The translations under genes were made by a program, and so were the position numbers. DNA of 57,105 nucleotides from Candidatus Yanofskyibacteriota bacterium (lineage in GTDB: Bacteria > Patescibacteriota > Minisyncoccia > 2-02-FULL-40-12 > IGHO2-12-FULL-4). The notes beneath the pieces were generated by a model. It was given only the letters and a program-made list of their open reading frames with translations, was not told where the DNA came from and did no database searches. Shown here piece after piece: positions 1-57,105 of this stretch (position 1 is its first letter; each line of letters starts with the position of its first letter). The stretch is from the NCBI GenBank assembly GCA_016185525.1, contig JACPNK010000004.1:17712-74816 (forward strand). The letters run 5' to 3'.

Positions 1-135
1 TTATGCCCGCGCTTTCGCGATTGACCGTCAGCAAAGCCCCAGCAAGCTGCTTTCGCTTTTGGTGTTCCGTGCGATATCAACGGATTTCACCCCTACACCG
101 CACGTTCCGCTTGCCTCTGACTTGCTCTAGTTACA

Positions 136-292
136 AGCCGTGCCTCGCTACCGCTCGCCACGAAATTTTTAATTTTACAATTTTCTAATTTTCAATCAAT
201 TCTTAATGTTTTAATTTTTAAACATTTTAAATTCAATGAAAATTTTAAATTGAAAATTCTAAATTGTGCCGAACGAAAGTGAGGCACAGATT
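136..292. repeat. Second expanded 16S helix (about E. coli 600-640 region), AT-rich imperfect palindrome
   Basis: GTGCCTC...GAGGCAC closing arms; inner TTCTAATTTTCAATCAATTC ... TTTTAAATTGAAAATTCTAAATTG. Confidence 0.7.
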
Positions 293-664
293 GCCGTTTC
301 CGATGCGGCCTCACAGTTAAGCCATGAGATTTAACATCGGACTAGCAAAACCGGCTACTCGCTCTTTACGCCCAGTAATTCCGGATAACGCTTGGGGCCT
401 TCGTATTACCGCTCCTGCTGGCTAAAGTTACAACATAACTTAATTTTTATGTCTAACGTTGGACTATCTCACCATCCTTAAATAATTAAGGATGCTCAGC
501 GTATTATGGGAACTTAAAAATTCCCATCTCCAGGCACTTTCTAAGATTTCAAAAAAAGTGACTGGAAGTCTCTGAGGGGTTAATTTGTTCAAATTTTTGA
601 AGACTTGATTTTATACAAGTTACTATGTACAATTTTGTGGCACATTACCAAAATTGGAGGCCTA

Positions 665-856
665 ATGATTTATTATATCCTCGAAGGTAAATGGTCAAAC
701 AGTATAGCGGAAACATCTGGAACAGAACTCCACATTTTCCAAGCATACTCTGATGAACATGCCACAGAAAAGGCGCAAAGTTATGCCAATGCCCTTCGAT
801 TCAAAATTTCAAAGTTGCTTAAAGTAACTGCGGTAGAAAGAGTAGAAGTAGAATAA
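665..856 (+). CDS. Small protein (63 aa) encoded antisense to the rRNA/intron; MIYYILEGKWSNSIAETSGTELHIFQ...
   Basis: ORF with GGAGG at 656-660 upstream of ATG 665, followed by an intrinsic terminator in the same orientation. Confidence 0.6.
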   Translation: MIYYILEGKWSNSIAETSGTELHIFQAYSDEHATEKAQSYANALRFKISKLLKVTAVERVEVE

Positions 857-886
857 ATACAAAGAAAATCAAGGCCACAATCTTTC

Positions 887-912
887 ACTGAGCTTGAAGC
901 TCGGTTTTTTTC
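887..912 (+). terminator. Intrinsic terminator after the antisense intron ORF
   Basis: ACTGAGC-TTGAA-GCTCGGT followed by TTTTTT; the T-run is only on the plus strand. Confidence 0.65.
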
Positions 913-1255
913 TCCAAAAATTTGAACAAATCAACTTCCCTGCTGATTTTCCAGTAATTTTGTTAATAAAAACCAACAAAATTTTAATTCAGATTGTCAC
1001 CTCAAAGGGTACTGAATTATTAACTGGGTTTTCCAGCATATAAGCCAAGTTTTTCCTTATTGCCTTACAGCAATAGGTCGCGCCCCCGCCCGAAGTGGCG
1101 GGAGTTTCCACGAAGTTAGGAGCCCCTTATTCGCCAGGTACCGTCACTCCGCCAAAAGGCGGATTCTTCCCTGGCAAAAGCGGTTTACAACCCTAAGGCC
1201 TTCTTCCCGCACGCGGCGTCGCTCGATCAGGCTTTCGCCCATTGTCGAAATTTGT

Positions 1256-1979
1256 CCACAATCACTTGTAGTATAGACTATGTCTTCTTCCCCAAAATAA
1301 TTGAGGAGCTAGCATATTATGGCCTCTAAAAAGAGCGCCATCCAAGTTTAACTAAACTTGAGTCGTTACGGGGTTAATGACCTCATAATTCTTTTTACCG
1401 CCTGCGCCTGAATTTATTTTCCTAATTTCCAGTGCCATGGAAAATAACTTTTCGAAATCTTTATCGGAGAGTGAACTTCTGATGTTCACTAGACCCTGAT
1501 CAAAGATATCAATCATGGCAAGCATTATTTTTGCTTGCCTTTGTTTAAGAATCAAATGCGGTAAAAGTCGCTCTAATACTCTTTTCAGATCTTCACGTTT
1601 CTGAATAACTAGTTCCGAAAGATTATGAGTTGGAGTGTATCTGACTGAACCAACCTTGCCCAAAGATTCTTGAAGCAGAAGCATTAAATTTTTATGCCTA
1701 ACATGCTGTGTAAAATTTATTTTCAATCTCACACGATATGGAAACCGGCGTCTATCTGGCCGCTTTTCTATAACAGCTACAATAGATCCGTCTCCATCAA
1801 GAAAACCGGCAATATATTGATCCGATACATTTTTTCCATTAACTTCCCACGGCGTTGTCTCCATATGGGGTATTATACTATAACCACTTATTTATGGTTA
1901 TAGTTGCTTATCCACAAAGAGGTTTCGCCGTTATAAGCTAGATTTTACTTCAACGTTACCGCTGAAGGAGACAAAATTT
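1256..1979 (-). other. Group I intron in 16S rRNA at about E. coli position 328
   Basis: 5' exon GGAACTGAGAU pairs with downstream GUCUC with a terminal U.G (P1-like); S-like motif GACATAGTCTA near the 3' end; contains a LAGLIDADG ORF. Confidence 0.85.
1352..1864 (-). CDS. LAGLIDADG homing endonuclease (intron-encoded)
   Basis: 170 aa with YIAGFLDGDGSI motif, inside the 16S intron, same strand as rRNA. Confidence 0.9.
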   Translation of the reverse strand: METTPWEVNGKNVSDQYIAGFLDGDGSIVAVIEKRPDRRRFPYRVRLKINFTQHVRHKNLMLLLQESLGKVGSVRYTPTHNLSELVIQKREDLKRVLERLLPHLILKQRQAKIMLAMIDIFDQGLVNIRSSLSDKDFEKLFSMALEIRKINSGAGGKKNYEVINPVTTQV

Positions 1980-2103
1980 ATCTCAGTTCCGTCGTTGGGG
2001 GCCGTGCTCTCACACCCCCTACCCGTCATAGCCTTGGTGAGCCATTACCTCGCCAACAAGCTGATAGGACATAGGCCGCTCACCGAGCAGATTGCTCCTT
2101 TAA

Positions 2104-2227
2104 TCGTGCCTCGCTACCGCGAGCCACTGGGCCAAAGTCTAAAGTCAAAAGTCTAAAGCCAGAAAATTCTTGCCTTAGTCTTTAGTCATTAAGCTTTAGT
2201 CAGTGACTCACAATAGTGAAGCACGAT
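2104..2227. repeat. Expanded 16S V2 helix containing degenerate GTCTAAAGTC-type repeats
   Basis: Closing complement ATCGTGC/GCACGAT; inner tandem AAAGTCTAAAGTCAAAAGTCTAAAGCC ... GCCTTAGTCTTTAGTCATTAAGCTTTAGTC imperfect palindrome. Confidence 0.75.
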
Positions 2228-2234
2228 GCCATTG

Positions 2235-2266
<32 letters not shown>

Positions 2267-2503
2267 ATCTCGGTGGTACGTACCAATGTGTTACTAACTC
2301 GTTCGCCACTGTGCAGAGTATTGCTACCCTGCACCGTTCGACTTGCATGCATCATCCACGCCGCCAGCGTTCATCCTGAGCTAGGATCAAACTCTCAAAA
2401 TAATTCGTCTAAGCTTAGCCGAAAGCCAAAATTAGACGAATAGTAAGTCTAGTTGACTGTAATAAATAACAACCTATTCAATTCTCAAAATGCTTTCCCT
2501 AAA

Positions 2504-2545
2504 GACAACCACGATTGAATCTTTAAAGATTCAATCGTGGTTGTC
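2504..2545. repeat. 42-nt perfect palindrome in 16S leader region
   Basis: GACAACCACGATTGAATCTTTAAAGATTCAATCGTGGTTGTC. Confidence 0.9.
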
Positions 2546-2583
2546 CACGCCAATCTAAATTGTCTTTCAATTCATTTCAGACA

Positions 2584-2611
2584 ATTCTAGCAAATGGAAA
2601 AACATTGTCAA
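2584..2611 (-). promoter_or_regulatory. Putative sigma70-type promoter of the rRNA gene
   Basis: Minus strand TTGACA-16 nt-TAGAAT, upstream of the 16S 5' end. Confidence 0.7.
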
Positions 2612-2653
2612 CCACCCCGTAGAACAAAAAAAACAAAAAGAGGCCAATGACCT

Positions 2654-3037
2654 CTAACTGACTGCCGCATCCATTATTTCTTCTATTCTATTTTTTCTGT
2701 CGGTTAATTCTTTCTCTGTCGGCAGTACCGGTACAACTTCGATATTTTTTCTGCTCCAACCCCGATACTCCAAACGCCTCTTCTTTATAATCTGCCCAAC
2801 TTCTTCAGCCAAATTTTTTAAACCGGGCAGACCCTCAATCAACAGCCACGACTTGTCGTCAACCTTGCGTACAAACAACTTGCGTGATGACAGCAACCAC
2901 CACTGACAGTCATTAAATTGCGCCCTAAAAGAAATCCCGAACTTGAACCAAAATATTTTACGATCTCGGCTTAATGCCAAAAGAATATCAATAAGTTCCG
3001 ATTCAAGTTCCAGCATAATCGTCAACCCCCAAAACAA
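2654..3037 (-). CDS. Hypothetical protein
   Basis: 127 aa ORF; internal ATG (MLELESEL...) possible start. Confidence 0.6.
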   Translation of the reverse strand: MFWGLTIMLELESELIDILLALSRDRKIFWFKFGISFRAQFNDCQWWLLSSRKLFVRKVDDKSWLLIEGLPGLKNLAEEVGQIIKKRRLEYRGWSRKNIEVVPVLPTEKELTDRKNRIEEIMDAAVS

Positions 3038-3135
3038 AGAACAGGTACCACCAGACTATTTGAATAATAAAAATCAGTCAAACTGTATAAAAATAAAAAA
3101 GGGCACTGTGGGATGCCCTATGACTGTGACTTAAG

Positions 3136-6090
3136 TTAATTATTTGGAGGCGGTTGAGGCAAAGGCGGCAGAACAGGTTGTGGGGGCCTGTTGCTGTTGC
3201 CGTTACCGCTATTATGAGTATTGTTGGCGCTACCGTTGCCAACATTTACAACCGGATCAGGCGACGGCTCTCTCGGCGGCCCAACTGTCGGTGGCACAGT
3301 CGGATTACCCGCCGTACCGCCGCTGTTATTATTTGTAGATGCCTGATTCTGTGCCTGTCCTTGATTCTGTTGATTGCTATTATTATTGCTGTTAGTTCCT
3401 GTATTGCTGTTTCTATTGTCATTGCTAGCCGAATTATTTGAAGTATTAGTGCTGGTTACTCCGACATTAGTCGGATTGTCGTTTTGATTGTTGTTAACAC
3501 TGGAATTTTTGTTATCATTGCTGGCGCTTGCGCCACTATTGCTGTTTGCGCCGCTGACGGCCGTATTGGTATTGTTGGCCGTGCTGTTTGCCGAATTGCT
3601 GGCATTGCTGTTACCGCCTTGAGCGTTGCCGCCCTGCGCATTTCCGCCTTGTGCAGTATTACTTGCTGTATTGTTACCGCCTTGCAAACTGCTGGCAACA
3701 TCTATGACTGGGTTGTTCTGGACATTGGCGTTATTGGTATTACTAAGAGCTGGGTTGCTCGTCAAAGTTTGAGTAAGATTAAAAACCACTCCGTCTAAAT
3801 CTGTACCGCCACGGCCTCTAAAAGCAGCTATGCCGCTGAAAACCGAACTTGTTATGCCGGTTGTATACAAGACAAACCTATCAAGTTTTGTAAAGCCGTC
3901 ATTTCTCGGCCTTTGCAAGTTAACAACATTTTCTAAATTCTGCTGACTTGTTTTTTGATTGAGCGATAAAAATTCCAAAAACTTTCCCTGCTGTTCAATT
4001 TGCTTTTCCTGCAACTCTTGCTGTTTTTTCTGGTAGTCTGACATCTGGTCAAAGTAGCGGTCCAAAATATGACCCGCCATCTTCTCTGCGTCTTTTACTA
4101 CAACCACTGTTTCTTGAGTTAATCCCTCGGCTGGCATCGCCGTCTGTTGGATCCTGATCTTACCAACAATTACCTCATTCCCACATTGGGCATATTTTAT
4201 ATTTCCGTCTTCGTCTGCCAAGACTCTTGTTCCCGGTGTCAAAAGGAAAGCCTTAAAACTACCCGCCAGTTCCATAACTACTTGGGTTAAATCTTCAAGG
4301 GTGTAAAAACCTAATTCCGGATGCTCCTTGGCTAATCGGTTAAACATTAACGGATTATTTTCGGGCGTATAAATTTCAACACGATCCACTTTTCCTGTTG
4401 CTCTTTGACCTTGAGCAGACACGGGGAAACTCCCAAGAAATAAAGCAAAGACTAAGCCAAGCGCCAGATTTTTTCTCATTTTTTTCTCCTTTTTTGTTTG
4501 TTGTTTTTGTTTTCTTTGTTTTTGGTTTTTTGATTCACGCCGGGTTGTCCGGTCAGTCTTCATCGCTCTGAAATTGTTTGCAAATACTCCCAAAAGTAAA
4601 ATACCCAAAAATGACACCGGCAAAAATCTACCCAAGTCCGCTAAACCAGCTAATCCTGCTTTTTTAACTTCTGTTTTTTTCTTCTCTTCTTTCTTCAAAC
4701 TTACAATTTGGGAGTTGTTTTTTGTCTCGTTTTTTCGTTCCAGACTGGTTAATCTTGCTTCAAAAAAAGTAGTTGAATTTTTAACTTCAGAATACATTTC
4801 CCTAATATTCGCGAGTTCGGCCGACTGAACAATGCTTTTCTTTTGTAAAATTCTGACCTTGGCAGATTCTGCCGTAATTTGTTCCTTAAGCTGGATATTT
4901 TCTTTTTGAAGTTTTTCCGAGTCATTTCTTGTGACTCGCAACACCTGCGTCAGCGCAAATTCTCTCTCCTGATTTTGTCTTTGTTGTTCCGCCAAAGCGG
5001 AGCCCATCAGGATGATTTGCGTTTCAAGTTCTTCTATTTTTTTCTGTTTTTGAGCCAGCTGGTCAGATTGATTTACAGTCGCTTGTTTCAAAACGGAAAT
5101 TTCTTCGGCAATCAGCGAGTTGGTTTTTCTCAAGTCAACCATGTTGCGATAAAAAACTTCCTGCGCAACCTGATTGTCGCAATAAATATTAAGTCCGGTC
5201 GTTTGTTGTTGCCCCTGCCTTCCCACAAAGGAAGAAGCAACATTCAAACTGCTGGACATAATAAAATTGGAAGCAATCAAGTTGCCGTAACGCAAACCCA
5301 TACTGACAAATGGAATAGAGTTTATAATTTCTTTTTTTAACCTTCCTCTTGTTTTCTCAAAAAAGGTTACCTCCGCTTTGTCGTAGCCCTCTTCAGTTAA
5401 AACAGTCCCTTTGTGGCCAAGCTCCGAGGAATTTGCAACCAGATAAATCAGCTTTTCAATTTTTTTGTCCGTTTCTGAATTTTTCTTTACATACCTGACG
5501 CCATTTCCCCCGTCCTTAAATACCGCCCCCTTGGGCTGAAAATTTTCCTGATCTACATTGTTTACCTCTCTCTGTTCCCAAACCATTCCAAGGGGACCCC
5601 TTGGATAAAAAATATGACTGCCATCGTGGCACAAAAGAAAAAATCTTTTTTCTTTATACTTTGCAAGTTTTGCGACATCATCCGACTTCGTAATCAAGGC
5701 AACCAATTTCTGTTCTCCCACAAGAACAAAAGAGTTGATCTGCTTTGAATCTTTGTCAAAGTAATGAAGCGTTGAAGCAAGAGTTTTCGCAACTATTTTT
5801 TCTTTTCCGTTATCATTAGCGGTTACAACCAGTTCCCACGAATTGCCGGTTTCCGCGCCGACATTTCTTAATTCCTTAAGCTCTTCCGGCATGGAAGAAA
5901 CAACAACAATATATTCTGCTGACCTAGAATCAAACTCCGGCACAACCGTATTTTTATTCTTTTCCTTTACCTCAAAAGGTAAACGCCTTAGGGCGTCAAG
6001 TTCGGAAATACGATAATTAGTGTTGCCAAAAACAGACACACCAAAAAACCCAAGAACAAACCACACAAACAAAAAGCCTTTTTTCAGCAT
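3136..6090 (-). CDS. Large secreted/surface protein with coiled coil, internal second signal peptide and Asn-rich low-complexity C-terminus
   Basis: 984 aa continuous ORF; N-terminal signal-like MLKKGFLFVWFVLGFFGVSVFG; internal MRKNLALGLVFALFLGSFPVSAQG preceded by AAAGGAG. Confidence 0.75.
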   Translation of the reverse strand: MLKKGFLFVWFVLGFFGVSVFGNTNYRISELDALRRLPFEVKEKNKNTVVPEFDSRSAEYIVVVSSMPEELKELRNVGAETGNSWELVVTANDNGKEKIVAKTLASTLHYFDKDSKQINSFVLVGEQKLVALITKSDDVAKLAKYKEKRFFLLCHDGSHIFYPRGPLGMVWEQREVNNVDQENFQPKGAVFKDGGNGVRYVKKNSETDKKIEKLIYLVANSSELGHKGTVLTEEGYDKAEVTFFEKTRGRLKKEIINSIPFVSMGLRYGNLIASNFIMSSSLNVASSFVGRQGQQQTTGLNIYCDNQVAQEVFYRNMVDLRKTNSLIAEEISVLKQATVNQSDQLAQKQKKIEELETQIILMGSALAEQQRQNQEREFALTQVLRVTRNDSEKLQKENIQLKEQITAESAKVRILQKKSIVQSAELANIREMYSEVKNSTTFFEARLTSLERKNETKNNSQIVSLKKEEKKKTEVKKAGLAGLADLGRFLPVSFLGILLLGVFANNFRAMKTDRTTRRESKNQKQRKQKQQTKKEKKMRKNLALGLVFALFLGSFPVSAQGQRATGKVDRVEIYTPENNPLMFNRLAKEHPELGFYTLEDLTQVVMELAGSFKAFLLTPGTRVLADEDGNIKYAQCGNEVIVGKIRIQQTAMPAEGLTQETVVVVKDAEKMAGHILDRYFDQMSDYQKKQQELQEKQIEQQGKFLEFLSLNQKTSQQNLENVVNLQRPRNDGFTKLDRFVLYTTGITSSVFSGIAAFRGRGGTDLDGVVFNLTQTLTSNPALSNTNNANVQNNPVIDVASSLQGGNNTASNTAQGGNAQGGNAQGGNSNASNSANSTANNTNTAVSGANSNSGASASNDNKNSSVNNNQNDNPTNVGVTSTNTSNNSASNDNRNSNTGTNSNNNSNQQNQGQAQNQASTNNNSGGTAGNPTVPPTVGPPREPSPDPVVNVGNGSANNTHNSGNGNSNRPPQPVLPPLPQPPPNN

Positions 6091-6199
6091 ACTTTTTCCT
6101 TGTTGTCAAAGATGCTTTGTAAGGAGATGGTATATTAAGTTGACATTTGTGTCAAGCCCGTACACATTAATCCAAGGGCCGCCCTTGAATTAATTAAAA

Positions 6200-6226
6200 A
6201 ATCACCCCAGGGGGTGATTTTCAATT
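6200..6226 (-). terminator. Intrinsic terminator downstream of the 6248-6985 gene
   Basis: Minus strand AAAATCACCCCCTGGGGTGATTTTTTAA. Confidence 0.7.
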
Positions 6227-6247
6227 TTACTGCTACACTAGGCTTCA

Positions 6248-6985
6248 CTACTTGTTGTAGTACCCACAATCTCTTTCAGCAACCGCAGCTGCGCTCGAAT
6301 AAGAATTCCAAGATGCCTCAGATCCTGTAAAAGCACCCCGCGAACTTGCGGACCCAAAGGATTCATGCCCTGGCTGTGACGGTCCGGTCATCTGGCTACT
6401 CGACTTGCCACTAGAACTACCGGAGTCTCGAGAGCTACTGGTACTGGGGTTTGACGATCTGTCTACATTATCCGCCTTTTCAACTTTGTAAACCATTGAT
6501 CTCTTAACTATAAAACTACTACCATCACTTTCCTTAATTCCAATCATCCCGTCGTGTCTTTCTTCTGGAGATCCGTTTACGTACTCAAACGGTAAAGCTG
6601 TCCCCCTTGATACTTCCTGTCCATCCTTCATAAAAACGACAGGTTCTCCCTCTAATATCGTAGGACCATCAACCCAACTTGCTCCTATTGGTGTTAGCTT
6701 TTCTTTTTGTTGACTGCATTGACTGGATGTCTTTTGTCCACCAGCAACAGAAACAGAAGAATCTCCTGATTGATAACTACAACAATGCCCGTTTTCAAAC
6801 CCACCAGCATTTATTTCTTGAACCAACTTATCAACATTGACATTGTTGAACTCATATATAATATTTTTTAATTTTTCTGCAGTTTCTATATCCCCCTCCC
6901 TCTTCTTTGTTTCTATAAGCGATTGTGTTAAGTAGGTTATTTTTTGCATTAAAACTCGTATTTCATTTTCTCTTGTATCCAACAT
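6248..6985 (-). CDS. Hypothetical protein, Ser/Gly-rich C-terminus
   Basis: 245 aa ORF with upstream AAGGAG. Confidence 0.7.
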   Translation of the reverse strand: MLDTRENEIRVLMQKITYLTQSLIETKKREGDIETAEKLKNIIYEFNNVNVDKLVQEINAGGFENGHCCSYQSGDSSVSVAGGQKTSSQCSQQKEKLTPIGASWVDGPTILEGEPVVFMKDGQEVSRGTALPFEYVNGSPEERHDGMIGIKESDGSSFIVKRSMVYKVEKADNVDRSSNPSTSSSRDSGSSSGKSSSQMTGPSQPGHESFGSASSRGAFTGSEASWNSYSSAAAVAERDCGYYNK

Positions 6986-7088
6986 GGTTTTCTCCTTTTT
7001 TTGTTTTTGTTAAGTTTCTCAGCCCACGAAAATTGGGCTGTCTCATTAGTAGACTTTTTAATAAGTTTTGTCAAGTAGCTGCGCTGGT

Positions 7089-7760
7089 TCATATGATATT
7101 CTTACGCCACTCCTTAATTTTTTTGTGGTCGCCTGATAAGAGGACTTTTGGCACTTTTAGTCTCTTTTTTCCCATAATAAAAACCTCTGGACGGGTATAC
7201 TGGGCGTGATCAGCTTTTTGCGCCGACTCTTTTTTAGCAATAAAACCGGGTATCAGTCTGGAAACCGACTCAATTACCGCCATGGCCGCCACTTCGCCGC
7301 CATTCAATACATAATCACCGATTGAAATAACTTCATCGGCAATATAATCAGCAACTCTTTCGTCAACTCCTTCATAACGTCCGCAGATAAAAATTAGCTG
7401 ATCTAGTTTAGCCCATTTTTTTGCCAACTCTTGCGTAAGTTTTTTACCTCGAGGGCTAAACAGTATTACTCTCTGTTTTAAGTTATAAGTTTTAGGTTTT
7501 ACGTTTTTGGATCTCTTACTTTTAACTTTTAACTCAATACTCTTAACTGCTTTAAAAATCGGCTCAATCTTTAACACCATCCCCGGTCCCCCGCCGTAAG
7601 GATTGTCGTCAACCGTCTTGTGCTTGTCTGTCGTCCATTTTCTTAAGTTGTGCAGACCGATTCTGATAATCTTCTTTTTTTGCCCGCGCGCCAAAAGAGA
7701 CTCACTCACAAAGCCTTTAAAAATTTCCGGGAAAATTGTAATAACATCAAATTGAATCAT
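7089..7760 (-). CDS. trmD: tRNA (guanine-N1)-methyltransferase TrmD, with insertion of repeat-derived residues
   Basis: MIQFDVITIFPEIF, NPYGGGPGMV, FICGRYEGVDERV, IGDYVLNGGE motifs. Confidence 0.95.
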   Translation of the reverse strand: MIQFDVITIFPEIFKGFVSESLLARGQKKKIIRIGLHNLRKWTTDKHKTVDDNPYGGGPGMVLKIEPIFKAVKSIELKVKSKRSKNVKPKTYNLKQRVILFSPRGKKLTQELAKKWAKLDQLIFICGRYEGVDERVADYIADEVISIGDYVLNGGEVAAMAVIESVSRLIPGFIAKKESAQKADHAQYTRPEVFIMGKKRLKVPKVLLSGDHKKIKEWRKNII

Positions 7761-7823
7761 ACTTAAATTTGTGTTCTAATATAACACATTGCGGTTCTTT
7801 TTAAAACAAGGAAAGAGTCAGTC

Positions 7824-8327
7824 ATGCTTAAAATAATTTTTATTTTACTTTTGCCGTTATTAGGCCAGACTACTGGCACCGAACAGCAAAATGGTCTCCC
7901 CGAAAACAAACAATTAATTCTGATAAACCTAACTAAAAGAACTTTAGAGTTCTACGACCAAGACAAAATTATTTTTAAATGCCGAATAAGAGTTGGCAAA
8001 AGAGGAACCCCTACGCCAGTCGGTTCGGGTTATGTTTACGAAAAAAGAGAAAGACCGGTTTTTAGATATGTTGATCCGGGACCGCAACAAGGAGAAGTTA
8101 TAAATTATGCCGAATGCGCCGACGGCCTCAAAAAAGTTGTTCATTCCAAAATGAGAGCCTTGGGTATAAGAATTAAAAATACCGACCGCTACAGCATCCA
8201 CTCAACCACTTGCAGTGAAACTATCGGAAAGCCTCTTTCCAACGGCTGTATCGGAATGACAGTCCAAGATATGTTAAAACTTTACCCACTGGTCCAAGAT
8301 AAAACCATAGTTAAGATAATAAAATAA
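7824..8327 (+). CDS. L,D-transpeptidase (YkuD family)
   Basis: SIHSTTCSETIGKPLSNGCIGM catalytic signature; N-terminal hydrophobic segment. Confidence 0.88.
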   Translation: MLKIIFILLLPLLGQTTGTEQQNGLPENKQLILINLTKRTLEFYDQDKIIFKCRIRVGKRGTPTPVGSGYVYEKRERPVFRYVDPGPQQGEVINYAECADGLKKVVHSKMRALGIRIKNTDRYSIHSTTCSETIGKPLSNGCIGMTVQDMLKLYPLVQDKTIVKIIK

Positions 8328-8354
8328 ACAGTCAACCTTTTGGCTGTTTTTAAG

Positions 8355-8390
8355 TAATCAAAAACCCCATATTTTGGGGTTTTTGATTTG
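8355..8390. terminator. Bidirectional intrinsic terminator
   Basis: CAAAAACCCCATATTTTGGGGTTTTTGATTTG. Confidence 0.75.
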
Positions 8391-8407
8391 AGCATTCGCT
8401 CAAAAAA

Positions 8408-8731
8408 TTACATGTCCAGCTCGCCCATAACGTCTTCAACGTTTTTGGTCTTGCCGCCTGCAGCTACTGGTCCTCTTCCGCCTTCCGGCTCTTCAATGCG
8501 CAGATTAACTCTGGCATTGTTCCTCATGCCGATTATTCTGGCAAGAGTTCTGATAGCCTTGGCGGTAGAACCTTGTCGGCCGATCAGCAAACCCATATCT
8601 TCTGGGTCAACCTTGACCGAAAGCAGGACTCCCATCTCATCAACTTGTCTGGCAACTGTAACATCATCAGGCTTGTTGACGATAGCTTTGACGATAAACT
8701 CTACAAAATCTAGATCTTTATCTTTAGCCAT
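8408..8731 (-). CDS. khpA: KH-domain RNA-binding protein (KhpA-like)
   Basis: MGLLIGRQGSTAKAIRTL GXXG loop. Confidence 0.85.
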   Translation of the reverse strand: MAKDKDLDFVEFIVKAIVNKPDDVTVARQVDEMGVLLSVKVDPEDMGLLIGRQGSTAKAIRTLARIIGMRNNARVNLRIEEPEGGRGPVAAGGKTKNVEDVMGELDM

Positions 8732-8842
8732 ACTGTTAATAATCTTTTTTAAATATTAAACAATCTTTCGACCTGCCATCTCTTTCTTTCCGTGAGTGGC
8801 CTTAAACTTATATTATAATTCTATCACTTATTAAAACTGGTG

Positions 8843-9250
8843 TCAAGGTGTGGCTATTGACTGTTCGGCCGGAGTTTCAACAACAGACACTTCCTCAACC
8901 ATAACTTCTTTAATTTCCTTCGACGGAATCACAGCCTCGGTTTTCAACTTCGGCAATTCAGAGACTTCAGACTTCAACGGCTTACTTTTAGCTTTCCAAG
9001 CCTGGACTTTTTTACCCTCAATGACTTTTCTGCCAACTAACAGATTATGTGTTGTCGGCGAGGCTTGCGCACCTTTTGATAGCCAAGATAACACCCTTTC
9101 TTTATCTACATTAACCTTGTCTTCGTGAGGATTATATGTACCCAAAAGCTCCAAATATCTGCCTTTTGGTTTCTGGGTGTGTTCAGTGACAATTATTCTA
9201 AAATAGGCCTGACCCCTCTTGCCGATTCGCTGTAGTCTAATCTTTAGCAT
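8843..9250 (-). CDS. rpsP: 30S ribosomal protein S16
   Basis: MLKIRLQRIGKRGQAYFRIIVTEHTQKPKGRYLELLGTYNP. Confidence 0.96.
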   Translation of the reverse strand: MLKIRLQRIGKRGQAYFRIIVTEHTQKPKGRYLELLGTYNPHEDKVNVDKERVLSWLSKGAQASPTTHNLLVGRKVIEGKKVQAWKAKSKPLKSEVSELPKLKTEAVIPSKEIKEVMVEEVSVVETPAEQSIATP

Positions 9251-9306
9251 TGTTTCAAGAGATTATCATAAAAAACTTTTCTTTGCAACGTAAACAAAAA
9301 GAGAGG

Positions 9307-9474
9307 TTATTCCTCTCTCAACCTGCGGGCGGCTTCTTTAACTTCCTGTCTGGTCAGATTTGGTCTGGACAATTTAAGATTGCCGTATGCCCAACTTATT
9401 CTTTGCTCTTCCAATTCTTCTTCGGTCATCTTTATATTTTTAACTCTTTCAATAAGTCTTTCCAGATCGTCCAC
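9307..9474 (-). CDS. Small hypothetical protein (55 aa; below the ORF-track cutoff)
   Basis: GTG start with AAGGAG upstream; MDDLERLIERVKNIKMTEEELEEQRISWAYGNLKLSRPNLTRQEVKEAARRLREE. Confidence 0.6.
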   Translation of the reverse strand: MDDLERLIERVKNIKMTEEELEEQRISWAYGNLKLSRPNLTRQEVKEAARRLREE

Positions 9475-9571
9475 TGACTAGTCTCCTTACTAAAATATAA
9501 GTAACTTGAATGAATGTAGCATATTTTTAAAATTTTACCACCCCTTTTTATTCAACACCTTTAAATTAAAT

Positions 9572-9916
9572 TTAGTTCGTAGATTTCAGCATTTGTTCGA
9601 TAGCTCTTTTTAAAGTCGGTAAATCGTTTTGAACCGTTGACCAGACCACTACCGAATTGACGCCGAAATACTCATGGATTAATTTATTCCTCATATCAGA
9701 AATATCTCTCCAAAGTAGAGTTGAATTTGTTTTCTTAATTTCACCAGATAAACGACCCACAGCCTCGCCAATAATTTCAAATTGTCTAATAACAGCATCT
9801 CTTGTTATTTCATTATTTCTTCCCAAAAATTGCTCCTTATCCAAGCCTTTGGTATAAGTCTCAATTTTAGAAATAGCATCGAGTATGTGTTTCAGGTAAG
9901 CTTTATCTGGAGACAT
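9572..9916 (-). CDS. HepT-like (DUF86) toxin, HEPN family
   Basis: MRNKLIHEYFGVN (RX4HXY-like) HEPN motif; directly downstream of an MNT-type nucleotidyltransferase. Confidence 0.87.
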   Translation of the reverse strand: MSPDKAYLKHILDAISKIETYTKGLDKEQFLGRNNEITRDAVIRQFEIIGEAVGRLSGEIKKTNSTLLWRDISDMRNKLIHEYFGVNSVVVWSTVQNDLPTLKRAIEQMLKSTN

Positions 9917-9923
9917 AAAATTA

Positions 9924-10211
9924 TCATTGATAGATTACTTTAATGTCCTTTGTTATGTATTCTTCAATGTATGGGCTAATTGCTTCTTGAGTCACTAAAT
10001 CTACTTTTTGTTTTAATGCTTCTGACAACTTTCGTTCCAGCGCAATATAACCAAACAATCCCGGTTCTTTATCTTTTTTAAATCTAACCAAGATATCTAA
10101 ATCGCTATCTGGCCGGTTATCGCCCCGAGCGCGCGAACCAAAGATAGCGGCATACTCAATGTCGTTTTCAGCAAAAATACTTTTGATTTTTTCTACCGCA
10201 TTTTCGTCCAT
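9924..10211 (-). CDS. MntA-like minimal nucleotidyltransferase antitoxin
   Basis: AIFGSRARGDNRPDSDLDILV signature. Confidence 0.9.
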   Translation of the reverse strand: MDENAVEKIKSIFAENDIEYAAIFGSRARGDNRPDSDLDILVRFKKDKEPGLFGYIALERKLSEALKQKVDLVTQEAISPYIEEYITKDIKVIYQ

Positions 10212-10229
10212 AAAGTAATTATAACATAT

Positions 10230-10919
10230 TTACCACCCCTTCTTCTTCAACGCTTCTTCTGCGGCTACTTGTTGGGCTTCCTGCTTGCTTAAGCCTTCGC
10301 CTTTAGCAACAAGTTCATCGCCCAAGAAAACTCCGACGTCAAAATGGCGGGCATGGTCCGGTCCCCATTCTTTGAGAACTTCGTAAGTCGGGGTAATACC
10401 AACTCTATCTTGCGCTTCTTCCTGAAATAAACTTTTCGGGTCGCGATAGGCTTTTTGCTCAATTATTACCGGCAGTTCTTCAATAATAAACCTGTTTATA
10501 AACTCTTCGGCTTTTTTGTAGCCTTGGTCTAGATAAATCGCCCCAATCAGAGCCTCTATGGCATTGGCCAAAATATATTGCCGAGCACGGCCGACATCTT
10601 TAGCTTCGCCGCGAGAAAGCAGAATGTAGTCGTTTAGATTAAATTTCTCACAAATTTTTGCCAGTATCACCGCATTGACTATCGCCGCCCGCCAGTTAGT
10701 CAGCTCGCCTTCCGGGTTGGGATAGTTATTATAAAGATAATCCGTCACAACCAATTCCAAAACCGCGTCGCCTAAAAATTCCAGACGCTCGTTGTGGTCC
10801 AAATACCATTTGGTATTTTCGTTCAAATAAGAACGATGGGTGAGGGCTTGCAGAAGAAGGTCCTTGTTCTTAAAAGTAACACCTATTTTATTCTCGAATT
10901 CAGAGAGTTTTTCCTGCAC
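10230..10919 (-). CDS. rnc: Ribonuclease III
   Basis: NERLEFLGDAVLELVVTDYLY signature and C-terminal dsRBD. Confidence 0.96.
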   Translation of the reverse strand: MQEKLSEFENKIGVTFKNKDLLLQALTHRSYLNENTKWYLDHNERLEFLGDAVLELVVTDYLYNNYPNPEGELTNWRAAIVNAVILAKICEKFNLNDYILLSRGEAKDVGRARQYILANAIEALIGAIYLDQGYKKAEEFINRFIIEELPVIIEQKAYRDPKSLFQEEAQDRVGITPTYEVLKEWGPDHARHFDVGVFLGDELVAKGEGLSKQEAQQVAAEEALKKKGW

Positions 10920-11043
10920 TTGTTTAAAATGACAAATGACAAAAATTTAATGACTAATCAAATCCAAAGCTCAAATGACAAATTGGGTCTTTTGTCATTT
11001 GGATTTTGTCATTGAATTGTCATTAGTAATTTGGATTTTGTCA

Positions 11044-11550
11044 TTAATTATTTTTATTTTCCTGTTTCTCTTCTGTCACATTGTTTGCCACGTTGTCATC
11101 CTCTGAAGTTTTTACGTGGTCTTTCCCCGGCTCGCCTATTTCCCTGTATATCGTGCCCAAAACTCCGTTGACGAATTTACCCGAAGCGTCGCCGCCAAAG
11201 GTTTTGGCAAGTTCAATTGATTCGTTGATTGCCACTTTAGGCGGAACCTCATCACGATTACCGAAAAGCAACTCGTAAATACCAAGCCTTAAAACATTTC
11301 GGTCAACAATCGCAATTTGCTCCAGCGGCCACTGTGGCGCGGCTTTTTCAATTATTTTATCCAGTTCTTCTATCTTAGACAAAACTCCGTCAACCAAGTC
11401 GGAAACAAATTTTGTATCTTCTATGCCCGGACCGAATTCTTTTATATTTTTTTCAATAATTCCCGCCAGCATTTCATTATGCCTACCACGAAAGTCCCAC
11501 TCATAGAGAGACTGCATTGCGATACTTCTTGAAAGATGACGTGAAGCCAA
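11044..11550 (-). CDS. nusB: Transcription antitermination protein NusB
   Basis: [16 protein letters not shown] ... [27 protein letters not shown]. Confidence 0.93.
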
Positions 11551-11553
11551 CTT

Positions 11554-11624
11554 GTCTAATGACTAAAGACTAACGACTAAAGCTAGAGTTTCTGGCCTTA
11601 GACTTTGGTCTTTAGACCTTAAGC
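11554..11624. repeat. Dispersed GACTAAAGTCTAAGG-type degenerate palindromic repeat (nusB/rpmF spacer)
   Basis: GTCTAATGACTAAAGACTAACGACTAAAGCTAGAGTTTCTGGCCTTAGACTTTGGTCTTTAGACCTTAAGC. Confidence 0.75.
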
Positions 11625-11839
11625 TATCTCTTCTTGTGTTTCTCCTTCTTCTTCAATTCTTTAGCTAAAACATTTATTTTCTCCTCGCCTTTGTAAAATC
11701 CGCAAGACGGACAGACTGCGTGAGGCAGTTTTAGCTTACGGCACTGATTACAGGCAACAAGCCCTAACGGTTTTAGAGCCAAATGGCTTCTCCTTCTTCC
11801 TTTTTGTCCACGCGTAGAATGCGCTCTGGGAACTCCCAT
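11624..11839 (-). CDS. rpmF: 50S ribosomal protein L32
   Basis: MGVPRAHSTRGQKGRRRSHLALKPLGLVACNQCRKLKLPHAVCPSCGFYKG. Confidence 0.95.
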   Translation of the reverse strand: MGVPRAHSTRGQKGRRRSHLALKPLGLVACNQCRKLKLPHAVCPSCGFYKGEEKINVLAKELKKKEKHKKR

Positions 11840-11957
11840 AATCTACTAATTACTAATCAAATACGAATACACTAATTAAGATTTTATTCGTAAATTCGTA
11901 ACGGATTCGTAATCAGTAGATAGATTAACACTTTTCAGAAAAATTTGCAAAAATACA

Positions 11958-11985
11958 ACGCCCGCCTTAGTTGGCGGGCTTATCA
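11958..11985. terminator. Putative intrinsic terminator hairpin
   Basis: GCCCGCCTTAGTTGGCGGGC. Confidence 0.55.
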
Positions 11986-12072
11986 AAAACATCTCTACTC
12001 AAACGGGAACTCGCAATGGTTCAATAGCTTGAAAACACCCAAAATCTTTAATCTTGTTAGGCAATAATAGTA

Positions 12073-14379
12073 TTATCTGTCCGGGTAACACTCCTTGCAG
12101 AGCTGATAGTTTTGGGAATCCGGTGATCCGACGAAAGAACAAGAAGGGACGCTGGAAAAACTAGCGCAAAGCTCCGGCGTTACTGGAATTTCAGACGGCG
12201 ATCCGCTGGGAGACGGCACCGGCAATTGAGAACCGACTGGCGGTTGCTCTCCGCCGCCCTTGGGCTGACACGACATAAACTTAGCTTGGACAGCCGGATC
12301 AGCTACGCCTTGCTGTTGCTCTCCGCCGCCGCCTAAGGAATTGAGACAGGCCTGAAATTCACCGCATGGTTTCGTGAGACACGCATCCATTTTTTCTTTT
12401 TGACAGGCCTGAAATTTTGCACTGATTGCCGGATCAGAAGCGCCTTCCCCTTGTTGGTCCCCGCCCTGTCCCCCACCGCCTGACTGCAGAGCTTTTAGAC
12501 AAACCTCGAACTCTGAACAGGAGAGCGCCAGACAGGCAGCCTGTTTTTCCTGAGCCATCTTGCTCCCACATTTTCTTTGCGCCACTTCCAAGGCGGGAGA
12601 TTTTGCTTCTGATTGTGTTATTTTTCCTGTCTTGAATCGCCCAAAAAATTCAGTGCCCAATTCTTTCTCCATGCAGGCAAGCCATTCCGGAGAAGCTTTA
12701 TCAAGCATTGCCATAAACTCACGCTGTTGCTCGATGTTTTTAAGATCTTCTTCGCTAAGCATCCCGTGTTCCTTGGCAAAGTTAAAGCAGGTGTCCTGAT
12801 TTTCTGGAAGTACACAGAATGCTTCACATTCAGTTTTACTCTTGCATCCGCCAGGACCAGACTGGATATTGAATTTTTTGGCCATTTCCGCGTCTTCCGC
12901 CGATATAAAACCGGCTTTTACCGCAAAGTCAACGCATTCGCCAGTATGCGTTTCGTCTTTGCAATAACTGTCGCACGCTTCTCTTGACCTGCAATTTCCC
13001 GGACCTTTACCATCGGTCTTTTTTACTATTTCAGCATCCTCTTGTGTCATAAAACCGGCTTTTACCGCAAAGTCAACGCATTCGTTGGTGTGAGTGTCAC
13101 TCTCGCAATATGCGTCGCACGATTTTTTTGTGGTGCATCCGCCGGGCAATTTCCCGCCACTCTTTAGATACGGCAGAATTTTGCTGACTGCTTCAGCGTC
13201 TTCTTTTGGTATAAATCCGGCCTTTTGGGCAAATTCCATACACTCAACCGCGTGAGTTGAATTTTCACAATAGGCAAGACAACTTTCTTTGGTTTTACAG
13301 TTTCCCGGAAACTGCACACCCGCCTTTTTGACATCGGCCATCTGACGTATTTCCTTTAACTCATCGGGACTGGCCAAACTAAATTTTTCGGCAAAACTGA
13401 CGCATTCCTCTATGCGGTCAATGTCTTCACAATAATTTCGACAGGAGGCCTCGTCCTTGCACTGACCAGGACCTTCCCCTTTTTGCATCGCCGCAACAAC
13501 GGCTTTTTTGTCATCGGGTATTTCTACCGTCAGATTATTTTTTTGAGCAAATGCGATGCATTTTGAATAATTGCTTGATATGCCGCAATAGGCTTTACAA
13601 TTTTGCTGGTCGGTACAATTCCCCAACTCTGTTACCGGGTATGTGACTGTGCTCAACGCTTGAGCTATTGGTGATTTTGTTGGCGTAGGAGATGCTGGGC
13701 ACTTCATCGGCTTGCTACCAAAGGCGCTGCCCCCGACTGATTGGGGTCCGCCCCCTCCTCCGTATACAATCACTTCTGGAGAAGCCTGCTTAGAATTTTG
13801 CTTGCAATAATCAATCAAAAGTTTTTCGTAAACCTCGCGTGTACAAACTTTTCGCAAATCCGCAATTGAATTTACTCCGGGCTGTCTCTTTTTTATATAA
13901 CCAACTCCGATATCTGGATCAAAAAATCCTGGCGCGCTTGCTTCGCCGCTACGAAGTCCGCACGCACCGGTTATTGCAGAAAGATCAGCGCCAAGAGCGT
14001 TGCAGTAAAAAATAAAACCACTGCCAAGAGCGCCGCTTGATCCAGTAGAACTAACTTTACCCGCCTCGTTATACGAAATCACTCCGGCAGAAACAGGCTG
14101 AGAATTTTGCTTGCAGTACTGCTGAAACAGTTCTTGATAAACCTCTTTTGTGCAAGTCGCTCTCAATTCAGCAATAGTGTTAATTCCGGGTTGTGTTTTT
14201 TTCGCGTATCCTACGCCGAGATCGGGAAGATTAAATGTAGGCGCATTGACAAAACTATTACGGACAACGCAGACGCCCGAAACCGTCGTTTGAGCAAAAA
14301 CGATATTAGAACTCGCAAACAAAGAAAAAATCAGAACCGGCAGGACGACAAAAAGATTTTTTTTGAAAAAAATGTCCAT
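12073..14379 (-). CDS. Secreted cysteine-rich repeat protein
   Basis: 768 aa; signal-like N-terminus; at least six CxxxxxCxxYC...ECxxFAxKAGFxxxEDAE-type repeats. Confidence 0.85.
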   Translation of the reverse strand: MDIFFKKNLFVVLPVLIFSLFASSNIVFAQTTVSGVCVVRNSFVNAPTFNLPDLGVGYAKKTQPGINTIAELRATCTKEVYQELFQQYCKQNSQPVSAGVISYNEAGKVSSTGSSGALGSGFIFYCNALGADLSAITGACGLRSGEASAPGFFDPDIGVGYIKKRQPGVNSIADLRKVCTREVYEKLLIDYCKQNSKQASPEVIVYGGGGGPQSVGGSAFGSKPMKCPASPTPTKSPIAQALSTVTYPVTELGNCTDQQNCKAYCGISSNYSKCIAFAQKNNLTVEIPDDKKAVVAAMQKGEGPGQCKDEASCRNYCEDIDRIEECVSFAEKFSLASPDELKEIRQMADVKKAGVQFPGNCKTKESCLAYCENSTHAVECMEFAQKAGFIPKEDAEAVSKILPYLKSGGKLPGGCTTKKSCDAYCESDTHTNECVDFAVKAGFMTQEDAEIVKKTDGKGPGNCRSREACDSYCKDETHTGECVDFAVKAGFISAEDAEMAKKFNIQSGPGGCKSKTECEAFCVLPENQDTCFNFAKEHGMLSEEDLKNIEQQREFMAMLDKASPEWLACMEKELGTEFFGRFKTGKITQSEAKSPALEVAQRKCGSKMAQEKQAACLALSCSEFEVCLKALQSGGGGQGGDQQGEGASDPAISAKFQACQKEKMDACLTKPCGEFQACLNSLGGGGEQQQGVADPAVQAKFMSCQPKGGGEQPPVGSQLPVPSPSGSPSEIPVTPELCASFSSVPSCSFVGSPDSQNYQLCKECYPDR

Positions 14380-14706
14380 TTATTCAAAAGGGTTTTTATA
14401 GATTGTATCCAAGGGATTTTTCTGGTTTTTGAAGGGGTTAGTATTTGGTATCTGACCTTCAAGCGGACTCTGTGTCTTGTCAAAAATTTCGCCGCCCAAC
14501 GAAAAGCTTTTTTCTGAGGATGGGGCTTGCTTGCTCTTTGACCAGTACCAAAAAACACCGACGGCAACAATAATCGCAATAACGACAGAGGTGAGAATTA
14601 TCGGTTTTGATTTAAAATCCATATTATACTTTAACAATATCACATCCCACCAAGTTGAGAAATCCACAACTTCGTGAACTTGTCGGTGCCTGTCATGGTT
14701 ATCCAC
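14380..14706 (-). CDS. Hypothetical protein with N-terminal TM segment (start likely internal at MDFKSKP...)
   Basis: IILTSVVIAIIVAVGVFWYWS; adjacent to the Cys-rich protein gene. Confidence 0.55.
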   Translation of the reverse strand: MDNHDRHRQVHEVVDFSTWWDVILLKYNMDFKSKPIILTSVVIAIIVAVGVFWYWSKSKQAPSSEKSFSLGGEIFDKTQSPLEGQIPNTNPFKNQKNPLDTIYKNPFE

Positions 14707-14857
14707 CCCGAAAGAAATTTTGGGTTGTGGATAAAGTTTTTCTTAGGACAAAGAAAAACTTAATAAAGTTAGCATTTATAAGCTGAAAAAATTTCTAACG
14801 GGGCAGGCAAAAACTGCTTGTTGTGGCAAAAACTGTGAATGCTAAAATAGAGTTACT

Positions 14858-17800
14858 ATGTCATCTCGCTTCACACATCTCCACACTCACTCTCATTACT
14901 CTCTCTTAGATGGACTCTCAAAGGTTGGGGAATTAGTTAAGAAAGCGAAAGAAACGGGAATGGACTCTATGGCAATCACCGACCACGGGGCGCTTTATGG
15001 CGCCATAGAATTTTATCAAAAGGCAAAAAAAACTGGAGTTAAACCAATAATAGGATGTGAGATGTATGTTACCGAAGACATGCGCAACAAACAGCCCTCA
15101 AGCGACAGAAGAGACTATTTCCACTTAGTGCTTTTGGCCAAAAACAACACTGGCTACCAAAATTTAATCAAACTTGTCACCGCTTCTCACCTTGAAGGCT
15201 TCTACTACAAGCCCCGCATAGACAAAAACCTTCTCCGCCAGCACAGCGAGGGACTGATCGCTCTTTCCGCCTGCCTAGGCGGAGAGCTGTCCCGAGCCAT
15301 ACTGGCAAACAAATACGACAAAGCCAAAAAAATCGCTTCGGAGTATTCGGAAATTTTCGGACCGGAAAACTATTATATTGAAATCCAGCAGCACGAGAAT
15401 ACTCCAGAACAAAAAACGGTTACCCCGCAGTTGGTGAAATTAGCGAAAGAACTCGGCCTGCCTTTGGTAGCCACCCAAGACTCGCACTATCTGAACAAAG
15501 AAGACGCTCACGCCCACGATGTTCTGCTGGCCGTGCAGACCGGCAACAAACTTGACGACCAAGACCGCCTGACCATGCGCCATGACAACTTCTCTTTGTG
15601 TACTCCCGAAGAAATGGCCGAAAAATTTAAAGAGTGGCCGGAGGCGATTGCAAACACACAAAAAATCTCTGACCAGTGCAACGTGGATCTTACTCTGGGT
15701 AAATTTATCTTTCCCGATTTCGCTCTTGAACCGGGAAAAACTGCTGACAAAATGCTTGACGAGCTGACTCTGAAAGGAATATTGGAAAAAGGCTTGAATA
15801 ATAGGCCTGAAGTTCAAGAAAGAAGACGCTATGAACTTGATATCATCAAAAGCAAAAATTACGCGCCGTATTTTCTCGTAGTCGCCGATTTGCTCCGTTT
15901 TGCCCACGAGTCAAAAATTTACACCACAGTCCGCGGTTCAGTCGCTGGCTCCCTTGTCGCCTATCTTTCGGGAATTACCAATGTAAATCCTCTTGATTTT
16001 CAACTTCCTTTTGAAAGATTTCTCAACCCATACCGGCCGTCAGCGCCCGATATTGATATGGATTTTGCCGACAACCGGCGGCAAGAAGTTATTGAATACG
16101 CCAAGAAAAAATACGGCGCTGACAAAGTCGCCCAAATCGGCACATTTGGCACCATGTTAGCTCGCGGAGCAGTGCGCGACGTAGCCCGAGCGCTCGGCAA
16201 ACCTTATGACGTCGGCGACCGGATCGCCAAACTTATTCCCATGGGCTCACAGGGTTTTCCCATGACTATAAAACATGCCATGGAAATTGAGCAAGAACTT
16301 AGAAAGATTTACGAAACAAACACAGAGGCCAGAGAAATATTAGATATTGCTAAAAAACTGGAAGGCACAGTTCGCCACGTATCAGTCCATGCCGCAGGCG
16401 TAGTCATAGCTCCCAAACCGCTGACCGATTACGTGCCGATACAATTTGACCCCAAAGGTGAAGACAACCTCATTACTCAATATGACATGTATACCGTCGG
16501 CGAAGACGGCGTCGGACTGACTAAACTTGATTTTTTGGGCATCCGAAATTTGGCCATTTTAGAAAATGCTGTACGGCTGGTTGAAGAACATCAAAACGTT
16601 AAAATTGATATTGAAAAAATTCCGCTTGACGACAAAAAAACATTCGCCATGCTTGCCAAAGGCGAGACCGAAGGCCTTTTTCAATTAAACGGCGACGGTA
16701 TGACCAAGCACATTATGGACTTAAAGCCGACGACCATACACGACATCAACGCCATGGTCGCTCTTTATCGTCCCGGACCTATAAACAACATCACAGAATA
16801 CATCGCCCGCAAGCAAGGACGAAGCAAGATTACATATTTTCACCCTAAAGCAGAAAAATTCCTTGCCAAATCATATGGTATCTTGGTTTACCAAGAAGAT
16901 CTGTTGTTTACTGCTTTGGAACTGGCCGGCTACAATTGGGAGTCAGTTGATAAGTTCAGAAAAGCGGTTGGCAAAAAAATTCCGGTTGAAATGGCTAAAC
17001 AGCACGAAATTTTTGTTGAAGGCTGCCAAAAACACAGCGCTATGAGCAAACAGCAAGCAGAACAAATATGGAATCTTTTTGAGCCGTTTCAGGGTTACGG
17101 CTTCAACAAAGCCCATGCCGCCTGTTACGGCCGAGTGGCTTACCAAACCGCCTATATGAAGGCTAATTTTCCAGCAGAATATATGTGCGCCGTTCTGACA
17201 GCAGAAGCCGGTGATACTGAAAAAATAGCCGAAGTCATTGATGAGTGCCAGCACATGAATATCCCGGTTTTACCGCCAGACATTAACAGCTCTTTCAAAG
17301 ACTTCACGGTTTTAAAACAAGCAGATGGCGACCAGATTAGATTTGGCCTCCTGACAATAAAAAATCTTGGCGAAGGAATCGCTGAAGCAATCATTGCTGA
17401 AAGAAAAACAGGCGGACCCTTCAAAACTATAGACGAACTGGTGCGCAGAGTAAAAAACAAAGACCTCAACAAAAAATCTCTGGAAAGTCTTATCAAGTGT
17501 GGGGCATTGGACAATTTGGGCGAAAGAAATTTATTTTTAAACAACGTTGACCAGCTTCTAGCTTACGCCCGAGACAGCCAGAAACAGCATGCCAGCGGAC
17601 AAACCAGCCTTTTTGGCGACCAGCTGAACGTTCCCCTGCCTCCGTTGCGTCTATCGTCCGCCAGCCCAGCCTCTTCAGCTGAAAAGTTGGTCTGGGAAAA
17701 AGAATTGCTTGGACTTTTCGTTTCCGGCCATCCGTTAAGAAACTACCAAACACAGCTGGCCTTAGAACAAGGCCTGACGGCAATCAGGGATATTGTAGAG

Positions 17801-18106
17801 GCAGTTCACCCCGTCAAATCCGGTCAGACCGGAACTGCAAAGCAGTTATTTGACGGGGTAAAAATCGGCGGCATAGTAACTAAAGTCCAAAAAATCGTAA
17901 CCAAAACCGGCAAGCCCATGCTTTTCTCATGGCTGGAAGATCTGACTTCAAAAATTGAAGTTGTTGTTTTCCCCGGTGTACTAGAAAAAAATCCCGCCGC
18001 TTGGCAGGAAAATTCCGTACTTGTAGTAAAAGGCAAAATCAACGAGCGAGACGGCTCCCCGAAAATTTTGTGTGACGAAGTCAAACTTTTAACATCACTT
18101 GCGTAA
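14858..18106 (+). CDS. dnaE: DNA polymerase III subunit alpha
   Basis: FTHLHTHSHYSLLDG PHP domain; PDIDMDFADNRRQEVIEY; 1082 aa. Confidence 0.97.
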   Translation: MSSRFTHLHTHSHYSLLDGLSKVGELVKKAKETGMDSMAITDHGALYGAIEFYQKAKKTGVKPIIGCEMYVTEDMRNKQPSSDRRDYFHLVLLAKNNTGYQNLIKLVTASHLEGFYYKPRIDKNLLRQHSEGLIALSACLGGELSRAILANKYDKAKKIASEYSEIFGPENYYIEIQQHENTPEQKTVTPQLVKLAKELGLPLVATQDSHYLNKEDAHAHDVLLAVQTGNKLDDQDRLTMRHDNFSLCTPEEMAEKFKEWPEAIANTQKISDQCNVDLTLGKFIFPDFALEPGKTADKMLDELTLKGILEKGLNNRPEVQERRRYELDIIKSKNYAPYFLVVADLLRFAHESKIYTTVRGSVAGSLVAYLSGITNVNPLDFQLPFERFLNPYRPSAPDIDMDFADNRRQEVIEYAKKKYGADKVAQIGTFGTMLARGAVRDVARALGKPYDVGDRIAKLIPMGSQGFPMTIKHAMEIEQELRKIYETNTEAREILDIAKKLEGTVRHVSVHAAGVVIAPKPLTDYVPIQFDPKGEDNLITQYDMYTVGEDGVGLTKLDFLGIRNLAILENAVRLVEEHQNVKIDIEKIPLDDKKTFAMLAKGETEGLFQLNGDGMTKHIMDLKPTTIHDINAMVALYRPGPINNITEYIARKQGRSKITYFHPKAEKFLAKSYGILVYQEDLLFTALELAGYNWESVDKFRKAVGKKIPVEMAKQHEIFVEGCQKHSAMSKQQAEQIWNLFEPFQGYGFNKAHAACYGRVAYQTAYMKANFPAEYMCAVLTAEAGDTEKIAEVIDECQHMNIPVLPPDINSSFKDFTVLKQADGDQIRFGLLTIKNLGEGIAEAIIAERKTGGPFKTIDELVRRVKNKDLNKKSLESLIKCGALDNLGERNLFLNNVDQLLAYARDSQKQHASGQTSLFGDQLNVPLPPLRLSSASPASSAEKLVWEKELLGLFVSGHPLRNYQTQLALEQGLTAIRDIVEAVHPVKSGQTGTAKQLFDGVKIGGIVTKVQKIVTKTGKPMLFSWLEDLTSKIEVVVFPGVLEKNPAAWQENSVLVVKGKINERDGSPKILCDEVKLLTSLA

Positions 18107-18572
18107 CTTCTTTTTCCGGCGTAAGCGCCCACACCTCCAGTCCCTTCAAGAGAAGCTGTAAACTTTCCTCACTGTAATTACTAAGAATAAACAAAGACTT
18201 TTGTTTGTCTCTTGCTCTTTCAAAATCTCTTACACTGCCTTTTGAATCTTCCCAGCCCGGAAGAACAATTATTCCGTCGCAAACTCTATCATATACAACA
18301 TCGTCTAAGGCGTAGTAATAATCCTCGCTCGCATTAGCCAGCTTCTCAAAGTTGGCTGTGTGATTGTGGAGACAAAAGAAACCTACCAGTTTTGAATCGG
18401 AAAAATAATTTGCAATTCTAATTGCAACATACAGCGCGTTAGCAATGTTGTGGTCAATAAGCCGTCTATTGCCGCCGCTAAAGTAAGGCCCGACAATCCC
18501 AACAACACGCATTGAGTTCTCCTTTTGAAAAACAACTAAACGTCTTTTACCACATTTGAAACCAAAACTCAA
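18081..18572 (-). CDS. DUF4406/nucleoside 2-deoxyribosyltransferase-like protein (likely start at the internal ATG of MRVVGIVGPY)
   Basis: GIVGPYFSGGN ... DRVCDGIIVLPGWEDSKGSVRDFERARD pattern. Confidence 0.6.
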   Translation of the reverse strand: MSFGFKCGKRRLVVFQKENSMRVVGIVGPYFSGGNRRLIDHNIANALYVAIRIANYFSDSKLVGFFCLHNHTANFEKLANASEDYYYALDDVVYDRVCDGIIVLPGWEDSKGSVRDFERARDKQKSLFILSNYSEESLQLLLKGLEVWALTPEKEVTQVMLKV

Positions 18573-18584
18573 TTTTGATATGAT
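18556..18584 (+). promoter_or_regulatory. Putative promoter of the thrS leader
   Basis: TTGAAA-17 nt-TATGAT; predicted start just upstream of the structured element. Confidence 0.65.
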
Positions 18585-18596
18585 TTCTCATATTAA

Positions 18597-18780
18597 GAAG
18601 TGTAGCAGATACAGCCTTTGAGGTCACTGTGAGCTCGCGGTTGGCTCGGTTGGAAGGAGTATAATGTTTCTTTAACTCCTTCCACAACCCGAGCGAACAG
18701 TGAGTGAGTCTGCCGCCTGCCTGCCGGCAGGCAGGCTGGAATCAGCGAAAGTACCGAAAAGGCTGTATCTGCGAAGCTTC
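18597..18780 (+). ncRNA. Structured leader element, copy 1 (thrS 5' UTR)
   Basis: GAAGU-GUA-GCAGAUACAGCCUUU ... AAAGGCUGUAUCUGC-GAA-GCUUC; internal stems GGAAGGAGT/ACTCCTTCC and GCCTGCCTGCCGGCAGGCAGGC. Confidence 0.6.
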
Positions 18781-18785
18781 AGATT

Positions 18786-20591
18786 ATGGACGATAAAATA
18801 AACAAAATTCGCCACTCTTTAGCTCATGTCATGGCCGCCGCGGTGCAGGAAATTTATCCTGATGTAAAATTTGGCATTGGCCCTGTCATTGAAAACGGCT
18901 TTTTTTATGATTTTGATTTTCCCTCTCAAGAAGGCAACAAGACACAGTTAGCCGCCGACATTCTGCCGGAAGCAGAAAAAAGGATGAGAAGTATTATCAA
19001 AAATAACCTGCCGATTGAGCAAGTATTTTTAGATATTGATAAAGCTGAAAAAGACGCAAAGATTCAAGGACAGATTTACAAAGCCGAATTGCTTGAAGAA
19101 ATCAGAAAAGGCGAACGCCCAAGTGCAGAATCTGATACCGAAAAAACAAAAGATGGAAAAATTAGTTTTTATAAAATCGGCAACTTCATAGATCTCTGCA
19201 AAGGCCCTCACGTCAAAAACACCAAAGATCTGCCCGCTGACGGCTTCAAACTGACTCGCCTTGCCGGCGCTTATTGGAAAGGAGACTCCTCAAAACCGCA
19301 AATGCAAAGAATTTACGGAGTCGCTTTTAGCTCTAAAAAAGAACTGGAAAGTTATCTGGAACTTCAAAAAGAAGTAGAAAAAAGAGACCACAGAAAGTTG
19401 GGCGCGGAACTGGATTTGTTTGTTTTTTCGGATCTAGTCGGTAGCGGCCTGCCACTCTGGACCCCCAAAGGTACTTTACTAAGAGACGCTCTAGATAATT
19501 TTGTCTGGGAACTTCGCAAAAAACACGGCTATGAAAGAGTTGACATACCCCACATCACCAAAAAAGACCTCTACGAAAAAAGCGGGCATTGGGAAAAATT
19601 CAAAGATGAGCTGTTTAAGATTACTACCAGAGAAGGTCATCTTTTTACAATGAAGCCCATGAACTGCCCGCATCATGCTCAAATTTATGCCCGTAAAACA
19701 TTCAGCTACCGCGAACTGCCCCAACGCTACGCCTCAACCACTAAAGTTTACCGAGACGAACAAACCGGGGAGCTGGCCGGCCTTTCCAGAGTCAGAGCCA
19801 TAACACAAGATGACGCTCACGTTTTCTGCCGCTATCCTCAAGTTAAAGAAGAGATTCTGAAAATTTGGGAGATTGTAAAAGAATTTTATGAAGCCGCCAG
19901 TTTTAAGTTAGAAATTCGGCTGTCTTTGCATGACCCCAAACATATGGAAAAATATTTAGGCAATGAACAAACTTGGGAAAAAGCCGAAAACCAACTTAGA
20001 GAAATTACAAAAGAAAAAAAAGCCAAAGCCGTTGAGTCTGTTGGCGAAGCGGCTTTTTATGGGCCCAAAATTGATTTTATGGCGAAAGATTCAATCGGCC
20101 GAGAGTGGCAAGTCGCCACAATCCAGCTTGACATGAACCTACCGGAGCGTTTTGACTTAACTTGTGTCAACGAAAAAGGAGAAAAAGAAAGAATCGTTAT
20201 GATCCACGCCGCCATAATGGGTTCCATAGAAAGATATCTATCAATTTTAATTGAACATTATGCCGGCGCTTTCCCCGTTTGGCTTGCCCCAGTCCAAGCA
20301 ATTGTTGTACCGATTTCTGACAAATCAACTTCCTACGGACAAAGCGTCTACGAAAGACTGGTTAAAGAGAACCTAAGAGTAGAAATTGACTCTCGAAGCG
20401 AATCTGTCGGCAAAAAAATAAGAGAGGCTGAAATGCAAAAAATTCCATACATTTTGATTGTGGGCGAAAAAGAGCAAAAAGCCAAGTCGGTTGCCGTAAG
20501 ACAAAGAGGGAAAGGAGACACCGGCTTAGTGAAAATAGAAAAATTCGTAGAAAAAATAGCCAAAGAGATAAAAGAAAAAAAGAGCTCCTAA
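18786..20591 (+). CDS. thrS: Threonine--tRNA ligase
   Basis: RHSLAHVMAAAVQEIYP, MKPMNCPHHAQIYA, HAAIMGSIERYLSILIEHYAGAFPVWLAPVQ. Confidence 0.97.
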   Translation: MDDKINKIRHSLAHVMAAAVQEIYPDVKFGIGPVIENGFFYDFDFPSQEGNKTQLAADILPEAEKRMRSIIKNNLPIEQVFLDIDKAEKDAKIQGQIYKAELLEEIRKGERPSAESDTEKTKDGKISFYKIGNFIDLCKGPHVKNTKDLPADGFKLTRLAGAYWKGDSSKPQMQRIYGVAFSSKKELESYLELQKEVEKRDHRKLGAELDLFVFSDLVGSGLPLWTPKGTLLRDALDNFVWELRKKHGYERVDIPHITKKDLYEKSGHWEKFKDELFKITTREGHLFTMKPMNCPHHAQIYARKTFSYRELPQRYASTTKVYRDEQTGELAGLSRVRAITQDDAHVFCRYPQVKEEILKIWEIVKEFYEAASFKLEIRLSLHDPKHMEKYLGNEQTWEKAENQLREITKEKKAKAVESVGEAAFYGPKIDFMAKDSIGREWQVATIQLDMNLPERFDLTCVNEKGEKERIVMIHAAIMGSIERYLSILIEHYAGAFPVWLAPVQAIVVPISDKSTSYGQSVYERLVKENLRVEIDSRSESVGKKIREAEMQKIPYILIVGEKEQKAKSVAVRQRGKGDTGLVKIEKFVEKIAKEIKEKKSS

Positions 20592-20621
20592 AAAGCCCTC
20601 TCTCGCTTGGCTACTATTTTG

Positions 20622-21164
20622 TCAGTAACCAAGCAAAGAAAATATTTTGTTCCACCCCCAAACAATTACTGCCACATGAAGTATGTCGCTGAAGATAAGA
20701 GTATAAATACCTCCTCTCCAACCGATAGAATCGCAAAAAATAAGACAGAGAGTTCTCAATGCCGGCAGAGGTTCCGCTCCTAAACCAAAAACTGCCAAAT
20801 GGCCGTATCTTTTAACCCATTTGATAAGTCTGTTATTCGGGTCGGTTGCTTTTGAAAAACTTTTTGCAAATTTTACAATAAGATTCCACTGGCCGGAAAT
20901 TTTTAAGACTTGATGGGTTTTTTTGCCTAATTTAATCGCCTCTTGCATTTTAGCATTTTCTTCAATAATTTCCGGTATGGCTTTCCGCCTGAACCAATGC
21001 CAGAAAGCCCACCAGCCCAACATTCCAACCAAAGCCGTCGGTAAAAGTACAAAAAATATTTTCCACGGCCCCACGCCTAACCATCTCAACACCGGACACC
21101 AAACATCAACATTTAAAGCCGCTAAAACCAAGGCTCCCTTAAATTGCCAGTGTCGTTTAAACAA
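20622..21164 (-). CDS. Membrane protein of unknown function
   Basis: 180 aa with several hydrophobic segments. Confidence 0.65.
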   Translation of the reverse strand: MFKRHWQFKGALVLAALNVDVWCPVLRWLGVGPWKIFFVLLPTALVGMLGWWAFWHWFRRKAIPEIIEENAKMQEAIKLGKKTHQVLKISGQWNLIVKFAKSFSKATDPNNRLIKWVKRYGHLAVFGLGAEPLPALRTLCLIFCDSIGWRGGIYTLIFSDILHVAVIVWGWNKIFSLLGY

Positions 21165-21251
21165 AAACTTTACGGGAACAAGCGTTCGGTGTCATATTTC
21201 CCGCCTCCTCGCTTTTCAAATTGCTGTGTTTGTTTTAGATTATGAAAAAAT

Positions 21252-22166
21252 ATGCAAAAAAGCAATCCGCCGGCTGGCGAACCCAAACTTGTGGTTATTC
21301 TCGGACCAACTGCTTCCGGTAAGACATCTTTGTCTTTAAAATTGGCTAAAAAATTTAACGGCGAAATCGTATCAGCCGACTCAAGAGCGATTTATAAAGG
21401 GTTAAACATCGGTTCAGCCAAACCGACCAAAAAAGAAATGGCTGGTATTCCCCACCACTTGATTGATGTTGTGCCGCCTAACAAAACCCTAACTCTTGCC
21501 CAATACAAAAAACTTGCCCTCGCCCAAATTCGTTACATCGCAAGTCACGAGAGGGTGCCTTTTTTGGTTGGCGGGACAGCTTTGTATATTTATTCCGTCA
21601 TAGATAACTGGCTGATTCCTGAAGTTTCACCAAACAAAAAACTTCGCGCCAAATTAGAAAAACTGTCCGCCGAAAAATTGTATGAAAAGTTAGTCAAAAA
21701 AGACCCGGAAGCCAAAAAATTTGTTGACCCCAAAAACAAGCGGCGCATAGTCCGCGCTTTGGAAGTCATTGCCGCCACCGGCAAGCCTTTTTCCCAACAA
21801 AGAGAAAAAGGGCCAAAGCTTTTTGACGTCCTTATTTTGGGAATTAAAAAGTCTCCTAAAGAAACTAAAAAAATAATCGTCAAACGCACCAGACAAATGT
21901 TAAAAGCCGGACTGGTTGCAGAAGTTAAAAATTTGCTAAAAAAGGGTTACTCTCCCAAATCTCCCGCTCTTTCTGGCATCCACTATAAAGAAATTATTGA
22001 ATACCTAAATAAAAAAATATCCCTGCCTGAAGCCGTCTCTCTAATAAACAAAAACGATGAACAACTTGTTCGTCGCCAAATGCAATGGTTTAAAAAAGAC
22101 TCAAGAATCAGGTGGATAAAAAGTCAAAAAGAAGCAGAAAAATTAGTTAAAACTTTTCTCAAGTAG
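21252..22166 (+). CDS. miaA: tRNA dimethylallyltransferase
   Basis: VVILGPTASGKTSLSLKLAKKFNGEIVSADSRAIYKGLNIGSAKPT. Confidence 0.96.
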   Translation: MQKSNPPAGEPKLVVILGPTASGKTSLSLKLAKKFNGEIVSADSRAIYKGLNIGSAKPTKKEMAGIPHHLIDVVPPNKTLTLAQYKKLALAQIRYIASHERVPFLVGGTALYIYSVIDNWLIPEVSPNKKLRAKLEKLSAEKLYEKLVKKDPEAKKFVDPKNKRRIVRALEVIAATGKPFSQQREKGPKLFDVLILGIKKSPKETKKIIVKRTRQMLKAGLVAEVKNLLKKGYSPKSPALSGIHYKEIIEYLNKKISLPEAVSLINKNDEQLVRRQMQWFKKDSRIRWIKSQKEAEKLVKTFLK

Positions 22167-22283
22167 TTCCTGCACTATCTGCGTAATACGTGCCTGGAAT
22201 TCGGCCGCCGAAGTCCTTGAACTCCGACAGATTCGCCTAGTATCCATAAACAATTTACAAGAAATTATTATAAAAGAAAAGTC

Positions 22284-22312
22284 CGCACGGTAAACCGTGC
22301 GGACAAAAAACC
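22284..22312 (-). terminator. Intrinsic terminator hairpin downstream of the 22334-22939 gene
   Basis: GTCCGCACGGTAAACCGTGCGGAC flanked by T/A runs. Confidence 0.7.
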
Positions 22313-22333
22313 AAGATTCTGAGAATCCTAGTC

Positions 22334-22939
22334 TCAAAAACACTTGCGAAAGAAGACCTGGAAGTCACCGCACCACCGGCGCGGATGGCCGAGTGGATCG
22401 GCATTGAAGCTCCAACCAAAGCCGCTCCGTAACACAAGCACCAGCCAGAGGTTGCCATTCACGCCATAGGACAGAAAAAAATTGCCCCAACCGTTAATGA
22501 GCAGACCGGAGTGGCCGCCGGCTTCGTGTATACGGACCAGCTGATAAATCTGGCCCGTCTTAACGACTCGCCTTTCTCTCGGAATCGCTCCTGCGATCTC
22601 AAGAGCGTCGGCCTGTCGCTGAAGACGGCTAACTGTGAGCTCGGCTTCCGGGATATTCTCCTCGACGATACCTCCGAACTGCTCCTGGAAGTTTTTGCCG
22701 AGAAAAGCTACCCTTATGCCGTCTCGGTTGGTTCCGGTACGACCGAGGACTTCAGAAGCGACAAAACGTTTGATAGCCGGGACTCGCACTGTGATAACAT
22801 GTGCGAGTAGGGTCGAAACAACCCCCTTCAGCCACAGCTTGAACTCGTCAAACCGAGCTCGACCATTCTCGCCAGAGCACTGGTCATAGAGTTCTCCGAG
22901 CGGTCCCTTCATTTCTGCAATAGAGACTTCATTTTTCAT
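22334..22939 (-). CDS. Hypothetical protein with near-consensus promoter
   Basis: 201 aa ORF, AAGGAG upstream of ATG; own terminator; leader hairpin 22980-23040. Confidence 0.7.
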   Translation of the reverse strand: MKNEVSIAEMKGPLGELYDQCSGENGRARFDEFKLWLKGVVSTLLAHVITVRVPAIKRFVASEVLGRTGTNRDGIRVAFLGKNFQEQFGGIVEENIPEAELTVSRLQRQADALEIAGAIPRERRVVKTGQIYQLVRIHEAGGHSGLLINGWGNFFLSYGVNGNLWLVLVLRSGFGWSFNADPLGHPRRWCGDFQVFFRKCF

Positions 22940-23071
22940 AACAATCTCCTTTCAAGATTGGCTAGCGGACCACCGGTATGGCAGTCATAGCTATAAATCC
23001 CCAATTTAAATTAGAAACTTATAGCTATGACTGCTTACAGTAAAGATTAAAGAACAGTAGACATGGTTTTA

Positions 23072-23101
23072 ATTATATCATAAACCAAATAATTCTGTCA
23101 A
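23072..23101 (-). promoter_or_regulatory. Consensus promoter for the 22334-22939 gene
   Basis: Minus strand TTGACA-18 nt-TATAAT, overlapping the 3' end of gatB. Confidence 0.7.
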
Positions 23102-24655
23102 TATTTCCTGGACCACTTGCGGGTTTGCCTTGCCTTTTGTTGCCGCCATAACTTGGCCGACCAAAAATTTTAGAGATTCTGTTTTTCCTTTTTTGTAATC
23201 CTCAACGGCTTTGGGATTTTTAGCAACGACTTCCTCCACAGCTTTTTGCAATTCACCGGTATCAGAAACCTGGCCCAGATTTTTTTCTTTCATAATCGCT
23301 TCGGGATGCAGACCAGTCTCGGCCATTTCTTTCAAAACAGCTTTAGCTCCCGTAGAAGAAAGTTTCTCGTGAAAAATCAAAACCATAAGCTCGGCAAAAG
23401 CTTCAGGTGAAATTTTGAATCCTTCCAGTTCGTCAACTTCCAAACCCTTAGCGCTCATTAGCGACGGAAATTCTGTGATAATATAGTTAGCGGAAAGAGT
23501 ATGCAGTTTTGCTGGTAAATGGGCTTCTGTTTTTTCGTTTTGGTTTTGATGAATAACTTTTGCCGCTACATCAAGTTCTGTGGCAACTCTCTCGTAATAA
23601 TCCCCCAAATGCTTAGCAATGGTAAAAATTTCAATTTGAGAGTCATTTAGACCGTACTGTTTTTTAAATCTAATCTTCCTTCCTTCCGGCAATTCCGGCA
23701 TCAAATATTTAATATCTTCCAAATACTTCTCGTCAAAATTTAGTACCGGCAAATCCGGCTCTGGAAAATAGCGATAATCATGCGCCTCTTCTTTGCTTCT
23801 CTGACTGAAAGTTTTTTGTCCAGCTTCATCCCAACCCCGAGTTTCTTGTTTAACTTCTTTTCCCTCTTCCAGCAATTCTGTTTGTCTTTTAATTTCATAT
23901 TCCACAGATTGAGCCGCCGCTCTAATGGAGTTTAAGTTTTTAATCTCAACCTTCGTTCCCAACTTTATAACTTGGGACTTAGAACTTAGAACTTCCGGTC
24001 GAAGTGATATGTTCACTTCGATCCGGTATTGTCCTTTTTCCATGTTGGCATCCGAAACACCAAGATAACGCAAAATCAAACGCAATTTCTCGGCAAATTC
24101 TTTAACCTCTTCCGCGCTGTTTAAATCCGGCTCCGTCACAAGCTCCATCAACGGCACCCCTGCCCTGTTAAAGTCCACCAAGCTATGATCGCCTTTGCTG
24201 TCATGCTGAAGCCGCCCAGCATCTTCCTCTAAGTGAATCCGTGTGATTCGAATGCGCTTAAAGTCTAAGGTCGAAAGACTAATGCTCTGATTATTCTGGC
24301 CTTGGTCGTTAGTCTTTAGACTTTTGTCACTGATCTCCAACCAGCCGTTTGCGCAAAGCGGTCTTTTATATTGGGAAATTTGATAGCCTTTGGGCAAATC
24401 GGGGTAAAAGTAATTTTTTCGGTCAAAATTAGTCTGCTTAGCAATCTCACAATTCAAAGCAAAACCGACTAAAATGGTTTTCTTTATCGCCTCTTCATTT
24501 ATAACCGGGAGAACCCCCGGAAAACCCATACAAATAGGGCAAATGTTTGTATTCGGGTGTTTCTCGTCCGGATCGTTCAACGAATCGCAGAACATTTTTG
24601 TCCTGGTTTTCAGCTCTGCATGAATCTCCAGCCCGATTGTGGGTTTATAGTTCAT
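23078..24655 (-). CDS. gatB: Aspartyl/glutamyl-tRNA amidotransferase subunit B, with repeat-derived insertions
   Basis: IGLEIHAELKTRTKMFC, RITRIHLEEDAGRLQHD, DFNRAGVPLMELVTEPD. Confidence 0.96.
   Translation of the reverse strand: MNYKPTIGLEIHAELKTRTKMFCDSLNDPDEKHPNTNICPICMGFPGVLPVINEEAIKKTILVGFALNCEIAKQTNFDRKNYFYPDLPKGYQISQYKRPLCANGWLEISDKSLKTNDQGQNNQSISLSTLDFKRIRITRIHLEEDAGRLQHDSKGDHSLVDFNRAGVPLMELVTEPDLNSAEEVKEFAEKLRLILRYLGVSDANMEKGQYRIEVNISLRPEVLSSKSQVIKLGTKVEIKNLNSIRAAAQSVEYEIKRQTELLEEGKEVKQETRGWDEAGQKTFSQRSKEEAHDYRYFPEPDLPVLNFDEKYLEDIKYLMPELPEGRKIRFKKQYGLNDSQIEIFTIAKHLGDYYERVATELDVAAKVIHQNQNEKTEAHLPAKLHTLSANYIITEFPSLMSAKGLEVDELEGFKISPEAFAELMVLIFHEKLSSTGAKAVLKEMAETGLHPEAIMKEKNLGQVSDTGELQKAVEEVVAKNPKAVEDYKKGKTESLKFLVGQVMAATKGKANPQVVQEILTELFGL
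24260..24326. repeat. Dispersed GACTAAAGTCTAAGG-type repeat inside gatB coding sequence
   Basis: AAAGTCTAAGGTCGAAAGACTAATGCTCTGATTATTCTGGCCTTGGTCGTTAGTCTTTAGACTTTT; encodes extra SDKSLKTNDQGQNNQSISLSTLDFK between LEI and RIRITRIHLEEDAG. Confidence 0.75.
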
Positions 24656-24678
24656 GTTGGTTATCTTATCACCATTTT

Positions 24679-25194
24679 TTATAACAAAAAAGAGCCCACA
24701 AGGACTCTTTTTTTTAGAGTCAAGAACGTATAAGGGACTGGATTTTCATCGTCTGGATCATGTACTTCTTTTTCGACCTCCAGCCAATCATCTACATCAA
24801 ATTCCGGGAAAAACGCATCCCCTTCAAATTGAGCATCAACTAGCGTCAGATACATTTTGACTGTGGCAGAAAGAAATTGCCGGTATATTGTCGAACCCCC
24901 GATAACCATAACTTCTTCTGTATTTTCTTGAGCTGCATAATAAAGCGCTTCTCTAACAGAATGTGCAACAACGATATTTTTTAAGTGGCACTCTAAGCCC
25001 CTCGTTATAACAATGTTTAGACGTCCGGGAAGTATTTTTCCAATAGACTGGTGTGTCGTACGGCCCATAATGATGGGCTTTCCCATTGTGCATTCCTTGA
25101 AATGCTTAAGATCTGCCGGAAGAAGCCACGGTATACGACCCTTGTTTCCGATAACTCGATTATTATCAAACGCCGCAATTATTGAGATGGTCAT
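24679..25194 (-). CDS. folA: Dihydrofolate reductase
   Basis: ISIIAAFDNNRVIGNKGRIPWLLPADLKHFK, IIMGRTTHQSIG, VMVIGGSTIYRQFL. Confidence 0.95.
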   Translation of the reverse strand: MTISIIAAFDNNRVIGNKGRIPWLLPADLKHFKECTMGKPIIMGRTTHQSIGKILPGRLNIVITRGLECHLKNIVVAHSVREALYYAAQENTEEVMVIGGSTIYRQFLSATVKMYLTLVDAQFEGDAFFPEFDVDDWLEVEKEVHDPDDENPVPYTFLTLKKRVLVGSFLL

Positions 25195-25197
25195 AAT

Positions 25198-26031
25198 CTA
25201 AACAGCCATCTCAGCCTTAATCGAAGGATGGTATTCATAGCCAACAAGCTCAATATCATTCATTGTAAATTTATTAATATCCTTTACTTCGGAATTTAGC
25301 CAAAGCCTAGGAAGCGGAAGAGGTTCCCGAGAAAGTTGTTCGCGTACTTGGTCTAGGTGATTATGATAAATGTGGGTATCAGCAAGCACAATAATCAGCT
25401 CATGTGGCTCCAAGCTAGTAACTTGAGCCACCATGTGTAAAAGAAGCGCATATGAAGCAATATTAAACGGCACTCCGAGAAACATATCACAACTACGCTG
25501 ATACATCGCAAGTGAGAGTTCCTGTTGAGGTGAAACAAAAAATTGATAGAACATATGACACGGGGGAAGAGCCATATTATCAAGTTCGCCAGGATTCCAG
25601 GCAGTAACCACAAGTCGGCGATTGTAAGGATCATTTTTAATACGCTCAATAACTTGACCAAACTGGTCTATCTCTCTACCATCGGGCGCGCGCCACGAAC
25701 GCCACTGTACGCCATATATTCGGCCAAGATCGCCATTGAATCGAGCTTTCGGTTTCCAATATTCCGATTGAGCATTTAGCGTCCAAATAGTTCGGTCATT
25801 TCCCACAAGTTCTCTCAAACGATTATCATCCGAACTGCCTTCAAGAAACCACAGTAGCTCGGCTTTTACCGACTTAAATGCCAGTTTTTTTGTTGTGATA
25901 GCAGGAAATCCATTTCTAAGATCAAACCTCATCGGTTTCAAAAATAGAGCTCGGGTATTTACCCCTGTCCGATTTGGCTTATCGACACCACGCTCAATAA
26001 CCTCTTTAAGAACATCGAGATACTGTCTCAT
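25198..26031 (-). CDS. thyA: Thymidylate synthase
   Basis: RTGVNTRALF, MALPPCHMFYQFFV, RSCDMFLGVPFNIASYALL. Confidence 0.97.
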   Translation of the reverse strand: MRQYLDVLKEVIERGVDKPNRTGVNTRALFLKPMRFDLRNGFPAITTKKLAFKSVKAELLWFLEGSSDDNRLRELVGNDRTIWTLNAQSEYWKPKARFNGDLGRIYGVQWRSWRAPDGREIDQFGQVIERIKNDPYNRRLVVTAWNPGELDNMALPPCHMFYQFFVSPQQELSLAMYQRSCDMFLGVPFNIASYALLLHMVAQVTSLEPHELIIVLADTHIYHNHLDQVREQLSREPLPLPRLWLNSEVKDINKFTMNDIELVGYEYHPSIKAEMAV

Positions 26032-26106
26032 GTTTTTTCCTTTTTTAAAGAACGGTTTTAGAATCTTATCAAAAATAAAAATAAAAAAAAGAGGCCAGCG
26101 GCCTCG

Positions 26107-26844
26107 TTACTTTGCAAATAATTTCTTAACTTCCTGCCAAGCCAGCTCATGAACTTCTGGAATTGTCAGAAGCCTCTGCTCTTCTTTGCTAAAGACATTG
26201 ATTATTTTCCAATAGTCGGGAAATAATTTAGCCGCATACATATACGCCCACCACGATTTCTCTAACATTTCTTTATTAGACTCATGGGCATCCTTTTCCT
26301 TCTCTTCTTTTTTAAGCTGTTCTTCCTTAAGCTCCCAAGCAATCTTCGGCGGTACGTTAAAAAGCAAAACTAGATCGGGCTTTGGTATCTCTAAAAGCTC
26401 ATACTCTGTTTCAAGAAGCCACTTAATAAATTTCTCCTGTTTAACGGTGTCTTTTGCCTTAGCTCCCTGATGACCTATATTGGATTCCATATAACGATTA
26501 GAAACCACCACAAAGCCATCTTTCAAAAGATTAGACAGGCTGAATATGTTATCTTGAGAGAAAGCGGCATCAAATCTGTCTAACGCATAAGCCAAAGAGG
26601 CAAAAAACTTATTGACCTTGTCTGCCGGACCATAACCAGGACGCTCAAAACCGCCATCTTTTTTGCCCAAATATTTTTCAACAAACCAAGCTGCAGGATG
26701 TCCATATCTAGGAAAATCAGTTGTAAACACTTTTGTGACACCATCCGCCCTTAGCCTTTTTTGTAAAAGTCCAAATTGCTCTGTCTTTCCGCTACCGTCT
26801 ATTCCCTCACAAACAATTAACTTGCCGGGATATTTCGCTGACAT
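26107..26844 (-). CDS. tmk: Thymidylate kinase-like protein
   Basis: KLIVCEGIDGSGKTEQ P-loop; VVSNRYMESNIGHQG. Confidence 0.88.
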   Translation of the reverse strand: MSAKYPGKLIVCEGIDGSGKTEQFGLLQKRLRADGVTKVFTTDFPRYGHPAAWFVEKYLGKKDGGFERPGYGPADKVNKFFASLAYALDRFDAAFSQDNIFSLSNLLKDGFVVVSNRYMESNIGHQGAKAKDTVKQEKFIKWLLETEYELLEIPKPDLVLLFNVPPKIAWELKEEQLKKEEKEKDAHESNKEMLEKSWWAYMYAAKLFPDYWKIINVFSKEEQRLLTIPEVHELAWQEVKKLFAK

Positions 26845-26920
26845 ATTTGCTCCTTAAAAAATAGAGAAAGCAACAAGCTTTCTCTATTATAGTCGCAAAA
26901 TATTTTAGCGCAAGCGCGGA

Positions 26921-27148
26921 CTAGCTTTTAATATTTAAGGATTGTTCTATGCGAGACATTCTGCGATTAAGGTTCTTGACTTCACTTCTAACATCCAAAT
27001 CTTTTTTAATTTCTTCAAAGCCATTGGCAGTCATTATTGCTAATTTTCCGACTTCTTCAGTAACTAAACTTTTGACGTCTTCAATATCATCTTTCGTTGC
27101 CAATTTATTTAGTTGTTTATCTAGATATTCCTTAGTAAGTTCTGACAT
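26921..27148 (-). CDS. Small coiled-coil hypothetical protein
   Basis: 75 aa heptad-like ORF. Confidence 0.55.
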   Translation of the reverse strand: MSELTKEYLDKQLNKLATKDDIEDVKSLVTEEVGKLAIMTANGFEEIKKDLDVRSEVKNLNRRMSRIEQSLNIKS

Positions 27149-27189
27149 AACAATTCAATTATATAACTCCTAACAATCTTGGCAAACCA

Positions 27190-27609
27190 CTATTTCACCT
27201 CTACCCCCATATTTCTTGCTGTGCCCTCAATGATTCTCATGGCTCCCTCAACGTCATTGGCATTTAAATCTTCCATTTTCAGTTGAGCTATCTCTCTGAC
27301 TTGACCCTTCGTAACACTGCCGACCTTTTTTTTGTTCGGCTCACCGGAGCCTTTTTCAACTTTAGCCGCCTTGAGCAAAAGACTGGCCGCCGGAGGGGTC
27401 TTTAATTTAAAGTCAAAAGTCCTGTCTTCATAAACGGTAATTTCAGCCGGAATAACCTGCCCCATCTTGTCCCGAGTCGCCTCGTTAAACTTGAGAACAA
27501 ATTCCTGGATATTTAATCCGTGCTGTCCTAAAGCCGGCCCAACCGGAGGCGCCGGTGTTGCCTTACCGGCATCAATCTGAAGTTTTAATACAGTTTTAAT
27601 TTTCTTCAT
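27190..27609 (-). CDS. rplK: 50S ribosomal protein L11
   Basis: [28 protein letters not shown]. Confidence 0.97.
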
Positions 27610-27610
27610 A

Positions 27611-27646
27611 AGCTTAAGGTCTAAAGACTAAAGTCTAAGGCTAGAA
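27611..27646. repeat. Left flanking repeat of the four-helix-bundle gene cassette
   Basis: AGCTTAAGGTCTAAAGACTAAAGTCTAAGGCTAGAA. Confidence 0.75.
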
Positions 27647-27984
27647 ATTAAAGATTTAATTTTAGAAGCCAACAAACAACTGTCTTTATAAAAACCGTCA
27701 AATTCGCTTTTCACAATAAAATTTAGATCTAAGGAAATATATAATCCGGTTACGGTTTCGTTAAGTGATCCCAAAGAAATTCTTAGAAATCTTTTAAACT
27801 CTGGGTCCGACTTCTTGTCACTACCTTCCGCTATATTTAAAGCTATGGAAACTGCCGCTCGTCTTAATTGGCTTGTTAGTCCAAAAAGTTCGCTCTTTGG
27901 AAACTTACCTGTAATTTTATAAATATCGGCACTAAACTTTTTTGCTAATTTCCAAATTTCTAAATTCTCAAATCGATAATACAT
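27628..27984 (-). CDS. Four-helix bundle protein (23S rRNA intervening-sequence protein family)
   Basis: FENLEIWKLAKKFSADIYKIT ... QLRRAAVSIALNIAEGSDKKSDPEFKRFLRISLGSLNET. Confidence 0.93.
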   Translation of the reverse strand: MYYRFENLEIWKLAKKFSADIYKITGKFPKSELFGLTSQLRRAAVSIALNIAEGSDKKSDPEFKRFLRISLGSLNETVTGLYISLDLNFIVKSEFDGFYKDSCLLASKIKSLISSLRL

Positions 27985-28018
27985 GCCTTAGTCTTTCGTC
28001 ATTAGACTTTAGTCTTTT
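27985..28018. repeat. Right flanking repeat (inverted) of the four-helix-bundle gene cassette
   Basis: GCCTTAGTCTTTCGTCATTAGACTTTAGTCTTTT. Confidence 0.75.
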
Positions 28019-28562
28019 ATAATTTCTTAATCTGCAAAAAGTCCAATTCAACCGGTGTCTCTCTGCCAAACATCGTCACTAAGACCTTGATTCTGCCACG
28101 CTCTTCATCAACTTCCGAAACTCTGCCGTCAAAGTCCTTGAACGGACCGTCTGTAATTTTGACGTTATCGCCTACCACAATATCAAACTTATACTTGGGC
28201 TCGTCCACGCCCGTTCTTTTTATGAGGGCCTCGGCCTCCTCTTTTGACAAAGGTGTCGGAATAACACCGGCGCCGATAAAACCGGTAACGTTCGGCGTGT
28301 TTCTGACGACATACCACGAATCATCGGTAACAATCATCTCAACCAAAACATAACCCGGAAAAATTTTTTCTTCAACCGTCTCTCTCTTACCGCCTTTTAT
28401 TTTTATCTTTTTCTCCTTGGGCACCAAAACATTAAAAATCTTGTCTTCATACCCTAAAGACTCAATACGCTGTCTCAAGCCGTTGGCAACATTATCCTCA
28501 TAACCTGAATAAGTATGTATAGCATACCAATGTTTTTCCCCGGTTGTAGCTTGCTTTGCCAT
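28017..28562 (-). CDS. nusG: Transcription termination/antitermination protein NusG
   Basis: KHWYAIHTYSGYEDNVANGLRQRIE, FPGYVLVEM, NVTGFIGA. Confidence 0.97.
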   Translation of the reverse strand: MAKQATTGEKHWYAIHTYSGYEDNVANGLRQRIESLGYEDKIFNVLVPKEKKIKIKGGKRETVEEKIFPGYVLVEMIVTDDSWYVVRNTPNVTGFIGAGVIPTPLSKEEAEALIKRTGVDEPKYKFDIVVGDNVKITDGPFKDFDGRVSEVDEERGRIKVLVTMFGRETPVELDFLQIKKL

Positions 28563-28573
28563 TTTTATTAAAC

Positions 28574-28740
28574 TCAGCGTAGTGTCTGTTGCTTTTGGAG
28601 GCTCTGAAAGCTGTGGATTGCATGGTTGCGAGCAGTATAATGTTGCAAAGCAACTGCGAGCAAATCCACAGCTTTCAAAGAGTGCAGCTTTCCCGCTGGG
28701 GAAAGCAAACGTCCGGAAAAAGTAACAGACACGAAGCTGA
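28574..28740 (+). ncRNA. Structured element, copy 2 (secE-nusG spacer; orientation assigned by similarity to copy 1)
   Basis: UCAGC-GUA-GUGUCUGUUGCUUUU ... AAAAGUAACAGACAC-GAA-GCUGA; inner GAAAGCTGTGGATT/AATCCACAGCTTTC and GCAGT-ATAATGTTGC...ACTGC. Confidence 0.55.
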
Positions 28741-28743
28741 CCA

Positions 28744-28926
28744 TTATCTTAAAAATATTTTGTTCAACAGAAAAGTAAAAACAGCATCTAGGCCGCCTAA
28801 AAATGCCGCCACAAACAAACTTAAACCAATCACAATACTTGTGTATTTTATAGTCTGCTGTTTTGTCGGCCAGTCTACCCGGCCCAATTCACCTCTAACG
28901 TCTTTAAGAAAACCAGGAACATTCAT
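28744..28926 (-). CDS. secE: Preprotein translocase subunit SecE
   Basis: FLKDVRGELGRVDWPTKQQTIKYTSIVIGLSLFVAAFLGGLDAVF. Confidence 0.92.
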   Translation of the reverse strand: MNVPGFLKDVRGELGRVDWPTKQQTIKYTSIVIGLSLFVAAFLGGLDAVFTFLLNKIFLR

Positions 28927-29012
28927 TTTTTCTATTTTAAAACCCCTCGCGGGGGCTTATTTAATTAACCCCAGTATAGCACCCGGCAAACCATAAAGTC
29001 AAGTTTACGTTA

Positions 29013-31091
29013 TTATACATCTAGGTTTTTGACATTCTTAGCGTGAGTCTGGATAAATTTCTTTCTTGGCAAAACTTCACTGCCCATAAGAGTGTCAAAA
29101 ACTTCGTCAGCTAATTCGGCATCCTTCATGGTGACCTGAAGCAAGACCCTATTTTCCGGATTCATCGTCGTTTCCCAAAGCTGTTCGGGGTTCATCTCTC
29201 CAAGACCCTTGTATCTCTGCAGAATGATTCCCTTCAATTTGGCGGGACTCTCTTCAAACGCTTCAATTTCTTCTCCGGCTTTTCCGTTAATTTCACTAAC
29301 CTCCCATTCTCCCTTTTTTATTTTTTGAGCTTTTTCAGCCGGCATAAGTTCTTTCGAAATCTTTTCTTTCGCTTCGTCGTTATAAGCATATCTTACCTCG
29401 CTACCCTTTTGCAAACGGTACAGCGGCGGCTGGGCGATATAGATATGCCCGGCAGAAATTAACTGCGGAAAATATCTGTAAAACAAAGTCAAAAGCAGAG
29501 TACGAATATGCGAACCATCGCTATCAGCATCAGTCATAATAACAACTTTGTGATAACGCAATTTTGTGAGGTCAAACTCCTCGGCAATAGCAGTACCGAT
29601 GGCAATAACCAGCGATCGGATTTCTTCGTTGGCCAGCATTTTGTCCAAACGAGCTTTTTCTACATTTAAAATTTTACCCCGCAAAGGAAGAATGGCTTGG
29701 GTTCTGCGACTTCGACCTTGGGTTGCGCTTCCGCCGGCTGAATCACCCTCTACAATAAACAGTTCCGATTCTGACGGATCACGACTGGAACAATCTCGTA
29801 GTTTGCCCGGCAAAGTGAAGCCCTCCATAGCGCCTTTACGAATAACTGTCTCGCGAGCGGCTTTAGCGGCAATTCTAGCTTTGGAGGCCAAAATCACTTT
29901 TTCCAGCATCCCGCGGGCATCTGAAGGATTTCTTTCCAGCCAGTCAGGAATCTCCACGTTTAAAACACCCTCCACCGCCGTCCTGGCTTCGGGATTGCCC
30001 AACTTGGCCTTGGTTTGTCCCTCAAATTGCGGCTCTCTTAATTTTACGGAAACAACAGCAGTTAAACCCTCTCTGATATCGTCTCCGGTCAAATTTTCGT
30101 CTTTATCTTTGAGATAGCTGTTTTTGCGCGCGTAGTCATTCAAAGCTCTGGTGATAGCCGAACGAAAACCGGTAATGTGCATACCGCCTTCTAATGTGTG
30201 AATATTGTTGGCAAAGCCCATTTCTTTGCCTTGAATATCATCAGTGTATTGAAAACCGACTTCCACCTGCATATCTTCCAAATCTTTGGAAACATAAAAA
30301 ATGTTTGGATGCTTCGCTTCCTCCTTGCGGTTCAGGAAATATTTTATGTAAGAAACCACGCCGCCTTCAAAGTAGAAGCCATGGCTCAAGAAAAAAGTTG
30401 ACTCTTCGTTATTTTCTGGCCTAACAGATTTTATAGGCAAACGCTCGTCGGTGATATTGATCTTAACCCCCTTTATCAGATAAGCCTGCTGGCGCAAGTG
30501 AGTAATAATTTTATCCCAATCCCAGTTAATTTCTTTAAAAATTTCCGGATCAGGCTGAAAAGTTACCGTTGTCCCAGTCTTATTGGTCTTACCAACTTTT
30601 TTAACCGCCGCCAAAGGTTTGCCTCGTTTGTATTCTTGGGCAAAAACATCCGGTTTGCGGTTGACTTCCACTTTCATCCAAGAAGACAAAGCGTTGACCA
30701 CAGACAAACCGACACCATGCAAACCGCCGGAAACTTTGTAGGCCGAATGGTCAAACTTACCGCCGGCGTGAAGCATGGTCGCCGCCACCTCCAAAGCTGA
30801 CTTTTTAATCTTGGGATGAGTATCCGTAGGAATACCACGGCCGTCGTCTGATATGCGCACCTGGTTTTCGGGCAGAAGAGTTACGGTGATATTTTTAGCG
30901 TGACCGGCGAGAGCTTCATCATATGAATTGTCAAAAATTTCCCACAATAAGTGGTGCACGCCCTCTGCGCCGGTTGAACCGATATACATACCCGGTCTTT
31001 TCCTGACCGGTTCCAAACCCTCCAAAACATCTATATCAGCGGCTGTGTAGCCGCCTTTTTTTCCGCCAGCCGGCGGACTTTTTTCTGCCAT
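29013..31091 (-). CDS. gyrB: DNA gyrase subunit B
   Basis: VLEGLEPVRKRPGMYIGSTG, EGDSAGGSATQGRSRRTQAILPLRGKILNVEKAR. Confidence 0.97.
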   Translation of the reverse strand: MAEKSPPAGGKKGGYTAADIDVLEGLEPVRKRPGMYIGSTGAEGVHHLLWEIFDNSYDEALAGHAKNITVTLLPENQVRISDDGRGIPTDTHPKIKKSALEVAATMLHAGGKFDHSAYKVSGGLHGVGLSVVNALSSWMKVEVNRKPDVFAQEYKRGKPLAAVKKVGKTNKTGTTVTFQPDPEIFKEINWDWDKIITHLRQQAYLIKGVKINITDERLPIKSVRPENNEESTFFLSHGFYFEGGVVSYIKYFLNRKEEAKHPNIFYVSKDLEDMQVEVGFQYTDDIQGKEMGFANNIHTLEGGMHITGFRSAITRALNDYARKNSYLKDKDENLTGDDIREGLTAVVSVKLREPQFEGQTKAKLGNPEARTAVEGVLNVEIPDWLERNPSDARGMLEKVILASKARIAAKAARETVIRKGAMEGFTLPGKLRDCSSRDPSESELFIVEGDSAGGSATQGRSRRTQAILPLRGKILNVEKARLDKMLANEEIRSLVIAIGTAIAEEFDLTKLRYHKVVIMTDADSDGSHIRTLLLTLFYRYFPQLISAGHIYIAQPPLYRLQKGSEVRYAYNDEAKEKISKELMPAEKAQKIKKGEWEVSEINGKAGEEIEAFEESPAKLKGIILQRYKGLGEMNPEQLWETTMNPENRVLLQVTMKDAELADEVFDTLMGSEVLPRKKFIQTHAKNVKNLDV

Positions 31092-31141
31092 AAGTTGAGT
31101 AAATTTAACTCTCTAATTATATCAAATTTAAAAACAAAAAC

Positions 31142-31176
31142 AAGTCAGGCACTTTTTGAAAAAGTGCCTGACAAGC
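31142..31176. terminator. Strong hairpin between pheS and gyrB
   Basis: GTCAGGCACTTTTTGAAAAAGTGCCTGAC perfect palindrome. Confidence 0.55.
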
Positions 31177-31206
31177 CAAAAATAGACCTGTTTTAAGTTA
31201 ACTTAT

Positions 31207-32337
31207 TTATCTAATTTCCGCTCCAAACTGCTTAGCAGTTTCCCGGTAAATTTTTTCCTGAATCGGGTCAATTTCACTTGTCTCTAAAGTCCTTTCGTTT
31301 GAACGATATGTTATCCTGTAAGTATAACTCTTTTTGTCAGCGCCGAATTTTTCGGCGTTTTCGTAGCTGTCCAGCAACTTAACTTCTTCCACCAAATTAC
31401 CTCCCAAGTCCCTGATTAAATCAAAATAATTATTAGGCACGAAATCTTTTTTAACTACAAAAGAGATATCGCGGGTTATGGCCGGATATTTTGAAACCTC
31501 TCTATATTTTTTTCCGAGTTTTAATTGTTTTTTAACCCTTTCGTCTTCCGACCACAAAAGCCTAATATCGGGCAAATCCATGCTGGCCATAGCCAACCTC
31601 TCTAAACCAAAACCAAAGGCCCAGCCGTGATAGCCGGTTAAACCAAAATTTGCCAAGACGCTTTTTCTGGCCATGCCGGACCCTAACATTTCCATCCATT
31701 GCCCGTTTATCTCCGCCTCCATCTCAAAGCTTGGGTCGGTGTATGGGAAATTGTGCTCGTAGAAACGAAAATTAACGTCGCCGAAAATACTTTTGGCTAT
31801 TTCCGAAAGCGCATTTTTTAAATCATCGGGAGTAATTTTTACTTTATCGTCGGGACCGATATAGAGTCCGCCGAATTGATGAAAGACATTCATGTGTTTT
31901 CTGTCTATCTCATCTTTGCGGTAAACTTTTCCATGACACAGCACTCCTAAAGTTTCTTTATTCTCAATTCTCTTCTTAATCGTCTCGTCATTTAAATAAT
32001 AGTACCAAAAAACTGTATCGTGAGTTCTAAGAACATGATTTTCATCAATATAGTAAGTGTCCGATTTACTGCGGGCGGGATGGCCTTCGGGCATATTGAA
32101 AAGGTCAAACAAAATATGAGTGGAAACGATTTCTGGTACTTTAATAATGTCAAATCCATCCAAACTTTTGACTTTAGATGCCCGGTCAACAATTTCTTTT
32201 AAGGGACTCCCTTGTGTCCGCGACAAATCCGGCATATTCAAAAAGCGCTTCAAGCGAAGCCCTTCTGCATCCTGCCGACTTTCCAATTCTTTTTTTATCT
32301 TCTCCTCTTCTTTTGAATCTATAACGATTGTCTTCAT
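31207..32337 (-). CDS. pheS: Phenylalanyl-tRNA synthetase, PheS catalytic core fused to C-terminal FDX-ACB domain
   Basis: FDLFNMPEGHPARSKSDTYYI, GWAFGFGLERLAM, then YPAITRDISFVVKKDF...YRSNERTLETSEI (FDX-ACB). Confidence 0.92.
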   Translation of the reverse strand: MKTIVIDSKEEEKIKKELESRQDAEGLRLKRFLNMPDLSRTQGSPLKEIVDRASKVKSLDGFDIIKVPEIVSTHILFDLFNMPEGHPARSKSDTYYIDENHVLRTHDTVFWYYYLNDETIKKRIENKETLGVLCHGKVYRKDEIDRKHMNVFHQFGGLYIGPDDKVKITPDDLKNALSEIAKSIFGDVNFRFYEHNFPYTDPSFEMEAEINGQWMEMLGSGMARKSVLANFGLTGYHGWAFGFGLERLAMASMDLPDIRLLWSEDERVKKQLKLGKKYREVSKYPAITRDISFVVKKDFVPNNYFDLIRDLGGNLVEEVKLLDSYENAEKFGADKKSYTYRITYRSNERTLETSEIDPIQEKIYRETAKQFGAEIR

Positions 32338-32377
32338 ATCGGAGTCTTGTAAATGAGTTTAGCAATATTTGCTAAAC

Positions 32378-32680
32378 TCATAAATACCTTCTAGTAAAAA
32401 ATAGGCTAAAAATTAAAATTGTAGTCAATAGCCCCCACCAAAAAGACGACTTAAAAGCTTCGTTAAAAGGTTGTCTTTTAGACCAAAGACAGCGGATAGA
32501 CAGAAATACAAAGCTAAAAATTCCCCACAAAGCTATAAAAAAAGAAACAAAGAAAATGGCTTTTTCCAACTCACCTGTCTCAAAAGGGTCTACCTTGAAA
32601 ATTATTATGCCAAGCGCCGCTACGGCAAAAATTGTAGCAACAACAACACCGCTAAACAAGGTTCTGTCTCCAAAGATCAT
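32378..32680 (-). CDS. Small membrane protein
   Basis: 100 aa, three hydrophobic segments. Confidence 0.6.
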   Translation of the reverse strand: MIFGDRTLFSGVVVATIFAVAALGIIIFKVDPFETGELEKAIFFVSFFIALWGIFSFVFLSIRCLWSKRQPFNEAFKSSFWWGLLTTILIFSLFFTRRYL

Positions 32681-32937
32681 GCAAAGATTCTAGCAAAAAA
32701 ATTTATAAAAAAACAGTCGCTTATCCGACTGTTTCAGTAGACGACACCGAGATAAAGCGGAGGAACAATGCTGTGAAAAATATCGCGAGATTCATTTTCT
32801 GACAAAATCTTCTCCTTTTTAAAACAACCCAACCCCCGCGAATATACTTCAAAAAAAACAAAAGTGGCAAGAGTAGCGCAAAGATATGAGGGATTACTAA
32901 CGCAACAAAAAAGCCGACTTGTTAGTCGGCATGGTTA

Positions 32938-33255
32938 CTATAACTCTACAACCGTAACCCCACATCCAGGAGGAGCATTTTTATTAAACTCATCCTCCGT
33001 CACAGAATTTATTAGTTCACGAGCTGTTAAAGGATTGAAAAGTTCTTTCAAGGGAAATAGTTTTCTAACCTCTTTCCCTGTGGGGCTATCCTCGGCTTTC
33101 AGGCCAACGGTAGCCACGCCACCATCTACTGAAACCAATTTGTAAGTAATCGGGTCGTCTGGATGAGCAACCGTCTTACCAGGAAGCAACCCCTTCTCTT
33201 GAGCGACTTTTTGGGCTCTTCGAACAGCCTCTGCGACAATGGTTTTGTCGTTCAT
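32938..33255 (-). CDS. Hypothetical protein
   Basis: 105 aa ORF in accessory block; flanked by a GCCGAC/GTCGGC terminator hairpin (~32907-32930). Confidence 0.65.
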   Translation of the reverse strand: MNDKTIVAEAVRRAQKVAQEKGLLPGKTVAHPDDPITYKLVSVDGGVATVGLKAEDSPTGKEVRKLFPLKELFNPLTARELINSVTEDEFNKNAPPGCGVTVVEL

Positions 33256-33285
33256 ATTTTTTCTCTTTTTTTAAGAAATAACAAA

Positions 33286-33314
33286 ACAATATCACATCGT
33301 GGTAGCATTGTCAA
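33286..33314 (-). promoter_or_regulatory. Promoter of the 32938-33255 gene
   Basis: Minus strand TTGACA-17 nt-TATTGT. Confidence 0.65.
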
Positions 33315-33349
33315 TTTAGTTTTGGAAATTAAAAAGCGGCTATTCACCG

Positions 33350-33553
33350 CTAAAAAGATGGCTTGCCCTGATCCTTATCACATAAATCAATTTGAGCATC
33401 TGATATTGAGTCTAGATTTGGAACAGAAGAAATATGTTTTTCGCAAAACCAATTCTTACATTTACCGCACTGTTTCAGCTTATCTGATGTTATATCTTCA
33501 CGACATTGGTAACAGTAGCCATCCTGTTGAGTGTTTGCCCTGAAAGTTGCCAT
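33350..33553 (-). CDS. Small zinc-finger-like protein
   Basis: CYQC...CGKCKNWFCEKH cysteine pairs. Confidence 0.65.
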   Translation of the reverse strand: MATFRANTQQDGYCYQCREDITSDKLKQCGKCKNWFCEKHISSVPNLDSISDAQIDLCDKDQGKPSF

Positions 33554-33774
33554 TCTTCCGACCCCCCCTAAATATTAAACAACTAAAAAGTAAAATATAC
33601 CCAATCGGTGTATTTTACAAGATGCCAACTTTGTCTCATTTGTACATTCGGCCTACTGACCTCAGTACTTCCTCACCTTCGTTCGTCAGTTGCGGGGGGC
33701 TTAGTTGGCATTTGTTAATACCGAGTATCAAAAGAAATTTATCAGTTTGCGGGTTTATAAAATAAAACAGAGCT

Positions 33775-34296
33775 TTATGCTCTGATGTTTTTGATGAAAT
33801 CTCTAACATTGTTCGGAAGATAGCCGTCAACCGCTTCATTATTAAGAATTAATTCCCTGACGGCAGTAGAACTCATATGAAAGTGTTCTTGTCTGGCAGG
33901 TAAATAGATCGTAGTAAGACTTGGCGCAATCTGTTTATTAATCAAAGACATTTGAAACTCATACTCAAAATCCATTGTCATTCGTAAGCTTCTAACAATA
34001 AATTTTGCGCCTATGGACTCTGCAAAACGCACAAGTAAACCGCTAAATTGAGACAATTCAACGTTCGGAAACTTATTGGCTAGTTTCATCATTTCTGACC
34101 TTTGCTCCAAAGTGAACATTGGCTTCTTGGTTGGATTAATACCAACTGCCCAAATAACCTTGGAGAATATCTGTGAGGCATCCCCTACCACATCAAGATG
34201 TCCATTGTGAACTGGATCGAACATTCCCGGGTAAATTGCAACTGTGTGTTGTTCCATTTCAGCCTCCCTTACAATAAGAATTTGATAACAAGCCAT
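33775..34296 (-). CDS. coaD: Phosphopantetheine adenylyltransferase (likely start at MEQHTVAIYPGMFDPVHNGH)
   Basis: AIYPGMFDPVHNGHLDVV, SSTAVRELI. Confidence 0.92.
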   Translation of the reverse strand: MACYQILIVREAEMEQHTVAIYPGMFDPVHNGHLDVVGDASQIFSKVIWAVGINPTKKPMFTLEQRSEMMKLANKFPNVELSQFSGLLVRFAESIGAKFIVRSLRMTMDFEYEFQMSLINKQIAPSLTTIYLPARQEHFHMSSTAVRELILNNEAVDGYLPNNVRDFIKNIRA

Positions 34297-34667
34297 AAGC
34301 TCAAAAGATGAAATGTGTTATCAGTTACAGCGTAAACAAGTGACGTAAAAGCAACATCAAATTCTCTGTATTGATCTTTGGAAAGATATGCGGCTTCAAA
34401 TGTTCTGCCCTTAATAAATTTTAACCAGACAGATGCAAGCGACCAGCGATCTATTATCCAGTGAGGAATAAAAATTACCAGCCAGACCCAAACATTGGAT
34501 GTCCAGAGCATCAAACCAACTGATACTGTGTAAGTAATGACATGCCGAGAACAGGCCTCAATGCCGAGCCAACCTTTGGCCGATTTGTTTAAGGCCATAT
34601 ATTTTGTTTGAAAAAGATAATCACCGATTAAGTGTCCCAGAAGAGCAAGAATGAATAATTCTGCCAT
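34269..34667 (-). CDS. DUF3307-like membrane protein
   Basis: LLGHLIGDYLFQTKYMALNKS. Confidence 0.75.
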   Translation of the reverse strand: MAELFILALLGHLIGDYLFQTKYMALNKSAKGWLGIEACSRHVITYTVSVGLMLWTSNVWVWLVIFIPHWIIDRWSLASVWLKFIKGRTFEAAYLSKDQYREFDVAFTSLVYAVTDNTFHLLSLWLVIKFLL

Positions 34668-34741
34668 TTATTCTTCTCCTAATTTTCAAGTTGCTAAGTA
34701 AAAACAAAATACCACGAAATTGGTATTTTGTAAATATCTTG

Positions 34742-34830
34742 TTGCGGGGAGGGTTTGGTTTCGCCTCTCCTTCGGACCCCGGCAAAAACCCGGGGAGCCC
34801 AATAACGGCTCCCTTCAAATCCCACTTTCT
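34742..34830 (-). repeat. Branched hairpin element B ending in CCCTCCCCGCAAC, followed (minus strand) by an intrinsic terminator
   Basis: Outer stem GGGTTTG/CAAAtCCC, inner GGGAGCC/GGCTCCC and CCCCGG/CCGGGG; shares GAGAGGCGAAACCAAA..CC with element F. Confidence 0.6.
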
Positions 34831-34985
34831 ACAAAATTAAGAAAACTAAAAGCACCCTTCGATAAACTCAGGGCACTTTTAGTTTTCTTATGTTGCGGAA
34901 CTGTTACGTTGGCATCAAGTAATACTAAATATCAAGATCAAGGAAATCTATCAGTTTAGTTTTGCAAATTAAAAAGCGGGCGAGA

Positions 34986-35177
34986 TTATCGCACCGCTGG
35001 TCGTTCCCTAGCTAATTTATTGTAAACTCTAGGGCGATGTATTTTTAGATGTTCCAATAACTCAGACCAACTCAATTCATTCTTGTGCATAGTAAAAAAT
35101 TTCTCAATATCAAGACGAGAATGATGTCTATTCCTGACAAAACTATTGACCATTGACCACTGCTCAAGCTCATTCAT
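34986..35177 (-). CDS. Small hypothetical protein
   Basis: 63 aa ORF with own promoter. Confidence 0.55.
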   Translation of the reverse strand: MNELEQWSMVNSFVRNRHHSRLDIEKFFTMHKNELSWSELLEHLKIHRPRVYNKLARERPAVR

Positions 35178-35217
35178 TATCCATACCTCTTTTTCAAGAA
35201 ACTAAAAACCGTGCCTT

Positions 35218-35246
35218 ATGATAGCATGGCTTTAGTTGGATGTCAA
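35218..35246 (-). promoter_or_regulatory. Promoter of the 34986-35177 gene
   Basis: Minus strand TTGACA-17 nt-TATCAT. Confidence 0.65.
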
Positions 35247-35371
35247 CATTCCTTGGTTGCGGGGACAATCAATCGTTGGAACCACTTTAGCATGCAAAAG
35301 ATTGGTAGAAAAGGTGTTTAAGTATTACTTGAGAGAAAAATAAAAGAGGCTTTATGCCTCGATTTTTACTA

Positions 35372-35740
35372 TTATCTTTTGAAGTTTTCAGTAACTTCTT
35401 TGAATATGTTTGCGGTAGAGAAATGGTGACCGTCCACAAGTTCAACAATCTTGTCTTTTTGCGGATGGTTGTAGATGTAATTTTCACTATTACACTTAGG
35501 ACACACAATATCGCAGGTTTCAGTCTTGCTATAATTCCAATAATCTCCGCCAGTACACGAATATGGCTCTACGTACCATCTGTCTTGAATAAAAGACCAA
35601 GTACCCAATCTACTTTTTTTGTGGCACTTAACATACTTTACTAAAATCCTTTGAATTACTTGCAGTTTTTGTTTCAGAACGCCAACTCTATCATTATCTA
35701 ACTTATCCAGTTGACGCTGAAGTGTTGTGATAACAGCCAT
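35372..35740 (-). CDS. Hypothetical protein with zinc-binding cysteines
   Basis: 122 aa; CDIVCPKCNSENYIYNHP. Confidence 0.65.
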   Translation of the reverse strand: MAVITTLQRQLDKLDNDRVGVLKQKLQVIQRILVKYVKCHKKSRLGTWSFIQDRWYVEPYSCTGGDYWNYSKTETCDIVCPKCNSENYIYNHPQKDKIVELVDGHHFSTANIFKEVTENFKR

Positions 35741-35911
35741 TAAAACTCTCCCAAGTTCTTAAATTTCTAATCAGAATATTAGTATTTTAAATCACTGCAG
35801 TCAACGTCCTCATTGTCACTCACGACACTTGTCCGTCCGAAGCCTTGACGAAGAAGGATTCACCAGGTTCACTATCTTTAAAGTTTTGAAGGAAGATGAT
35901 AGTATCTGAAA

Positions 35912-36544
35912 ATGCCATACATTTTGTTAGATGAATCTGGTGATTTGGGATTTTCTTTTAGGAAGGGCTCTTCTAAGTTTTTTATTGTTACTATAATTTT
36001 CACTGAATCAAAGAGAAATTTGGAGAAAATTGCCAGAAGAGTTCATAAGACATTAAGGAAGAAGTTTAAGAAAGTCGGCGTTTTGCATGCCTACAAAGAA
36101 GCATCGATAACTCGACAGAGGTTACTAAAAGATTTAGCGAAAACAGACTGCGGTATTTTGTTGGTAATTTTAAATAAAAAAAAGGTTTTTACAAAGTTAC
36201 AAGACGAAAAGTCAGTTTTATATAACTATGTTACGAATATTTTATTGGAGCGCTTAATGAATAAGAAGCCTATCCCTATTGATAAACCCATTATTCTTAT
36301 TGCCGCTCAAAGAGAAACTAACAAATTCCTGAACGAAAATTTTAAGAGTTATTTGTCTAAACAAATTAACAATAATCACAAAATTTCACTAAAGGTAGAG
36401 ATTGCTACTCCAGCGGAAGAGAAGTCGTTACAAGTAGTTGATTTTGCTTCTTGGGCGATATTTCGTAAATATGAGTTCGGAGATGATAGTTACTATAATT
36501 TGGTCAAAGTGAGAATTATCGAGGAAGCATCACTTTTCCCCTAA
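35912..36544 (+). CDS. DUF3800 family protein
   Basis: MPYILLDESGDLGFSFRKGSSKFFIVTIIF ... LQVVDFASWAIFRKYE. Confidence 0.85.
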   Translation: MPYILLDESGDLGFSFRKGSSKFFIVTIIFTESKRNLEKIARRVHKTLRKKFKKVGVLHAYKEASITRQRLLKDLAKTDCGILLVILNKKKVFTKLQDEKSVLYNYVTNILLERLMNKKPIPIDKPIILIAAQRETNKFLNENFKSYLSKQINNNHKISLKVEIATPAEEKSLQVVDFASWAIFRKYEFGDDSYYNLVKVRIIEEASLFP

Positions 36545-36832
36545 AAACAAGGCCCCGCCGCTTGAATGAGACGCCTTACGGTATCCCAACGGTGAGGTCT
36601 TACTTGTTAATCCTATTGTATCACAATATAGGTCCGTAATGCAAATTCTGTTGATAAAGTTAGAACCGCTCTTAAAGGATTCAAAAAAACAAGCATTTCC
36701 TTGAAGGAAACGTATACTTACATTTCTGAAGAGCAAATAAATATAGTATCTGAAAGTTCTAGGTTAGAACTTTCAAGTAATGGCGTGGATAAAAGAAAAG
36801 AAGGCATTTCGGTGCCTTCTTTTCCGTCTCTG

Positions 36833-36951
36833 TTGCGGGGGGAGGATTTGGTTTCGCCTCTCGTCGGCTTCCGCCTCCTCGAGCTAACCACCGCCTCGCG
36901 TCCCGACTCCCCGAAAGGGTCGTCGGGACAAGCTCCGGCGTTCAAATCCTC
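36833..36951 (-). repeat. Branched hairpin element F ending in a copy of the tRNA-fMet 3' end, followed (minus strand) by a terminator
   Basis: TTGCGGGGGGAGGATTTG (36833-36850) identical to tRNA-fMet 37041-37058; outer stem GAGGATTTG/CAAATCCTC 9 bp perfect; inner GTCCCGAC/GTCGGGAC. Confidence 0.7.
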
Positions 36952-37080
36952 ATGAAAGTGGCGCAAGCCACTTTCTTCCCCTCGCGAGCATAAAGCAAAA
37001 TTAAAACCGCCTAAAAAAGGCGGCTTTAATTTTTCTTATGTTGCGGGGGGAGGATTTGAACCTCCAATCTTTTGGTTATG

Positions 37081-37869
37081 CTTACTACTTCAGCTTTCGC
37101 TGCTCCTTTCGGATTTGTAGTCTGGACTATCCCTTTACCAGTCCTTATTTTATTAGAACAAGGATTGTGGTATCTGCCAACTAGTCTCTACACCTGCCTA
37201 CGCCAAAGGCTGCGGCAGGCAAGCCTTCTCTCTTGCGAAGTAAGCTTGCTTGCAATCCAAAGCTTTAGCGAAGGATTGGTTCGGGATTACCACTATTATC
37301 CAAACAAGACAGTAAAGGCTTCCCCGAATTTGACAGATTATCTTCTAAGCTATTCCTAACTTAGACGCCCTAAGTTGTTTAAAATACGAATTCTTGGTAT
37401 ACTACCAACACATGAGAAAGTCTTTAACTAGAAGTGCTTCTATCTACAAGTACAAAAATCCTTCGGGCGACCCTTTTGATTATAAACCAGAAATTAGTAG
37501 GGAATTGGAAATTGTAGGCTTGCTACTCTGGGTCACAGAAGGAGATCGAACACAGTTATCTCTTGCAAACGGAAACCCCACTATAATTCTACGTTATCTG
37601 GATTTTCTCCGTAAGATTTGTGGTCTAAAAGAAGAAAAAATCAAAGCTGTAGTACACTGCCACGATACATTGCCCTACAAAAAATGCCTGGGATATTGGT
37701 CTGAAATTACCAACATACCAAAAACCCGATTTACAAAACCTTACATTAAACCGGACAAAGGAGGACATAGAAAATATCCCTATGGCATCCTTAGAATAGC
37801 GGCAATGAATATCAAGCTAATCCGTATTTTTAACGAACGATTGAGAGAGTTGGGTCTCTCTAAAGATTG
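37081..37869 (-). other. Group I intron in tRNA-fMet (between U33 and C34 in the best-fitting reading)
   Basis: Minus strand AGGTGTAGAGACTAGTTGG (R-like) and AAAGGGATAGTCCAGACTACAAATCC (S-like); 5' exon ends in U, intron ends in G. Confidence 0.88.
37375..37403 (+). promoter_or_regulatory. Promoter of the intron-encoded antisense ORF
   Basis: TTGTTT-17 nt-TATACT, 8 nt before ATG 37412. Confidence 0.65.
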
Positions 37870-37870
37870 A
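37412..37870 (+). CDS. LAGLIDADG-like/homing-endonuclease-related protein, antisense to the tRNA intron
   Basis: EIVGLLLWVTEGDRTQLSLANGNPTIILRYLDFLRKICGLKEEKIKAVVHCHD resembles degenerate LAGLIDADG-fold proteins. Confidence 0.65.
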   Translation: MRKSLTRSASIYKYKNPSGDPFDYKPEISRELEIVGLLLWVTEGDRTQLSLANGNPTIILRYLDFLRKICGLKEEKIKAVVHCHDTLPYKKCLGYWSEITNIPKTRFTKPYIKPDKGGHRKYPYGILRIAAMNIKLIRIFNERLRELGLSKD

Positions 37871-37995
37871 GCCAAACGAGATACCGGATTTCTCTACCCC
37901 GCGATATTTAAAACCTATTTGAAAATAGGTTTTAAAATTATAACAGTATTGAAAAATCAAGTAAAGTCATATAAAATTTAACTTAACTAAAATAT

Positions 37996-38070
37996 GTCGG
38001 CGTAGCTCAATGGCAGAGCGAGCGTTTCATAAGCGCTAGGTCGCAGGTCCGATTCCTGCCGCCGACACCA
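37996..38070 (+). tRNA. tRNA with CAT anticodon (elongator Met or Ile2)
   Basis: GTCGGCGTAGCTCAATGGCAGAGCGAGCGTTTCATAAGCGCTAGGTCGCAGGTCCGATTCCTGCCGCCGACACCA; encoded CCA. Confidence 0.95.
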
Positions 38071-38079
38071 AAACACAGA

Positions 38080-38115
38080 ACACTGCCCCGCTTTTTAAGC
38101 GGGGCAGTGTTTGCT
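38080..38115 (+). terminator. Intrinsic terminator-like hairpin after tRNA
   Basis: AACACTGCCCCGCTTTTTAAGCGGGGCAGTGTT. Confidence 0.75.
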
Positions 38116-38179
38116 TGTGGCTAAAAGATTATGTAAAATCATTGAGACTTTACACCTTAAAAAAAGAGGGAGCGGAAAA

Positions 38180-39637
38180 ATGCAATTTCACGTTGAAGAT
38201 GTCTTTGTCGGTAAAACATTTGACGATTTTTCTATAGAACCACAGCTGGGAGTAGTTGAACACAGGAAAAATATCCAGCTAAAAACTAGGTTCTCTAAAA
38301 ATATTGAACTGAACTTGCCATTAGTTGCATCAAACATGGATACGGTAACTGGCCCCAAAATGTGCATTGCCTTAGCCCAAAACGGAGGAATTGGCATCTT
38401 GCCGCGAAGCGGCGCTATCTCAATCAACCTTCAGACAGAATGGGCCAGAGAAGTAAAAAGAGCGGAAAACTTTATTATCAGAGACCCCTACACAATCTTG
38501 GAAAGCCAAAGCGTGGGTGAGGCTCGCAAAAACATGAAAGAAAAAGGCGTTGGCACATTGCTGGTTGTCAGCGAAAAAAAAGAATTGGTCGGCATGGTGA
38601 CCGAAAGAGACACAATGCTTTGTCTCAACGAAACTGAACCACTGACAGATTGGATGCAAAAAGTAACAAACGGCAACTTGAGATTTATAAAAAACCCAGT
38701 CACGTCTATTGAGGAAGCCGCAAACGAGCTAAAAAAATACAGGGTAAGCAAACTGCCCATAATTGACGGATTGACATTCAAAATTTTGGGCTTAATAACC
38801 GCTAAAGATATAGCCAGACTGCTTAAACACAAATGGGCAAACAAAGACAAAGAAGGCAGGTTGAGGGTCGGCGCGGCCATCGGCGCAACCGGAGACTACA
38901 TGGAAAGAGCAAGTGAACTGATAAAAGCCGGAGTGGATGTAATCGTAATGGACATGGCTCACGCTCGCAATAAAGCGGTGACCGTTAAAGCTATAGAAAA
39001 TTTTAGAAAAAGTTTTGAAAGCTTTGAGCTGGTTTGTGGCAACGTGGCAACATTTGAGGGCGCTGAATTTCTAAAAGACCTAGGCGTGCAGGGCATCAAA
39101 GTCGGCATTGGTTCCGGACACGGTTGTCTGACAAGAATAAAAACAGGAGTAGGAGTTCCGCAAATACAAGCCGTCAGAGCCGTTTGGCACGCTCTGAAAG
39201 ATTCTGATATTCCAATTATTTCAGATGGCGGGATAAGACAGACGGGTCATATTTCCATGGCCTTGGCAGTCGGAGCGTCAAGTGTTATGGTCGGCAGTAT
39301 TTTGGCCGGCACAGAAGAAGCTTTGGGACAATTTATCCAAGACCCTCTAACTGGTGCCAGAAAAAAAGAATACAGAGGCATGACTTCCCCGCAAGCCAAA
39401 CTTGAAGCAAACAGGTCAGAGGACCTACCGAGCAACATAGAAGGTAAATCAGAAAATATCCCCTACCGTGGAAGCGTGACCGGAATCCTTAAGGCAATCC
39501 AGCAGGATCTGCAAAGCATGGTCAGCTATTGCGGAGAAAATGATTTAGAGAAAGCAAGATTAAAACTAGCCAAAGATCCGACAAAATTTTTAATTCCGCT
39601 TTCGCTGGCGGCGACGCAAGAATCCTATCACCGATAA
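38180..39637 (+). CDS. guaB: IMP dehydrogenase
   Basis: LPLVASNMDTVTGPKMCIALAQNGGIGILPR, GVKVGIGSGHGCLTR-like IKVGIGSGHGCLTR, two CBS repeats. Confidence 0.96.
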   Translation: MQFHVEDVFVGKTFDDFSIEPQLGVVEHRKNIQLKTRFSKNIELNLPLVASNMDTVTGPKMCIALAQNGGIGILPRSGAISINLQTEWAREVKRAENFIIRDPYTILESQSVGEARKNMKEKGVGTLLVVSEKKELVGMVTERDTMLCLNETEPLTDWMQKVTNGNLRFIKNPVTSIEEAANELKKYRVSKLPIIDGLTFKILGLITAKDIARLLKHKWANKDKEGRLRVGAAIGATGDYMERASELIKAGVDVIVMDMAHARNKAVTVKAIENFRKSFESFELVCGNVATFEGAEFLKDLGVQGIKVGIGSGHGCLTRIKTGVGVPQIQAVRAVWHALKDSDIPIISDGGIRQTGHISMALAVGASSVMVGSILAGTEEALGQFIQDPLTGARKKEYRGMTSPQAKLEANRSEDLPSNIEGKSENIPYRGSVTGILKAIQQDLQSMVSYCGENDLEKARLKLAKDPTKFLIPLSLAATQESYHR

Positions 39638-39666
39638 TCCCGTATTTGACGGGATTATTTTTTAAT
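39630..39666 (+). terminator. guaB terminator
   Basis: ATAATCCCGTATTTGACGGGATTATTTTTT. Confidence 0.8.
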
Positions 39667-39706
39667 GATATAAGTTTAAAGATTTTTAAAAAATCGGGGA
39701 AAGCAA

Positions 39707-40441
39707 GTGGCAAAAGAACGAGTCCTTTTAAAAATCTCGGGTGAGACGCTTTTGAAAGTTTTCGACGAACCTTTTGAAGCTCAAGCTAAAGTTGGCTATA
39801 ACAGAAAAGCGATAAACTTTATTGCCAAAGAAATTGTTTCTGTTAAAGATTTTTTTGAGTTGGCTATTGTTATCGGCGGCGGCAACCTGGTTCGCGGAAC
39901 ACAACTAAAGGAAGAAGTCCTTCTGCAAGATGGGGTGGTGGCTGACTATGCCGGTATGCTGGGAACAGTTGTTAACGCCATAGTTTTTCAAGAAATTTTG
40001 GAAAAAGATTTTGGTTTGGAAACAAGAGTTCAGACCGGACTGGAAGTCAGGTCAGTCGCTGAGCCTTACATCAGACGAAAAGCAGTTAGTCATTTAAGAA
40101 AAGGGAGGGTTTTGATTTTTGCCGGCGGGACGGGTCATCCGGACTTTTCAACTGACACCGCTATGGTTTTAAGAGCGCATGAAATAGGGGCCGTGCTTGT
40201 TTTGAAAGGAACAAAAGTTGACGGAATTTATGACAAAGACCCTAATAGTTTTTACGATGCTAGATTTCTGGCGCGAATTAGTTATATGGACTACCTAAGC
40301 GGACACCTAAAAATTGTTGACGAAACTGCGGTTACCTTAGCAAGCAAGCACGCCTTGGCCATAAGAGTTTTTAATATTTTCAAAGAAGGCAACCTAAGAA
40401 AAATTTTGACGGGAGAAAAAATTGGATCAGAAATCAGTTAG
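39707..40441 (+). CDS. pyrH: UMP kinase
   Basis: VLLKISGETL, VIGGGNLVRG, FAGGTGHPDFSTDTAMVLRAHEIGA. Confidence 0.96.
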   Translation: MAKERVLLKISGETLLKVFDEPFEAQAKVGYNRKAINFIAKEIVSVKDFFELAIVIGGGNLVRGTQLKEEVLLQDGVVADYAGMLGTVVNAIVFQEILEKDFGLETRVQTGLEVRSVAEPYIRRKAVSHLRKGRVLIFAGGTGHPDFSTDTAMVLRAHEIGAVLVLKGTKVDGIYDKDPNSFYDARFLARISYMDYLSGHLKIVDETAVTLASKHALAIRVFNIFKEGNLRKILTGEKIGSEIS

Positions 40442-40616
40442 TTCAACATCTTTACTGCTGGATTTTTTAAACCATCCGGGTTCAATAAGATCTGCCAGAG
40501 AAGAAGCTTCGGCTGACGCATTGCTTCTAGAAACGAATGGGAGTTATGACTTAGATAAGTTAAGAGAAGCCTACAAAAAGAGGCTTTGGAAAAATCCAGA
40601 GGATGCTCCAAAGTAA
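40422..40616 (+). CDS. Small hypothetical protein overlapping the pyrH 3' end
   Basis: 64 aa from TTG with GGGAG upstream; followed by a CCCAAATGGG terminator. Confidence 0.5.
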   Translation: MDQKSVSSTSLLLDFLNHPGSIRSAREEASADALLLETNGSYDLDKLREAYKKRLWKNPEDAPK

Positions 40617-40670
40617 AAGCCCAAATGGGCTTTTGTTTTTTGTAAAGTGTGTTAAATTAAAAGAAAAATT

Positions 40671-40745
40671 GCGGGCGTGGAACAGCCTGGAGTGTTCGTC
40701 TCCCTGTCACGGAGAAGATCGTGGGTTCAAATCCCATCGCCCGCG
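40671..40745 (+). tRNA. tRNA-Asp(GTC)
   Basis: GCGGGCGTGGAACAGCCTGGAGTGTTCGTCTCCCTGTCACGGAGAAGATCGTGGGTTCAAATCCCATCGCCCGCG; no encoded CCA. Confidence 0.95.
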
Positions 40746-40759
40746 CAACTTAACTAAAC

Positions 40760-40796
40760 AAAAATGTCTCTGATGAGACATTTTTGTTTAGTTAAC
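40760..40796 (+). terminator. tRNA-Asp terminator
   Basis: AAAAATGTCTCTGATGAGACATTTTTGTTT. Confidence 0.75.
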
Positions 40797-40878
40797 CCCA
40801 TCAAGCAACGTTTGCTGTTGGTGTTGATTTCTGCTAGTAATACCTCAAAGACACTAGCACTTTAAAAAAGAGGCAGTC

Positions 40879-41778
40879 GTGTTCAACTCTCCGGAATTTA
40901 TTCCTTCTATCATTTCCGGTTTTGAAAAAACCGAAAAAGAAAGAATTAAGTTTAAAAAAAGACACAGGCAGGCCACCTTGGTTTCACTTTTTTTTCATAT
41001 CGCTTTGTTCAGCCTGGTCATTTCCTTACTGATCAAACAAAAAGACGAAGCAGACCGGGTCATAGTCATAGTCAGCAACACTCCCATGTACCTACCTCCC
41101 GGCAACAGCAAAGAAGGCGGCGGAGGCGGCGGCGGAGGAAAAAAAGAAAAACTTCCTCCAGAAAAGGGCAGATTGCCGGAAACAATTCGGCCAAAATTAG
41201 TGGCACCTGACCCAAAAGAACCCCAACCCCTAATCCCCCCGGAAAACAAAGAAGACCCCGGCCAAAAAATCGTAACTCCCATAGAAATCCCGCAAGATTC
41301 AACATTGCCCGTCGGCGACATACAGGCGCCGCCCAACAATCAAAAGTCTTCCGGATCGGGAACTGGTGATGGTGTCGGCACCGGCAAAGGTGACGGATCA
41401 GGCTCGGGTTCCGGCAGTGGAGGCGGGTCTGGCAGTGGCGGCGGAGTTGGCTCCGGCACCGGCGGAGGAACCGGCGATGGTATCGGTCCGTATTCGGCGG
41501 GCAGTGGTGTCATTTTACCGGTCCCCATCCTGCAACCTAAGCCGCCCTACACGGAAGAGGCGCGCAGACAAAATATACAAGGAAATTTAGTTCTTCAGGT
41601 TATCATCAGAAAAAACGGCAGAGTTGAAGATATTAAAATCATAAAAAGCCTTGGCTACGGCTTAGACGAATCAGCGGTTGAGACCATAGCAAACAAATGG
41701 CTTTTCAAACCGGCTACACTCAAAGGAAAGCCTGTCGATGTGCAAGTGCAAATTGAGGTTACTTTTAATCTCTTATAA
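40879..41778 (+). CDS. TonB C-terminal-domain (energy transducer-like) protein with Gly-rich linker
   Basis: PPYTEEARRQNIQGNLVLQVIIRKNGRVEDIKIIKSLGYGLDESAVETIANKWLFKPA; N-terminal TM. Confidence 0.88.
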   Translation: MFNSPEFIPSIISGFEKTEKERIKFKKRHRQATLVSLFFHIALFSLVISLLIKQKDEADRVIVIVSNTPMYLPPGNSKEGGGGGGGGKKEKLPPEKGRLPETIRPKLVAPDPKEPQPLIPPENKEDPGQKIVTPIEIPQDSTLPVGDIQAPPNNQKSSGSGTGDGVGTGKGDGSGSGSGSGGGSGSGGGVGSGTGGGTGDGIGPYSAGSGVILPVPILQPKPPYTEEARRQNIQGNLVLQVIIRKNGRVEDIKIIKSLGYGLDESAVETIANKWLFKPATLKGKPVDVQVQIEVTFNLL

Positions 41779-41794
41779 AGATGACGGTTATTTT

Positions 41795-41825
41795 GTTTGA
41801 CAGTAACCGTTTTTTATTTTACAAT
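41795..41825 (+). terminator. Terminator after TonB-like gene
   Basis: ACGGTTA-loop-TAACCGTTTTTTATTTT. Confidence 0.7.
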
Positions 41826-41847
41826 TCAGCAAATAGTTCCTTAACTT

Positions 41848-43050
41848 ATGTCCATCAAGGAGAGCAAGATGACTGACCCTAAAGTTTTAGCCGCCCAGTA
41901 TTATGAAGACTTTAACAGGTTCGCCGGAGACTTGTACCCCAACCGATACAGTCATATTTTTTGCCTGCAACTGGCAGAACAGACTCTTGAGATAAAGCGT
42001 TTAGCTCAAGAAAAAAATTCTAAATTAGCCGTTCACTACTACCCACCCCCGGAATTTCATGAGATAGCCGATAAACTGGGAGATTCTCTGGCTTTAAGCA
42101 GATTTATAAATGAGGCCAAATCTCCCAGAGTAGACTTCCAAGCGGTATTTTTCATGGCCGCCACAGCCAAAATGCTGGCCGGTGACGCAACCAGAGTCTT
42201 TGTTTCCGGAGGTCCGGAAGAGCTTGGCTGTTCTTTGGTCTTCGGTACCGACCACATCTGGCTTGAAAGTTGGAAAAGAAAAAACCCCGAAGGGCTTTTG
42301 ATAACTTACATAAATAGCGACGCTTATACAAAATCTATAAGTGATTTTATCTCAACTTCTCGCAACACCGCCCAAATCATCGCTCACGCCGCCACGCAAT
42401 ACCCCGGAAAAAAAATATTGGTTCTGCCGGATAAATTTCTGGGTTATGTTATGAAAGCAAAAGCGGTTGAAATTTTAGAAAAAAAAGATTTTTCTATAGA
42501 CCCCGATTTAATTGAAGTTTACGAACAGAGTTTTGGCGGCTTCAACGCCTGCTGTTACGTTCATGAACAGTTTGGGCATGATGCGATTGAAGTAGCCATG
42601 ATTGAACATCCGGAAGCTGTAATAATGCTTCATCCGGAGTGCGGATGCTTTAGTTTATGTCTAAGCAAACTGCAACAAGGCATCATTCCCTACGAAAAAG
42701 CTATAATAGCATCGACCGAACAGATGATTAAATTTGCCGAATCGTCGGAATCGGAAGAGTTCATTGTCTCCACCGAACCGGGCTTGTTGTACGCCTTACG
42801 CAAACGGTTACCGGACAAAAAGTTTATTCCGGTTTCGGCGGAAGCCCATTGCCGGTACATGAAGTCCAACACCTTTGAAAAACTTATCCGGTCACTGAAA
42901 GAGGATCGCATGGAAGTAATCCTTTGCGATAACTGCAAATTCTGCACTAACCCCAAAGTAACTTACAGAGACGAGAGGACGATTCATATCCCAAGAGAAG
43001 TAGCCAATCTGGTCAAACCAAAAATTGAAATAATGAACTCCTTTCAGTAA
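41848..43050 (+). CDS. nadA: Quinolinate synthase-like protein (NadA); likely start MTDPKVL...
   Basis: KLAVHYYPPPEFHEIADKLGDSLALSRF, HPECGC, STEPGLLYAL, MKSNTFEKLIRSL. Confidence 0.8.
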   Translation: MSIKESKMTDPKVLAAQYYEDFNRFAGDLYPNRYSHIFCLQLAEQTLEIKRLAQEKNSKLAVHYYPPPEFHEIADKLGDSLALSRFINEAKSPRVDFQAVFFMAATAKMLAGDATRVFVSGGPEELGCSLVFGTDHIWLESWKRKNPEGLLITYINSDAYTKSISDFISTSRNTAQIIAHAATQYPGKKILVLPDKFLGYVMKAKAVEILEKKDFSIDPDLIEVYEQSFGGFNACCYVHEQFGHDAIEVAMIEHPEAVIMLHPECGCFSLCLSKLQQGIIPYEKAIIASTEQMIKFAESSESEEFIVSTEPGLLYALRKRLPDKKFIPVSAEAHCRYMKSNTFEKLIRSLKEDRMEVILCDNCKFCTNPKVTYRDERTIHIPREVANLVKPKIEIMNSFQ

Positions 43051-43686
43051 CTAACCCAGCACTCCCAATTCGCGGAGTGCTTTTTCATAGTCGCGAATAG
43101 CCTCCCGAGCGTCATTATATCTAATCTGATAATCCGGATCGTGGACGATAAGATTTCTTAATTTGTGAGCTGACCAAAGAGAGTCAATTGAGGCTAGTTG
43201 ATTCTTGTTTATCTGCTTTAATTTCTCGCCAAGTGTCTCACCCGGATAGCCGGCTTGAGTTAAAATGTCTTCTACAATATTGTCCGCTTCTATAACCGCA
43301 AACTTCCACTCGGCATCGCGCAACGACTGGAGATGCTCCAAAACCTCTTTCCACCTGGCATCATATTTGCTCTCGCCGACAGCTGGGGGGTTGACTTGGT
43401 CTTTGAGCTCAACAATCTTTTCTGTGTATTTGTTTCTCATTTTGACCACCAGCCAAATAAGCAAAACTCCAAAAAATAGCGATAAGCTAATGCCGATTAT
43501 TTTTAAAATTAAAACTGTTTGGGAAACATCAAAGTCTCTGACAGTTTGCAGTGTGTTTGCCGCAAGTTTTTCAAACCCTGGCTGGCTGCCATCTCCGGGT
43601 CCGCCAAGAGCCGGCCCAACGCCGCTGTAAATATTGCTCAAAGCTTGGTTTGTTATTTCGTCTATATCGTTTAAATCAAGAGCCAT
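43051..43686 (-). CDS. Hypothetical membrane protein
   Basis: 211 aa with TM VLILKIIGISLSLFFGVLLIWLVV. Confidence 0.7.
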   Translation of the reverse strand: MALDLNDIDEITNQALSNIYSGVGPALGGPGDGSQPGFEKLAANTLQTVRDFDVSQTVLILKIIGISLSLFFGVLLIWLVVKMRNKYTEKIVELKDQVNPPAVGESKYDARWKEVLEHLQSLRDAEWKFAVIEADNIVEDILTQAGYPGETLGEKLKQINKNQLASIDSLWSAHKLRNLIVHDPDYQIRYNDAREAIRDYEKALRELGVLG

Positions 43687-43844
43687 AACTTGAGAATTTC
43701 TAATTAACCTAACTGCTCTAATTGATCTAAATAACTCCCAATGTCTGAATTTCTAACATCTAAACTGGGTTTTGGGTTATTAGGATTTGGAACTTGATTA
43801 GAACAATTACGTCAATTAGAGTAATTAGGTCAATTTATTTATAA

Positions 43845-45236
43845 CTAACTAGCCATTTCATACTGATGCGCCACTCTCAAAATTGTCTCCTCATCAAACT
43901 TTTTGCCGATAATCTGAAGACCAACCGGCAAATCGCCGACTTTGCCGCAAGGCACGGAAATTGCCGGTAAACCAGCCAAATTAACTGAAACCGTGTAAGT
44001 ATCAGATAGATACATGGACAAAGGATCTTCTTTCTCCCCTATTTTAAAAGCCGGTGTCGGCGTAGTCGGTCCGACAATTATATCAAACTTTTCAAAAACT
44101 TTTTCAAAATCCTGCCGTATCAAAGTTCTCACTTTTTGAGCCCTTAAATAGTAAGCGTCATAATATCCCGAAGACAAAGCGTAAGTTCCTAAAATTATTC
44201 TTCTCCTGACTTCTTCGCCAAAACCTTCAGAACGGCTTTTAATATAAGTGTCCAGTAAATTCTCCCCTTCTTTGCGCAAGCCGTACCTGATACCGTCATA
44301 GCGGGCCAGGTTTGAAGAAACCTCCGAAGGAACAATCAAATAGTAAGTCGCTAAAGCATAGTCGGCATGGGGCAAACTGACTTGGTCAACATGAGCGCCC
44401 AAGCTTTCAAGTTTAGAAATAGCTTGTTCAACCTTGTTGTTAACTTCAGAGTCCAAACCCTCGCTAAAATACTCTCTAGGCATGGCAATTTTTAAACCTT
44501 TTACTGACTTTGTCAAGTCTTCTGTAAAATCCGGGACTCTCTCGTTGGCAGTGGTAGAATCCAACGAATCTTTTCCGGCCAAAAAATTAAGAATCAGAGC
44601 CGAATCGTAAACATTTTTAGTCAACGGCCCGATCTGATCCAAGCTTGAAGCCATTGAAATCAAACCGTAACGGGAGACGCGCCCGTATGTCGGCTTAAGG
44701 CCGACTACCCCGCAAAACGCCGCCGGTTGTCTGATTGAGCCGCCAGTGTCCGAACCCAACGCCGCCACCGTTAAACCAGCCGCCACAGCCGCCGCCGAGC
44801 CCCCGCTTGATCCGCCCGGAACACGACTGTGGTCATACGGATTTTTGGTTACGCCAAAAGCGGAATTTTCCGTAGAAGCGCCCATGGCAAATTCGTCCAG
44901 ATTTGTTTTACCCAAAAAACTTGCCCCGGCAGATCTCAACTTGCTAATCACCGTAGCGTCATAAACAGCTCTGTGATTTTTCAAAATCTTAGAGCTGGCA
45001 GTCGTAACCATATCTTTCATGCAAATATTATCTTTAACCGCCAAGGGTACCCCGGCAAGTTCTCCGTCGACTGGTTCTTGAAATTCTGCCACACTAAGAT
45101 AGGCATTGAGTTTGCCATTTTCTTTTTCTATCAAATCCAAAAACTTTTTATACAATTCTCCAGCCGAAAATTCTCTCTTCCGTATTCCCTCTTGAACACC
45201 TCTGACAGTGAGTTTTGTCATTTGTTCATTTGTCAT
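43845..45236 (-). CDS. gatA: Glutamyl-tRNA(Gln) amidotransferase subunit A
   Basis: [46 protein letters not shown]. Confidence 0.97.
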
Positions 45237-45531
45237 TTGTCATTAAAATAGATTTTACTTTAATAAAGCCGTCTTTTTTATCCGGCGCTTGCTCTAAAAT
45301 ATTTACCACAATTTCCGGATCGTAAACGCTGTTGCTAAAATCGGAACGCATTACATTTGCAGTGCCGCTGCCGCTAACTGTCGGCTCAACTTGGCTGACA
45401 TCAAGTTCATTAAGCTTGTCAATATAATCCAAAACCAAAGAAAGCTCCTTTTGGAACTTGACTTTTTCCTTTTCATTGAGTTTTAAGCGGGCAAGTTGAG
45501 CAATATGTTCAACTTCTTTTTCTGTAATCAT
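45226..45531 (-). CDS. gatC: Glutamyl-tRNA(Gln) amidotransferase subunit C
   Basis: [45 protein letters not shown]. Confidence 0.95.
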
Positions 45532-45550
45532 GCCTTGATTATATGTTTTT

Positions 45551-46498
45551 TTAGTTTTTCAGCAAATATTTTACACGGTTGCGCGCATGCTCTTCCGCTG
45601 TTTTGCTGAATATTGTCCGACCGTCTTCTTTTGCCGTAAGATAGTAGAGATAATCACTGGCTACCGGATTTAAAGCGGCACTTAACGCTTTTAATCCTGG
45701 GTTAGAAATGGGGCCTGAAGGCAGTTCCTTTCTGGTGTAAGTATTGTATTGACTATCTATTTTAATATTCTCAATAAGATTAACTTGTGAAACGTCGCAA
45801 GCTTTTTGATTTAGCCATTTTAGCAAACAGACTCCGTAAGCTACCGTCGCATCAATTTGCAAAAGCATACCCAGTTCCAGCCGCTTATAAATTATCCCCG
45901 CCACCAGCGCCATGTCTTCCGGCTTTCGCACTTCTTTTTCCAGCATTGAAGCGACGACTACCGCCTCATAAAGCTTGGAAACCGAAATCTTGGGCACCAA
46001 TTCTTTGGTTTTGATATTAAAATTGTCGGCCATTTTTTTGATAATTTCTTCCCCATTTTCCTCGTCATCAAACCAATAAGTGTCTGGGAATAGGTAACCT
46101 TCGTTTTTTTGAAAGTCTGAAATCTTTAGACCTTTAAAATTTTTCCCCAATACTGCGACTATTTCTCCCGAGTTCAGCCCTTCAGGAATAGTCACCTTAA
46201 TCCCCTCCGGTTCAGCTCTGCCTTCGGAAAAGATTTCTACAATTTTCGGAATGCTCATAGCTGAAGAAATAAGATAGCGTCCGGCTTTAAAATCCTTTTC
46301 TTTGCCAACCAGCAGAGTGTAACCAATAAAAAGATAACGGTTCCTGACTAAGCCTTGTTCGTCTAAAAGTCTTGCCACTTTTGCCGAACCGTCACCTTTT
46401 TGAACCACAAACTCCAGCGGCTTATCCGCTGACCTATCCAGTGGCAAAAAAACGAGACCAGCCACGGCAAAAAAGACAGACAATAAAATAGTCGGCAA
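45551..46498 (-). CDS. mltG: Endolytic murein transglycosylase MltG (YceG-like)
   Basis: VVASMLEKEVRKPEDMALVAGIIYKRLELGMLLQIDATVAYG, YNTYTRKELPSGPISNPGLKALSAALNP. Confidence 0.94.
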   Translation of the reverse strand: MPTILLSVFFAVAGLVFLPLDRSADKPLEFVVQKGDGSAKVARLLDEQGLVRNRYLFIGYTLLVGKEKDFKAGRYLISSAMSIPKIVEIFSEGRAEPEGIKVTIPEGLNSGEIVAVLGKNFKGLKISDFQKNEGYLFPDTYWFDDEENGEEIIKKMADNFNIKTKELVPKISVSKLYEAVVVASMLEKEVRKPEDMALVAGIIYKRLELGMLLQIDATVAYGVCLLKWLNQKACDVSQVNLIENIKIDSQYNTYTRKELPSGPISNPGLKALSAALNPVASDYLYYLTAKEDGRTIFSKTAEEHARNRVKYLLKN

Positions 46499-46562
46499 TA
46501 TTAGACTTTTTAGAAGATGTTTAGAAATTAGAATAATTAGGTCAATTAGAAATTGTAGCCTG

Positions 46563-49157
46563 TTACAACGGCTTCTTGCTGGTTATTTTGCCCGGCGGAA
46601 ATTCCCTCTTGCCTTTTTCCAACGCGGCTATTTTTTCCAGAACCACAGGGTTGTCTTTGTTGGCTTCAAGCTTCAAAATTTCCTGCAATTGTCCAATAGC
46701 TAAATCCATTTCTCCTTTTTCCTCAAGCATCAAGGCTAGATACCATCTGGCGTTGGAGTAGTCTTTAAACAAGCTCACTGCTCGGGCCATTTCAGCCAAA
46801 GCTTTGTCTTTCTGATTATCACGATAGTAAAGCAAGCCCAACTCAAAAGCCAAACCAGGATTGTTCGAATCAAGAAGCTTGGTCAGCTCAAGCTGTTTGA
46901 CCGCTTCTTTCAATCTGGCCTCTCTTTCGTAAACTGTACCCAGATTATAAAGAGCCGTGGCTAGATCACCCTTGAGCTGAATGGCTTTTTTAAAATTATC
47001 TTCGGCATTTTTGTAATCTTTGGTAATTGCTGTTTTTATCTCTTCTTCATTTTTAATTTCCTGACCCCTTGATTTTGCGTCCCGCAAAGCCACGCTGGTG
47101 TTGTCCGCCCGTAAAAGATAAATGTTGCCAATTCTAACATAACCATTTGGGTCTTTGGGTGATTTTTTTAAATACTCTTGATAAGCCGCCAAAGCAGCTT
47201 CGTCGGCACCACCAACAAAACCCACTAAGTTTTCGTAAATTAAGCCGGCATTAAACCAGCTAACCGAATTATTTTTCTGGACCACCGTCATTTGATTAGC
47301 CGCTTGTATAATTGCTCTGGTGTTATCTTCAATCCTCTTTTTAACTTCCTCCGGCTTACCCGTCTTGTCTTTTATATCCAAACCCACCTGCCTTAAAAGC
47401 AAATCTGCCAAGCTGTTCAGGTAAGAAATATTGTTTTTGTCAGCCTTAACGGCTTTGCCAACCAACAAAACCGTGTTATCAAGTTCTGCTCTGTCAGCAC
47501 CACTCATTCTGGCCGCTTGAGCAAAATATATCTCGCCTCTGTACTTTTGCGCCAGCACAAAAGCGCCAACTAAACCGGATACTAAAACTAAAACAAAAGC
47601 CAAAGAAGCAAAGATGGAGGAAAACGAGGCGTCATCCATTTTGACTTTTAACTCCTGCCGATTGGCACTGACCGAAACAGCTACCAAAGCAACCAAAAAC
47701 CAAAATCCGAAAAGCAGAGTCAGATTGAAAGGTAAAAGAAAGAATAGCCCTAAAACCGCCACAAAAGCCGGAGCAACTTCGCTGGCATACCGCCAAACAA
47801 GCCGAAAGACCATGAAAAGTAAAAACATCAAAGCCGCCATAGCTAGCGCCCCTCCTTCAACAAAAAGACTAAAAAACTCTGAAACGCTGTTATTAAACCG
47901 ACTGTTCCAAAACAAAGTATTATTTATAGATTCCGGCTTAAACTGGTCGTAGGCCAGACTATAGTTACCTGGACCAAAACCAAAAAACGGCTTTAATTTT
48001 AAAGAGTCAACAGCAACATCAAAAGAGTTTCTTTGTGAAAGACCAACTTCTATGACCGGCCTTCCTTTTAAAAAAACTCCGGAAAGTCCAAAATCAAGAT
48101 ATTTGCTGCTCAAAGCAAAAACTCCGGACAAAACCAAAATCACTAAAGGCACCACCAATTGAGATGTTTTTATCTTAACCTTTTGACCCTCCATCTTCTG
48201 TAACAAACCCGGAGCCAAAACTACGCCAAATATGCCTACCACCAAAACTACAAACAAGATCCACCAATTTAAGACAATCAGAAAGAAAGCTAAAATTAAA
48301 CCGGCAACCAATTTCAAGCCCTTGCTCCAGCCCTCAGAATTAAAGTAACTGCTTAAAATCAAAACCAAAGCTAAAACTGCAAGCGCGCCAAGATCAACAG
48401 AAGAACCGACTGAATTGAATTGACTGCCGACCACTAAGTCTTTGTAGAAGAACGAGGAGACCCACTTAAAAACCGGCAAACCGAAAAGATTGAGCAAACC
48501 GGCCAAAACTGCCAGCGAAACCGAAGCGACAAAAACATTTATAATTTTCCCGATATCTTTCTTTTCAAAAAAATTCAACACCAAAAAGAAAAATAAAGCC
48601 AGAGAAGCGGTAACCATAAAACTGGAGCTGGAAACAAAACTCCCATATACTTGAGAAGAAAACACGGAAGAAACCAGACTGGCCGCCACCACTGCCAGCA
48701 CTCCCCACTCCAAACTGCTTCTACGCAAAACCAGCCCGCCCTCTTGGACAACTATCACAAGCCAAGCAACCAAACCAATCAAAGACAAACCGAAAATTAA
48801 AATCTGCTTATTAAAGACCAAAACATCTCCCGGCGCAGTAAAAGGCAAAAAGAATAACGGCACCAAAAAAATTAATACCAAAAGCAGGCCACGGACTATT
48901 TTACGAGGCAAAACAAGTTTTTTTTCAAACTCGGTACTGGTTTCCCCATCTCCGACATCCCCGACATCGGATGCCTGCCCCGTACCGTCCGAGCTTTGCT
49001 CGGTCTGGTTCGGGGTCCCGCCATCCGATGTCCAAATATTCTCCCCGTCCGACACCGGCACCACCTTAGGCTCTTCCGAAACCAAAACCGGTTCTTTAAA
49101 GTTTACATACTCATACTTTCCAAAAACTTTCCCTTTTTTTCTAAACGGGTTCCACAT
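46563..49157 (-). CDS. O-antigen ligase-like polytopic membrane protein with C-terminal TPR repeats
   Basis: 864 aa, ~12 TM; FGFGPGNYSLAYDQFKPESIN; TPR-like ALYNLGTVYEREARLKEAVKQLEL. Confidence 0.8.
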   Translation of the reverse strand: MWNPFRKKGKVFGKYEYVNFKEPVLVSEEPKVVPVSDGENIWTSDGGTPNQTEQSSDGTGQASDVGDVGDGETSTEFEKKLVLPRKIVRGLLLVLIFLVPLFFLPFTAPGDVLVFNKQILIFGLSLIGLVAWLVIVVQEGGLVLRRSSLEWGVLAVVAASLVSSVFSSQVYGSFVSSSSFMVTASLALFFFLVLNFFEKKDIGKIINVFVASVSLAVLAGLLNLFGLPVFKWVSSFFYKDLVVGSQFNSVGSSVDLGALAVLALVLILSSYFNSEGWSKGLKLVAGLILAFFLIVLNWWILFVVLVVGIFGVVLAPGLLQKMEGQKVKIKTSQLVVPLVILVLSGVFALSSKYLDFGLSGVFLKGRPVIEVGLSQRNSFDVAVDSLKLKPFFGFGPGNYSLAYDQFKPESINNTLFWNSRFNNSVSEFFSLFVEGGALAMAALMFLLFMVFRLVWRYASEVAPAFVAVLGLFFLLPFNLTLLFGFWFLVALVAVSVSANRQELKVKMDDASFSSIFASLAFVLVLVSGLVGAFVLAQKYRGEIYFAQAARMSGADRAELDNTVLLVGKAVKADKNNISYLNSLADLLLRQVGLDIKDKTGKPEEVKKRIEDNTRAIIQAANQMTVVQKNNSVSWFNAGLIYENLVGFVGGADEAALAAYQEYLKKSPKDPNGYVRIGNIYLLRADNTSVALRDAKSRGQEIKNEEEIKTAITKDYKNAEDNFKKAIQLKGDLATALYNLGTVYEREARLKEAVKQLELTKLLDSNNPGLAFELGLLYYRDNQKDKALAEMARAVSLFKDYSNARWYLALMLEEKGEMDLAIGQLQEILKLEANKDNPVVLEKIAALEKGKREFPPGKITSKKPL

Positions 49158-49250
49158 AAAATTTTTACAGTTCGGTTTTCGCGTCAGTGTCCCCGACCCT
49201 GAAACTTGTCCGAATCTGAATTAAACTATTTTAAACTATTTTATCCACAT

Positions 49251-49278
49251 TTGACATCTTGGCCGTCTTTGCTATACT
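49251..49278 (+). promoter_or_regulatory. Strong promoter upstream of a candidate small RNA
   Basis: TTGACA-16 nt-TATACT. Confidence 0.65.
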
Positions 49279-49284
49279 TAATTT

Positions 49285-49365
49285 AGAAATGGCTTCGGCC
49301 CGACTCCGTCGCAAGACGGAGGAAAAAACCCAAAATCAAGGCAACAATGCCTTGATTTTGTTTAT
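49285..49365 (+). ncRNA. Candidate small RNA (promoter-to-terminator unit)
   Basis: GGCTTCGGCC and CTCCGTCGCAAGACGGAG hairpins then AAAATCAAGGC-AACAAT-GCCTTGATTTTGTTT. Confidence 0.4.
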
Positions 49366-49725
49366 AAGGTTATTGAAGTCTTCTACACTTATTTCCCCTA
49401 TTTTACGGCTTAGCCGTCGTGCATCAAGTAATCTGACTTGGGATATTATGGCAACACTCGTAGCCACAGCATCAAACTGAAAGGCAAAATAGTATTTATT
49501 TCGCTTTTTAGTTTTAGATAAAGGAATAACCCAGCAGACCTCATTATTAAATTTGCGAATGACAACGACTGGTCGCTGAAAGTCATCACCAACCCCGTCC
49601 TGCTCAAAACCAACGTTAACACCCAAATAACAAAACCATATTTCACGCTCATGAAAAAATGGTCTTCTTCCAATATCATCAACTTGCTCTTTCTTTTTGT
49701 GCCATTTTTGGAAATCTTTTTTCAT
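49336..49725 (-). CDS. PemK/MazF-like protein
   Basis: REIWFCYLGVNVGFEQDGVGDDFQRPVVVIRKFNNEVCWVIPLSKTKK ... AIISQVRLLDARRL. Confidence 0.85.
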   Translation of the reverse strand: MKKDFQKWHKKKEQVDDIGRRPFFHEREIWFCYLGVNVGFEQDGVGDDFQRPVVVIRKFNNEVCWVIPLSKTKKRNKYYFAFQFDAVATSVAIISQVRLLDARRLSRKIGEISVEDFNNLINKIKALLP

Positions 49726-49780
49726 TGAATTAAACTATTTCAAACTATAACTTTTAAAAATAGTAATCAACTTGCCAGCA

Positions 49781-51856
49781 TCATTTAGTCACTCCTGCCC
49801 CGATAAGATAAAGTCGTTTAACTTCGGCGGCAGAGAGGACACGGTTGTAAATGCGGACGTCGTCAATGGTGCCGTCCCAATAAAATCTTTCGGCTCTGCC
49901 ATCTGCGCCAATTGATGTTTCCCGGTCATTGGCGTCATCGCCGTTCCATAAACCATTAAAAGTGCCGGTTGCAGAATTAAGGAACGCTCCGTCTTTATAT
50001 AGACTAAGCGTAGTGCCGTCCCAGACTAACGATAAATACTGCCATTGATTTACACTTACCGTGCCCACAGCCGAATTAACAGAGATCAGGTTCGTCCCGT
50101 CACTAACCGTACCTCTCCATCGGGTTGCGTCCGTGTTCAAAACAGCCAAATAATAAATAACGGTGTCGGCAGAACTAAAAGTACCGCCTCTGGAAAAAAC
50201 ACCGTCCGAAGCATTGCTGCCGTCAGGCCGAACCCACGCACTGATGGTAAAGGCATTCTCTTGAGAGAAATCTAGATCGGTTAGATTATCAAGAACAACT
50301 TCGTCATCGGTGCCGTCAAAACTTAGTCCCTGCCCTACTTTGCCAACGGCTTGGACCGGGCCATTGGTTAAAGTACCGTGGTTATTGTTGCCAGAACTAT
50401 CTTTGGCGCGAGTGCCGGAAATATTAGAACCATCAAGAGTCCAGTAACCGGTAAGACCTCGGGTCAAGCTTTCCACCGGAGTATGGTTCTCTTTTGATCC
50501 TGCCCCGATAAGATAAAGTCGTTTAACTTCGGCGACAGAGAGGACACGGTTGTAAATGCGGACGTCGTCAATGGTGCCGTCAAAAGCAGTAGTTGTCGCG
50601 GTATTATTTCCAATAGCCATATCTGTAGTTCCCGTTGCTGGCGTTCCACTGCTTTGGTCAGCAGTCCCAGTTCGCACTCCATTTAAATAAATATTAGCAA
50701 CTCCAGTTGCATCTCGCGTGGCAAGAACGTGTAACCATGGGCCAATCGTGAAAGCATTGGTAGCTGAAACGGCAATAATTGCACCGTCACTAATAAACGC
50801 TAAACGATTGGAGCTTGCCATCCTAAAGATTGTTTTGCCGTTGTTTACGATAGACCCAGTAGAACCCTCACCTAATGAACTCGGTTTAATCCATGCAGAA
50901 ACTGTAGCTGCAGAACTACCGATAACTTCATTGTTTGGGTCAATCCAATCATCCACCCCGTCAAATTTCAGCGCCTGCCCGATTTTGCCTGCAACTCGAG
51001 TCGGCCCGTTGGTCAAGGTGCCAGTATTGTTATTCCCAGAGCAATCAGGGGCTTTGGTGTAAGAACCGTCAAAGGTCCAACAACCGACCAGACCTTGGGT
51101 CAAGCTTTCCACCGGAGTGCGGTTTTCTTTTGATCCTAAACCAATATTATAGAGCCGTTTAACTTCGGCAGCAGAGAGGGCGCGGTTGTAAATACGGACG
51201 TCGTCTAATATGGCATTGACAAAGCCCAAAGAACCGCCGGCAATTCTTAAATTTCCAGTCGTTGCATTTGCCACATACGCATCTGTGTCAAGTGTGCCAG
51301 CTACAGTATTGGTATAGAAAAAAGTACCAGCCGAGTCCCCCACCAAAACAATGTGTGTCCATTTATTAAGAGTCAAATTGCTACCAGAAGCCCCAGTAGT
51401 ACTGTTAAATAAAAACTCAGGAGTACAGGGCGAGACAAGTTTACACCGAATACGGTATCCAGTTGAAGTATTTTTCTCTAATATGCTCATATTGTTATTT
51501 GCCGGCGCCGCAAGCAAATATATCCAAAATGAAATTGTGATCACGGAAGGATTGAGAGAAGAGTTATGAGAAATAGCAACTTCGTCGTTACTTCCGTCAA
51601 AATTAAGTCCCTGCCCGATTTTTCCTGCAACTCGAGTCGGCCCATTGGTTAAAGTGCCAGTATTGTTATTCCCCGAACAATCGGGAGCCTTGGTGTAAGA
51701 ACCGTCAAAAGTCCAACAGCCGACCAGACCAGAAGACAAACCAACGTAAGACGGGGCGTGAACGATGAAGCCGGCATAGGCCGAAGATGCAAAAATAGAA
51801 AACGCAAAAACTAAAGTGAAAAATAGTAACCAAATTTTAATTTTTTTATTTATCAT
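49781..51856 (-). CDS. Secreted protein with three LamG-like repeats
   Basis: GLVGCWTFDGSYTKAPDCSGNNNTGTLTNGPTRVAGKIGQ ... GTIDDVRIYNRVLSAAEVKRLY, three times. Confidence 0.92.
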   Translation of the reverse strand: MINKKIKIWLLFFTLVFAFSIFASSAYAGFIVHAPSYVGLSSGLVGCWTFDGSYTKAPDCSGNNNTGTLTNGPTRVAGKIGQGLNFDGSNDEVAISHNSSLNPSVITISFWIYLLAAPANNNMSILEKNTSTGYRIRCKLVSPCTPEFLFNSTTGASGSNLTLNKWTHIVLVGDSAGTFFYTNTVAGTLDTDAYVANATTGNLRIAGGSLGFVNAILDDVRIYNRALSAAEVKRLYNIGLGSKENRTPVESLTQGLVGCWTFDGSYTKAPDCSGNNNTGTLTNGPTRVAGKIGQALKFDGVDDWIDPNNEVIGSSAATVSAWIKPSSLGEGSTGSIVNNGKTIFRMASSNRLAFISDGAIIAVSATNAFTIGPWLHVLATRDATGVANIYLNGVRTGTADQSSGTPATGTTDMAIGNNTATTTAFDGTIDDVRIYNRVLSVAEVKRLYLIGAGSKENHTPVESLTRGLTGYWTLDGSNISGTRAKDSSGNNNHGTLTNGPVQAVGKVGQGLSFDGTDDEVVLDNLTDLDFSQENAFTISAWVRPDGSNASDGVFSRGGTFSSADTVIYYLAVLNTDATRWRGTVSDGTNLISVNSAVGTVSVNQWQYLSLVWDGTTLSLYKDGAFLNSATGTFNGLWNGDDANDRETSIGADGRAERFYWDGTIDDVRIYNRVLSAAEVKRLYLIGAGVTK

Positions 51857-51866
51857 TTTTGAAGAT

Positions 51867-52520
51867 TTACTTAAACCGCCAGGTTTTTAACACTTCCAGG
51901 GCGAACTCTTTTTGATTAGCATTAATCATAACTTGGTAAAGCCAGCCCTTATTTACCATCCACACTTCATATACTTTTTCGGGACTTTGGCCCTGGCTGT
52001 AAAAGGCAAGCGCCTCTACTCCGTCAACGTCAATATATGCCGGGTCTTCTATCACTAAATCCGGAATGTTTCTTTTTATTCTTTCGGGTGTTAACGGTTC
52101 TTTTTCTTCAAATGACATAACAAAAATTTGAAAACTTGCGTCCGAATCCGACCCTTGAACTAAAATTATATCCCCATTTTTTTCAGTCAGCTCGCTTACT
52201 GCAAATTCCTCCGGAAGCTGAAGGGTAAAGTTATATTTGGAGTTGCTGTATAATTGAGGTCGACTCGCACTGACATTTACCTCGTCGGTTTCCGCTCCGG
52301 ATACAGCGTCATTTTCGTAAATATCCGCTGGTTGGGCTGGTTGACTCTCAATCGCGATGTTGTTCAGTCCTTGACCACCCAAAACCCCAGTTAAAGCAGG
52401 ACTCGAGAAAGACTTTCTGCCTAGGAACAGGGCCGTAAACCAGACCGCCAGTAAGGCCGTCAGAAAAATCATGGAAAACATCACAATTTTTGATTTTAGG
52501 CTTTGGTTTTGATTTTTCAT
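51867..52520 (-). CDS. Hypothetical membrane-anchored protein
   Basis: 217 aa with N-terminal TM. Confidence 0.7.
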   Translation of the reverse strand: MKNQNQSLKSKIVMFSMIFLTALLAVWFTALFLGRKSFSSPALTGVLGGQGLNNIAIESQPAQPADIYENDAVSGAETDEVNVSASRPQLYSNSKYNFTLQLPEEFAVSELTEKNGDIILVQGSDSDASFQIFVMSFEEKEPLTPERIKRNIPDLVIEDPAYIDVDGVEALAFYSQGQSPEKVYEVWMVNKGWLYQVMINANQKEFALEVLKTWRFK

Positions 52521-52577
52521 TTGTTCATTGGGGTCCTTGGCAGGGTCATCCTGCCAGTGTTTTGCCAGTGTTGGTAA

Positions 52578-54371
52578 TTATCTAAAAATAACCCCGCCTT
52601 TTATTTTTAGCAGCGGTTCAGAAATGTTTGCTACCTCCTGCCCACCAACAGCATAAAATGTACTAGAGCTTGACTGATTGTTGTACTCGGTCGTAATCCA
52701 GTCGGCAGAACGGGCAGAGCCGGAGATGCGGACTTCATCCATTAGATTCTCAAAAACCTCCCCAGACCCTCCATTCGCTCCCAGGAAGAGTTTTTTTGCC
52801 GAGTTATCAATAGCACCACTTACATCGGTGGTACACCGCTCGACTCCATCTACATACGTTTTCATCGATGAACCGTTGTACACACCGATAATGTAATACC
52901 AAGAACCGGTACTGATATTAACAGTGGATGCACAGTTTCTTCCATTATTCGAACTACTGGTCCAGAATCTTGGAGTAAGCGTCGAAGCATCAACACGCAA
53001 CAAATGAATGCTGTAATCAAAATATGGATTAGTGTGACTGGTGTCTGACTCTGGCTTGGCAATGATTACTTGTTCACTGCCTGAATCTGTAACATTAACC
53101 CATGCAGATAGTGTAACGCTGCCGGTAATTTCAAGTGATGTGGTACTGGCTCTATTTAGCAAATCATTACTCCCATCAAAATTTTGAGCACCGTTCATTA
53201 GGCCGGATGAGGATTGGGTGGGAACATTGGCTGCGGTGCCACCACCACCCTGTAGGTTATTGGCGTTGGTGGTGCTATCAAGATAATCATTCCCAGTACT
53301 GTCCCCGCTTTCCGGTAAGTGCCATACACCTTTGTAATCGGAGTCCCACACTCCGGTTTTATTCTGGTTCGTTGCTCCAGACGATGGTCCGCCATAATAT
53401 ACATAGATTGCTGTATCCGTGATAGCCCCCAGGGTTGGCACTTCTACCCAAGCTAGTAGTTCTCCCGATGAAGAAGCGTATTTTTCTATCTCATGGTCTA
53501 ACTTGGTGGTTCCATTGGACGAGGTAAAAACAAAGTCTCCCCCGCCGCCGCTTACTCCAGCTGAAGCCGATGCCACGTTGCCGCCGAAGGAAGTGTGTCT
53601 GAAGTCGGAGTCAGTTCTTGAAAATAGTACCGGGAAATTGGTGAAGTCAGATGAACCGGAAACCTTGTTATTATCAATCGTTATCTTTTTTCGATACGAC
53701 CAACTACCAGAGTACCAACCAGCAGCCGTATCGGTGCTGATAGTCGTCCCATACACTGGATCCAGCAATCCATAAGCGCCTTTGTCTCCCAAGGTTTCTA
53801 TCCAGAATTCGCCGCTCGTTCCTGGAGCATATTCCAATCTAGCCACAAAATAAGTTACTGAATTAGCGGGAATATTTATTTGCGTACCGGACTTAACTTC
53901 AAAAGTTTCAGGAATGGTCTCTCTCTTTGCAAGAGCTAGATCAAGCTTAGGTACGTTAAATTTTATACTGTTTTTATAAAACGTCAGATACTGCCACTCA
54001 TTCTTATCAAATTGCTGAAGAGTTACCATGTTGTCCTGTTTTTTTTCTTTCAAAAAATAGAAAAGCAGGGCGGCATTCTGACTCAGGTTTGTGGTGTTAG
54101 TCAGACTGATATAGACATTAGACCAAGCATTTCCCCGGTAGTGTTTTTGGTTGGTTTTAATAATAATATTTTCGTCGGCGTTATCATCAGTATAGAGGAA
54201 CTCAATTCGCTGGTTGGCTAATTTAAGCGGAACAATATCTGTTTTGACTTCGGAATTAAGAGCTGGGATGACGGAAGGAGCTATCGCAGGATTGTTGAAT
54301 TTGAGTAAAACTAAAATCACCGGCATTGCTATCAGGACGAGAACTAAGGACTTAGGGTTTAAAAATTTCAT
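52578..54371 (-). CDS. DUF2341 + LamG-like domain surface protein
   Basis: WYSGSWSYRKKITIDNNKVSGSSDFTNFPVLFSRTDSDF, LMDEVRISGSARSADWITTEYNNQ. Confidence 0.85.
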   Translation of the reverse strand: MKFLNPKSLVLVLIAMPVILVLLKFNNPAIAPSVIPALNSEVKTDIVPLKLANQRIEFLYTDDNADENIIIKTNQKHYRGNAWSNVYISLTNTTNLSQNAALLFYFLKEKKQDNMVTLQQFDKNEWQYLTFYKNSIKFNVPKLDLALAKRETIPETFEVKSGTQINIPANSVTYFVARLEYAPGTSGEFWIETLGDKGAYGLLDPVYGTTISTDTAAGWYSGSWSYRKKITIDNNKVSGSSDFTNFPVLFSRTDSDFRHTSFGGNVASASAGVSGGGGDFVFTSSNGTTKLDHEIEKYASSSGELLAWVEVPTLGAITDTAIYVYYGGPSSGATNQNKTGVWDSDYKGVWHLPESGDSTGNDYLDSTTNANNLQGGGGTAANVPTQSSSGLMNGAQNFDGSNDLLNRASTTSLEITGSVTLSAWVNVTDSGSEQVIIAKPESDTSHTNPYFDYSIHLLRVDASTLTPRFWTSSSNNGRNCASTVNISTGSWYYIIGVYNGSSMKTYVDGVERCTTDVSGAIDNSAKKLFLGANGGSGEVFENLMDEVRISGSARSADWITTEYNNQSSSSTFYAVGGQEVANISEPLLKIKGGVIFR

Positions 54372-54383
54372 ACTACAAAATAC

Positions 54384-57105
54384 TTAAAGATTTGGTTCCG
54401 GTACTGATGCCGGTTCCAGACTCGGTTCTGGGATGGACTCGGAGGTTGATTCGGGTATGGTAGACACAGTGGGCTCGGGGGTAGGATTTTGCTCTGGAGT
54501 TGGCTCCGGGACTGGGGAGGCAGTAGGCTCTGGCGTAGATGTCGGGCTGGTTAATGGACTCGGCGAGGGTGACGGTTCGGGAACGGTCGGCGGGGTGGGA
54601 GTCGGCGATTCACTGGTGGCTGGTGTTGGACTGGCTGATCCGGACGGTTCAGGTGTAATTGAAGGTTCCGTTGTTGGTATAGGCGTTGGCGTCGCAATCT
54701 GGTTTTGGACACTCGGACTTGGCGTAGCTATCGGTATTCCCCCGTTGTTCTGCATCAACCGTTTCAGCTGTTCCTTGGTTACACACACTTCCTCTAGACA
54801 CAATTCCTTGGCGGTAATTTTGTCAGTAAATATCTGCGCCACTTTTAACAAGCCATTTTCAAAAACGATATTCATTGCCTCGCTAAACTTTTTAACAATT
54901 GACGCAAATAAAATTTTCAGGTCAAATATTGCCCCTGCCTCTCCTAAAATTTCTGAATCTGGATCACCGGCGGTGTCAGGCGAAGGGAGCCAATAACTTA
55001 AGTCCATTAGAATCATAATTTTCCCATAGCTATTCGGGGTGGAAAAATCAAAAGAAGCTGAAGCCAGCGGTTCAAGGGCAATACCTAAGGTCGGGCCAGT
55101 TTTAGTCGCTTTCATGGCTACACCTGGGATAGACGAAGTGGTAAGTCTATCCCCCTCCTTAATTGAGCCATTTTCCAGCGATACCTTAACCGGAACACGT
55201 CCGGAAAGAGTTATTTCATAATCGTTTTTAGTTGGTTCAAATCCTCCCAGAGTAATGCCCGGTTTAGTTGAAACTACGCCCACTATTGAAGATTGATAAC
55301 TTTGCTCTGACTTCTTGACTCCCAGTTCGTCTATATTTTTTCGGGTACCAAGTTCTTTCGTTCTTCTTTCTTGCTCGTAATTTCTTGGAGAAGCGTTTTT
55401 GAAATCAGGGTCTGGTATTACAATATCGCCCGCTTCGAGTTGATAAGCAGACCGCATAAATTCAGCTAAGTCGTCAGTCAAGACAGTAGCGTTGATGGCG
55501 TATAACCTTCCGGCGGTTGGTGACGCAGGACAGCCAGTATTGTCGTTGTCAACACAAAATGCTCCATTCCAAACTGCCGTATTGCCATTCACAGTATCCA
55601 CCGAAAAGTCAGGAACGCCTGAGGTTTGAACTAACAAAGCTGAAGTTGAACTCACGTTGATATCTAACCCTCCTTCATCGCTGAATTTAGTTAGTAATGT
55701 TCCACCAGAACTTTTAAGCTCGAATAGTGCTCCGGTCTGCGTCGTACCGGCAGTTATTGTTATTCCAGAATTTGAGTTGGAAGCAGTGGTGTCAACCACA
55801 AATATATCATTGCGGGCGCCGCCGGTGTCAGTTACCGCAAAAGCTCGTGTATTGCTGTTTGAAATTCTGACAAAAGAATCAAATTGAGCCGAAGCATCTA
55901 CTTCCAAATCTCCAGAGATAAGTAAATCATTGGTGGTGGTGATAAAGTTAGAATAGCCGGTGGTGGAGGTGCCGAACCTAGAATAAGCCGCACTGGCAAA
56001 GCCCCCGACTTGCAATGTGTTGGCTGAAAGCAGATAGCTTGCACTAGCCGTGCCTTGGACTTCAAGTATAGTAGTAGGGTCGGTAGTTAAAACTCCAACC
56101 CTCTTATTTGTTATTATGTTAGACGCCCCTGTCAATCCATAGATTGTCAAAATATTCTCGGAGTCAATTTGAGCGCTGTAACTCATAATGGTACTGGTAG
56201 ATGATGAGGCCACCTCCATATTTACCCAGCTGACTATTCCGGCGTCGTCCTCAAATGATAAGGGTCCAGTTCTTAGCATATCTATACTGGTAAAGCCGCT
56301 AGAGGCAACTGAAAGTAACTCAATGTTGTCTCCGTTAAAGATGGATAATCTATCTTTTGTGCTCGCGGTGCCGGTATAATTTGACCGAATAGTGAACTTT
56401 TTTTCGTTATCAGTACCGGAGCGAATATCCAAAGAGGCGGTAGCGGTGTTAGTTATCATAACAAATGAATCAAAAGTAGCCGAAGCATCTACTTCCAAAT
56501 CTCCAGAGATGAGAAGGTCGTTGGTAGTGGTGATAAAGTTAGAATATCCGGTAGTAGAGGTGCCAAATCTTGAGTAAGCCGCACTGGCATAGCCTCCGAC
56601 TTGCAATGTATTGCCGGTCAGAAGATAGGAGGCAGAGGCCGTGCCTTGGACTTCAAACTTGGTAGTGGGAGTGGTGGTATTGATGCCGACGTTGCCGTCG
56701 GATTTGATTCGCACTTTTTCATCTAATGTGCCATTTAGGTCAGTGTAAAACGCCATGAAGCTGTCGCGGTCTGCGACTGCGACATGGTCATTCTCTTTTC
56801 CTACTGTTATTTTCCCGCTATCAAAACTGGCTCCTCCGCTATCTCCGAGATGGAACTCAAGACTAGCAAGTTCGTTTGTGCTTGCAGCTCCACCTGTGTT
56901 GTTTTTTAGACGAGCAAGAATACTTTCGCCGTCAGTATCCTTGCGTAATTCTAACAATTGCCCCGGCGCGGTCGTGCCGATGCCCACATTCCCCGTCTTG
57001 CCTAGGGTGGAAACATACAACGTATTGGAAATGGAGGCTGGGCCGGCAAAAGAAACCGAACCATCTACTTCCAGATCTCCGGTTACGAAAAGATCGCTAG
57101 AGTTA
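54384..57105 (-). CDS. Large tail-fibre/adhesin-like surface protein (5' end beyond window)
   Basis: Open frame runs to the window edge; repeats NVGIGTTAP / FEVQGTASASYLL..NTLQVGG.ASAAYSRFGTSTTGYSNF; Pro/Ser/Thr-rich C-terminus. Confidence 0.85.
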   Translation of the reverse strand, partial: NSSDLFVTGDLEVDGSVSFAGPASISNTLYVSTLGKTGNVGIGTTAPGQLLELRKDTDGESILARLKNNTGGAASTNELASLEFHLGDSGGASFDSGKITVGKENDHVAVADRDSFMAFYTDLNGTLDEKVRIKSDGNVGINTTTPTTKFEVQGTASASYLLTGNTLQVGGYASAAYSRFGTSTTGYSNFITTTNDLLISGDLEVDASATFDSFVMITNTATASLDIRSGTDNEKKFTIRSNYTGTASTKDRLSIFNGDNIELLSVASSGFTSIDMLRTGPLSFEDDAGIVSWVNMEVASSSTSTIMSYSAQIDSENILTIYGLTGASNIITNKRVGVLTTDPTTILEVQGTASASYLLSANTLQVGGFASAAYSRFGTSTTGYSNFITTTNDLLISGDLEVDASAQFDSFVRISNSNTRAFAVTDTGGARNDIFVVDTTASNSNSGITITAGTTQTGALFELKSSGGTLLTKFSDEGGLDINVSSTSALLVQTSGVPDFSVDTVNGNTAVWNGAFCVDNDNTGCPASPTAGRLYAINATVLTDDLAEFMRSAYQLEAGDIVIPDPDFKNASPRNYEQERRTKELGTRKNIDELGVKKSEQSYQSSIVGVVSTKPGITLGGFEPTKNDYEITLSGRVPVKVSLENGSIKEGDRLTTSSIPGVAMKATKTGPTLGIALEPLASASFDFSTPNSYGKIMILMDLSYWLPSPDTAGDPDSEILGEAGAIFDLKILFASIVKKFSEAMNIVFENGLLKVAQIFTDKITAKELCLEEVCVTKEQLKRLMQNNGGIPIATPSPSVQNQIATPTPIPTTEPSITPEPSGSASPTPATSESPTPTPPTVPEPSPSPSPLTSPTSTPEPTASPVPEPTPEQNPTPEPTVSTIPESTSESIPEPSLEPASVPEPNL

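Follow-up and report, generated by a model that had tools for sequence, protein, structure and literature searches.

The free-standing endonuclease gene SegB of T4-like phages lies in the tRNA region. Free-standing endonucleases of phages have been proposed as the source of intron-encoded endonucleases (PMC3984707, PMC13096335). Group I introns in tRNA-fMet genes are already known (PMC1995217, PMC8450103). Furthermore, some tRNAs of circularised genomes, mostly those of CPR bacteria, have group I introns, as mentioned in passing in one report, whose passages on them give no detail on introns, ORFs or fMet (PMC8172020). The locus described here is a tRNA-fMet gene of a CPR bacterium (Candidatus Yanofskyibacteriota), interrupted by a group I intron that carries an opposite-strand ORF related to genes adjoining tRNA genes across the phylum.

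The window, i.e., the whole stretch of DNA that was analyzed, is 57,105 nt long. An earlier note on this DNA had placed an interrupted tRNA-fMet gene at positions 37041-37903, and both coordinates and anatomy hold according to ARAGORN and the fold of the joined exons, with the gene lying on the minus strand. With introns allowed, ARAGORN calls a tRNA-Met(cat) at c[37040,37903] whose intron measures 789 nt; after joining, the exons adopt an initiator tRNA fold with a CAU anticodon and a C1-A72 mismatch. The description as a textbook initiator is borne out for this mismatch and the CAU anticodon but not for the three G-C pairs of the anticodon stem. Only two of the three classic initiator pairs are kept and position 29-41 is U-A, so that “textbook” is slightly generous for this stem. 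The tRNA-fMet of another genome of the same genus (G001, a Ca. Yanofskybacteria MAG) also has U-A at 29-41. The features of the locus are collected in Table 1. Promoter-like sites such as the one listed there number three in the region, against 2.3 expected by chance, and are no commoner than in shuffles. Nineteen nucleotides of the tRNA-fMet 3′ end recur without mismatch at window positions 36832-36850, in the neighbourhood of a DUF3800 gene (35912-36544), with TTCAAATCCTC located about 90 nt beyond them. They form a fragment and no gene, and may be left over from an insertion or from a copied tRNA.

Table 1. Features of the interrupted tRNA-fMet gene, its intron and its surroundings, in window coordinates.
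Feature	Position	Strand	Basis
Extended -10-like element TGGTATACT, ending 8 nt before the ORF ATG	37395..37403	+	comparison with G012
Opposite-strand ORF, 152 aa + TGA, inside the P1 loop	37412..37870	+	sequence; purifying selection; AF2 model
Neighbouring tRNA in divergent orientation, anticodon CAU, elongator-type	37996..38070	+	sequence match
Promoter-like site of tRNA-fMet, TTTACT-17-TATAAT with TG extension	37937..37965	-	consensus match only
tRNA-fMet 5′ exon, positions 1-33, ending in U33	37870..37903	-	sequence; ARAGORN on joined exons
Group I intron, 789 nt, predicted splice site U33^C34, omega-G at 37081	37081..37869	-	exon joining; Rfam core; covariation; empty sites in G001 and G006
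Proposed internal guide sequence GGGC (C34-G, U33.G, C32-G, G31-C)	37367..37370	-	pairing inferred
P2 hairpin CUAAGUUA-GGAA-UAGCUUAG, 8 pairs	37345..37364	-	covariation alignment
Group I catalytic core	37100..37391	-	Rfam RF00028
tRNA-fMet 3′ exon, C34 to discriminator A73, CCA unencoded	37041..37080	-	sequence; ARAGORN
Intrinsic-terminator-like hairpin directly 3′ of tRNA-fMet	36997..37033	-	consensus match only

The assignment of the intron to group I, as made in the earlier note, is supported by a model match and by covariation. The Rfam model Intron_gpI (RF00028), which had been suggested as a check, matches over its full length with 51.0 bits (E 2.4e-11; gathering score 50 bits). In an alignment of the window intron with four related introns, 95.5% of the cells of 41 core pairs are standard-paired and 23 of the 41 pairs have changed on both sides, including seven of the eight pairs of P2. 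None of 500 shuffles reaches the observed level, and slid controls collapse. The conserved core with P3, P4, P7, P8 and the helices beside them is in place. A folded stretch of 352 nt surpasses 98 out of 100 shuffles in stability (z -2.86).

The splice site is predicted at U33^C34 because, among the three possible joins, only this one gives a U at the 5′ exon end and a G at the intron end. Both are lacking for C34^A35 and A35^U36, and the ARAGORN boundary at position 35 would give neither. A GGGC motif directly before P2, located between the ORF and P2, is common to the sequences of five fMet/Met introns (the alignment of this region does not cover the G047 copy) and is proposed as the internal guide sequence. 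The resulting P1 of the window copy is short, its exon side consisting of two standard pairs and a U.G, with G30 unpaired or bulged. We also considered a P1 formed from the first 30 nt of the intron itself (CUC/GAG), in which U33 would face an A; the GGGC before P2 fits better. The intron is predicted to splice itself out and to restore the CAU initiator tRNA.

Related genomes show both empty and occupied sites. G001 encodes an uninterrupted tRNA-fMet at the orthologous place, with one flank 96% identical to the window over 203 bp and the other side (3′ exon) 100% identical over 42 bp. The same intron with an opposite-strand ORF, again in the P1 loop, is present in a member of another family of the same order (G012), and the genus-mate of the latter (G006) has an empty tRNA-fMet site, providing a second genus pair with presence and absence. 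The contamination estimate of G012 is 7%; its exons and flanks match those of G006. Besides G012, tRNA-fMet introns occur in G047 and G059, and G054 has an intron in another CAU tRNA. ARAGORN labels the introns of G054 and G059 as lying in Leu(caa), a label that we rejected as the 3′ exons read CATAACC, i.e., CAU. The contents of these introns differ. The G047 intron encodes, in sense orientation, a homologue of I-Ssp6803I (PF11645; PDB 2ost, E 9.6e-60). The G054 intron encodes an antisense HNH ORF (L040:1784-2149) whose orientation relative to the tRNA equals that of the window ORF. The G059 intron is short and no long ORF was seen in it.

Further introns were observed in the genome to which the window belongs (G000). 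Its tRNA-Asn(GUU) gene (G000:C2:86366-86637) is interrupted, apparently at U35^U36, by a group I intron that scores 55.4 bits with RF00028, and its tRNA-Phe(GAA) gene (G000:C6, about 24627-25142) contains one at U33^G34 with a score of 48 bits, just under the cut-off, and a length of 439 nt by ARAGORN. The 16S rRNA gene (window 1075-2394; G000:C5:15300-20100) is split by group I introns that contain LAGLIDADG-type ORFs. A match to a group II domain was seen immediately beyond the window, and the 23S gene on C2 holds several group I introns.

The opposite-strand ORF reported in the earlier note is real. It shares 73% amino acid identity with its G012 counterpart, with 74, 86, and 47% identity at the three codon positions, a dN of 0.21 and a saturated dS, a pattern of purifying selection on the plus-strand protein. 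Since the common GGGC motif and P2 are located beyond the ORF, the ORF is placed in the P1 loop. Its start is the ATG at 37412, with a TTG at 37394 as a possible alternative, and its TGA stop codon (37868-37870) straddles the exon boundary, the A being the complement of tRNA U33. The -10-like element upstream has a counterpart in G012 (TGGTATAAT, 6 nt before the ATG). Its closeness to the ATG implies a nearly leaderless mRNA. On its own, the element is weak, as a two-hexamer scan did not find it. The AF2 model of the protein is confident (pLDDT 88, pTM 0.81). There is no Pfam match, and a search of the genome contigs with this single protein returned no relative.

The genome of the host comprises 812,249 bases in eight contigs with a completeness estimate of 100%. 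Its tRNA matches above the cut-off number 44; in the tRNA-bearing stretches, ARAGORN assigns types to 45 genes. Neither the covariance model nor the 45 ARAGORN calls nor a pattern search identified a further initiator-type tRNA in this genome. The pattern for an intact tRNA-fMet, allowing up to two mismatches, has no match there and does match G001, and the pattern for the intron-bearing 3′ exon has exactly one match. The earlier note had made dependence on splicing conditional on this gene being the sole initiator, and had named a search for other tRNA-fMet genes as a check and a second intact copy as counter-evidence. No such copy was found in the host genome, and therefore splicing would have to supply the initiator tRNA; a single ribozyme, by splicing a single tRNA, apparently sustains translation initiation in this bacterium. 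It is highly improbable that the ORF is a decayed passenger, or that the intron is non-functional and another, unseen tRNA-fMet serves translation. An additional copy could hide in a gap of the eight-contig assembly, but the completeness estimate and the three concordant searches speak against it, as do the intact, covarying core and the purifying selection on the ORF.

The window ORF belongs to a protein family whose main domain is covered by no Pfam or NCBIfam model. Matches in the relatives are almost exclusively to HTH domains, which the free-standing members carry at the N-terminus and the window ORF lacks, and matches to phrogs are weak or unnamed. A Glu-Gly pair (E43-G44) is invariant in 27 family sequences. 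Over the motif region, the family profile matches LAGLIDADG_3 proteins (profile-profile E 1.3e-4, probability 54%) and I-DmoI (E about 0.01), and two of the 27 members have a weak match to PF14528. A second family model is confident too (pLDDT 94). Foldseek searches of the PDB and of viral models with both structures gave no significant match, and no LAGLIDADG enzyme is among the 50 best matches shown; the ORF is therefore not filed as LAGLIDADG. A comparison with the profile of LAGLIDADG ORFs of the rRNA-intron type detected no similarity either. The LAGLIDADG link of the motif region is taken as a lead but not as membership. Separately, we observed a free-standing LAGLIDADG_3 ORF (L127:997-1776) and a LAGLIDADG-type ORF (L134:346-786) that end at or just inside the 5′ ends of tRNA-Tyr and tRNA-His genes.

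Members of the ORF family adjoin tRNA genes. All of the first 28 relatives have a tRNA gene no more than 122 bp away, and 24 of them are located directly upstream of it on the same strand. In a second set of weaker relatives, 19 out of 20 lie within 150 bp and the last one at 252 bp. When the phylum was searched with a profile, 53 of 192 genomes had family members, and all 30 loci taken from this search adjoin tRNA genes. In total, all 76 distinct loci are neighbours of tRNA genes, and for 69 of them a same-strand tRNA gene is directly downstream or overlapped, with gaps between -94 and +109 nt, mostly within 35 nt. A gap of -6 is recurrent and makes the ORF stop fall at tRNA positions 8-10. 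In the host genome, a free-standing member on contig C6 is located after tRNA-Phe and 10 nt before tRNA-Gly. From this arrangement, the adjacent tRNA gene is the presumable target of the free-standing members.

The sequence clades of the family follow the tRNA isoacceptor and not the host, the hosts in the tree coming from 47 families. The tRNA label changes 18 times on the tree, compared to at least 46 times in 200 shuffles, and all 13 Ile(UAU), eight Trp and seven Gly(UCC) members form clades with hosts of many families. The window ORF is a long branch that is weakly placed (71) beside a Tyr/Thr-tRNA group. As this is a tree of a quick kind to which no host phylogeny was fitted, the isoacceptor clades may also reflect vertical descent at conserved places. 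The family could consist of vertically inherited, tRNA-specific host factors, e.g., transcription regulators of the adjacent tRNA gene, with the intron copy being a stray duplicate. The N-terminal HTH of the free-standing members and the strict correspondence of one clade to one isoacceptor agree with such a role, which we nevertheless regard as unlikely given that the family is distributed patchily in the phylum sample and that a mobile-type intron of two host families contains a conserved member. A further argument against it is that genomes of a single genus differ in the presence of the ORF and also in the tRNA gene. Upstream of tRNA-Ile(UAU), G000 and G001 share 92-94% sequence identity. 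This similarity ends about 9 nt ahead of the gene, where G001 has an insert of about 767 nt with a family member; homology to G000 resumes further on. Despite flanks of about 92% identity, the tRNA-Ile(UAU) of G001 is very different from that of G000 (L166 vs. L165). This suggests that the family ORF and the downstream tRNA-Ile of G001 moved in together as a unit.

A role of the ORF product as a maturase or RNA-binding protein that aids the splicing of this intron, and of tRNA introns more generally, seems quite unlikely to us. LAGLIDADG proteins can be maturases, as in the Thermotoga neapolitana case (PMC3984707), and some relatives adjoin intron-bearing tRNA genes (Thr-GGU, Phe). Most of the 69 directly downstream tRNA genes, however, are called without an intron, so that splicing help cannot be the general role of the family, and the gene in the window is antisense in the P1 loop, outside the core. 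Both the maturase and the host-factor readings are less likely than homing.

Our best reading is that the intron was made mobile, in at least two lineages, by a tRNA-directed homing-endonuclease-like gene. We consider it probable that the intron-borne ORF is such a gene, captured by a self-splicing group I intron in the sole tRNA-fMet gene, and that its free-standing relatives act alike at their own tRNA genes. The tRNA-fMet transcript would contain the 789-nt intron, which would excise itself between U33 and C34 and leave a CAU initiator tRNA, keeping the insertion harmless. The ORF, a member of a family with HTH and LAGLIDADG-like motif, would lie antisense in the P1 loop and have a -10-like element to itself, and its product would act as a site-specific homing endonuclease that cuts the intron-free tRNA-fMet allele, upon which repair copies the intron along with the gene. 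Free-standing members would cut at their own tRNA gene, leading to copying of the gene and a replacement tRNA.

With slightly better than even confidence, we extend this reading to a phylum-wide homing-endonuclease-like family with one clade per isoacceptor, which spreads by swapping the host tRNA for a cassette of the gene and a divergent tRNA, and which at the initiator tRNA was captured antisense, without the DNA-binding domain, in a group I intron. If the cassette reading is true, selfish genes repeatedly replace essential tRNA genes across a whole bacterial phylum. This would help explain the intron-rich, divergent tRNAs of CPR genomes and offer a set of enzymes whose candidate targets are their tRNA-gene neighbours, of about 16 kinds.

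The ORF family adjoining tRNA genes across the phylum is undescribed and lies beyond what the earlier note could see. The open-licence literature yielded no report on antisense members of this family or on clades that are linked to tRNA genes and specific to isoacceptors, and no papers on CPR tRNA introns or tRNA-linked endonucleases other than those cited here. The note's statement that tRNA-fMet group I introns are known from cyanobacteria agrees with the Synechocystis PCC 6803 system and its endonuclease I-Ssp6803I (PMC1995217). The window intron resembles this system in its position in the anticodon loop of the initiator tRNA and in its ORF of about 150 codons, and an I-Ssp6803I homologue resides in the fMet intron of the relative G047. 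The window ORF, however, is antisense and of an unrelated family, has no PD-(D/E)XK endonuclease match in Pfam, and is found in a CPR bacterium. The group I introns of CPR rRNA genes (PMC11270868) share the kind of host and have small LAGLIDADG-type ORFs, and several such rRNA introns of group I occur in the host genome itself; the study is confined to rRNA genes, with no mention of tRNA in its text, and the family of the window ORF is dissimilar to the rRNA-intron-type LAGLIDADG profile. As in free-standing homing endonucleases of phages and collaborative homing (PMC3984707, PMC13096335), the endonuclease-like gene adjoins its putative target gene, but here on bacterial chromosomes, in an undescribed protein family and with clades tied to single tRNA isoacceptors. 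The intron ORF links free-standing endonuclease-like genes beside their target with intron-borne ones, which are usually seen apart, and provides natural material for testing how introns acquire mobility genes.
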